From a bacterium (GTDB taxonomy: Bacteria > 4484-113 > JAGGVC01): a DNA stretch of 37,461 bases. Shown here piece after piece: positions 1 to 37,461 of this stretch. The notes below the pieces were generated by a model that saw only the letters and a list, made by a program, of their open reading frames with translations, was not told where the DNA came from and ran no database searches. The stretch lies in assembly GCA_039961635.1 (NCBI GenBank), contig JABRWB010000003.1, positions 1 through 37,461 of the forward strand, written 5' to 3'. The position numbers were made by a program, and so were the translations under genes. How positions within the stretch are numbered: position 1 is the stretch's first letter; each line of letters opens with the position of its first letter.

Positions 1-318
1 GCTGGGGACGGCGTCGAGGTTGAAATCGAGCCGGCGAAAGAATGGCCGGAGCCGGAGGTTCCCGCGGATCTGAAAACCGCGCTCGCGGCCTCCCCGGAGG
101 CGCAGGCCGCGTGGGAGGACGTCACGACCGCCGCGCGCTGGGACTGGATCCGCTGGATAAACTCGACCGGGAATCCCGAAACGCGCCGCAAGCGGATCGG
201 GGTTGCCTGCTCGAAACTCGAAACCGGCAAGCGCAGGCCGTGCTGCTTCAACCGCAATATGTGCACGGAGCCGGAAGTATCGAAAGGCGGGGTGCTGGCG
301 GGAGCGGGGAAATCGTAG
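1..318 (+). CDS. YdeI/OmpD-associated (OmdA-type) family protein, 3' part
   Basis: The frame is open from base 1 and ends at TAG 316-318, so only the last 105 residues are present. The sequence fits the C-terminal half of YdeI/OmpD-associated proteins (DUF1905 plus OmdA family): a GDGVEVEIEP strand, the PEVPADL segment, then a helical part with WDWIRWINSTGNPETRRKRI and the final GKRRPCCFNRNM. Family members are small cytoplasmic proteins once linked to bacteriocin resistance; the biochemical role is unknown. The WxxWI...PETRxxRI pattern is the main reason for the call. The upstream part lies outside the window. Confidence 0.75.
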   Translation, partial: AGDGVEVEIEPAKEWPEPEVPADLKTALAASPEAQAAWEDVTTAARWDWIRWINSTGNPETRRKRIGVACSKLETGKRRPCCFNRNMCTEPEVSKGGVLAGAGKS

Positions 319-530
319 CGGTGACAGGCAGCTGCCTGTGAAGAGGACAAGGTCCAAAGTGGAAATTGCCAGATACAAAGTACAATGGACAAAGGGCAAA
401 GCAGGCTGGGAGTAAATTTCTTAAAGCGCCGCGGGGAAGGGATACATGGAGGCCTTCTGCTACATGGACGGGATAATAAAAACGTTCCGGGTGGACAGGA
501 TAATATCCGCCCGCGCTTCGCACGGCGGAA

Positions 531-585
531 GTTGAGAGTTAAGAGTTGAGAGTTTAGAGTGATGGTAAGGTTTTCAACTCTCAAC
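531..585. repeat. GTTGAGAGTT direct and inverted decamer repeat
   Basis: GTTGAGAGTT is read at 531-540 and 545-554, and its exact complement at 576-585, so the transcript could fold into a hairpin with alternative pairings. Related units continue to about 600. There is no U-run after it, so an intrinsic terminator is unlikely. Confidence 0.65.
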
Positions 586-705
586 GCTCAACTCACAACT
601 GAATAACTGGCGGCAAAGCCGCCCCCCTTGTGAAATCCCCGCCCGCGGCTTTGGTGAACGGCGGTATATCCAATCTGTATGTAACCCATTTCACAATCGC
701 GGTGA

Positions 706-711
706 TATAAT
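706..711 (+). promoter_or_regulatory. -10 box (TATAAT) for the hydroxyacyl-CoA dehydrogenase gene
   Basis: A perfect TATAAT lies 51 nt before the ATG at 763, giving a leader of about 45 nt with a separate GGAGG ribosome site at 752-756. No good -35 hexamer is seen. Confidence 0.5.
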
Positions 712-762
712 CGCCCCGGCGCGGCGGGTACCGCGCCGCAATCACACCACTGGAGGAAAGAT

Positions 763-1692
763 ATGGGCGCAAGCGGAATTTCGAAAATCGGCGTCATCGG
801 CATCGGCACGATGGGCAACGGCATCGCGCAGGTTTCGGCGCAGTGCGGGTTCGACACGATCGTCATCGACGTAAGCGAAGAGGTCGTCGCCAAGGGGCTG
901 GCCAAGATTCACAAGTCGCTGGAGCGGCTGGTCGCGAGCTACGAGAAAAGCGGCGGAGCGAAGGGAATATCCGCGGAAGCCGCGGCCGAGGCGAAGGGCC
1001 GGCTCAAAACGGGCGTCGCTACGGCGGACCTTCTGGGCTGCGACATAATCATCGAGGCGATAATCGAGAATTACGAGGCCAAGGCCGCGAAATTTAAGGA
1101 ACTATCGGAGCTTGGATTCAGCGGCATACTCGCTTCGAATACGAGCAGCATTTCGATAACCAAGCTGGCGTCCTGCTACGCGCATCCGGAAAAATTCATG
1201 GGGATGCACTTCATGAATCCGGTGCCGCTGCAGCCGGGCGTCGAGCTCATCCGGGGTTTCCTGACGAGCGACGAAACGAGCGAGACGGTGACGGCATTGA
1301 CGCGCGACCTCGGCAAGGAACCGATCAAGGCGGAAGACAAGGCAGGATTCGGTATCAACCGGATGTTCGTCCCCTTCTGCAACGAGGCGTACCGGGTCGT
1401 CGAGGAAGGGATAATGAGCGTGGAGGACTGCGACAAGACGACGCTGTGCTTGGGGCACAAGATGGGGCCGCTGACGACGTCGGATTACGTCGGACTCGAC
1501 ACGATGTACTACATCACGCACGTCCTCTGGGCGGAGTTCGGCGACGCGTACCGGCCGAGCCCGCTTCTGACCAGGCTGTTTGAAGCCGGACACTTCGGGA
1601 TCAAGACCGGCAAGGGATTCTACATCTACGACGAGCAGGGGAACAAGATTGGCGTGAATCCCGCCGTGGCGCGGTACCGGATCGGGGGGTAG
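763..1692 (+). CDS. hbd: 3-hydroxyacyl-CoA (3-hydroxybutyryl-CoA) dehydrogenase
   Basis: NAD(P)-dependent oxidation of (S)-3-hydroxyacyl-CoA to 3-ketoacyl-CoA, or the reverse in butyrate-type synthesis; cytoplasmic. The 309 aa match the usual single-function length. The N-terminal Rossmann fold shows GIGTMGNGIAQ (residues 13-23) and the acidic strand end VIDVSEE. The catalytic His is H149 in GMHFMNP, with the partner Glu at E161 in GVELIRG; ASNTSS precedes them. The C-terminal dimer domain shows GFGINRMFVPFCNEA and the closing GIKTGKGFYIY. The ATG has a clean GGAGGAAAG site. The gene stands alone, with no thiolase or crotonase nearby, so fatty-acid degradation, butyrate metabolism and polyhydroxybutyrate supply cannot be told apart. 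Confidence 0.93.
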   Translation: MGASGISKIGVIGIGTMGNGIAQVSAQCGFDTIVIDVSEEVVAKGLAKIHKSLERLVASYEKSGGAKGISAEAAAEAKGRLKTGVATADLLGCDIIIEAIIENYEAKAAKFKELSELGFSGILASNTSSISITKLASCYAHPEKFMGMHFMNPVPLQPGVELIRGFLTSDETSETVTALTRDLGKEPIKAEDKAGFGINRMFVPFCNEAYRVVEEGIMSVEDCDKTTLCLGHKMGPLTTSDYVGLDTMYYITHVLWAEFGDAYRPSPLLTRLFEAGHFGIKTGKGFYIYDEQGNKIGVNPAVARYRIGG

Positions 1693-1728
1693 CGCGCGGT
1701 GCGCCCGGAAGCGGGCGCGGAGGTTGCA

Positions 1729-2121
1729 ATGAATGAAAGGAAACGCATCCGCAAGCCGGCTGGCCTCGTCCACATCGTCGCCTGGGTGGTTTTCGGCGCG
1801 TGGGCGGGATTCTGGATGTTCTTCAACGTGGCGTCGGGATTCGGCGAGATCGCCGAATACGGAACCGGCTCGTTGATCGGCCATCTGATGATGCCCGCGG
1901 GCATCGTCATTGTGCTGGCCGTGCTTCTGCTCAACCGATTGCTGGGCGGATTGCTGCTATTGGCGGGCGCGGTTGGCTGCCTGCTGTTTTTCAGGGGCAA
2001 CTACGAGATTTTCCTCGCACTCACGCTAGTCCTGCCGCAGCTTCTCGCCGGAGCGCTTTTCATCGCCGGGGTGTTCACGGGGCCGAAGGCGGCGAAGCCG
2101 GCAAATCCCGCCGCTGTATAA
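1729..2121 (+). CDS. Small four-helix membrane protein of unknown function
   Basis: 130 aa. I chose the ATG at 1729 because GGAGG at 1719-1723 lies 5 nt upstream; a GTG at 1699 is in frame but lacks a site. After a basic N-terminus (MNERKRIRKP) there are about four hydrophobic segments: near residues 12-32, 48-66, 68-84 and 90-110. The C-terminus is Ala/Pro-rich. No catalytic motif is visible. It resembles small four-helix proteins of the DUF7670 type, but this is a weak impression. The gene follows the dehydrogenase by 36 nt on the same strand and may be co-transcribed. It converges with tonB. Confidence 0.6.
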   Translation: MNERKRIRKPAGLVHIVAWVVFGAWAGFWMFFNVASGFGEIAEYGTGSLIGHLMMPAGIVIVLAVLLLNRLLGGLLLLAGAVGCLLFFRGNYEIFLALTLVLPQLLAGALFIAGVFTGPKAAKPANPAAV

Positions 2122-2172
2122 TGCATCAATTACGGCCGACGGCGCAGGTCTCCTGCATTCGTAAATCGGAAA

Positions 2173-2934
2173 CTAATTCAGCTTATAGTTAAGCGTCACG
2201 GTCATTGTGAGCGACGACTTGCCAAGCTCCTCCGGGATCGCTCCAAAAGGAGCCGCGTTCTGCACCGCCTGCACCGCGGCGCTGTCCAAGTCGGAGAATC
2301 CGCTCGACGACGCGACGCTCACGCCCGACACGCCGCCGGACGCGGTGACGGTGAACCGCACCTTGACGCTGCCCTCGTGCTCCATACGCTTCGCCTGCTC
2401 GGGATAGAACTTCGCGCCCTGAACTTTGGATTTCACCGAGCTCGTGTATTTCGAGAGGATCGCGGCGGTGTCCACTTTCGGTTTCTCCGGCTCGGGCGGC
2501 GGCTCCGGTTTCGGCCCCGGCTCCGGAGTTGCGGGCGCGGGCTCGGCCGTTCCGGTTCCGCCGGGCGTTCCTCCCGGCACGCCGCCCGCTTCGCCCTCCG
2601 GCACGCCGTCCGGCTCCGGATTTACCACCGGCCTGCCGTCGTCAACAAGATCCGAAGGCATCGGCTCCGGCGCCTTCGGGGGGGGAGGCGGCTCGTTCTG
2701 TTTCTTTTCAGGCTCCTGCTTCCTTTCTTCGCGTTTTTTTTCCTCGATTTTCGGCGGCTTGGTCTTTGGCGGTTCCGGCTTCGGCTGTTCGATTTTCGGC
2801 GGCTCGCTGAAATTGAAAATCAGCGCCACCTGCGGCGAGCGCGCCAGAATCACAGGCACTTTCAGAATGGCGAAAAGCAGCAGATGAAACGCCACGCTGC
2901 CGGCAAGCACCCATGCTTTCCATGTAAGGCGCAT
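2173..2934 (-). CDS. tonB: TonB-family energy transducer
   Basis: Carries the proton-motive-force signal from ExbB/ExbD to outer-membrane receptors. The 253 aa have the family order: a short cytoplasmic end, one membrane anchor (about residues 9-27), a long periplasmic Pro/Lys/Glu-rich spacer (about 43-100) continued by a Gly/Pro-rich stretch, and a C-terminal TonB domain (about 165-253) containing YPEQAKRMEHEGSVKVRFTV and a final TLNYKLN strand. The start ATG lies one base after the exbD stop, and the GGGGGGAG tract at the end of exbD serves as ribosome site, so translation is probably coupled. It is the last gene of the receptor-exbB-exbD-tonB series. TonB and TolA-like proteins share this layout, but the C-terminal domain favours TonB. 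Confidence 0.9.
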   Translation of the reverse strand: MRLTWKAWVLAGSVAFHLLLFAILKVPVILARSPQVALIFNFSEPPKIEQPKPEPPKTKPPKIEEKKREERKQEPEKKQNEPPPPPKAPEPMPSDLVDDGRPVVNPEPDGVPEGEAGGVPGGTPGGTGTAEPAPATPEPGPKPEPPPEPEKPKVDTAAILSKYTSSVKSKVQGAKFYPEQAKRMEHEGSVKVRFTVTASGGVSGVSVASSSGFSDLDSAAVQAVQNAAPFGAIPEELGKSSLTMTVTLNYKLN

Positions 2935-2935
2935 G

Positions 2936-3370
2936 CTACTCCCCCCCCGTCTTGGCTTCCAGCGCCTCCCGCGTCGCGGTTTCGAGCGCGACCGATTTCA
3001 TCCCCGCGGCGCGCACCGCGTCTATCGCCTTCACCACGGTTTCTATAGGCACGGTCTTATCCGACTTGATCCGCACGATTTCGGGATGGCTCTCTTCCTT
3101 TGCCGTCGTCAGCGCCGCGACGAGGTTCTCCCATTCGACTGGCGCCTGGTTCAAAAACAAATTCGCGTCCTTGTCTATCGCGAGGTTGAGCGCCTTTTCC
3201 TCGGTGATGTCAGCGCTCACGCTGCGCGGCAAATCCACGTTGATCGAAGGCGCGAGGAACCGGTTGACCAGCATGAAAAACAGAAGCAGGATGAAAATGC
3301 AATCCAACAGCGGGGCGATCATTATCCCGGCTTCAGGCAACGGCTTGCGGCGGATGCGGCGGCGGGGCAT
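2936..3370 (-). CDS. exbD: ExbD/TolR-family biopolymer transport protein
   Basis: Proton-channel partner of ExbB. 144 aa: a basic N-terminus (MPRRRIRRKP), one transmembrane helix with the essential Asp at D23 in APLLDCIFILLLFFML, then a periplasmic ExbD domain with NVDLPRS and a typical IRSDK-like strand (VRIKSDKTVP). The ATG directly follows the exbB TAA, and GGAGGT at the end of exbB is the ribosome site, so exbB and exbD are translationally coupled. A run of eight G lies just before the stop codon. TolR is the alternative, but the adjacent receptor and tonB favour ExbD. Confidence 0.92.
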   Translation of the reverse strand: MPRRRIRRKPLPEAGIMIAPLLDCIFILLLFFMLVNRFLAPSINVDLPRSVSADITEEKALNLAIDKDANLFLNQAPVEWENLVAALTTAKEESHPEIVRIKSDKTVPIETVVKAIDAVRAAGMKSVALETATREALEAKTGGE

Positions 3371-3964
3371 TTAAATTACCTCCCAGCCCATCCTGCGGAA
3401 AACCTTTTCGACGTGCGCCACCGCGCGGGCCAGCCAGGTTTCATGCTTCGCCACCTGGCGGGTGAAGTGCAGGTACGCGATGACGCACGGGATCGCGATG
3501 CACAATCCCGCGGCGGTCGTGATAAGCGCCTCCCAGATTCCTCCGGCAAGGTCGCTTGGATTCACCTGGCCCTGCAGGTTTTGAATCTGGATGAACGCGC
3601 GGATGAGCCCCGTGATCGTTCCGAGGAGTCCGAGCAGCGGAGCGGTCTGGGCGATGATATTGATTCCGGTCAGACCGTGCTGCGGGATGCGAAGGTGCTC
3701 CTCGATCGCGATATCCACGCTTTCGAGGTTCAGCGACTTGTCGCGCTTCGCCGCGAGCAGCTCGCGCACCAGCGGATCGCCGTCGGGATTTCCGTCAGCT
3801 CCGGTCTTGACCTTGTCGCTTTCGCATGTCTCCATAAGGTTGCGCCGGTAGCGCGGCAAAACCGCCATAAAAAAAATGGACCGTTCGATAATGAAATACA
3901 GCGCGGCGATGCTCTCCGCAAGGAGAGGCCACATGAATATGCCGCCTTTTTCGAACCATTCCAC
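3371..3964 (-). CDS. exbB: ExbB/TolQ (MotA-type) proton channel protein
   Basis: Inner-membrane proton channel subunit that powers TonB. The 197 aa contain three hydrophobic segments (about 8-36, 100-125, 145-170) and the signature region TAPLLGLLGTITGLIRAF near residue 107, followed by GGIWEALITTAAGLCIAIP. The only usable start in this frame is GTG 3964, since an in-frame stop lies close upstream. The gene follows the TonB-dependent receptor by 70 nt on the same strand; that gap holds a palindrome and a TAAAAT-like box, so exbB may also have its own promoter. Confidence 0.92.
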   Translation of the reverse strand: MEWFEKGGIFMWPLLAESIAALYFIIERSIFFMAVLPRYRRNLMETCESDKVKTGADGNPDGDPLVRELLAAKRDKSLNLESVDIAIEEHLRIPQHGLTGINIIAQTAPLLGLLGTITGLIRAFIQIQNLQGQVNPSDLAGGIWEALITTAAGLCIAIPCVIAYLHFTRQVAKHETWLARAVAHVEKVFRRMGWEVI

Positions 3965-3980
3965 CGATATGAGCCCCGAT

Positions 3981-4007
3981 AATTACCCGGCTTCGCGGGC
4001 GGTAATT
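3981..4007. repeat. 27-bp imperfect palindrome in the exbB leader
   Basis: AATTACC (3981-3987) is the exact complement of GGTAATT (4001-4007), around a GC-rich centre. It lies between the receptor stop and the exbB start. No U-run follows on the minus strand, so it is more likely an operator or an mRNA hairpin than a terminator. I cannot identify the regulator. Confidence 0.5.
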
Positions 4008-4034
4008 TTATCATCGGCACACAATTACGCGGCG

Positions 4035-5969
4035 CTAAAAGGCGAACACCGCTTCAGCCTGCCATTCAAATCCCGGCTTCGGCCCGTATCTGCGGTCAAC
4101 CTCGTCGGTGACGTTAAGCAGATGCAGCTTTAATTTCCACGCACCGGTTCTGTAACCGAAGTGAAAATCGAGCGTCGTAAAGCCGGGCGCTTCAATCGCG
4201 TTTGCGGAATCCGTGAACCGGCTTGACGTGCTTCGAAGAAAAGCCTCGGCGTTCCACGCGCCGCGCGTGTAATCCAAAGAAACGCGGTGATCCCACTTCG
4301 GCGAATTCGGAAGCCTTGATCCGGAATCATCGTCGGTTGCATCAGTGTAAAGCGCATCGTACGAAGCCGTCCAGTCGGACGAAAGCCTGTGGCCCCAACC
4401 GAATTCAACTCCCTGCGACAGCGCGTTCTCAATATTGGATTCGCGGAAAAGCCACGGCGACGAAGAAATCTCGACCGCACTGATCAAATTTTCGACTTCG
4501 TTGCGGAACAGAATCAGGCGGGTCTGGCCGTTTTTGTACGGCCGCGCTTCGAGAGTAAGCTGATAGCCGGTGCTGGTCTCGGGCTGCAAATCCGGGTCTC
4601 CTTCGACGCGGTAGCCGAACGGGCTGTTGAAATCGAAGTAAAGCTCGCGCAGTCCCGGCGCTCGGAATCCGCGCGAAACGCTTGCCCGCAGGTCGTACGC
4701 CTCACTCGGCTTCCAACGGAACCCGACCTTCGGACTCATTTGTTTTCCGTAGGAGCTGTTATCGTCAAGCCGCACGCCCCAAATCCAAGTCCACTTTGGA
4801 TTCGCGATCCACTCATGCTCAACGTATGCGACGGTAGTATCGTAGTCGGCGAATCCGGATTCTACGCGGTCGCTTTTGATCGAGTCTCTCAACGATCTCA
4901 CGCCAAGCGTAAAAATGTGTTCGGACTTGTACCAGACATATTCGGCCTCGTAATCGCGCGAGCTTTCGGTGAAAGATGTTTCAGTCGCAGAGGAGGAATC
5001 GAAACCAACGAAGTAGCTGCGGTATCCGTGGTCGAAATTTCCATCGCGGATGCCCAGTCGTAAAACTTCGCCCGGATTTGTATCCCACTCGAAATCCGCG
5101 GATAGCTGCAAGCGCTCCGTCGAAGTGTCGCCGTTGCGAACGATGTCCGGGGGTGCGAACCGCGTGCTGCGCCGCACCTCGTCGAAATACAACGCGGTGA
5201 CTTCGATGCGCGAAGCGTCCGAAAACGCGTGCCGGAGCTTTGCGAAAACCGCGTCGTGATCTTCTTCATCCCCGTCGCTGTCCAATGAGCGCGTGTCGAG
5301 GTCGTAACCATCGTAATCGAAATGCTCATAATCGAACAGCGCCGAGGTGTCTCCCCCTCCCCACGAAATTCCGATGCCTTCCGTAAGCAGGCCGAAGCTA
5401 CCGCCCTTTCCCCGCAGCTCGCCGGATGCACCCTGCCCCGGCTTTTTTGTGATGATGTTTATTACGCCGCCGATCGCCTCGCTTCCGAAAATCGTGGACG
5501 ACGGCCCCTTGATTACCTCGATCCGCTCGACCGCCGACAAGGGAAGCTGGTTCACGTCGAGTTGGTCGAAAACGCGGCCCGTGATGCGCTTGCCGTCGAG
5601 CAAAATCAGCGTGAACTTGGCGGGAAGCCCCAGAAGCCCGATGCTCGTTCCTCCGAAAACATCGTTCTCGTTCATTCCGACTTTGCGCCGAAGCAAATCG
5701 AGCATGTCCTGCGCGCCGCTTTCTTCGATTTCGGCTCGGTCGATTATCTCGGTCGTTGTCGGCACATCTTTGATCCCCCCCTGCCCCTTCGAATCCTCGA
5801 CATCCACCTGGCCGAGTTCGACTTCGCCGTCGCTTTCGGATTCGTCGTCTAGGATTATCTCGTCGCCCGGCGGGGGGGACTCTTCGTCCTGCGCGGCGGC
5901 AGGAGCCGCCATCCAAAGCGAAGCGAAAATAGCGAGCGCGCCGGCAGACACATATATCGTGCGATTCAA
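4035..5969 (-). CDS. TonB-dependent outer-membrane receptor
   Basis: Gated outer-membrane porin for scarce ligands such as siderophores or corrinoids; the ligand cannot be read from sequence. The 644 aa start with a signal peptide ending AAPAAAQ-D (about 1-27), then an acidic linker and a plug domain (about 65-180) with TTTEIIDRAEIEESGAQD, LILLDGKRI, VERIEVIKGPSSTIFGSEA and GGVINIITKKP. The rest is a 22-strand-type barrel with RGFRAPGLRELYF and a terminal Phe. The start is TTG 5969 with GGGTGAT upstream. The size (about 640 aa) and the plug are close to BtuB/CirA-like receptors. Downstream lie exbB, exbD and tonB; upstream are two lipoprotein genes on the same strand. Confidence 0.92.
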   Translation of the reverse strand: MNRTIYVSAGALAIFASLWMAAPAAAQDEESPPPGDEIILDDESESDGEVELGQVDVEDSKGQGGIKDVPTTTEIIDRAEIEESGAQDMLDLLRRKVGMNENDVFGGTSIGLLGLPAKFTLILLDGKRITGRVFDQLDVNQLPLSAVERIEVIKGPSSTIFGSEAIGGVINIITKKPGQGASGELRGKGGSFGLLTEGIGISWGGGDTSALFDYEHFDYDGYDLDTRSLDSDGDEEDHDAVFAKLRHAFSDASRIEVTALYFDEVRRSTRFAPPDIVRNGDTSTERLQLSADFEWDTNPGEVLRLGIRDGNFDHGYRSYFVGFDSSSATETSFTESSRDYEAEYVWYKSEHIFTLGVRSLRDSIKSDRVESGFADYDTTVAYVEHEWIANPKWTWIWGVRLDDNSSYGKQMSPKVGFRWKPSEAYDLRASVSRGFRAPGLRELYFDFNSPFGYRVEGDPDLQPETSTGYQLTLEARPYKNGQTRLILFRNEVENLISAVEISSSPWLFRESNIENALSQGVEFGWGHRLSSDWTASYDALYTDATDDDSGSRLPNSPKWDHRVSLDYTRGAWNAEAFLRSTSSRFTDSANAIEAPGFTTLDFHFGYRTGAWKLKLHLLNVTDEVDRRYGPKPGFEWQAEAVFAF

Positions 5970-5987
5970 CAGATCACCCGTAATTCT

Positions 5988-6028
5988 GTCCGGGCAGGGG
6001 GAAGCATTGCCGCTTCCCCCATCCGGAC
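5988..6028 (-). other. Long hairpin between lipoprotein and receptor genes
   Basis: Outer arms GTCCGG (5988-5993) and CCGGAC (6023-6028) enclose a perfect 9-bp inner stem (5997-6005 with 6012-6020) and a 6-nt loop. It ends 19 nt before the receptor TTG start. The absence of a U-run argues against an intrinsic terminator. An RNA-stability or attenuation element between two co-transcribed genes is a reasonable reading. Confidence 0.6.
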
Positions 6029-6049
6029 GAAATTGCCATCAATTAGGTT

Positions 6050-7129
6050 TTATTCCAGTAGCGACCAGTCGGCCGTGAAGTCCACGTTTTCGACTACCGT
6101 ATCGCTGGTCGCGATGTCCACAATCCCGCCGTTGCCTTCATAGTTGCCGAAATACGTCGCCTTGTGCGTGGTGAAGTTGTACTGGAAAATCGAGACGCTG
6201 TACTGGCCCTGGGGCAGTCCGGTGAACTCGAAGTCCACTCCAGCGGCGTTGTAATTGGCCTCGGTTATTTCGAAGTTTCCGAGGGGCGCGCCCTGACGGG
6301 GGGGGATCGTGTTCGCGCTTACGTAAACGGGCATCGTCCAATCCGGCGTTCCGGTGAACGACACTGTTCCACGAATCACGCCGTTGTCGAGCGTGGGGGG
6401 TTCGACTCCGAATCCGGCGGCGAATCGGATGTTTGAATTGTTGACCATGTTGACGTCGATTACGATATCATCCGCGAATTCGCCGTAAGGCGTGACCTCG
6501 TGCGTGGCGAAATCGTACCCGAGAAGCTGGACGCGGTACACGCCGTAGCTCATGTTTTCGATGTCGTACTCGAACCATCCGTCAACTATCATTTCCGCCG
6601 TAATATCGAACGTGAAACTGTTGACGTTGTCCGGCGGGCCGGGAGGAAGGGTTATGTCGGTGCGGAAAGCGTAAATATAAACGGCCTTGTCCGCCGGGAA
6701 GTCGCCTGCAACCTTAACCGACCCCGATAGCGTGCCGTCGGTGCCAAGCGCGTTGGCGGTAATGGACGACTTATCCGGACTTGATTCCGTGAGTACGATA
6801 TCTCCGGTTTCCGCAAGCGCAATCTGGCTTGTCCCTACAACTCCGACCAGCCGCACGCGGTAAGTTCCAAGCGAAATCTCCGTGAACTCGAAATCGTATC
6901 GCGTGCCGCTGAGCGTCAGCGTCGCGGTTGCTACCGGAGCGGCTGTGCCGTTGCGGTAAAGCTGGGCCTGAAACGTCGCGCCCTCGGGCAGCGTCCCGTT
7001 TACGTTGAAGCTCCCGGAAATCGAACCCGTTGCCGCGGGAGGCGGAAGAATTCGTCCTCCTCCCCCCCCGCAAGCGGAAAGCGCGGCCAATATGGCCGCC
7101 GTTGCAATTGCAAAAATCACCTTATTCAA
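6050..7129 (-). CDS. Lipoprotein with three related beta-sandwich-like repeats
   Basis: 359 aa from TTG 7129, chosen because GGAGGT lies 8 nt upstream and the resulting N-terminus is a good lipoprotein signal (hydrophobic stretch, then LSAC at residues 17-20, followed by five Gly). The mature part has three similar units of roughly 95-110 aa. Each begins with a (S/V)SG(S/T)V-type strand (GSISGSFNVNG, GTLSGSVKVAG, GVIRGTVSFTG) and closes with FEFTEISLGTYRVRLVG, FEYDIENMSYGVYRVQLLG or FEFTGLPQGQYSVSIFQ. This resembles carboxypeptidase-regulatory or CnaB-like beta-sandwiches. It carries no enzyme motif. It lies 80 nt upstream of the receptor on the same strand, suggesting a surface-exposed or periplasmic accessory to uptake, by context only. 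Confidence 0.75.
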   Translation of the reverse strand: MNKVIFAIATAAILAALSACGGGGGRILPPPAATGSISGSFNVNGTLPEGATFQAQLYRNGTAAPVATATLTLSGTRYDFEFTEISLGTYRVRLVGVVGTSQIALAETGDIVLTESSPDKSSITANALGTDGTLSGSVKVAGDFPADKAVYIYAFRTDITLPPGPPDNVNSFTFDITAEMIVDGWFEYDIENMSYGVYRVQLLGYDFATHEVTPYGEFADDIVIDVNMVNNSNIRFAAGFGVEPPTLDNGVIRGTVSFTGTPDWTMPVYVSANTIPPRQGAPLGNFEITEANYNAAGVDFEFTGLPQGQYSVSIFQYNFTTHKATYFGNYEGNGGIVDIATSDTVVENVDFTADWSLLE

Positions 7130-7160
7130 AGCGTGTAACCTCCGAAATAGCTTGATTTAT

Positions 7161-7193
7161 CGGCGGTCGCCCGCCGGCCGGAATGTCTCCGGC
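7161..7193 (-). other. Two adjacent hairpins in the lipoprotein leader
   Basis: CGGCGG/CCGCCG (7161-7166, 7171-7176; loop of 4) is followed at once by GCCGGA/TCCGGC (7177-7182, 7188-7193; loop of 5). Short flanks TATC (7157-7160) and GATA (7196-7199) could close a three-way junction. It lies about 15 nt upstream of the GGAGGT site for the gene starting at 7129. It does not match a riboswitch I know. Confidence 0.5.
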
Positions 7194-7253
7194 AAGATAC
7201 GAATAACACGCGAATGCGGTGAACCGTGGGTCAGTATGCGGCTTGCGACCTTG

Positions 7254-10200
7254 TTACGAATTTCTCACAGCAAGCTTTAACATTCGATTATTTCCGTTAG
7301 GCGCGGTATACGCGATATACGCACGCCCCGGCGTGAAATTGACATTGTCCACAAGCATGCTCAGGAAGAAACCGGTTCCCGCGGTGGTCGGATCAACCGT
7401 CATCGGAGAAAGAAATCCCGGCTCTCCAATCTTGTCAATCGCATAGCGGGCGCCCAAATTGTTCTGGTCGAACCACGCGGCGGCGGCTATGCCTGTCCCG
7501 CCGGAATTGATAACGCCTACCGCGGTGGAAAATCCGTTGCCCGCGCGCGGTGCGTCAACGTCTTCAACCTCCCAGGAGTCCGCTCCCGTGCGCTTCGCGT
7601 ACATCGGCTTGCCGGTAACAGCATTCTGGAATGTCATTACCGGCTTTCCTGCGAGATCGAGTGCGAGATCGAGATACAGCCCCGCCCCCGCCTCGCCCGC
7701 AACCACCTCGTTAACCCATGCCGGCGGATCTTGACCGAGGTCGAGGTACGAAAACGACGCTCCGTCCGTTTGGCTGTAGTACGCAATGCCTATAGTCTGG
7801 CCGCCGCCCGGATCGAAATATACCGGCTCGGCCCTTAACGCCTGCACCTGGAACTGGAAGCCGCCCGGAACGAAGCTGTCCGTAACTTCGAGCTCTTCCC
7901 AGTTGCTTCCGTTCTTTTCTGTACGCATTAAAGTTTGATTGGTCGCGTCCGTGTAACACACCACCGGAATGTTACCCGGGCCGATCGCGATCCGCGGCGA
8001 GCACAGCACCGCGTCGTAATCGCCCGATGTTCCGCGATCCACCACTTCGTAGTTTGTCCACGAGCCGTCGTTCGTAACATAAAGCACGCGCGTCGTCGGC
8101 GACGCGTCGCCCGTATCCGTCCAATCCAAGTAAACTATGTGCGGACGGTTCATCGCGTCGAATGCCAAGCTCGGGAACGGACCGTGCACCTCCCCGACCG
8201 GCGGAGTGTAAACCGTTTCGGTCACCCAGCTGCCCGACTCGTTCGAAGCATATTTAAGCGTTCCGTTGCCCTGGTCATAGTACGCGATGCCCAGCCAGCC
8301 CTCCGGCGCTTGCGCGATGGACGGCGTGAATCCCGTATCGCCGACGTTGTCAATCGTAGTGAGCGTGAAATTTCCCGTAAACGCCGGCGTTACCGTCATG
8401 CTCTCGGTGTTGTCATCTTCATTTCCGACGGCATCCCTCGCGCGAACGCTGAATCTGTACGTCCGGTTGTTTATCAGGTTCGTCACAATGGTCGCATTGC
8501 CGGAAACATTAAGCTTGGTTCTTCCCGCGGCCTCCGCTGCAAGAAAATCCACCGGCCCGCTGCCCGTGTCCTCTTCCCAATAAATGTTGAACGTGACCGG
8601 CGGACTAGAAACGTCCGTGGCGTCCCCCCACGAAATGTCGGCGCCCTGGTTGCGAGCGGCCGCCCCGGTGATACCGGAGGTTGTAATCCAAATAGGCGGC
8701 TCGGTATCCAACCCAGACTCCGGTGTGGCGATGAGGCTGTTGGTGTTTTGCGTGAGATTGGGCGGCGTCGCCGAATCCGCGGCGCGCACGCCGAAGCGGT
8801 ACGCGACGCCGTTAGTCAGTCCGATTACCAGCGCGCTCTCTCCGGACAGCCCGTGCATCACCCTGCCTGCGGTGTCCGCTGCTCCGTAATCCAGCGGAGG
8901 AGTCCCGTCGTCCTCTTCCCAGTAAACACTGTAAGTTACCGGAGGCGTGTCCGCATCGGTCGCCCCGTGCCAAGTGACGCGCGCCGAACCATCCCCGGGA
9001 ATCACCGCCTTAATTCCGGGCTGGTCAATCCAAACCGGAGGCGTTAAATCGGGGTTGCCGCTTGCTGAAGGCATTCCTAGCGAAAACTCCACGTTTTCCG
9101 TTTCGTTCGGGACGGTTGCACCGTCCAGTGCGGTGACAAGCAGGCTGTATACCTGGTCGTTCGCAAGTCCGGTCAACAAGTGCGGGCTGACAATGTCGTT
9201 GACGACCGTCGCCTGGTCTTTGATTATCGGCCCGTTGCCCGGCGCGTAATACAGTCTGTACCGCACAGGCGGCGAACCGGCGTCCGTCGCGCTGCCGAAG
9301 GAAATCGAAAGTTGGCCGTCGCCGGAGAGTACCTGCGTGATTCCGATTTCATCGTCCCATTCCGGCGGCAGAATGTCAGCGGTCGAGCCCGATTGCGGCG
9401 TACCGCGCCCTTTTCCGATCAGCTCGTCCGGCGGATTGCTCGTTTCGTTGTAAGGATCCGCGCTGTCGCGCGCGCGCACCAGCATGTAATATTCGGTACC
9501 ATTCACGATGTTGTGCCCCGGATCGCTTCCCAAATAAAACGGGCTGGTTACTCCCACTATAGTCCGCACGTCGGACGCCTGCCCGATTGGAGAGGTCGCA
9601 TACCGCAAAACGTACTGCACCGGCGGCGACTCCGCATCCTCGGCGCGCCCGAACCAAATCTTGATTATCCCGTCCGCCGCAACCGAGTTGGTTATGCCCG
9701 TGCCCGCCACCCATACCGGCGGGGTCGTGTCCGTAGCGGGCGTAACGAATTCGTATGCGGTATTGCTTTCGACGCCTTCTTCAAGGGCGAGCGTGTCGTA
9801 AGGCACGACCTTGTAAGTGTAGCCCTGTCCCACCTCGACCTGTGTGTCAATAAACGTATATACCGGTCTGCTGTTGTCCTCGGGAACCGACGGGCGCCAA
9901 ACCGTAAGCGGGCCGCCCTGGCTGCCGATAAACGGGTCAACGAATCCCGGCTGGTCCTCGCGGTGCCTGTACACCCGGTATCCGCTCACGACCGAAAGGT
10001 AGTTCACCGCAATGGGAGTGATGTCTGAAACGCCGATTTCCTCGCTTTTGTCGCCGTCCACGTAACGATCGATGTGATCCTCTACACCGTCTCCGACGAT
10101 GTTACCGAAGCGCAGCGCGATGGGCGTGATGTCCGCGACTCCCACTTCGCCGTCGTTGTTGTAGTCGCCCGTGTTCACTTCCGTCCATCGAAGCTCCACG

Positions 10201-10856
10201 TTCAGCCCCGCGTTTGTATTGGCTACCAGCGTAGTTACACGGTTCCAATCTCCCTTCGGCGCACTGGCGGGCGCACGGTTTCGGCTTTCGTCGAACGGCT
10301 GCGCAAGAAAGCTTACGGTAGCCACCGTCCCGTCTCCCGTCGGCATGCCTTTCTCCGGGTGAAGCCGGGCAACGCCGATGGAGACAAGTCCCGGTGTATG
10401 CGATACAACCATCGAAATCCGCTCGTTCTTGTTGCCGAAAAAGTCCGAAATCGCCGTTTCCTTCGGCGAAAATTCGGTGTATTCGTAGCGCAGATAAAGC
10501 AGGCTGTGCGGGATGCCGGGACTGCCATGAACCGAAATCGTGACCATCGTCTCGCCGTCAGCCAAGGTTTTTCGTTCGAGCCGATACAGCGCGGTAAGCT
10601 CGGCGTTCGGGCGGCCGGTGTCGTCCACCACCCAAAGCGAGAATCCCTCGGCGTGAACACCCATCGCCGGATCCAAGTTGTACGGATCGAGCGGCGTCCA
10701 CGGCTCGCCCGCGGGCAGCGCGACCTGCTGGACGTACTCCTTAATATCCTTTGTAGGGCTGGCTTCGCCGCACGAAAGCAAGGTCGCCGCCATTGCGAAG
10801 GCGGCGATGATAGTTACAATTTTAATAAGTCCGAAAATTTGCTGAACAGCGCGCAT
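7254..10856 (-). CDS. Large lipoprotein: cohesin-like, dockerin-like, FN3 repeats, propeller-like C-terminus
   Basis: 1200 aa from ATG 10856. An in-frame ATG at 10907 would add 17 residues, but the shorter form gives a normal lipoprotein signal with LLSC at 26-29. Domains in order: a beta-rich unit resembling a cohesin (about 103-190); two EF-hand-like loops typical of a type I dockerin (about 231-288: DYNNDGEVGVADITPIAL and DGDKSEEIGVSDITPIAV); about five fibronectin type III-like repeats (about 290-835), four beginning near PP(V/E/I)W and sharing (S/T)PPV; then repeated units with IAYYDQGNGTLKYA and HIVYLDW that look like a beta-propeller. No glycosidase or protease residues are seen. It probably acts on the outer face of the cell in adhesion or assembly. 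It heads the minus-strand cluster ending in tonB. Confidence 0.8.
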   Translation of the reverse strand: MRAVQQIFGLIKIVTIIAAFAMAATLLSCGEASPTKDIKEYVQQVALPAGEPWTPLDPYNLDPAMGVHAEGFSLWVVDDTGRPNAELTALYRLERKTLADGETMVTISVHGSPGIPHSLLYLRYEYTEFSPKETAISDFFGNKNERISMVVSHTPGLVSIGVARLHPEKGMPTGDGTVATVSFLAQPFDESRNRAPASAPKGDWNRVTTLVANTNAGLNVELRWTEVNTGDYNNDGEVGVADITPIALRFGNIVGDGVEDHIDRYVDGDKSEEIGVSDITPIAVNYLSVVSGYRVYRHREDQPGFVDPFIGSQGGPLTVWRPSVPEDNSRPVYTFIDTQVEVGQGYTYKVVPYDTLALEEGVESNTAYEFVTPATDTTPPVWVAGTGITNSVAADGIIKIWFGRAEDAESPPVQYVLRYATSPIGQASDVRTIVGVTSPFYLGSDPGHNIVNGTEYYMLVRARDSADPYNETSNPPDELIGKGRGTPQSGSTADILPPEWDDEIGITQVLSGDGQLSISFGSATDAGSPPVRYRLYYAPGNGPIIKDQATVVNDIVSPHLLTGLANDQVYSLLVTALDGATVPNETENVEFSLGMPSASGNPDLTPPVWIDQPGIKAVIPGDGSARVTWHGATDADTPPVTYSVYWEEDDGTPPLDYGAADTAGRVMHGLSGESALVIGLTNGVAYRFGVRAADSATPPNLTQNTNSLIATPESGLDTEPPIWITTSGITGAAARNQGADISWGDATDVSSPPVTFNIYWEEDTGSGPVDFLAAEAAGRTKLNVSGNATIVTNLINNRTYRFSVRARDAVGNEDDNTESMTVTPAFTGNFTLTTIDNVGDTGFTPSIAQAPEGWLGIAYYDQGNGTLKYASNESGSWVTETVYTPPVGEVHGPFPSLAFDAMNRPHIVYLDWTDTGDASPTTRVLYVTNDGSWTNYEVVDRGTSGDYDAVLCSPRIAIGPGNIPVVCYTDATNQTLMRTEKNGSNWEELEVTDSFVPGGFQFQVQALRAEPVYFDPGGGQTIGIAYYSQTDGASFSYLDLGQDPPAWVNEVVAGEAGAGLYLDLALDLAGKPVMTFQNAVTGKPMYAKRTGADSWEVEDVDAPRAGNGFSTAVGVINSGGTGIAAAAWFDQNNLGARYAIDKIGEPGFLSPMTVDPTTAGTGFFLSMLVDNVNFTPGRAYIAYTAPNGNNRMLKLAVRNS

Positions 10857-10952
10857 AGACCGCCCCAATCGGGCCAAAAGCCCGGATTTCCACAACAGAC
10901 GAGACATTATATCCCATAGTGGATTAGACGTCCGCGAAGTCGGAGAGGTTCA

Positions 10953-10992
10953 CAGTATCAATTTCGTCAATGCAGTATCAATTTCGTCAATG
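10953..10992. repeat. Exact tandem duplication of a 20-bp unit
   Basis: CAGTATCAATTTCGTCAATG occurs twice head to tail (10953-10972 and 10973-10992), followed by the start of a decayed third copy. It lies in the shared upstream region of the divergent large lipoprotein and the membrane-protein gene. It may be a slippage product or a double regulator site. Confidence 0.85.
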
Positions 10993-11069
10993 CAATACGG
11001 CCTGATTGGATGACGATCGCTTTCCGGCGGATATTTCGTGAATAAACGGCCTAAAATCGAATTTTTCGG

Positions 11070-11075
11070 TATAAT
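11070..11075 (+). promoter_or_regulatory. -10 box (TATAAT) for the membrane-protein gene at 11127
   Basis: TATAAT 51 nt before the TTG start, giving a leader of about 45 nt with GAGGAGGTG as ribosome site. No good -35 is visible. Confidence 0.45.
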
Positions 11076-11126
11076 CCTAACGCGGGCAATCCATCCGGAT
11101 CGGCATCCTCCGAGGAGGTGCCAATA

Positions 11127-11966
11127 TTGCGCGCAATTCGTTTCGTCCTGACTGCGGCCGTTCCGGGTATCCCGCTCGCCGGAGCTTTCGCGATAGCTTA
11201 TTCGCTTGCGGGGAGCACCGAAATCGCCGCCGGGCTGATTACCGTCGGCTTCGCCCTGATTTCGTTCTTCGCCGGAATCGCTGCGGGGAAAATCCTACCC
11301 GGGCAAATCTGGTCCGCTGCGGGCGCGGGAATCGCCCCGATTGCGGCGCTTGTTTTCACGGCGTGGAGGATGACGCCGGGCGGAATCGAATCAGCTGACT
11401 TACTTTCGGCATGCGTGCTCGCCCTGTTGGCAGCAACCGGGCTCGTTTTGGGAGCATCCGCCGCGAGTTTGCAATTTGGAATGCGCTATGTTGCCGCATC
11501 GGGATTCGCCGTCGGTGCTGCCGCGCTGTACCTTCATCAGGGGCTGGCCGAATCGCCTTTTTCCAGTGGTTATTTTCTCATAACGGACGACGTGCCGGGA
11601 TGGATTGCGGCAAGCTGGCTGTTCGCGTTGCTTTACTTTTCCGGCTCGCTTCTGCTGGGCTCGATGTTTCCGGAAGGAGGCTGGCGGTGGGGGCTGTTCG
11701 CGGCCGGCCCCTCCCTGGCGCTTTTTGTCGAAGTATACCGATATTTCGGATATCTTGCGGCCGAAATGGGCGGCATCGCAGACGCGGTGCCCGGCAGCTT
11801 CGAGTCTGCTCTAGGCGACTCGGCGTTAATGGCGCTGTTTGCGTTGCTTGCATTCGCGATGTTCTTCGCCGCCGGCGCGCTGGGCGCAATCGCAGGCGTC
11901 TCCATGTCTCGAAGGCTCGAATCCGAATCTGCTGTTCGCGAAGCGGGAATTAGGATGCGGCCTTAG
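11127..11966 (+). CDS. Polytopic membrane protein of unknown function
   Basis: 279 aa. I start at TTG 11127 because GAGGAGGTG (11112-11120) is ideally placed 6 nt before it; a GTG at 11118 lies inside that site. The protein is Ala/Gly/Leu-rich with about seven or eight hydrophobic segments through nearly its whole length, beginning at residue 3. A short charged tail (SRRLESESAVREAGIRMRP) ends it. Few charged residues sit inside the membrane parts and there is no transporter signature that I recognise. It stands alone between divergent and convergent neighbours. Confidence 0.6.
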   Translation: MRAIRFVLTAAVPGIPLAGAFAIAYSLAGSTEIAAGLITVGFALISFFAGIAAGKILPGQIWSAAGAGIAPIAALVFTAWRMTPGGIESADLLSACVLALLAATGLVLGASAASLQFGMRYVAASGFAVGAAALYLHQGLAESPFSSGYFLITDDVPGWIAASWLFALLYFSGSLLLGSMFPEGGWRWGLFAAGPSLALFVEVYRYFGYLAAEMGGIADAVPGSFESALGDSALMALFALLAFAMFFAAGALGAIAGVSMSRRLESESAVREAGIRMRP

Positions 11967-12002
11967 CGTTCGGCGCACCGATACCAAACCGCCGACCAGC
12001 AT

Positions 12003-12443
12003 TTACAGCCCGTATGGATTATCGGGATCCGAAGGCGGCTTTTTTTCTTTCTTCTTCGGTTTTTTTTCTTCCTCGGCCTGGGCGACTTTGTCAATGTAAA
12101 ACTGGGCTTCCCGTCGCGCCTTTTCCCACCTTACCGCCTCGTCCGCCGTCGCCTCCAGGAACCGAGTGTAAATCGGGGCGGCGTCCTCAAACCTGTCGCG
12201 GTTGACGTAGAATCGGGCGAGCGCAAGGAGCACTGCGGCGTCATCGGGCGCGGCGTCAAGCGCGAGCTTGTACTCGGCTTCGGCCTGCTCGTACTTTCCG
12301 TCGGCCTCTAGACTCTGCGCGCTGCGGTAATGCGCCATCTGCGGGCTGTAGCACGAGAAGAACTGACCCAGAACGAGCACGAGCGCGAGAGCGTGGAGGC
12401 GGGAGGAACAACGGCTTATCGTCTTGAGAAATGCCTTGAGCAT
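12003..12443 (-). CDS. TPR-containing putative lipoprotein
   Basis: 146 aa from ATG 12443. This start places a hydrophobic segment (about 16-27) before Cys in QFFSC at residue 28, an imperfect lipobox; a longer frame to 12533 lacks a signal. The middle has two TPR-like helix pairs (HYRSAQSLEADGKYEQAEAEYKLAL and ALARFYVNRDRFEDAAPIYTRFL). The tail is strongly Lys/Glu-rich (EEEKKPKKKEKKPPSDPDNPYGL). A TATAAT lies 6 nt upstream of the ATG and there is no ribosome site, so the mRNA may be leaderless. It is probably a membrane-anchored scaffold; its partner is unknown. Confidence 0.65.
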   Translation of the reverse strand: MLKAFLKTISRCSSRLHALALVLVLGQFFSCYSPQMAHYRSAQSLEADGKYEQAEAEYKLALDAAPDDAAVLLALARFYVNRDRFEDAAPIYTRFLEATADEAVRWEKARREAQFYIDKVAQAEEEKKPKKKEKKPPSDPDNPYGL

Positions 12444-12449
12444 GCACGG

Positions 12450-12455
12450 ATTATA
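12450..12455 (-). promoter_or_regulatory. -10 box 6 nt before the TPR lipoprotein start (leaderless-type)
   Basis: TATAAT on the minus strand, then CCGTGC and ATG. Transcription starting at the usual distance would begin at or next to the start codon. Confidence 0.5.
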
Positions 12456-12497
12456 CCCTCTGGGCACTGTCGGAATGCACGCGGCGTGAAATCCTGC

Positions 12498-12503
12498 TAT
12501 CAT
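12498..12503 (+). promoter_or_regulatory. -10 box (TATCAT) for the DUF362 gene
   Basis: TATCAT 20 nt before the ATG at 12524, leaving room for the GGGAGG ribosome site at 12511-12516. Confidence 0.4.
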
Positions 12504-12523
12504 CCTCCGCGGGAGGTTTCCGC

Positions 12524-13432
12524 ATGGGAGCAACCAATTTTGGCAGGCGCGCGTTCCTGAAGGGGATCGCCGCGTTCGGCGGCGCGGCCGCGCTTAATCC
12601 ATACCTTGTTTATTTCGCCGAGGCTGCAACTGTCAACGCCGCGCGCGCGAGGGGCGGTTCGCCTTACCAGAACACTTCAAAAGCGATTGCCGCGCTGGGT
12701 GGGATGGCGCGATTCGTCAAAAAAGGCCAGAAAGTCGCGATTGTCCCGAACATCGGCTGGGCGCGCACGGAGGAATATGCGGCGAACACGAATCCGCAGG
12801 TCGTTCGCTGCCTGGTTGACCTTTGCAAAAAAGCCGGTGCATCACAGATCGACGTCTTCTGCAATCCCTGCAATGACATACGCGTCTGCTACGAAAAGAG
12901 CGGCATCGAGAAGGCGCTGTCCGGCTCGGCCGCGCGGCTTCAATACTTGAGCGGGGATTCCTACGTTCTCGTGCCGGCGGTACGCGGCGTCAAAGCTCTG
13001 ACAGGCGGCACCGACGTGTACAAACTGGCGCGCAACGCCGATGTGCTTATCAACGTCCCGATACTCAAACACCACGGCTTGGCCGGCTTGACCATCTGTA
13101 TGAAGAACCTGATGGGAGTGATAAAAAAGCGCGGCGAGCTTCATTCGCGGATACACGACGCGCTTCCCGACCTCGCAATGATGATCCCTTCGCATTTGTG
13201 CGTCGTTGACGCGACGCGCATCCTGAAGCGCAACGGCCCCACAGGCGGCAGCCTTGACGATGTGGAGCGCAAGGACACGGTCATCGCGTGCGTGAACATC
13301 GTCGAGGCGGACGCGCTGGGCGCGCAGCTGTTCGGTACCGCGCCTTCAAGCTTTGGATTCATCGCCGAGGCGAACCGCCGCGGAATGGGCGAGATAAATC
13401 CGAAAAACATCGCGGTCAAGGACGTGGCGTAA
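12524..13432 (+). CDS. Tat-exported DUF362 domain protein
   Basis: 302 aa with a twin-arginine signal at the very start (FGRRAFLKG, residues 6-14) and a hydrophobic stretch, so it is probably exported folded, with a bound cofactor. The rest is a DUF362 domain, including VAIVPNIGWARTEEYAANTNP, ADVLINVPILKHHGLAGLT and MKNLMGVI. Cysteines in FCNPCND and VCYEKSG could bind metal or an iron-sulfur cluster, which is inference. The ATG has GGGAGG upstream. The gene is followed 77 nt later by a polyferredoxin on the same strand. DUF362 genes are often found beside ferredoxin-type proteins, so the two probably form an electron-transfer pair. The substrate is unknown. Confidence 0.87.
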   Translation: MGATNFGRRAFLKGIAAFGGAAALNPYLVYFAEAATVNAARARGGSPYQNTSKAIAALGGMARFVKKGQKVAIVPNIGWARTEEYAANTNPQVVRCLVDLCKKAGASQIDVFCNPCNDIRVCYEKSGIEKALSGSAARLQYLSGDSYVLVPAVRGVKALTGGTDVYKLARNADVLINVPILKHHGLAGLTICMKNLMGVIKKRGELHSRIHDALPDLAMMIPSHLCVVDATRILKRNGPTGGSLDDVERKDTVIACVNIVEADALGAQLFGTAPSSFGFIAEANRRGMGEINPKNIAVKDVA

Positions 13433-13497
13433 TAAACCGCTTGCGATGAATTTTCCCAAATCAAGCCCGTTTCCAAGCGCTTGAGGGTTTATCCGGC

Positions 13498-13503
13498 TAC
13501 AAT
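13498..13503 (+). promoter_or_regulatory. -10 box 6 nt before the polyferredoxin start (leaderless-type)
   Basis: TACAAT, then CTTCCC and GTG at 13510. No Shine-Dalgarno sequence is present in the short gap. Confidence 0.45.
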
Positions 13504-13509
13504 CTTCCC

Positions 13510-15300
13510 GTGGGACGGATTCGGGGAGCCGGTGGAGTCTCACGGCGGAAGACGCCCTTGCCTGTCCGCGCGCTCGCGGCTTCGCAGCCGCTGCGTGTCG
13601 CGTGGGTTCCCGTCCGCAGAACCGTCCAGGTGTTGAGTTTCCTGGTGTTTGCCGCGTTTTTCTTTTCGCTCGCCTACCCGCTCCGGCTGCCTTACGATCC
13701 GCGCTTGGTATTCAACCTCGATCCGCTCACCCACCTCTGGCAGCTATTTTCACGGCAAGGATTATTCCTCTGGAATTGGGCGATAGTCGCGCTTATCTGG
13801 TGGGCCGCGCTCGGACGCGCGTTTTGCGGCTGGATGTGCCCGCTCGGCGTAATCCTGGATTTCTCCCGCTGGTTCTCAAAGTGGTTCGCCCGCGCGTTCA
13901 ACCTCAAGCGTCCGCCCGCGGACGAGCTGTTCGCTCCCGGCGCACCTCCGCCGCCCGACGCACCCGTGTACAAAGCGCCCGCATCGCTCAATCTCTGGTT
14001 GCTGGGCGTTTTCCTGACGCTCGCGGCGCTCAAAATGCCCCTCGTTTGGATATTCGATCCCATCGTCCTTGCGTTCAAGTTTTTCACCGTGGCGCTCTAC
14101 CCCGCGCTGGACGCGCCCGCGCGCGCCGCGTATACCGCGTTCGATGCGCGGTTCACCGGCGCGGACTGGTGGTATCCGGTAAGCCGGTTTTTCGGCAAGT
14201 TCCCCGCTCCCTCGTATACCGACACGCTGCTTATCGTGGCTTTCGTCCTCGTTCTCGTGCTAATCGAGCAGAAGCACCGCCGCTGGTGGTGCAAGTACGT
14301 CTGCCCGCTGGGCGCGCTTCAGCGCATAAGCTATTTCTTCTCCCCGCTCAGGAGGCGGCTCGTCAGTGGATGCACGGCCTGCACGCTTTGCGAAAAGGAA
14401 TGCCACTTCGCCGGGGACATGTCCGCCGACTGCATGTTCTGCATGCACTGCATTGACAAGTGCGACACCCGCAAGATCTCGTTCCTTCCGACGAAAAATC
14501 TCGCGTTGTTCAACGGCAAGGGCAACAACACCGGCCGGTCGTGCAAGGGAACGCCGGACTCCAAAAAGAACCCGCTGCGCCTGAAGGTCGAGCGGATAAA
14601 CGCGCTTAAGCCGGGCACCGACCGGAGGGCGTTTTTGGGCAGCGTCGCCGCGGGGGTCGTCGCCTATCCCGTGCTGAATCTCTTCAATCAAAAGGTCAAT
14701 CTGCCGGTTGATTTCATCCGCCCGCCAGGGGTCGCGGACGAAAACGAGTTTTTGGAAAAATGCATCAAGTGCGGGCAGTGCCTGAAAGTGTGCCTGACAA
14801 ACGGCCTGCAGCCGGCACTTTTCGAGGCCGGCCTTGACGGGCTGTGGACGCCCCGGATGATGAACCGTATGGGATATTGCGACTACGAATGCAACCTGTG
14901 CGGCGCGGCCTGCCCGACCGGCGCGATCCCGCCTCTGGCGCTCGACGACAAGAAAAAGGCGGTGATGGGGCTCGCCTACGTGGACGTTTCGCGGTGCATC
15001 CCGTTCGTTTCGCGCAGGGAGTGCATCGTGTGCGAGGAGCACTGCCCCACGCCCGATAAGGCGATAGTGATGCAGCAGTTCGAGGCCGCGACGCCGGACG
15101 GGGAGCGCTATTTATCGAAACGCCCCGTCGTGCTGCGGGAGCTTTGCACCGGATGCGGGATATGCGAGTACAAGTGCCCGCTTCCCTCGCAGGCGGCGAT
15201 CCGTGTGTTCCGCGAGCCGCCCGCGACGGGCCTTGGAACGTTCGAGCCGGACCCTGCGGAAGCGAAGGCCACATATGGGTATATGGAAGGAGAGGGCTGA
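13510..15300 (+). CDS. NapH/NapG-like membrane polyferredoxin (fused)
   Basis: 596 aa from GTG 13510. The N-terminal half is NapH/CcoG-like: several membrane helices and two cytoplasmic CxxxCPLG motifs (FCGWMCPLG near 106, WCKYVCPLG near 262), then two 4Fe-4S motifs (GCTACTLCEKEC and CMFCMHCIDKC). At residue 370 TDRRAFL and a hydrophobic stretch look like an internal twin-arginine signal. The second half resembles MauM/NapG ferredoxins with about four more clusters (CIKCGQCLKVC, CDYECNLCGAACP, CIVCEEHCP, CTGCGICEYKC). It should carry electrons across or along the membrane, perhaps from quinol to the DUF362 partner just upstream. No nitrate reductase genes are nearby, so a role in Nap is not supported. 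Confidence 0.85.
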   Translation: MGRIRGAGGVSRRKTPLPVRALAASQPLRVAWVPVRRTVQVLSFLVFAAFFFSLAYPLRLPYDPRLVFNLDPLTHLWQLFSRQGLFLWNWAIVALIWWAALGRAFCGWMCPLGVILDFSRWFSKWFARAFNLKRPPADELFAPGAPPPPDAPVYKAPASLNLWLLGVFLTLAALKMPLVWIFDPIVLAFKFFTVALYPALDAPARAAYTAFDARFTGADWWYPVSRFFGKFPAPSYTDTLLIVAFVLVLVLIEQKHRRWWCKYVCPLGALQRISYFFSPLRRRLVSGCTACTLCEKECHFAGDMSADCMFCMHCIDKCDTRKISFLPTKNLALFNGKGNNTGRSCKGTPDSKKNPLRLKVERINALKPGTDRRAFLGSVAAGVVAYPVLNLFNQKVNLPVDFIRPPGVADENEFLEKCIKCGQCLKVCLTNGLQPALFEAGLDGLWTPRMMNRMGYCDYECNLCGAACPTGAIPPLALDDKKKAVMGLAYVDVSRCIPFVSRRECIVCEEHCPTPDKAIVMQQFEAATPDGERYLSKRPVVLRELCTGCGICEYKCPLPSQAAIRVFREPPATGLGTFEPDPAEAKATYGYMEGEG

Positions 15301-15327
15301 TCAGCAGCATTCAGGGCTGATGCCCGG

Positions 15328-15744
15328 CTAAAACGTCAGCTTGACGATGTGGATGTGCGGCACTTTCCAGTCTATGTGCACTTCGCCGAACGTGCGCTTG
15401 AGAAGCGTGACCGCGTCCGGATCGTTCAACATCCCGATGTAAAACTCGACCGGCTGCTTGGTTTCCTTGTGAAAACGCGACGAGAACTCGATAAGCTTGC
15501 CTTTCGTTTCCTGCGTCGCAATCCCGTCCGACGTGACCGCGATCCCCAGCACGGTGTTGCCCGCCTTGTCCTTGGCCAGCAGATCAGGGACGAAGTTGCC
15601 CTTCGCCGGCGGCGGAGGAAGGCGCACCGGGTTCGGATTCACCAGGTGCGTCAACGTGTAACCCTTCGCCTGAAGGTAGCCGCCGAGCGCCCACGCGAGC
15701 TTGAATTTGAATGGCACGTTGAAGCCGTTCATATTTACCGACAC
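15328..15744 (-). CDS. Unrecognised 138-aa protein, possibly a nuclease-like fold
   Basis: I do not recognise the family. The middle reads VPDLLAKDKAGNTVLGIAVTSD followed by a Lys/Glu helix (ETKGKLIEFSSRFH), an order of strands like PD-(D/E)XK enzymes (PDxxA, turn, core strand, helix). However, the E-x-K part is replaced by AVT, so activity is doubtful. The N-terminus looks like a short helix (PFKFKLAWALGGYLQAKGY) before a Pro-rich linker. The start is GTG 15744, 6 nt after a TAAAAT box, with no ribosome site. It converges with the polyferredoxin gene. Confidence 0.55.
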   Translation of the reverse strand: MSVNMNGFNVPFKFKLAWALGGYLQAKGYTLTHLVNPNPVRLPPPPAKGNFVPDLLAKDKAGNTVLGIAVTSDGIATQETKGKLIEFSSRFHKETKQPVEFYIGMLNDPDAVTLLKRTFGEVHIDWKVPHIHIVKLTF

Positions 15745-15750
15745 GACCGG

Positions 15751-15756
15751 ATTTTA
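15751..15756 (-). promoter_or_regulatory. -10 box 6 nt before the 138-aa gene (leaderless-type)
   Basis: TAAAAT on the minus strand, then CCGGTC and GTG. It resembles the other boxes placed just before start codons in this window. Confidence 0.35.
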
Positions 15757-15809
15757 TCATGGGCAACCGGCGGCCGCGGCGGAATCGCAGCGAAATAGAG
15801 GAGTACGCT

Positions 15810-18755
15810 TCAGTCCTTCTTGTCGCCGCGGCGGCGCAGTCCGGAAAGCTTCTTGCGCGCGCGAACCTCGTAACTTGCGCGGGAAAATTCGCCCTCGTCG
15901 TCCACGGGCTTGTGCCAGGTTATTTCCGGTATCTGCGAATCTTCCACGGCCGCGGGGCTCCCGCCTTCAGCTTCCGGGGCGCTCGCGCCGCCTTCTCCGC
16001 GCGTCCGGACGATGCGCTCGACGGCGGTTGGCGCGCTTTCGCCCGGATGCGGCTTGGAAACGCCGATAAGCTCGCGCACCTTTTTGCTGCGCTCGACGAG
16101 CCGCGCGATTGAAACGTTTTCGCGCAGCGCGCCCCGCCTGATTCGCGCCTGGCGCAATCTTTCCGAATAACTTCGGAAAGCCTCCTCCGCCATTTCAAGG
16201 TACTCGCGGCTCCAGCTTACGCGGCGCACCGCGATATCCAAAATCCAGAGATAAACCGCGATCAGAATCAACAGTTCCCATATCGGATCGTGCTTGACCT
16301 GGGGCTTCCTGCCCTTATTGAACAGGTCGTCCGGCGAAAGCGAAAGCTCCGTTCCCAGCGCGGCCAACCTGCCCAGCACGTACTCGTCCGGCCCCAGCCT
16401 GCGGTACTCCGGCGAGTAGCTGACCGCAAGGCCGGTGGACGCCGACCGCGCGCCGTCCTTCGTTTTGCCGATGACGTTGACCATGTAGGTTCCAGTGTTC
16501 TCGATCGGGAACTCGCCGCTGTATTTACCCGATGCGACCTGCCGCAGCTTCACGGTCTGCGATTTCATGTCCGGGCCGACGACGTTCGCCTCGACGTCCG
16601 TCGGAAGCTCGGCCGCGGCGCGCTCTTCTAGCGCGGTCAATGTGATGATGCCGCGGTCTCCCTCCAGTTTTGCTTCGGCGCGGTAACCCGGATTCTGCGC
16701 CGCTGCACTGGTCGCGCGCAATATTCCGCTGAAAAAGCTTTCGTATCCTTCCCAGCCCAGCCAGTGCGCGCCCCAGCGGTTCTTCGCGTCGCTCGTCCAG
16801 GCGACGCTCATCCCCAGGCCGTAGCGCCACGCGGCAAGCAGCGGATCGGACTGCGGCGTGCGAAGCGGAACCTCCGCGGTGGGCTTGGCGCTTGTCGCGA
16901 CGTAACCGTCAAGCTGCGGCGCGGACTCCCATGCAATTCCGGAAGTGAGCGAGTGGAAGCCGGAGGGAACCGCCTTGAACGGCGTTTCGACTATTGTTCC
17001 CTTGTTCGCCATGAAAGTTTCGCGCGTGAAAATCCGCGGGAGGTCGTACGGATCGTCCGTGAAATAAGCGTTGCCCTTTCCCGCCTTCGCGATGTCAGCC
17101 ATGAATTTCAAGTCGGCGTCGTCGCCTATTGAAACCGTGGACACCGTCACGTTTCCTGCGACGAGCTTGCCGACGATTGCGGAAAAATCGCCGGGCGCGG
17201 TCATCCCGTCGGACAGGAGAATCACATGCTTCACCTTCGCGTCGATGGCGGAGAGCTTTTTTTCGGCCTCGACGAGCGCGGGATAAATTTCCGTCCCCCC
17301 CCCCGACTGGACGCTGCGGATTATTTCCTTCGATTTTTCCTTATCCGTGTTCTGCGCGAACTTGAGCACCCACATCGGCAGACTGTCGAACGTCAGCACG
17401 CCGATGTAATCGCTCGGCTCGGTGACCTCGATTGTCGCGATGCACGCCTCGCGGGCCAGCGCGAGTTTTTCGTAGCCGTTGTAAACCATCGACATCGAGC
17501 CGCTGCGGTCGATCAACAGGCACACCGCCACGTTGGGCGAGAGCGCGTGTTTTTTGAAATCCATCGTGACAGGCAGCGCTTCCTCGATTTTAGTCTTGTA
17601 ATACCCGCCGGGCCCGAAGCTGTCCGGATCGCCCAGCATCGCAAGGCCGTGCCCGAAGTCCTTCACGGACGCCGCGATCTGCTGCATCTGCGGCTCGGAA
17701 AGCTCGTGCGCGGGCACCGCGGAAAGCACTATCGAATCGAAAGACAGCCACTCGGCGAGATCGAGAGGCAGGCCGCGCGAAGTCATCCGCTGCGATTCTA
17801 TCCGGTGCGCGGAGAGCGCGCGGTCCAGTGCGCCGGTGTCGGACGCGTCGTTGCTTGCGATAAGCACGCCCGCGCGGCCCGCGACGCGCGTGTACGCGAA
17901 CGCGCGGTTGTTTTCGGGCATCGTATCGCGCTCCGCTTCGAGCGCGACCGCGAACGAGTGAAACCCCGGACTGAGCCCCGGCTGCGGAAAAGAAAACGTA
18001 TTCTTCCCCGGCGTCAGCTCGATTTCGCTTTCGCCCGTGTACTGGCCGTCCGTCATCAATATCACGCGGCCCTTCTGGGTGACCGAGCTGGAAAATATCA
18101 TCCGGATTCCAACGGTTTCGCCCTCGCCCACGCTGCCGGGCGCGTACAGCATGTCTACGCCCGCCTCCGCGCCGAACTCCGGACGGATCGGTACGGTCAC
18201 GATCTCCGCTCCTTCGCCCACTACGCGCGTGGCCTCGCTGACCGCGTCGCCAAGGTTTTCCGCGCCGTCGGTCAGGAGCACGATGCGCTTTTGCACTCCG
18301 GGTGGGAAGGAGGAAAACGCGAGCCTGATTCCATCCGCCAAATTTGTGTAGTTCCCGCTTACGCGCACCTGCGGGCGAAGTATCTCTTCCGGCTGGATCG
18401 CGCCGGTCGGAAACGTATCTATCGCTCCTTCGCGCCCGACCATCACGAGGCCGACAAGGTCGTCCTTGGGCTTGTTTTTTATGGTTTCGGCTACCGTAGC
18501 CAGCGCCTCGTCTCGCTGCGCTGCCGGAATGCTGTCCGAGGAATCAACGACGAATACGACGCCCAGCCTGTCAACCTTGCGCATCGCTCGCGCGCCCGCG
18601 AGCGCTAACACGAGCATAACAAGAATCGCGAGCCTTAATGCGAGCGAAACCGCGCGTTGGATGCGCGATTGATGGCTGAAGCTCCCCCGCGCCCAAAGCG
18701 CAATCGGAACGGCGAGTACCAAAAGCAGCAGCGCGGCGGGATTGGTGAAAGTCAC
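15810..18755 (-). CDS. Large membrane protein with two von Willebrand A domains
   Basis: 981 aa from GTG 18755. It begins like BatA-type proteins with two N-terminal hydrophobic segments (about 6-22 and 37-55), then a first VWA domain with a DxSxS MIDAS motif (D71-S75 in VVDSSDSIP). A Rossmann/amidotransferase-like part follows, then a second VWA domain near residue 415 (LLIDRSGSMS, VILLSDGMT). After beta-rich domains there is a membrane helix near 828 and a charged cytoplasmic tail. VWA domains bind metal and protein partners. No MoxR ATPase is adjacent, unlike Bat operons. A run of ten G (17295-17304) codes for Gly residues within the second VWA domain. It starts 50 nt after recO on the same strand. 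Confidence 0.85.
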   Translation of the reverse strand: MTFTNPAALLLLVLAVPIALWARGSFSHQSRIQRAVSLALRLAILVMLVLALAGARAMRKVDRLGVVFVVDSSDSIPAAQRDEALATVAETIKNKPKDDLVGLVMVGREGAIDTFPTGAIQPEEILRPQVRVSGNYTNLADGIRLAFSSFPPGVQKRIVLLTDGAENLGDAVSEATRVVGEGAEIVTVPIRPEFGAEAGVDMLYAPGSVGEGETVGIRMIFSSSVTQKGRVILMTDGQYTGESEIELTPGKNTFSFPQPGLSPGFHSFAVALEAERDTMPENNRAFAYTRVAGRAGVLIASNDASDTGALDRALSAHRIESQRMTSRGLPLDLAEWLSFDSIVLSAVPAHELSEPQMQQIAASVKDFGHGLAMLGDPDSFGPGGYYKTKIEEALPVTMDFKKHALSPNVAVCLLIDRSGSMSMVYNGYEKLALAREACIATIEVTEPSDYIGVLTFDSLPMWVLKFAQNTDKEKSKEIIRSVQSGGGTEIYPALVEAEKKLSAIDAKVKHVILLSDGMTAPGDFSAIVGKLVAGNVTVSTVSIGDDADLKFMADIAKAGKGNAYFTDDPYDLPRIFTRETFMANKGTIVETPFKAVPSGFHSLTSGIAWESAPQLDGYVATSAKPTAEVPLRTPQSDPLLAAWRYGLGMSVAWTSDAKNRWGAHWLGWEGYESFFSGILRATSAAAQNPGYRAEAKLEGDRGIITLTALEERAAAELPTDVEANVVGPDMKSQTVKLRQVASGKYSGEFPIENTGTYMVNVIGKTKDGARSASTGLAVSYSPEYRRLGPDEYVLGRLAALGTELSLSPDDLFNKGRKPQVKHDPIWELLILIAVYLWILDIAVRRVSWSREYLEMAEEAFRSYSERLRQARIRRGALRENVSIARLVERSKKVRELIGVSKPHPGESAPTAVERIVRTRGEGGASAPEAEGGSPAAVEDSQIPEITWHKPVDDEGEFSRASYEVRARKKLSGLRRRGDKKD

Positions 18756-18805
18756 GCTCTGTCACCGCTTTTTGCGCTGGTTCGCACGCGGAAAGTTTAC
18801 CAGAG

Positions 18806-19633
18806 CTACCAGCCCAGGGCTTCCTCCAGGAACCGGCGGCTTTTGAGCGGCGCATCCATCATCGCGGCCAGCATCCGCCAGAGCGTTTTTTCGACCGAGT
18901 CGGGCGGCGCCGAGCCGATCCAGCCCGAATCGTATTGCGCCAGCGCTACGTCCGCCAGCCGGTACAGCGCGCATACGACGTCCGCAGTCGTTTCGTAGCC
19001 CGCGATTTTGCCCGACGCGGTGAGGGGCGCGCAGCCGTCGTGGTACGCGTGCTCGCTTTTGCGGTCGACAACCGCCGCGCCGGCAACTATGGGCCGGCCG
19101 CATTCCGCACACGACGAGAAATCGGGATAGACGCCGGAGAGCTTCAGCAGTTTCGCCTCGACGAAACACGCGAGATGCCGGTGATGGTACGCATCGGGCA
19201 GAACGCGCAGCGCGTTCACGGTGAGGCGGAATACCGGCTCCCAAAGATCCTCCGGCCAGTGCCCTGATTCGAGAAGCTCCAGAAAAAACGAGCCCGCGGC
19301 CAGGCATCGGATATCGGACTGCACCTTTTTGTGAGAGTTGCGAAGCTCCACTCCGGAGACGATAAGAAGCGGCGCGGAGCGCGTACCCGCGGCTTCGACC
19401 GCGGCCGCATCGCCGCGACCCGCGCCGCCCGCGCCGCGTCCGCGCGACACATTTACATGGAACCGGCCCTCGCAAAACGTGCGCGTCGCGCCCGCGAGCT
19501 TGCTTTTTTCCTTGCGAGCGCTGCGGACGAGCGCCGATATCTTTCCGCAATCGGGGCCGAATATCACTACGCGGCGGTCGGATTCGCCGGAGTTCCGCGC
19601 CGAGCAAACGATGCCGTAAACCGATTCGCCCAC
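18806..19633 (-). CDS. recO: DNA repair protein RecO
   Basis: 275 aa. RecO works with RecF and RecR to load RecA on gapped DNA. The N-terminal OB-fold shows ESDRRVVIFGPDCGKISALVRSARKEKSKLAG, the typical start region of the family. The helical C-terminal part contains a zinc-finger-like CAECG and a later HDGC, and RLTVNALRVLPDA. The GTG at 19633 is placed 7 nt after TATAAT, with only a run of seven C between, so there is no ribosome site. The internal Gly/Ala/Arg-rich loop (about 65-85) is longer than usual. The VWA gene follows. Confidence 0.83.
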   Translation of the reverse strand: MGESVYGIVCSARNSGESDRRVVIFGPDCGKISALVRSARKEKSKLAGATRTFCEGRFHVNVSRGRGAGGAGRGDAAAVEAAGTRSAPLLIVSGVELRNSHKKVQSDIRCLAAGSFFLELLESGHWPEDLWEPVFRLTVNALRVLPDAYHHRHLACFVEAKLLKLSGVYPDFSSCAECGRPIVAGAAVVDRKSEHAYHDGCAPLTASGKIAGYETTADVVCALYRLADVALAQYDSGWIGSAPPDSVEKTLWRMLAAMMDAPLKSRRFLEEALGW

Positions 19634-19640
19634 GGGGGGG

Positions 19641-19646
19641 ATTATA
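19641..19646 (-). promoter_or_regulatory. -10 box 7 nt before recO (leaderless-type)
   Basis: TATAAT on the minus strand, a run of seven C, then GTG. The divergent nhaA -10 box lies about 50 bp away. Confidence 0.5.
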
Positions 19647-19694
19647 GACGCGGGACGGCCAGCGGAAGCGGTTGAGCAATCGCCGCGTCTCGCC

Positions 19695-19700
19695 TATACT
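19695..19700 (+). promoter_or_regulatory. -10 box (TATACT) for nhaA
   Basis: TATACT 33 nt before the ATG at 19734; divergent to the recO box. Confidence 0.4.
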
Positions 19701-19733
19701 GCACTTCGGGCCGTTCCGCCGGCTTTAACCACG

Positions 19734-21044
19734 ATGAGAAAAAGGGATGCAATCAGGAAGCTCGCACTCTCGGCGGGGGATTACTTCGCCCGGCCGTTCG
19801 CGGAATTCGCGCGCCTCGAGGCCGCAGGCGGCATCCTGCTTTTGCTCGCTTCGATCGCCGCGCTGATCTGGGCGAACACTTACACCGGCGACACCTACAC
19901 CGCCGCATGGGAGACGCATTTTTCGATTGCGCTCGGGCCATGGTCGCTGGACAAGCCGCTGCATTACTGGATCAACGACGGCCTGATGGCCGTTTTCTTT
20001 TTCGTCGTAGGCCTCGAAATCAAGCGCGAGATTCTCTCCGGCGAGCTTTCGAGCGCGCGCAAGGCCGCGCTTCCGCTTATCGCCGCGCTCGGCGGAATGA
20101 TCGTCCCCGCGCTCATCTTCGTTTCGCTCAATCTGGAAGGCGAGGGAATCCACGGATGGGGAATCCCGGTCGCGACCGACATCGCGTTCGCGCTGGGGAT
20201 TCTATCTCTGTTGGGCAAGCGCGCGCCGCTCTCCCTCAAGGTATTTTTAACCGCGCTGGCGATCGCGGATGACCTTGGCGCGGTTCTCGTGATCGCGATT
20301 TTCTACACAGAAAAGCTTTCGCTCTCTTATCTGGGAATCGCGTTCGCCGCGCTTGCGCTGTTGGCGTTTTTCAACTGGGTCGGTGTGCGCGCCGCGCCGC
20401 CGTACATAGCACTGGGAATAATCTGCTGGCTTGCGATGCTTGACAGCGGGGTGCACGCGACGGTCGCGGGCGTGCTTGTCGCGCTCACGATTCCGAGCAG
20501 CGGCCGGCATCCGCAAACCATGCACGAGGCGGCGGATGCAGACGTGGAAGCCGGGCAAGAAGAGGGAATTCACATGCACGGCCGCGGCCTTTTGGAAGAC
20601 CTCGAACACGACCTGCATCCGTGGGTGACGTTCGCGATAATGCCGCTGTTCGCGCTGGCGAACGCGGGCGTCGCGGTGGGGGGGGAGTTTTTGGCCATGC
20701 TAGGCAGTCCGGTCGCGATGGGCGCGTCGCTGGGGCTGTTTTTCGGAAAGCAGGCTGGCGTGTTTTCGTTCTCGTGGCTGTCGGTCAGGCTCGGACTCGC
20801 GGAGCTGCCGTCCGGCGTGTCGTTCCGCCACATTTACGGCGCGGCGATTCTGTGCGGAATCGGCTTCACGATGTCGCTTTTCATCGCGGGCCTTGCGTTC
20901 GGCGAGGGGAGTCACCTGGACGAGGCAAAAGTCGGGATACTGACCGGCTCGCTCGTGTCGGCGGTCGCGGGACTCGCGTTCCTCTCGCTCGTGCGGTTTT
21001 TCCCGAAGAGGGCGAGAGAGGCGCAAGTGGAACCGCTAGGGTAA
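19734..21044 (+). CDS. nhaA: Na+/H+ antiporter NhaA
   Basis: Inner-membrane antiporter that exchanges protons for sodium ions. The 436 aa have the NhaA pattern from the start (LEAAGGILLLLASIAALIWANT) and about twelve helices. The ion-binding acidic residues are D149 in VATDIAFALG and D179-D180 in AIADDLGAVLVIAIFY; MHFSI-like and VFFFVVGLEIKREI segments also match. A longer, acidic and His-containing cytoplasmic loop (about residues 260-295) precedes the conserved HPWVTFAIMPLFALANAGV. The family is usually 380-440 aa. It has its own promoter divergent from recO. Confidence 0.95.
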   Translation: MRKRDAIRKLALSAGDYFARPFAEFARLEAAGGILLLLASIAALIWANTYTGDTYTAAWETHFSIALGPWSLDKPLHYWINDGLMAVFFFVVGLEIKREILSGELSSARKAALPLIAALGGMIVPALIFVSLNLEGEGIHGWGIPVATDIAFALGILSLLGKRAPLSLKVFLTALAIADDLGAVLVIAIFYTEKLSLSYLGIAFAALALLAFFNWVGVRAAPPYIALGIICWLAMLDSGVHATVAGVLVALTIPSSGRHPQTMHEAADADVEAGQEEGIHMHGRGLLEDLEHDLHPWVTFAIMPLFALANAGVAVGGEFLAMLGSPVAMGASLGLFFGKQAGVFSFSWLSVRLGLAELPSGVSFRHIYGAAILCGIGFTMSLFIAGLAFGEGSHLDEAKVGILTGSLVSAVAGLAFLSLVRFFPKRAREAQVEPLG

Positions 21045-21068
21045 AGCTGGTCCGGCCACCTATCCCGC

Positions 21069-21263
21069 TTACGAACCAACTTTCCGCAGCGGTCTGTACC
21101 TTTTCATCTTCTTCACGATTGGGCCGAGGTTGGGATTATCCAGCACCTTCTGCCACAGGTATTTTTGCGCGTCCGCCTCGGACATGCCCTTAGTTTCCTC
21201 GGCGATGCGCTTCTGGATATCCCATTTCATTTGTACGCAGTCGAAATCTTTAGCCGATTTCAT
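21069..21263 (-). CDS. Antitoxin-like protein of a PIN toxin pair
   Basis: 64 aa, intact from ATG to stop. The pattern FDCVQMKWDIQKRIAEETKGMS, then a helical Lys-rich end, fits a small antitoxin family that usually follows PIN-domain toxins. It overlaps the end of the toxin frame by 14 bp (21250-21263), as in translationally coupled toxin-antitoxin pairs. The toxin upstream is a pseudogene, so this gene has probably lost its direct target. Its own DNA-binding activity cannot be judged. Confidence 0.65.
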   Translation of the reverse strand: MKSAKDFDCVQMKWDIQKRIAEETKGMSEADAQKYLWQKVLDNPNLGPIVKKMKRYRPLRKVGS

Positions 21264-21716
21264 CCTGCATCACCACCTTTGGAGTATAAATTGGAATCGA
21301 CCGGTATCCCATGCTCACATTCACTTCGCTGAACCTTCTGACCCGGGCCGGATTGGCGATATGCTTCATATTCCAACTAATCAGCAAATCGACATCGGCA
21401 AAAGTCGCGGCCGCCACATGCTCGGCATCCTTGAACGAGCCAGGTTCGAGAATGCCGGACCTCAAATACTCTTCTCTCAGTCGCAGAATTTCGGGATTGT
21501 TTTCCACGACCTCGGTTATTTCGCCAGGCAAATCCGAGAAAACGCGCTGAACCTATCTGGCGCAAGTTCAAGCTCTTCAAGCGTGACGTACGAAACAACG
21601 AGCAACACTCTGCCATCCATCACCATCTCGAAGAAAACACGGCTGGCGGCTTAGAACTCCCTATCGAAACAGCCTCCGAAGACGGATGTATCGGCATAAT
21701 ATCTGAGAGGCCTCAC
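21250..21716 (-). pseudogene. PIN-domain toxin, inactivated by a stop codon and a frameshift
   Basis: Read from GTG 21716, the frame gives RYYADTSVFGGCFDREF and then TAA at 21651-21653 where the family has a Glu. Translation could continue with AASRVFFEMVMDGRVLLVVS and TLEELELAPDR, but the frame is lost near 21550-21554, where one missing base would restore it. The second part is VFSDLPGEITEVVE to the end, with DAEHVAAATFADVDLLISWNMKHIANP, a clear family signature. PIN toxins are Mg-dependent RNases; this one should be dead unless both lesions are sequencing errors. A TATAAT lies 6 nt before the GTG. Confidence 0.75.
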
Positions 21717-21722
21717 CAAGAC

Positions 21723-21728
21723 ATTATA
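21723..21728 (-). promoter_or_regulatory. -10 box 6 nt before the PIN toxin start (leaderless-type)
   Basis: TATAAT on the minus strand, then GTCTTG and GTG. It lies in the 25-nt gap after prfB. Confidence 0.45.
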
Positions 21729-21741
21729 CCCCGCGATCTCA

Positions 21742-22870
21742 TTACCCCCCTTTCCCGTTCTTCCCCTCGCTCCGAAGCAGCGCCCATATTATCGGCAGTA
21801 TCTCGCCGTCCAGCACGGCCTGGACGTTGCCGGTTTCGTAGTCCGTGCGCGTATCCTTGACCAGCTGGTATGGCTGCAGCACGTAATTGCGGATTTGGCT
21901 GCCCCAGGCGATCTCCTTCGTTTCGCCTCGAAGCTCCTCCACGCGCTCTTTCTTTTCCCGGCGCATCATTTCGGCGAGCCGGCTGCGCAAAACGCGCATC
22001 GCCTGCAGGCGATTCTTATGCTGGCTGCGCTCGTTCTGGCAGGTCACGACAATCCCGGTCGGCAGGTGGGTGATTCGCACCGCGCTGTCCGTCTTGTTTA
22101 CATGCTGGCCGCCCGCGGACGACGCGCGGTAAGTGTCTATTTTCAAATCCTTTTCGCTTATATCTATCGGCGCGTCCTCCTCGATTTCGGGAATCACATC
22201 CACCGCAGCGAAGCTGGTATGACGTCGCTTGTTCGCGTCGAACGGCGAGATGCGCACGAGCCGGTGCACGCCGCGCTCGCCGCGCAAATATCCATACGCC
22301 AGCTCTCCCTCAACCAGCATAGTCAGGCTTTTCGTTCCCGCGACTTCGCCGGGAGTGAAATCGAGTACGCTAGTCGTCCATCCCATCTTGCGGGAGAACA
22401 TCGAGTACATCCGCGCCAGCATGTCCACCCAGTCGTGACTCTCGGTGCCGCCCGCCCCGGCATGAATCGTGACGAGCGCCGGCGCGGCGTCGAACTCGCC
22501 CGAAAGAAGCGCGGTGGCTTCCAGTGCGTCCACATGCTCCACGAACTGCTCCAGACGCTTGACGAATTCCCTGAAATCTGCGGAGTTTTCTTCCGCTCCG
22601 CCTTCTTCGCCGATAATTTCCCAGAGCACTTCAAGCTCGTCGCATTCGGCAGCGGTGGCATCGTATTTCGATACGCGCGCGCGCAACCCGGACGCTGCTC
22701 TGTTGATTTCGGTTGCTTTTTTCGGATCGTTCCAGAAGTCCGGCGCGGCCATCGCGGTTTCGAGTTCGGCGAGGCGCGCGCGCGCGCCGGCTACGTCAAA
22801 GATAGTCTCCCATTTCGAGGAGCTTTTCTTTGAGCCTGCGCAGGCTTTCCCTGACTTCCGAAGGTTGCAT
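21742..22870 (-). CDS. prfB: Peptide chain release factor 2, programmed +1 frameshift
   Basis: Releases finished proteins at UGA and UAA codons. Frame 0 starts at ATG 22870 and encodes 24 residues ([20 protein letters not shown], then GDYL) up to TGA 22796-22798. After the CTT codon a +1 shift gives [20 protein letters not shown] and the rest, 375 aa in all. RF2 marks are the SPF stop-recognition tripeptide ([16 protein letters not shown]) and the GGQ catalytic motif ([19 protein letters not shown]). The first frame is too short for a separate gene. It lies 53 nt after lnt on the same strand, with a TATAAA box 8 nt before the ATG. Confidence 0.95.
22795..22811 (-). promoter_or_regulatory. prfB recoding site (CTT-TGA-C with internal SD-like element)
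   Basis: On the coding strand GGGAG is followed by ACTAT, then CTT TGA C. The slippery CTT and the weak TGA-C stop are the classical autoregulatory set. The SD-like part is GGGAG with 5 nt before CTT, rather than the standard AGGGGG with 3 nt, so efficiency may differ. Confidence 0.9.
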
Positions 22871-22878
22871 GACGGGGA

Positions 22879-22884
22879 TTTATA
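22879..22884 (-). promoter_or_regulatory. Possible -10 box 8 nt before prfB
   Basis: TATAAA on the minus strand and then eight bases before ATG 22870; there is no ribosome site between them. prfB may also be read from the upstream lnt transcript. Confidence 0.35.
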
Positions 22885-22923
22885 CCACGGACGGGGCCGA
22901 TTCTCGCCCGGCGCGGCGCGCGA

Positions 22924-24468
22924 TTACAGAAAACCCTCCATCTCGCCGACGCAGCAAAGCCAGGTGAAAGCGACGAGGGCAATAGCGACACATAGCCAAC
23001 CGAACCATTCGCCGAGACGCGTATAAACGGTCTGACCTTCCAGAAGCGCAATGGATTCCGAGATGAACCCTGGCGAGAGCGGCCGCGTTTCCTTAATCAC
23101 GATGCCTGCGGGATCGATGACCTGGCTGATTCCCGTCGTCGCGCAACGAAGCAGGAAGCGCCGGTTCTCGACCGCGCGGAAGGCGTCCATCATCGAATGC
23201 TGGACCGTGCCGGAGGGCAGCTTGTACCAGCTGTTGTTGGTAATTACCGCGATCGCCTGACCGCCGCGGCGGACCTGCTCCCGCGGGATATATGGAAAAA
23301 TCGAATCGAAACAAACTCCGGTGGCGATCTTGGCGTAGCGCGCTTCGCCCGCTCTGCGGCGGGAAAGCGGAAACGACAAAGGCTCAAGACTGCGCCCGGC
23401 GTCGATGTCCTGCTCCCCCCAGGGATACGGCAGGATTTGAATAGCGCGGCGGAACGGCAGCGCCTCGCCGAACGGCACAACCGCGATTTTGTCCCTCACC
23501 GCTTCAATCCGTCCTCTTTCATTGAGCAAAACCGCGCTGTTGTAGTAAGCGCCGTTGCGCTTCGTGATCGAGCCGAAAAGGAGGCAGGCGCCATGGCGTG
23601 TGGCAACCGATCTTATCAGCGGCGCGATCGAAAGATTCACAGCCGGATCGGTCAACTCGCCAGTCGTGCTTTCCGGCCAAACGACCAGGTCGGGGCGCGC
23701 GCTTCCAATGCCCAAATCCGTCGCGCGCACATAGGTTTCGCGCGCTCTCGCCGAGTAATTGCTCGTCCATTCGACGTCGCTTTCAAGCCCGCCTTGCACA
23801 AGGGCGACAGAAAGCTTTTGTCCTTCAAAGCTCCGTGACAAGCTGAAGTATCCATAGCCCAGAATAAGGGCAAACGCCGCCGCACAAATTACGCCCGCGC
23901 GAATTCTCAATCTCGAATCGCCGGGATGAAAGAGCGCCTGGTAAATCGCGACATTGACAAGGTAAACGGAAAAGCCGACGAGGGATACGCCTCCAATATC
24001 GGCAAGCTGTATGAACAGCGGCTCGTAAGACAGTGCGTACGCGGGCAACAGCCACGGGAATCCCCAGGTGCCAAGCGCTTCTATTACCGTCAACGCCACA
24101 GCGCAGACGGGTATCATCCACCACCACGAAGCCGGGCTGGCTCGCCTGAACGCAAGCCAGGCGCAAAGCGCGGTCATCCCGAAAACGACGGAATACATCA
24201 GCGACAGCGAAATAACCGGAATCGGACCGAAGCTGATAAGCCAGTAAAGAACGCCTGCATGCCCTACGACGCCGGACAAATATCCGCACAAAAACGCTTC
24301 CTTGGCCGTGCGCGACATCGCGGCCGCCCCCAGCATCGGAACGAACGCAATCCAAATCGCCCAAGGCAATTCCGGAAAATGCGCGATATCGTTCGGAAAG
24401 GCGGCTATGACAAGCAACCCGGTAAAAAGCGACAAGAAAAATTTTGCGAGATCTAGTAACAAAGCCAT
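22924..24468 (-). CDS. lnt: Apolipoprotein N-acyltransferase
   Basis: Adds the third acyl chain to lipoproteins in the inner membrane. 514 aa from ATG 24468; the in-frame TTG just before it is less likely. The N-terminal half has about six membrane helices and ends near 210; the carbon-nitrogen hydrolase domain carries the catalytic triad E266 (VVWPESTTG), K327 (VRDKIAVVPFGE) and C386 (GVCFDSIFP), followed by ITNNSWY. A last helix is at 485-505. No clear ribosome site is seen. It follows the DUF488 gene by 40 nt and precedes prfB. Several lipobox proteins in this window would be its substrates. Confidence 0.95.
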   Translation of the reverse strand: MALLLDLAKFFLSLFTGLLVIAAFPNDIAHFPELPWAIWIAFVPMLGAAAMSRTAKEAFLCGYLSGVVGHAGVLYWLISFGPIPVISLSLMYSVVFGMTALCAWLAFRRASPASWWWMIPVCAVALTVIEALGTWGFPWLLPAYALSYEPLFIQLADIGGVSLVGFSVYLVNVAIYQALFHPGDSRLRIRAGVICAAAFALILGYGYFSLSRSFEGQKLSVALVQGGLESDVEWTSNYSARARETYVRATDLGIGSARPDLVVWPESTTGELTDPAVNLSIAPLIRSVATRHGACLLFGSITKRNGAYYNSAVLLNERGRIEAVRDKIAVVPFGEALPFRRAIQILPYPWGEQDIDAGRSLEPLSFPLSRRRAGEARYAKIATGVCFDSIFPYIPREQVRRGGQAIAVITNNSWYKLPSGTVQHSMMDAFRAVENRRFLLRCATTGISQVIDPAGIVIKETRPLSPGFISESIALLEGQTVYTRLGEWFGWLCVAIALVAFTWLCCVGEMEGFL

Positions 24469-24508
24469 CAAATCGGCTAATGCGGGGACGAAAGCTGGGG
24501 CGTCAGGT

Positions 24509-24994
24509 TCAATTCGAAACGTCTTCCAGGTGAAACAAATCCGCGGGAGCGTCCACCGCGTCGCCGTCCTTGTCTATGTGGCGGACGATGATGCCGTAAC
24601 GCATCAATGTCTGGGCAATCAGGTTGTGGCGGTGGGAAATCTGCCATTCGGCTTCGCTGGACAACAGGCACACCTTCCTGCCCGGAAGCAAATCCATCAG
24701 CTTCGAGATGCCTTCCTGGTAGTTTTTCTCGCGCTCCTTGGCGATGGGATCAAGCCGCCCGTCCAGCGTCAGGCTGCCGAGCATAAGCCCCATCCAGATG
24801 TAACTGATGCCGCGCCGGTGCAGTACCGCGTCTAAGCGATGTTTGTCGTAGTGCGGAAGGTAGGTCGAGTATGGAAACGAGCGAACATCAACGACGAGGT
24901 CGATGCCGTACCTTTCGAGCAGAGCCAAAAGCTCCTCGGGAGGACGGTCGCTGTGTCCGATTGAATAACATTCGAGTGCCTGCTCGACGGTCAC
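24509..24994 (-). CDS. DUF488 domain protein
   Basis: 161 aa from GTG 24994. The DUF488 pattern is clear: YSIGHSDRPPEELLALLERYGIDLVVDVRSFPYS, a YLPHYDKHRLDAVLHRRGISYIWMG segment, and the C-terminal SHRHNLIAQTLMRYGIIVRHI. Most members have Cys in the C-terminal motif (CAE and CHR); here these positions read SSE and SHR, so both Cys are missing. The family function is unknown. It is the first gene before lnt and prfB, with a TATAAT 8 nt upstream of the GTG and no ribosome site. Confidence 0.85.
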   Translation of the reverse strand: MTVEQALECYSIGHSDRPPEELLALLERYGIDLVVDVRSFPYSTYLPHYDKHRLDAVLHRRGISYIWMGLMLGSLTLDGRLDPIAKEREKNYQEGISKLMDLLPGRKVCLLSSEAEWQISHRHNLIAQTLMRYGIIVRHIDKDGDAVDAPADLFHLEDVSN

Positions 24995-25002
24995 GGGGCG
25001 GG

Positions 25003-25008
25003 ATTATA
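25003..25008 (-). promoter_or_regulatory. -10 box 8 nt before the DUF488 gene (leaderless-type)
   Basis: TATAAT on the minus strand, then CCCGCCCC and GTG. Confidence 0.45.
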
Positions 25009-25053
25009 ACATGGGAATTGAACCGCGATAGCGAGCGCCATGTTGAAATGATG

Positions 25054-25059
25054 TACAAT
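25054..25059 (+). promoter_or_regulatory. -10 box (TACAAT) for the STAS gene
   Basis: TACAAT 30 nt before ATG 25090, with a GGAG ribosome site at 25080-25083. Confidence 0.4.
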
Positions 25060-25089
25060 TATGCCGCGCCGGGTGGCGTTGGAGCGATT

Positions 25090-25389
25090 ATGAGAACTTC
25101 AGTTTCCGTAGAAAATGGAACAGCGGTGATTAAAGTTATTGGCAACTTCGTGTTCGATTCGGGACGCGAGGCCAAGGAACAAGCAGACGCGCTTGGCGAC
25201 GATGTGAAATCCATCGTTCTCGATATGAGCGATGTTCCGTTTATCGACAGCGCCGGTATAGGCCAGCTCGTGTCCATGCTCAAGAGCTGCACGATAAGCG
25301 GGAAAACTCTCGGCCTCTCGGGCATCAGACCCGATGTGCTGAAGGTCTTTCAAATAACCAAGTTGGACAAGGTTTTCAACTTGGGTTGA
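25090..25389 (+). CDS. STAS-domain protein (anti-sigma factor antagonist type)
   Basis: 99 aa, one STAS domain, as in SpoIIAA/RsbV proteins that bind and neutralise an anti-sigma kinase. The phosphorylated Ser should be S54 in the motif PFIDSAGIGQLV. The strand-helix order and the final KVFQITKLDKVFNL fit the family. The start is ATG 25090 with GGAG upstream; earlier in-frame ATGs lack sites. No kinase (RsbW), phosphatase or sigma factor is adjacent, so the partner is elsewhere. A strong terminator follows. Confidence 0.9.
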   Translation: MRTSVSVENGTAVIKVIGNFVFDSGREAKEQADALGDDVKSIVLDMSDVPFIDSAGIGQLVSMLKSCTISGKTLGLSGIRPDVLKVFQITKLDKVFNLG

Positions 25390-25428
25390 AACAACCTGGA
25401 GTTCGGTTGTTGCAGTCCGGAAAGCAAA

Positions 25429-25460
25429 GGCCCTCCCTTTCGGGAGGGCCTTTTTTTTTT
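25429..25460 (+). terminator. Intrinsic terminator after the STAS gene
   Basis: A perfect 9-bp stem GGCCCTCCC/GGGAGGGCC (25429-25437, 25442-25450) with loop TTTC and ten T immediately after. It may also slow the convergent lipoprotein transcript, whose stop is 15 nt away. Confidence 0.95.
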
Positions 25461-25475
25461 CGACTTTAATCGCCC

Positions 25476-28301
25476 TTAGGGAATCGGTGAAGGTGCAATC
25501 TTCACGACCGTAACCTGATCGCCTTCATTCTGGGCCGCTGCCTCGCCGCCTTCAGCCAGGAACTGGTAATCAACCAAGCTGCCGGCAAAGTTTGTACGCT
25601 GCGGCGAAATCTGCTGGGCTTCAGTCCACAAATTCGTGACCGGGCTGAATGCATACGACTTGGAGGCAAGAGTGTATTCGCCCGTTGAGCTTATCGCCGT
25701 GTGTCCTCCGTAAACCGCAAGGAAGTTCTGCGCGTCGTGCCCCACAGCCACCGCACCGGCGATTTGAACGGGATAGTTGGGTAAGGTAACCCAAACCAAA
25801 GTGTCAAGATTTAGCGCCTCTACCGCTTTGCTTATCGAGCCATCGGCGGTTATCCCGCCGATCGTGTACACCCACGAACCTATCCTCGCCATTGCGAAGT
25901 TGTATCTGGGCGTAGGCATGTTCCTAAGCACGAACCAGTAATCGTTGTTCGGATCCGTGGGCTTTGGATCCGGGAATCCCTCGATGGGAAGATAGAACCA
26001 GGTGGTCGGCGAGACCGATCCGGACTCCACGATGCCGCCGCAAACGATAAAGCCGTCCGCGGGAGCCGGGGTGCCGCCGAAGGAAAGGTAGTTGGGAAGC
26101 GTGGCGAACTGCATACCGTGATATGCAAGATTCTTTGAAGTGCCGCTTCTGTAACCGATTCCGGGGCGGTTGACCCACACCGCGTTCCCGGTGCCGGCAA
26201 TCGACATTGATTCGACCTTGTCAGAATAGCCGTTCACGTTTTCGATGCCGCCGATCGCGATAACGCTTGGACCAATATTTCCAACCGCCAGCGCACCGCG
26301 GGCTGTTGGCATGTCGGTCAGCGTGCTGTTGGAGAACAGGGAGCTTTCTATGCCGAACGAATTGTCGGCAACGGATATGCGCTCGACCGTCTTCAGGGCA
26401 ACGTTGCCGAGGAATCCACCCACGAGATACACGTTTCCGTTCAACACGCCTGCGCCGTGCAACGACCTTTCTATCAACGGGTTGTTTGGCGAAATGGGAG
26501 TCGAAACGTCGGCAACGGTCACGGGGGAATAAGCTGTAACCGTAACAGGCACCGGGCTTGAATCGGTCACCCTGACTCCGCCAAAGTAGTAGCCGTTTTG
26601 AACGGCACCGAGCTCGAACTTTGTCAGCTCCCTCTTGTCAAGCTTTCCTAGTGCTGCCTCTTCGGCGGATAGCGTCAACTGAGGCGCGTCCGCTGGATCG
26701 GGATCGTTCGTATTGGGATCCGGGTCGAGGTCAAGCAACGTATTGCCGAAAATGCCGTTGTTGTTCCTGTCCCACGCGATCCTGTAAGGAGCCGTACCGC
26801 CCGTAATATCCACGTAAAAGGTGACAAGATCTCCGGGAGCGGCGAAAGACTGTTCCTTGATTTCCCCGGTTCCGCCTCCGAGCGCAACCATGGCGAGGGG
26901 ATCGATTTCCAGACGATTACCCGGAACTTGTCCGGTTATGTCAATGACATTTACGCCGATCTCGATGGAAACAACTCTGCCGATGGCGTCGCGAACGCGA
27001 AGCTTGCAAATGTAGAAACCGGGCCATGCGTAAGGATTAGACAGGTTGCGCGTGTTCTCGTTAAAGTACGGAATTGTCGGAGATACGGCTTGGCTGTCTA
27101 TATACCCATCCCCTTCGAAATCCCAGCTGTAGGAATAGGGAGGGGCGCCCGCTTCGCCGGGAGTGGTGGAAACGAAAGCGCTGAAATGAACCGTCGGAAA
27201 GATCATTGTCCCCGAAAAATCCACGTTGTTTCTATCCAGCTGCACCAATACGGGTGAATTGGCTTTATCGGTAGCGTCGTTTGGATTGGCGATTATGGAT
27301 GGAGGCTCGGTGGCAATGAACACCTTGAAAGTGGGCGAAGGAGGCGGAGGAGTATAGTTCTCGGGAACAACTTTTACACCGAAAATTCTTTGAATCTTGT
27401 TACCTAGACTGTCAACCGCTTCCACGTGAATCAAGCGGTAATTCGCTTCCTTCCTGCGAGTGTAGTCTTCAATCGACTCTCCAGGATTTATCGTCAGCGC
27501 CTCCATTTCGGGGCGGCGGTTGAAGCTGAAGGTATATCGCGGATTCTGGGTGGTAGTGTCAACCTTGCTTTCGAACTCGGTGGCAAAAAAGTTGCCCGAA
27601 GTATCCGGAACGACCGACGCGTAATCCAAATTCCACCTGTAATTGTACGGAGGCGTGCCGTCCACGGCGTTTGCGGCGAACTTGATTTCCGTGTTTTCCT
27701 TGAACACGGCGAACTCCAAATCCATAGTCTGGCTGCCGTTGGTGAAAGACAGCGTTTCTGAACCGAGTTCGCTGTTTGTAACGCCCGACTTTGCGGGATC
27801 GAACCTGAAACTTGAGCCGTTGGTGACAACCACCTGAACCGGCAGGCTGGTACGCACAGCGTAGTTGGGCTTGTTTCCGCTCCCCATCCGGCTATCGATT
27901 ACCGTGAAAACCGCGCTGAATGTGGATTGATTAAGGCCGTTGACGCCGTCGACTTCCAGGAATGGATAGGTATAGCTCGTGGTCGCGGTCGTAACCTTCT
28001 GGTTATTCTGGATTATATCCGGAGCTCCGTCGTTGGTGAAATCCCACATAAAGGTGTAGGGTTGCACTCCCCCCCTCACAACGGCGAGAAAATCGACTTT
28101 CAACGGGGAAGGACCGACTTCGGGCGTACGCGCGACGAACACGATCTCCAAATCGGAACCGTCGTCCGGCTGCTCCGGCACGGGGTCTTGATTACCGCCC
28201 CTGTCACCGGGATCCGGAAGAATCGCTCCCTTGCCGCCGCCGCATGCAAAGAGGAGCGCCGTCGCGATCACAAGCATCAAAATCGAAAACAGTCTGGTCA
28301 T
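25476..28301 (-). CDS. Lipoprotein with PKD-like domains and Kelch-type repeats
   Basis: 941 aa. The start ATG 28301 has AGGAGGT 8 nt upstream and gives a lipoprotein signal with LLFAC before GGG; the frame extends 22 codons further without a site. About residues 40-600 hold four immunoglobulin-like (PKD-type) units, each with a PYxxxW(D/N) core (PYTFMWDF, PYNYRWNL, PYSYSWDF, PYRIAWDR). The rest has Kelch-type repeats (AGVLNGNVYLVGGFLGN, MARIGSWVYTIGGI, FLAVYGGHT), likely a beta-propeller. No catalytic residues are seen. It is probably a cell-surface or periplasmic binding protein. It is a paralogue in layout of the gene just upstream and probably shares its transcript. Confidence 0.85.
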   Translation of the reverse strand: MTRLFSILMLVIATALLFACGGGKGAILPDPGDRGGNQDPVPEQPDDGSDLEIVFVARTPEVGPSPLKVDFLAVVRGGVQPYTFMWDFTNDGAPDIIQNNQKVTTATTSYTYPFLEVDGVNGLNQSTFSAVFTVIDSRMGSGNKPNYAVRTSLPVQVVVTNGSSFRFDPAKSGVTNSELGSETLSFTNGSQTMDLEFAVFKENTEIKFAANAVDGTPPYNYRWNLDYASVVPDTSGNFFATEFESKVDTTTQNPRYTFSFNRRPEMEALTINPGESIEDYTRRKEANYRLIHVEAVDSLGNKIQRIFGVKVVPENYTPPPPSPTFKVFIATEPPSIIANPNDATDKANSPVLVQLDRNNVDFSGTMIFPTVHFSAFVSTTPGEAGAPPYSYSWDFEGDGYIDSQAVSPTIPYFNENTRNLSNPYAWPGFYICKLRVRDAIGRVVSIEIGVNVIDITGQVPGNRLEIDPLAMVALGGGTGEIKEQSFAAPGDLVTFYVDITGGTAPYRIAWDRNNNGIFGNTLLDLDPDPNTNDPDPADAPQLTLSAEEAALGKLDKRELTKFELGAVQNGYYFGGVRVTDSSPVPVTVTAYSPVTVADVSTPISPNNPLIERSLHGAGVLNGNVYLVGGFLGNVALKTVERISVADNSFGIESSLFSNSTLTDMPTARGALAVGNIGPSVIAIGGIENVNGYSDKVESMSIAGTGNAVWVNRPGIGYRSGTSKNLAYHGMQFATLPNYLSFGGTPAPADGFIVCGGIVESGSVSPTTWFYLPIEGFPDPKPTDPNNDYWFVLRNMPTPRYNFAMARIGSWVYTIGGITADGSISKAVEALNLDTLVWVTLPNYPVQIAGAVAVGHDAQNFLAVYGGHTAISSTGEYTLASKSYAFSPVTNLWTEAQQISPQRTNFAGSLVDYQFLAEGGEAAAQNEGDQVTVVKIAPSPIP

Positions 28302-28325
28302 CAACCCAACCTCCTGTGAAGGCAT

Positions 28326-28352
28326 GCCGAGCCGCCTTGAAGGCGGCCCGGC
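28326..28352 (-). other. 11-bp hairpin between the two PKD/Kelch genes
   Basis: Arms at 28326-28336 and 28342-28352 pair over 11 bp, with one G-U pair on the mRNA, around a 5-nt loop. It has no U-run and lies about 10 nt before the AGGAGGT site of the gene starting at 28301. It may set the relative expression of the two lipoproteins. Confidence 0.6.
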
Positions 28353-28378
28353 GCAATTTTCATGCAACCAAGCATTCG

Positions 28379-31300
28379 CTACGGTACATGGAAGAACTCA
28401 ACGTAAGGATTCATCCCCTCTGGGCCGAATCCGGCCACCCTGTAATAGGTGAGCGCCGGATCCCAGGGATCGCTGGCGGGACGGCTCGGGGTTGCGAATG
28501 AAAATCCCATTCCCGCGCCGTATTTGGGAATCAAGCTTAGCGAGCTGGGCACAAAGGTGGAATCGTTCTGAAGAGTATAAACGTCGCCCACGATTGCGTC
28601 CCTGGTGCGTCCGCCGAATGTGTGGTAAATGTAACCGAGAACCGAGTCGAAACCTACCGCAGCGTTAAGTCCGCCTGAAGGCTCCGGCATCACCGCGGAA
28701 AGCGTAGACCATGTACCGGTGTTCGGGTTGTAAACGTTTTCGAAAGTAAATACGTCAACCTGGTCCACGTATTCTCCGTTCTGATTCGTGCCGCCGAAGA
28801 CATAAAGCTTCCAACGCTCTCCCCTTGAGGGATCAGCATACTGGAGAACCACGTCAAAGTCGTACCGCTCGACCGGCATCAGCTGTACCGGACCGTTCAC
28901 CGGATTGCCGGCGCGAACGTAAGACCAGTAAGGATAATCCGGATTGCGGGGGTTCTGGTTGCCTCCACTTCCCGCTCCGGTCGGATCAGCGCGCGTATCG
29001 AGAATTCTGAATTCGTTCGAAACGTGGCCGTCCGATTCCTTGCCGCCCAAGATGAAGATGTACCAGAATGGACCGAGAGGCCAGGGGAGATTGCCCAAAT
29101 ACGGAAGCGATTCAATTGCGAAACCGCAATGACCGTAAACTCCGATTGGGAGGGACACAAGCGGGCTGGCGGCATCCGCACCATCGCCCGGTACCCTGTC
29201 GCGAACGATCGGAGGACGCGGATGCTCTCCAACCTGCGGCCAGAAGTCGCGATCGGGCGAGAGGAATGTATTGCGCCAAATGTCGACTTGATTGTTTGTA
29301 ACCTGGAAATCGCCGGTTTGGCACATGCAGGCATCCCAACAGTCTATCGGCATCATTTCCGTACCGAAACCCGGCGGATAGTATTTCTGAACCGTGGTAA
29401 GCGCCGTGCCGGAAGCATCACGGCCACCGACTACATAAATCACGGGAACGCCGAGGCCTGGGCCGTTCATGCCGTTGAGATCAAGCCCCTGGTCGGCGGG
29501 ATCGTCCGGCCATGTGTTACCTTGGGAACCTGCGATTTGCATGCATCCGCTGTAATCCGCACCCGCCGGATTGGTTTCCACCGGCTCGTGAATGAATATC
29601 GCAGCGGCGCTGCCGCGAGGCACGAATTGGTCGGCGCGCAGCGTGGTCGCCGCAGGACCGATAGGATCAGGATCCGGCGGAGCCAAAATGTTGTAATCGC
29701 GCATCTCCCCGTTGGGGAACGGGCCGCCGCCGATTCCACCCACCGAGCCGTCGCCTTGAGACGACTGACGGACGGTATTCAGCTCCACCCACGAATTCGC
29801 GGGATATGTGACCGGGGAATATGCCGGCCATCCTGTTCCGTACGCGACGTCTGAATCGTTCGGATTGAACGCCCACGCGCTGTTTGTTAAATCAACAACG
29901 CCCGTGAAATTGCCGGAGCCGTCAACAACGTCACCGCCGAACATAAAGGTCACGCCGGTGTAGGGATGGGTCGCGACCGCGGGATTGACCCTGTTGGAAG
30001 GAGTCGGATTGCCGAAATTGGCTCCAAATCCCACAAACGTATCGGTTGCCGGCCGCTTGGCGTCGTAGTTGAAGCTCGGAGGCTGCGGGGTAACCGTAAT
30101 TACATTGCTTGCAGCCTCATTGCCGTTTGCATCGGTGACCACCAGCTGCACCAAAATCGGGTCGTACTCATTCGCGTCACCGTTGCCGTCCAAATCCGAA
30201 AGCGGCTGGTTGGCAAAATGGAATTCCGGATTGGCAACCTGCGGCGACATAGGCGAGACAATCGCCGTGCCGAAAAGCGCGTGATTTGGATCTACGGTGT
30301 CATCCTGCACCGAAGACAAGCTGTATACAAGCCAGTTATAGGTAAACGGCTCTTTGCCGCCGCTGACCGAACTGGTGAAGTTGCTGGTAAACGGAACCGA
30401 CGAGTTGACGATGTTGGCTTGAATTACCGCCTTCAGCTGTTGCGCATCCTCTACCGTCACCGTAATGTTGCCGCTTTTTATTAACAGCCCGGAAGAATCG
30501 CGCACCGAAACGTAGGCGCTGAACACACCCGCAGTCGAGTAAAGGTGGTCGGCCTGTGAAACCGTGCTCCAGGGCGTGCTTTCCCCTTCTCCGAAATTCC
30601 AAGAAAACTCGTACGGTGGAACTCCGCCTTCCGCCCCTCCGTCGAAGCTGACAAGCAATGGGGCCTGGCCGGTGGGAGGATTCGCGAATGCGGATAGCGT
30701 CAGTCTGGAACTTGCCGGCATTGCGTTAATCTCCGCGTTGAATGCGGCTTTGCGCCCAACCGAGTCGCGCACTTCGAGAGTTGGATAATAAACCCACTTT
30801 TGTCCCGTTGCGTCGTTGACCGCGGTGCCTATTTGAGAATAGATATGTCCGGGATCTTTAACATACGAGTCAATTGTGCCGTCGTTGTCGAAATCCCAGC
30901 TGTAGGCGTAAGGAGGCGTGCCGCCCGATGCGAATCCTGTGAATTTCACCTCCAACGGCACCGGCCCCGCGACCTTGTCCATTCCAAACATCGCCACCAA
31001 AGGCTGGACCACACTGCCGCCGGTATCTCCGTTAACCAGAATCGTACGGTATCCGTTGGCCTCATTGCCTGATGCATCCTGGACGCGGACACGCGCGACG
31101 CTGGTCACCGTATATGTGTGGAACGGCGTCTGGGCGGTCGAATCGAAAACTCCGTCGTTTTCGAAATCCCAGGAGTAGCTGTAAGGTTCGCGTCCGCCGG
31201 TTGCACTCACAAACAGGTTGACCTGCAACGGGGCAGGTCCGCTGCTCGGAGTCGCCGAAATCAACAGGGATATCGGCGAATTAGGTATCTCCGGCGGATT

Positions 31301-31435
31301 TGGAGTGTCCCCGCCTTGGGACGGGCCTCCACCGGGCGGGTTGCTGGTCGGCGATCCTCCGCCGCCGCACGAAAGCGCCATGAACGCCAATGCGATCACG
31401 GCCAAAACAGATACAAATTTCCAGGCTGCCTTCAT
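28379..31435 (-). CDS. Large lipoprotein with four PKD-like domains and Kelch-type repeats
   Basis: 1018 aa. ATG 31435 follows GGGAGGT and gives a lipoprotein signal ending ALSC before four Gly, then a Gly/Pro/Ser linker. About residues 55-440 hold four PKD-type units with PYSYSWDFENDG, PYAYSWDFDNDG, PYEFSWNFGEGE and a more divergent PFTYNWLVY. The C-terminal half contains Kelch-like blades (GVTFMFGGDVVDG, VIYVVGGRDASG, WYIFILGGKESDG, WKLYVFGGTNQNG, YIYHTFGGRTRD). An insert with several Cys (CWDACMCQTGDF) is unusual. It is likely surface-bound and ligand-binding. It follows efp on the same strand, but a leader with its own -10 box suggests separate control. Confidence 0.87.
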   Translation of the reverse strand: MKAAWKFVSVLAVIALAFMALSCGGGGSPTSNPPGGGPSQGGDTPNPPEIPNSPISLLISATPSSGPAPLQVNLFVSATGGREPYSYSWDFENDGVFDSTAQTPFHTYTVTSVARVRVQDASGNEANGYRTILVNGDTGGSVVQPLVAMFGMDKVAGPVPLEVKFTGFASGGTPPYAYSWDFDNDGTIDSYVKDPGHIYSQIGTAVNDATGQKWVYYPTLEVRDSVGRKAAFNAEINAMPASSRLTLSAFANPPTGQAPLLVSFDGGAEGGVPPYEFSWNFGEGESTPWSTVSQADHLYSTAGVFSAYVSVRDSSGLLIKSGNITVTVEDAQQLKAVIQANIVNSSVPFTSNFTSSVSGGKEPFTYNWLVYSLSSVQDDTVDPNHALFGTAIVSPMSPQVANPEFHFANQPLSDLDGNGDANEYDPILVQLVVTDANGNEAASNVITVTPQPPSFNYDAKRPATDTFVGFGANFGNPTPSNRVNPAVATHPYTGVTFMFGGDVVDGSGNFTGVVDLTNSAWAFNPNDSDVAYGTGWPAYSPVTYPANSWVELNTVRQSSQGDGSVGGIGGGPFPNGEMRDYNILAPPDPDPIGPAATTLRADQFVPRGSAAAIFIHEPVETNPAGADYSGCMQIAGSQGNTWPDDPADQGLDLNGMNGPGLGVPVIYVVGGRDASGTALTTVQKYYPPGFGTEMMPIDCWDACMCQTGDFQVTNNQVDIWRNTFLSPDRDFWPQVGEHPRPPIVRDRVPGDGADAASPLVSLPIGVYGHCGFAIESLPYLGNLPWPLGPFWYIFILGGKESDGHVSNEFRILDTRADPTGAGSGGNQNPRNPDYPYWSYVRAGNPVNGPVQLMPVERYDFDVVLQYADPSRGERWKLYVFGGTNQNGEYVDQVDVFTFENVYNPNTGTWSTLSAVMPEPSGGLNAAVGFDSVLGYIYHTFGGRTRDAIVGDVYTLQNDSTFVPSSLSLIPKYGAGMGFSFATPSRPASDPWDPALTYYRVAGFGPEGMNPYVEFFHVP

Positions 31436-31459
31436 TTCGCTATACCTCCCTAAGACCGT

Positions 31460-31508
31460 TACCGGAATTGCCGCGAACGGCAATTCCGCCATTACGGCGG
31501 CCCCGGTA
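31460..31508 (-). promoter_or_regulatory. Structured leader (three-way junction-like) of a lipoprotein gene
   Basis: TACCGG (31460-31465) and CCGGTA (31503-31508) close a structure with two hairpins: a perfect 10-bp stem GGAATTGCCG/CGGCAATTCC with loop CGAA (31464-31487), and CCGCC/GGCGG (31486-31490, 31496-31500). It would start near the mRNA 5' end and finish 25 nt before the ATG, next to GGGAGGT. Confidence 0.6.
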
Positions 31509-31520
31509 TCCACCAGCAGC

Positions 31521-31526
31521 GTTATA
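31521..31526 (-). promoter_or_regulatory. Possible -10 box (TATAAC) for the PKD/Kelch lipoprotein
   Basis: TATAAC on the minus strand. Transcription from about 31513 would give a 78-nt leader that begins with the paired-hairpin structure. Confidence 0.35.
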
Positions 31527-31595
31527 CCCACGCAGCCGGCTCCGCAAACAACAAAACAGATTCACATTTAAACTTACCAAATTCATCGGAGCAGG

Positions 31596-32159
31596 TCAAT
31601 CTTTGGCCCGTTCGAGATATTCCCCCGTTCGGGTGTCGATTTTAATTTTATCTCCGGAATTGACAAAAAGTGGCACTTTCACAACAGCTCCGGTCTCTAC
31701 GGTGGCGGGCTTGGTGGTGTTGCTTACGGTGTCTCCGCGAACACCGGGCTCGGTTTCGACAACTTCCAACACGACAGCAATCGGGGGAACGATGCTTATT
31801 ATCTCCTGGCCGTTGAACTCGCCCTTGACCTTGTCGCCTTCCCGTATGAACTTCAGCTCGTCCTCGACCGTTTCTTTTGCAACCTCAAATTGCTCGTAGG
31901 TTTCTGTGTCCATAAACGTGACCAGGTGCTCGTCGCCGAACAAGTACTGAAGCTCCCTGGCTTCCACCCGTACGTCCTGAAACTTTGCGTCCGTGCGCGA
32001 AGTTTCCTCCACAATCGCGCCGGAACGCAAATCCCGGATTTTCACCCGGACGAACGCGGGCCCTTTGCCGGGCTTGATGTGCGCATACTCGACAACTTTC
32101 CAGATGCTTCCCTTGTGCTCGAAAACCACACCGGGTTTCAAGTCGTTTGCCGAAATCAA
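31596..32159 (-). CDS. efp: Elongation factor P
   Basis: 187 aa from TTG 32159; GGAGGT lies 7 nt before it and the MISANDLKPG start is typical. EF-P enters the ribosomal E site and helps join consecutive prolines. The three-domain (KOW/OB/OB) layout is present, with the functional Lys at K32 in the loop KPGKGPAFVRVK. A Lys rather than Arg suggests a lysine-type or unmodified EF-P, not the EarP-rhamnosylated type. It follows the pepP-like gene by 24 nt, a common pairing. The Pro-rich tonB in this window is a likely client. Confidence 0.96.
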   Translation of the reverse strand: MISANDLKPGVVFEHKGSIWKVVEYAHIKPGKGPAFVRVKIRDLRSGAIVEETSRTDAKFQDVRVEARELQYLFGDEHLVTFMDTETYEQFEVAKETVEDELKFIREGDKVKGEFNGQEIISIVPPIAVVLEVVETEPGVRGDTVSNTTKPATVETGAVVKVPLFVNSGDKIKIDTRTGEYLERAKD

Positions 32160-32183
32160 CTACAAACCTCCATATGCATCAAT

Positions 32184-33281
32184 CTATCCCACCACCGTAA
32201 GTTCGGTGCCGAGAGAGTTTAAATTTACAAGTCCATTCTCTTGCACAAGCACAAGATCTTCGATTCTGATGCCGCCTTCACCGGGAACGTAAATCCCCGG
32301 CTCTATGGACATGACGCATCCCGCAGGGACAATATCCTCGTTTCCCTTGGCAAACCTGGGCGCCTCGTGAATTTGAATGCCGACCGAGTGCCCGAGGCCG
32401 TGGGTATAGCAATGCTCGGTAAAACCGCGCCCTTCAATCAGCGAGCGGGCTATTGCATCTACCTCGTTGCCGGTCATACCGGCTTTTGCGTATGCCGTCG
32501 CGGCATTCTTGGCGTCCAAAACCGCCTCGTACCTATCGCGCCAGACCTTCGGGCAATCCTTGAAGAAAACCGTCCTGGTCATATCGCTGCAATAACCATC
32601 GTATACGACGCCGATGTCTATCGTAAAAGGCGCGCCGGGAACAATCTCCTGTGTTGTGTAACCCGCGTGCGGCATGGACGAGTTGGTTCCGCTTGCGATG
32701 ATCGGCGGAAAGCTTGCCATCTTCGCCCCCCGCTTGCGAATCTGGTACTCGAACTCGGCCGCGATTTCGTTCTCCCGAACGCCGTCCTTGATGCAGCCGA
32801 GCAAGTGCCGGAAAGTTTCTTCGTTGACTCGAATCGCGTTGCGAATAGCCTCAAGCTCATATTCGTCCTTGAGCATCCGAAGCTTTTCCACCGCGCCTTC
32901 TGTCGGCACAAGTTCGACGGGAGCGAACGCATCCTTCCACTTGTTGTAAAGCGCAAGCGACAGTGTGGCGGATTCCACGCCCAGCTTGGTAATTCCCAGA
33001 TCCTTGTTCAGTTCCGGGAATAACTCGTGAAGCGGACGGGTTGTGTTCTCGATGACCTCGAAGCCTTTAACGTTCGCCTGCGCCATTTCGACGTAGCGCG
33101 TGTCCGTCAAAAAAAGCCTGCGCCCGGCCGTAATTATCAACACCGCGTTCGACCCGGTGAATCCGGTTAGATAGAACACGTTTGGGATGCTGTTCATTGT
33201 CTGCGGCGGTGGAACAAGAAGGAATCCGTCGATTCCAAACTCGTCAAACCGCTCCACAAGCTTGTCAACCCGAGAATGCAA
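32184..33281 (-). CDS. pepP: Xaa-Pro aminopeptidase (M24 family)
   Basis: Removes N-terminal residues next to proline. 365 aa from TTG 33281, preferred because GGAG lies 6 nt upstream and the protein then begins MHSRVDKLVERFDEFGIDG like its relatives; a TTG at 33314 adds 11 residues. The creatinase N-domain shows VFYLTGFTGSNAVLII. The pita-bread domain carries the two-metal ligands D222, D233, H298, E327 and E341 (IDIGVVYDGYCSDMTRTV, HGLGHSVG, SIEPGIYV, GIRIEDL). PepQ dipeptidase is the alternative. Probably one transcript with efp. Confidence 0.92.
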   Translation of the reverse strand: MHSRVDKLVERFDEFGIDGFLLVPPPQTMNSIPNVFYLTGFTGSNAVLIITAGRRLFLTDTRYVEMAQANVKGFEVIENTTRPLHELFPELNKDLGITKLGVESATLSLALYNKWKDAFAPVELVPTEGAVEKLRMLKDEYELEAIRNAIRVNEETFRHLLGCIKDGVRENEIAAEFEYQIRKRGAKMASFPPIIASGTNSSMPHAGYTTQEIVPGAPFTIDIGVVYDGYCSDMTRTVFFKDCPKVWRDRYEAVLDAKNAATAYAKAGMTGNEVDAIARSLIEGRGFTEHCYTHGLGHSVGIQIHEAPRFAKGNEDIVPAGCVMSIEPGIYVPGEGGIRIEDLVLVQENGLVNLNSLGTELTVVG

Positions 33282-33382
33282 CCTTTGCTCCGTAAACGCA
33301 CTAATCCGAAACAAGAAATATTAGCACCGCGAGCGGCCGAATTGCAATACGCGCGCGCCCCGCAAATTACGAATAACGGTTG

Positions 33383-33416
33383 AAAAAAGGCGGCCGAACA
33401 AGTAGCCCTTCGCCGC
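33383..33416 (-). terminator. Intrinsic terminator after the TPR gene
   Basis: On the minus strand GCGGCGAA (33416-33409) pairs with TTCGGCCGC (33398-33390) with one bulge, and six T follow (33388-33383). It lies about 75 nt after the TPR gene stop at 33491, so a short 3' leader is needed. The remaining spacer (33315-33490) shows nothing else. Confidence 0.5.
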
Positions 33417-33490
33417 GCCCGGCCCGTCCTCGAATGGAATTCAAGATAACGGCGGAAGACAAGTTCATTCGGCCTTAATTTCGCCGAAAG

Positions 33491-33895
33491 CTACCGTTTG
33501 ACCCATGCGGGCCGTACCTTCCCGTCGAGGCTCCACATCTCGTACTCGGCGCTTTTGGCGAGCGGGCTTTCCGGAGCCATTTCAACCACTTTTACGAACA
33601 GCTCGATGGCCCGCTCGTTTTTACCGAGCATTTTGTTCAACAGCGCGAGCTCGTAAAAGGCGTCCTGGTCGGCCGGCACGAGAGATACGTACTCGCTGTA
33701 GACCGCTTCCGCTTCTTCCGTCCTGTTCAACCGGTTCAACGCTTCCGCGTAGGCTTTGACCTTGTCCGGATCGGTTTTCGATTCTTCGTACGCGCGCCTG
33801 TAGTCTTCAAGGCTGTCGCCCGCGCCTGCGCGCGCGACACTACGCGCCGTAGCCTTCGCGTCGCCGAAAAGATGGCTGTTATCCTTTTGCTTCAA
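33491..33895 (-). CDS. Small TPR-repeat protein
   Basis: 134 aa from TTG 33895, with GGGAAGG upstream. After a polar N-terminus without a signal peptide, there are about three TPR-like helix pairs (KVKAYAEALNRLNRTEEAEAVYSEYV, ADQDAFYELALLNKMLGKNERAIELFVKVVEMAPESP). The TPR consensus (W/L, G, Y, A, P) is partly kept. A protein-protein interaction role is likely; the partner is unknown. A TATAAT lies 29 nt upstream at 33925-33930. Confidence 0.7.
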   Translation of the reverse strand: MKQKDNSHLFGDAKATARSVARAGAGDSLEDYRRAYEESKTDPDKVKAYAEALNRLNRTEEAEAVYSEYVSLVPADQDAFYELALLNKMLGKNERAIELFVKVVEMAPESPLAKSAEYEMWSLDGKVRPAWVKR

Positions 33896-33924
33896 ACCAC
33901 ACCTTCCCTGTTACCCCTGCGCGG

Positions 33925-33930
33925 ATTATA
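33925..33930 (-). promoter_or_regulatory. -10 box (TATAAT) for the TPR gene
   Basis: TATAAT on the minus strand, with a leader of about 22 nt containing the GGGAAGG site. Confidence 0.45.
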
Positions 33931-33960
33931 CCCGCATCATCGGTTTAAGATGTTCAACCG

Positions 33961-33995
33961 CCCGGAAAAGTTCAACTTCTTTTTTTCGTTCCGGG
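33961..33995. repeat. Inverted repeat in the slt-TPR intergenic region
   Basis: CCCGGAA (33961-33967) and TTCCGGG (33989-33995) around an AT-rich 21-nt centre that contains AAGTTCAACTT, itself a small palindrome. TTTT follows on the plus strand, but no plus-strand gene ends here. It may be a weak terminator or mRNA stabiliser for the upstream slt transcript. Confidence 0.45.
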
Positions 33996-34034
33996 TTTTC
34001 ATGTGCAAAGCGATGGACTCAAGTCGCTTTGGCA

Positions 34035-36386
34035 TCAGTCCAGCGTTTTGTACATCGCCAAATATTTTAGCACTTTCTTTGTAAACGTTTCGTTTTCCGA
34101 GTTGGGAATCAACTCGACGTACAGCCAAGCGGGGGCTTCCGGAAATCGCGCCGCCCACGAGTTCACATTGCCCGGCCCGGCGTTGTACGCGCTTATGACC
34201 AGCTCGATCGACCTTCCCGCCAACCTTTCCTTCAGCAGGTGCGCTATATAAGCCGCCCCGAGTTCGATGTTCGCTTCCGGATTCGTTTTCCAATCACCCA
34301 AATTACGGGCGCGTCCTCCCCCAATCAACCAGGAAGCAGTGTCGGGCATAATCTGCATCAACCCGGCCGCGCCGGCGGAACTCACCGCATCCGACCGGAA
34401 TCCGGATTCTTTTTTCATGATCGCGCGGATTACATCCGGCTCGACGCCATGCCGCGCCGCGGCCGCGGTCACCTCGGTTTCGAAGACGCGCGGGAACGCG
34501 ATGCGCTTGACCAGCCCAAGCAGCTCCGGGTCGGTCATTACTCCCCGCGACAGCATTTCCTCCGCGTGCCAAGCGGCGCCGGGCAGATTGCCGTAAACTT
34601 CTTGCGCGATAACGCTTTCCGTCAGCGAGAGGTCGGGAACGAGCCATTCCGCGCTTATCGCGCTCTCTTCGCCCGCGTCAATCAAGCCCAGCCCGAACAG
34701 CACTTCGTCCACGCGCTCCGGCTCGGAAATCGCGTCGAAAGGGATACTTTCGAACTCCGGCTCGCCCGGCCCGGCCGCAAGCTCGTAATACGAGTACGTC
34801 CTGCAGGCGAGTCCCGCCCTTCCCCTGTCGGCAAGGCCGCCGTCCCCTTCCTTCTGCCCGATTCTATACATCCAGTACGAAGCGACGGTTTCGGCGGCGG
34901 CACCCTTTCCGGAAAGCGCGTCGATAACCGCCATCGCCTGCGGAATTTTGCCCTGGTAGTACAGGATCGGCAATGCCTCTTCAGCCGCGGCGGCGAACCT
35001 GTCGCTTTCCGGAAAGTGCCTGATGATAAACATCAAATCCTCAAGCGCGCCCGGCAGATTGTAAGGCGACTTTGTTTTGTTCGCCTTGGAAAGCAGGTAT
35101 TTCTCCCACGCGGCGTCCGCGCTAACCGGGGCAAGCAGCCTTGCCGAGTCGCCGAAGTACTTTTCGGCTTTCGCAAAATCCCTCCTGTCGCGGTAAAACT
35201 GGCCGAAGTGGAAAAGCGCCCGGGCCGCGGTCTCGTCGCCCGCTCCGCCGAGATTCATCGAGGTGAAAAGCGCCTTCGCCCCGGCTTCTTCGCCGTTTTT
35301 GAGGCGCAAATAAAGCAGCGAAAGCGAAAACTCGTCCCGCGCCTCGCCTGACACTCCCGTATGCAACAAAGCCTCGAGCGCGGCGGCAAAGCTGTCGCCC
35401 TGGTTCCATCCGGCCGCGATCGCGGCCGCGCGGCCTATCGCGCCGCGCGCGATTTCAAGCCCGGCCGCTGCCGCGGAATCCGCGGCCGCCGTTTCAAGCA
35501 CCGAAACGATGCCGGGAATCGCCCGCGACGCCTCCGCGCCGCTGCCCGCATCCTCGGCTACCGCGGCCAAGTATTTGTCGATCGCCTTTTGCGCATCGCC
35601 CTTGGCCGCGAAGTAATCGCCCCACGCGCGCTGCGCGCGCGCCTTCTCCCAAGTGTAGCCGTTCACGTATTCGAGGCGCTTGCTTATCCGCTCCGCCTCC
35701 GCCGCGTCGTCCAGCGCCAGCGAGCTTGAAATCAGCGCAGCGTAAACTTTCGGGCGCAGCCCGTTCGCCTTGTTCGCGTCTATCAGCGGTTCGAGCAGCC
35801 TCAGCGCGCCCTTGTGGTCGCCCGCCTCCTGAAGGCTACGCGCGTGCATGTATTCGACGTAATCCGCCAGAAGCGGCGAAATTTTGATTCCGCTCTTTTT
35901 ATTCTTTATCGCCTCGAACTCGTTGCGCGCGCTCATCCAGTCGCCGGAATCCGCGTACCGCATTCCCTGCGCGAACCGCAGGCAGCCGTACAGCGGCCAG
36001 TCCACGTACGCCATCCAGCGCGCGTCGCGCTTGCGGTTCTCGATTTTGCCGTCCTCGGCGTCCTCCGCGGCCTCGACCAGAAGCTCCCGCGCCTCGTCCA
36101 GCCGCCTGCATTCGACGCCGGTCAGCCTTGATATCAGCTCCGCCCGACCCAGGTTGCCTTCAAGAACGAGCAGATCCATATACCGCGCCAGCGCGTCCGC
36201 GTCGTCGGGATTCGCGGACAGCTTGGCCGCAAGCTTCGCCTTCAGCGGCGCGGTGCGCCCGTAACGCTCGAACGCTTCTTCGGGCGACAACATATATGTT
36301 GTATAAAACCAGATGAACGCGTAACCCAGCAGTCCCGCGGCTGCCAGAATCAGCACGATTGCGGTGAGCAGTTTCTTCATGTCCAT
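34035..36386 (-). CDS. slt: Soluble-type lytic murein transglycosylase (Slt) with membrane anchor
   Basis: Cleaves the MurNAc-GlcNAc bond with formation of 1,6-anhydroMurNAc. 783 aa from ATG 36386; the frame is open further but reads no signal. An N-terminal hydrophobic segment (about 6-30) is a signal peptide or anchor. A long helical TPR-like superhelix follows (about 45-600). The C-terminal SLT domain has the catalytic Glu at E660 in IMKKESGFRSDAVSSAGAAG, followed by GLMQIMPDTASWL, NIELGAAYI and SAYNAGPGNV. The superhelix is unusually rich in Ala and longer than E. coli Slt70 (about 645 aa). A TATCAT box lies about 23 nt upstream. Confidence 0.93.
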   Translation of the reverse strand: MDMKKLLTAIVLILAAAGLLGYAFIWFYTTYMLSPEEAFERYGRTAPLKAKLAAKLSANPDDADALARYMDLLVLEGNLGRAELISRLTGVECRRLDEARELLVEAAEDAEDGKIENRKRDARWMAYVDWPLYGCLRFAQGMRYADSGDWMSARNEFEAIKNKKSGIKISPLLADYVEYMHARSLQEAGDHKGALRLLEPLIDANKANGLRPKVYAALISSSLALDDAAEAERISKRLEYVNGYTWEKARAQRAWGDYFAAKGDAQKAIDKYLAAVAEDAGSGAEASRAIPGIVSVLETAAADSAAAAGLEIARGAIGRAAAIAAGWNQGDSFAAALEALLHTGVSGEARDEFSLSLLYLRLKNGEEAGAKALFTSMNLGGAGDETAARALFHFGQFYRDRRDFAKAEKYFGDSARLLAPVSADAAWEKYLLSKANKTKSPYNLPGALEDLMFIIRHFPESDRFAAAAEEALPILYYQGKIPQAMAVIDALSGKGAAAETVASYWMYRIGQKEGDGGLADRGRAGLACRTYSYYELAAGPGEPEFESIPFDAISEPERVDEVLFGLGLIDAGEESAISAEWLVPDLSLTESVIAQEVYGNLPGAAWHAEEMLSRGVMTDPELLGLVKRIAFPRVFETEVTAAAARHGVEPDVIRAIMKKESGFRSDAVSSAGAAGLMQIMPDTASWLIGGGRARNLGDWKTNPEANIELGAAYIAHLLKERLAGRSIELVISAYNAGPGNVNSWAARFPEAPAWLYVELIPNSENETFTKKVLKYLAMYKTLD

Positions 36387-36408
36387 TCGGGGCGGCTCTC
36401 GCCCTGCG

Positions 36409-36414
36409 ATGATA
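36409..36414 (-). promoter_or_regulatory. -10 box (TATCAT) for slt
   Basis: TATCAT on the minus strand, 22 nt before ATG 36386. It is divergent from the promoters of the nucleotidase-like gene. Confidence 0.35.
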
Positions 36415-36462
36415 CCAGAACGCCCGCCCGCGCCCGAACATCCGCCCGCCGCGGAAGTCTTA

Positions 36463-36497
36463 TATAATGTGACTTTCCGCCGCCGCTCGGGTATAAT
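36463..36497 (+). promoter_or_regulatory. Tandem promoters for the nucleotidase-like gene
   Basis: Two perfect TATAAT boxes lie at 36463-36468 and 36492-36497. The second has GTGACT (36469-36474) at an exact 17-bp spacing, a fair -35. The leader carries GGGGAGGT (36513-36520). Confidence 0.55.
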
Positions 36498-36527
36498 GTA
36501 CTTGAGGACCCAGGGGAGGTCGTGATC

Positions 36528-37151
36528 ATGATGAAAACGAAGCTTCAAACCGCCGCCATCCTTGCGGCGATTCTGGCCCTTTCCTTCCACGTCGCGCCGC
36601 CCGCCTTCGGAGCCGACAACCTCGACCCGACCGTCGGCGAAACGGCATGGGGCAACTTCGTCGCGGACTCGATGCGGGAACACTACAAGTGCGACGTCGC
36701 GTTCATCGACGCGGGGACGCTATCCACGCTGACGACGAAGGAAGCGATCAGCGAGTCGATCACGCGCCTCGAAATCGCGGAGGTCGAGGTGGTGACTGCC
36801 AAGCTCACCGGCCGCGATCTTGCGCTCGTCCTCAACAACTCGCTCAAGTTCTTCCCGCGCAAGAGCAACGGCTTCCTGCAGGTGAGCGGGATGGTGATCA
36901 CTGTGGACCCCAAACTCGCGGCAAACAAGGTGGTCGCGGCAAGCGTCGGCGGCGCGGCGCTTGACCCGGCGAAGACCTACACCGTGGCGATGACCAAGTT
37001 CCTGGCCAACGGCGGCGCGGGCTTCAACGTGCTGGACGACATCCCTGTCGTGGACGGCAGCGTCCGGTTCGTCGGCGAGCTTATCGCGGACTATTACATC
37101 GCCCACCCGGAAATGCCCAAGGTCGGCGGAAGGTACGTCGTGAGGGGGTAG
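36528..37151 (+). CDS. Exported stand-alone 5'-nucleotidase C-terminal domain protein
   Basis: 207 aa. I chose ATG 36528, 7 nt after GGAGGT; a GTG at 36522 is too close to the site. A signal peptide (about 1-29, ending PPAFGA) precedes a single 5'-nucleotidase C-terminal domain: ETAWGNFVADSMREHYKCDVAFIDAG, a TGRDLALVLNN segment, GFLQVSGMVITVD, the YTVAMTKFLANGGAGFNVL stretch. The metallophosphatase domain that normally precedes it is absent, and no ORF upstream could supply it. The loop usually reading NAGGIR here reads DAGTLS. It may bind a nucleotide or be a remnant of a split enzyme. Confidence 0.82.
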   Translation: MMKTKLQTAAILAAILALSFHVAPPAFGADNLDPTVGETAWGNFVADSMREHYKCDVAFIDAGTLSTLTTKEAISESITRLEIAEVEVVTAKLTGRDLALVLNNSLKFFPRKSNGFLQVSGMVITVDPKLAANKVVAASVGGAALDPAKTYTVAMTKFLANGGAGFNVLDDIPVVDGSVRFVGELIADYYIAHPEMPKVGGRYVVRG

Positions 37152-37283
37152 GGATTGGAGAACACCGCCAAAAGCGGCAACCAGCTGACCAATACGTTCG
37201 AGTACGACTACGAGAACAGGCTTCTTGAGCACAATATCGCATCGGTGGGAGTGACCGTCGAGCATGCATACGACGGCCTTGAT

Positions 37284-37334
37284 AGGAGGCCCGCCGCCTC
37301 TGCGGGATATTGCGGGCGAGGCGCCCGCCCTCCT
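37284..37334. repeat. Palindromic element A (paired hairpins, 51 bp)
   Basis: Arms AGGAGG (37284-37289) and CCTCCT (37329-37334) enclose two 17-nt hairpins (37290-37306, stem CCCGC/GCGGG; 37312-37328, stem GCGGGC/GCCCGC) and the linker ATATT. It is 17 codons long and adds RPAASAGYCGRGARP-like residues to the YD-repeat frame. Confidence 0.75.
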
Positions 37335-37403
37335 TTCAAGACCACGAGGGCCGTTTCAGGCGGCGCGACGACGGATTACGAGCATGTCAGGAACGGCTTG
37401 TTA

Positions 37404-37455
37404 GGTAGCCGGGGCTTCCAGCCCCGGATATCGCAGGCTGAAAGCCTGCGCTACC
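37404..37455. repeat. Palindromic element B (paired hairpins, 52 bp)
   Basis: Arms GGTAGC (37404-37409) and GCTACC (37450-37455) enclose two 17-nt hairpins (37410-37426, stem CGGGGCT/AGCCCCG; 37433-37449, stem GCAGGCT/AGCCTGC) and the linker GATATC. It has the same plan as element A but different stem sequences. Confidence 0.8.
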
Positions 37456-37461
37456 TTACGG

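Follow-up and report, generated by a model that had tools for sequence, protein, structure and literature searches.

Location and Host Reading Frame

The window analyzed here (37,461 nt) is the whole of contig C3 of a 2.78-Mb bacterial genome assembled in 100 contigs, and carries two paired-hairpin elements, A and B, at its extreme end (Table 1). Both elements lie within the open frame of a YD/RHS-repeat remnant. The preceding gene encodes a 5'-nucleotidase C-terminal domain, and the remnant begins immediately past its stop codon. The Pfam RHS_repeat match to the remnant is weak (E 0.24), and the related ORFs on contigs C33 and C100, as well as those of G004, another genome from this class, exceed the cut-off, which bears out the YD-repeat location proposed in an earlier note on this DNA.

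The window remnant aligns with its paralogue on C33 from approximately position 37170 into element A, and the insertion site of A is identical in the two contigs, which indicates a single event that was subsequently copied by duplication. Where the uninterrupted homologue of the same class (G004, locus L060) reads YDGFNRLIKTDATVGVNTTNYEH, with no insert A, the window has YDGLDRR-(insert A)-TTRAVSGGATTDYEH. The search for the YD frame in 78 genomes (ten members of the class, together with more distant ones) recovered one relative outside the window's own genome, in which the site is uninterrupted. Stretches bearing YD repeats and REPs are found at or near contig ends (position 37461 of the window, the start of C33, the end of C21, and the start of C10), which suggests that the assembly was broken by the repeat-rich YD gene family.

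Table 1. Coordinates of the two elements and of the neighboring reading frames in the window.
Feature	Position	Strand	Description or basis
Upstream gene with 5'-nucleotidase C-terminal domain	36522..37151	+	Not part of an element
YD/RHS-repeat remnant, open frame through A and B	37155..37460	+	Frame truncated at 37461, the end of the contig
Element A, GGAG-headed head-to-head REP dimer, 51 nt	37284..37334		Sequence, DNA fold, covariance-model copies
A outer arms	37284-37289 / 37329-37334		AGGAGG / CCTCCT
A first REP hairpin	37290..37306	+	CCCGC(7)GCGGG; decayed, 5-bp stem, 7-nt loop
A second REP hairpin	37312..37328	-	GCGGGCG(AGG)CGCCCGC; sound 7-bp arm
Element B, GTAG-headed head-to-head REP dimer	37403..37456		Sequence, DNA fold, covariance-model copies, other phyla
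B outer arms			(A)GGTAGC / GCTACC(T), i.e. AGGTAG / CTACCT
B first REP hairpin	37409..37427	+	CCGGGGCT-TCC-AGCCCCGG
B second REP hairpin	37432..37450	-	CGCAGGCT-GAA-AGCCTGCG

Structure and Folding of the Elements

The hairpins of element A are joined by the linker ATATT, and the less decayed relatives of the first hairpin have a 7-bp stem and a TCC loop. On the minus strand, the sequence of the second hairpin and its head is GGAGGGCGGGCGCCTCGCCCGC, and near-copies of this hairpin lie at C5, C76, C93, and C8. The core of element B spans 37404-37455 (52 nt), with pairing that reaches 37403-37456, and its two hairpins (19 nt each) have 8-bp stems and 3-nt TCC/TTC loops, with ATAT as the linker. 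The earlier note had assigned a single plan to the two elements, approximately 70 bp apart; the plan holds and the spacing measures 68-69 bp, whereas the 17-nt hairpins and the GATATC linker attributed to B do not.

When folded as DNA, A forms a three-way junction at -18.5 kcal/mol (z -2.9, with two of 200 shuffles as good) and B a three-way junction at -22.1 kcal/mol (z -6.6, with none of 200 as good), in agreement with the REP/BIME layout originally proposed. For the A-type copy on C100, a single long hairpin is a better fold than a junction, and the optimum fold of two B copies (C33 and C21) is a pair of hairpins without the outer arms. A strict scan of the window for enclosed hairpin pairs returned B and one unrelated, weaker match (15595-15655), and missed A because one of its stems has only 5 bp; the same scan returned one match in Markov control sequence totalling 180 kb. 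The paired hairpins of A and B are real, and the original observation is confirmed, with the further copies in the genome representing the stronger argument against chance.

Copies in the Genome

The genome-wide counts are based on covariance-model, pattern, and BLAST-type searches, with separate covariance models for A and for B. The B model recovered four full dimers (C33:112, C21:56391, C3:37405, and C21:56476, all with E < 1e-14) and two partial copies, both on C100, while the A model recovered three full dimers (C10:647, C3:37283, and C100:5207) and a truncated copy (C33:546). The R1 matches with E above approximately 1e-4, which include single GGAGCCGAGGCTTCAGCCTCGG REPs and chance matches, were excluded from the dimer counts. 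Pattern searches added single A-type REPs at C5, C76, C93, and C8, with five A-type singles in all beyond the dimers, and also a third family, made up of single REPs with GGAG heads. The elements were to be considered chance inverted repeats if the genome held no further copies, or if these did not keep their arm pairing, and copies with the pairing preserved were found. The proposal of a single family that keeps its structure rather than its sequence has to be abandoned, by contrast, as A and B belong to separate REP families built on one plan, given that their heads and cores differ (GTAG and GGCTTCCAGCC in the B type, GGAG and CGTCCCG/CGCCTCG in the A type) and that neither covariance model recovers the other type in the window's genome. 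No target-site duplication, of the kind that the earlier note had suggested looking for, is evident by eye at A, and B extends to the contig end.

All the full dimers are found on contigs with YD/RHS-like ORFs or neighbors, with the assignment of C21 being derived from sequence reading only (YAYDPTGANRE...HYEYDANSNVSKIT). This confinement may reflect tolerance of insertions, import together with the genes, or a preference for them.

Filled Sites, Empty Sites, and In-Frame Insertion

The related ORFs on C10 and C100 provide a further comparison of filled and empty sites, as C10 carries three inserts that are all absent from C100: an A dimer, a single hairpin, and one more. The first two of these keep the frame; the third, from a reading of the sequence, brings a frameshift and a stop codon. 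Placement in frame is frequent, then, but not universal. The elements have between four and six stop-free frames, which means that an insert of suitable length leaves the frame open.

Insertions of this type are also found in genes unrelated to the YD repeats. One A-type single REP, of the GGAG type, lies in frame in the 5'-3' exonuclease domain of polA (L206:691-1785), and another lies in frame in an SPP1-type phage portal gene. In the leucyl-tRNA synthetase of an Opitutae MAG (L066:1168-3993), a B-plan dimer is inserted in frame immediately ahead of the FTTRPDTLFG segment, at a place where the Thermus enzyme is shorter. That REPs and their dimers can lie inside genes, those for DNA polymerase I and for repair among them, was already reported by Di Nocera et al. 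2013 (PMC3733652).

Spread across Phyla and Covariation of the Stems

A degenerate pattern of the B core recovered 96 DNA stretches, from 80 of which dimers were taken. These B-plan dimers are found in at least 28 assemblies of many phyla, including the Hydrogenedentota, Planctomycetota, Verrucomicrobia, Armatimonadetes, Chloroflexi (Chloroploca), and Schekmanbacteria, several proteobacterial groups, and a MAG labelled cyanobacterial, with at least 30 of the dimers among the stretches listed coming from one Hydrogenedentota MAG. The 5' head is GTAG or GTGG in 82 of the 93 external B-plan dimers listed, even though the head was absent from the search pattern. Among the stem pairs outside the pattern, 186 of 224 are Watson-Crick, against 79.6 expected, in a count of one dimer per assembly (28 assemblies) that controls only partly for shared descent, and the external stems present two to four pair types per position. 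Many of these external copies have no long open frame through them, and no external dimer locus is YD-rich by a crude motif count, which indicates that the YD link is local to the window's genome.

In the one other genome examined from this family (G001, L189-L197), nine hybrid dimers, GTAG headed and in one case GTGG headed, join one B-like arm with the GGCTTCCAGCC core to one A-like arm with the CGTCCCG core, so the A and B types are at least compatible. The G004 genome contains dimers of the form GGTGGCACCGGCGTCTCGCCGGTG...CACGGGCGGGACGCCCGTGCCACC (L198 and L199), with long paired outer arms, one frame of which reads GGTGVPPV.

Possible Association with RAYT Genes

The window's genome contains six Y1_Tnp (RAYT-like) matches, five of them above the Pfam cut-off. 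Hairpins of other REP families flank five of the six, and neither A nor B was found beside any of these matches. The REP family around the Y1_Tnp gene of C91, GGGAGTGCACCGGCTTGCCGGTGC (L016, C91:1-1992), also occurs within the C100 ORF (L023:7478-7510) and, on C2 (L210 and L211), immediately following single GGAGCCGAGGCTTCAGCCTCGG REPs. Genes of the Y1_Tnp family are present in all 12 of the B-dimer genomes tested, and in the gammaproteobacterium G079, the only such gene found (L170:261-998, minus strand) sits between B-plan dimers, an arrangement seen in G079 alone among the best Y1_Tnp loci examined in the 12 genomes. The earlier suggestion of a REP-associated transposase elsewhere stands with regard to the REP/RAYT link and to the presence of Y1_Tnp genes in this genome; among the loci examined, flanking by dimers of the B plan was seen at the G079 gene.

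The correspondence of REP heads with RAYTs, and the flanking of RAYT genes by their cognate REPs, were described by Nunvar et al. 2010 (PMC2817692), while TnpA-REP cleaves single strands under the guidance of the head (PMC8266576). The arrangement in G079 agrees with both this RAYT biology (PMC2817692, PMC3733652) and TnpA-REP cleavage (PMC8266576), and the putative link of the window's elements to a RAYT comes from this other genome. A and B may have been moved by a RAYT that is foreign, that has been lost, or that is missing from the assembly, or the copies may have arrived with the YD-repeat genes.

Interpretation and Rival Explanations

Elements A and B are, with high probability, two head-to-head REP dimers (REPIN/BIME units), presumably moved by a RAYT. 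In each unit, a short head (GTAG in B, GGAG in A) precedes a GC-rich hairpin whose loop has 3 nt, and the two units face each other, with the pairing of the heads producing a three-way junction in single-stranded DNA. The recognition of head and hairpin on single-stranded DNA has been demonstrated experimentally for the TnpA-REP of E. coli, S. maltophilia, and Marinomonas. A RAYT (an HUH/tyrosine transposase of the Y1_Tnp family) would recognize the same features here and insert copies without target duplication, and the copies that fall in dispensable genes or permissive loops would persist. It was probably a RAYT that moved these very copies.

The units are hairpin-forming palindromes within the 20-40 nt of REPs and conserved as structure, and two of them, inverted head-to-head, make up the unit, as in REPINs and BIMEs. 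Both heads of B in the window are GTAG/CTAC, as in the GTAG superfamily. Counting against the REP reading, three of the four B dimers of this genome have a GTAC head on one side, and the copy number is low, at four full B and three full A dimers, in comparison with a REP family that often exceeds 100 copies per host genome. The head of A is GGAG in every copy, which not only departs from the GTAG or GT(A/G)G head of the superfamily, but also matches neither of the variants in the literature, GT(A/G)G and GYRG, another point against the reading, and A is therefore classified only as REP-like, with the plan in common.

The dimers may instead be passengers in YD/RHS genes acquired horizontally from a REP-rich donor, and spread by gene duplication and recombination. 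This is possible, if rather unlikely, and would fit the location of every full dimer on YD-related contigs, the A site and flanks that C3 and C33 have in common, the failure to find a cognate RAYT in the window's genome, and the abundance of B-plan dimers in other phyla, such as the Hydrogenedentota MAG with at least 30. The paralogues of C10 and C100 nevertheless differ by A, which implies insertion (or loss) after their divergence, and single A-type REPs occupy ordinary loci, such as polA. There is little likelihood that the lineage's YD/RHS genes attract REP dimers by preference or accumulate them by selection, with in-frame dimers diversifying the repeat proteins rather than simply being tolerated.

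Similarly improbable are protein-tagging in-frame palindromes of the RPE type, retained for their tolerance of translation and spread by a non-RAYT mechanism, as the head tetranucleotide, the head-to-head layout, and the RAYT flanking in G079 are all REP traits, many external copies lack a long open frame, and the frame is not always kept (as in the C10 insert with the frameshift and stop), even though the inserts do lie in frame, stop-free, and approximately 17 codons long, within real proteins. Stable hairpins and compensatory changes in the stems would also be expected of RNA-level elements, such as a terminator, an attenuator, or a structured RNA selected in the transcript. This origin is very unlikely, however, as there is no U-tract after either A or B, an Rfam search of the region returned no match, the elements are found in unrelated genes, and the GTAG head is conserved as sequence, beyond its role as a pairing arm. 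Chance inverted repeats in GC-rich coding DNA can be given almost no credence, despite the GC-rich sequence and the modest significance of A alone (z -2.9): copies at several unlinked places already contradict this origin, in addition to the single match in the 180-kb control and the z of -6.6 in B.

Known Systems and Implications

The find is mostly ordinary in kind, since such elements are already known, intragenic copies included, although their address is unusual and their spread across phyla wide. The GTAG-tagged head-to-head REP dimers of Di Nocera et al. 2013 (PMC3733652) have the same GTAG head, with a stem of 6-13 bp and a loop of 2-3 nt, their opposite pairs fold into larger structures, and they include intragenic copies, as in Opitutus terrae; the elements of the window differ from them in their low copy number, the GGAG head of A, and their YD-remnant host gene. 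In the REPIN/BIME and RAYT systems (Bertels and Rainey 2011, PMC3116915; PMC2817692), an inverted REP pair is also the unit, and RAYTs are flanked by cognate REPs, as is the one found in G079 (B-plan) and as are five of the six matches of the window's genome (other REPs), but no cognate RAYT was found here for A or B, and the copies are intragenic instead of intergenic. Rickettsia palindromic elements (RPEs), likened here by description, are also palindromic inserts read in frame inside proteins, whereas the REP head, the dimer plan, and the RAYT link point to REPs in the present case; Di Nocera et al. include some RPEs among the REPs (PMC3733652).

A poorly sampled bacterial lineage is thus added to those with intragenic REP dimers, and filled and empty sites are now available for the GGAG-headed type. 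A single dimer plan of GTAG heads, 8-bp stems, and TCC loops recurs across many phyla while the stem sequences change freely, which would make it testable in distant hosts whether RAYTs recognize the head and loop rather than the stem sequence. The inserts also affect annotation, creating spurious ORFs and odd protein segments, such as GFQPA, AGWKPAL, and RRPAVPAG.
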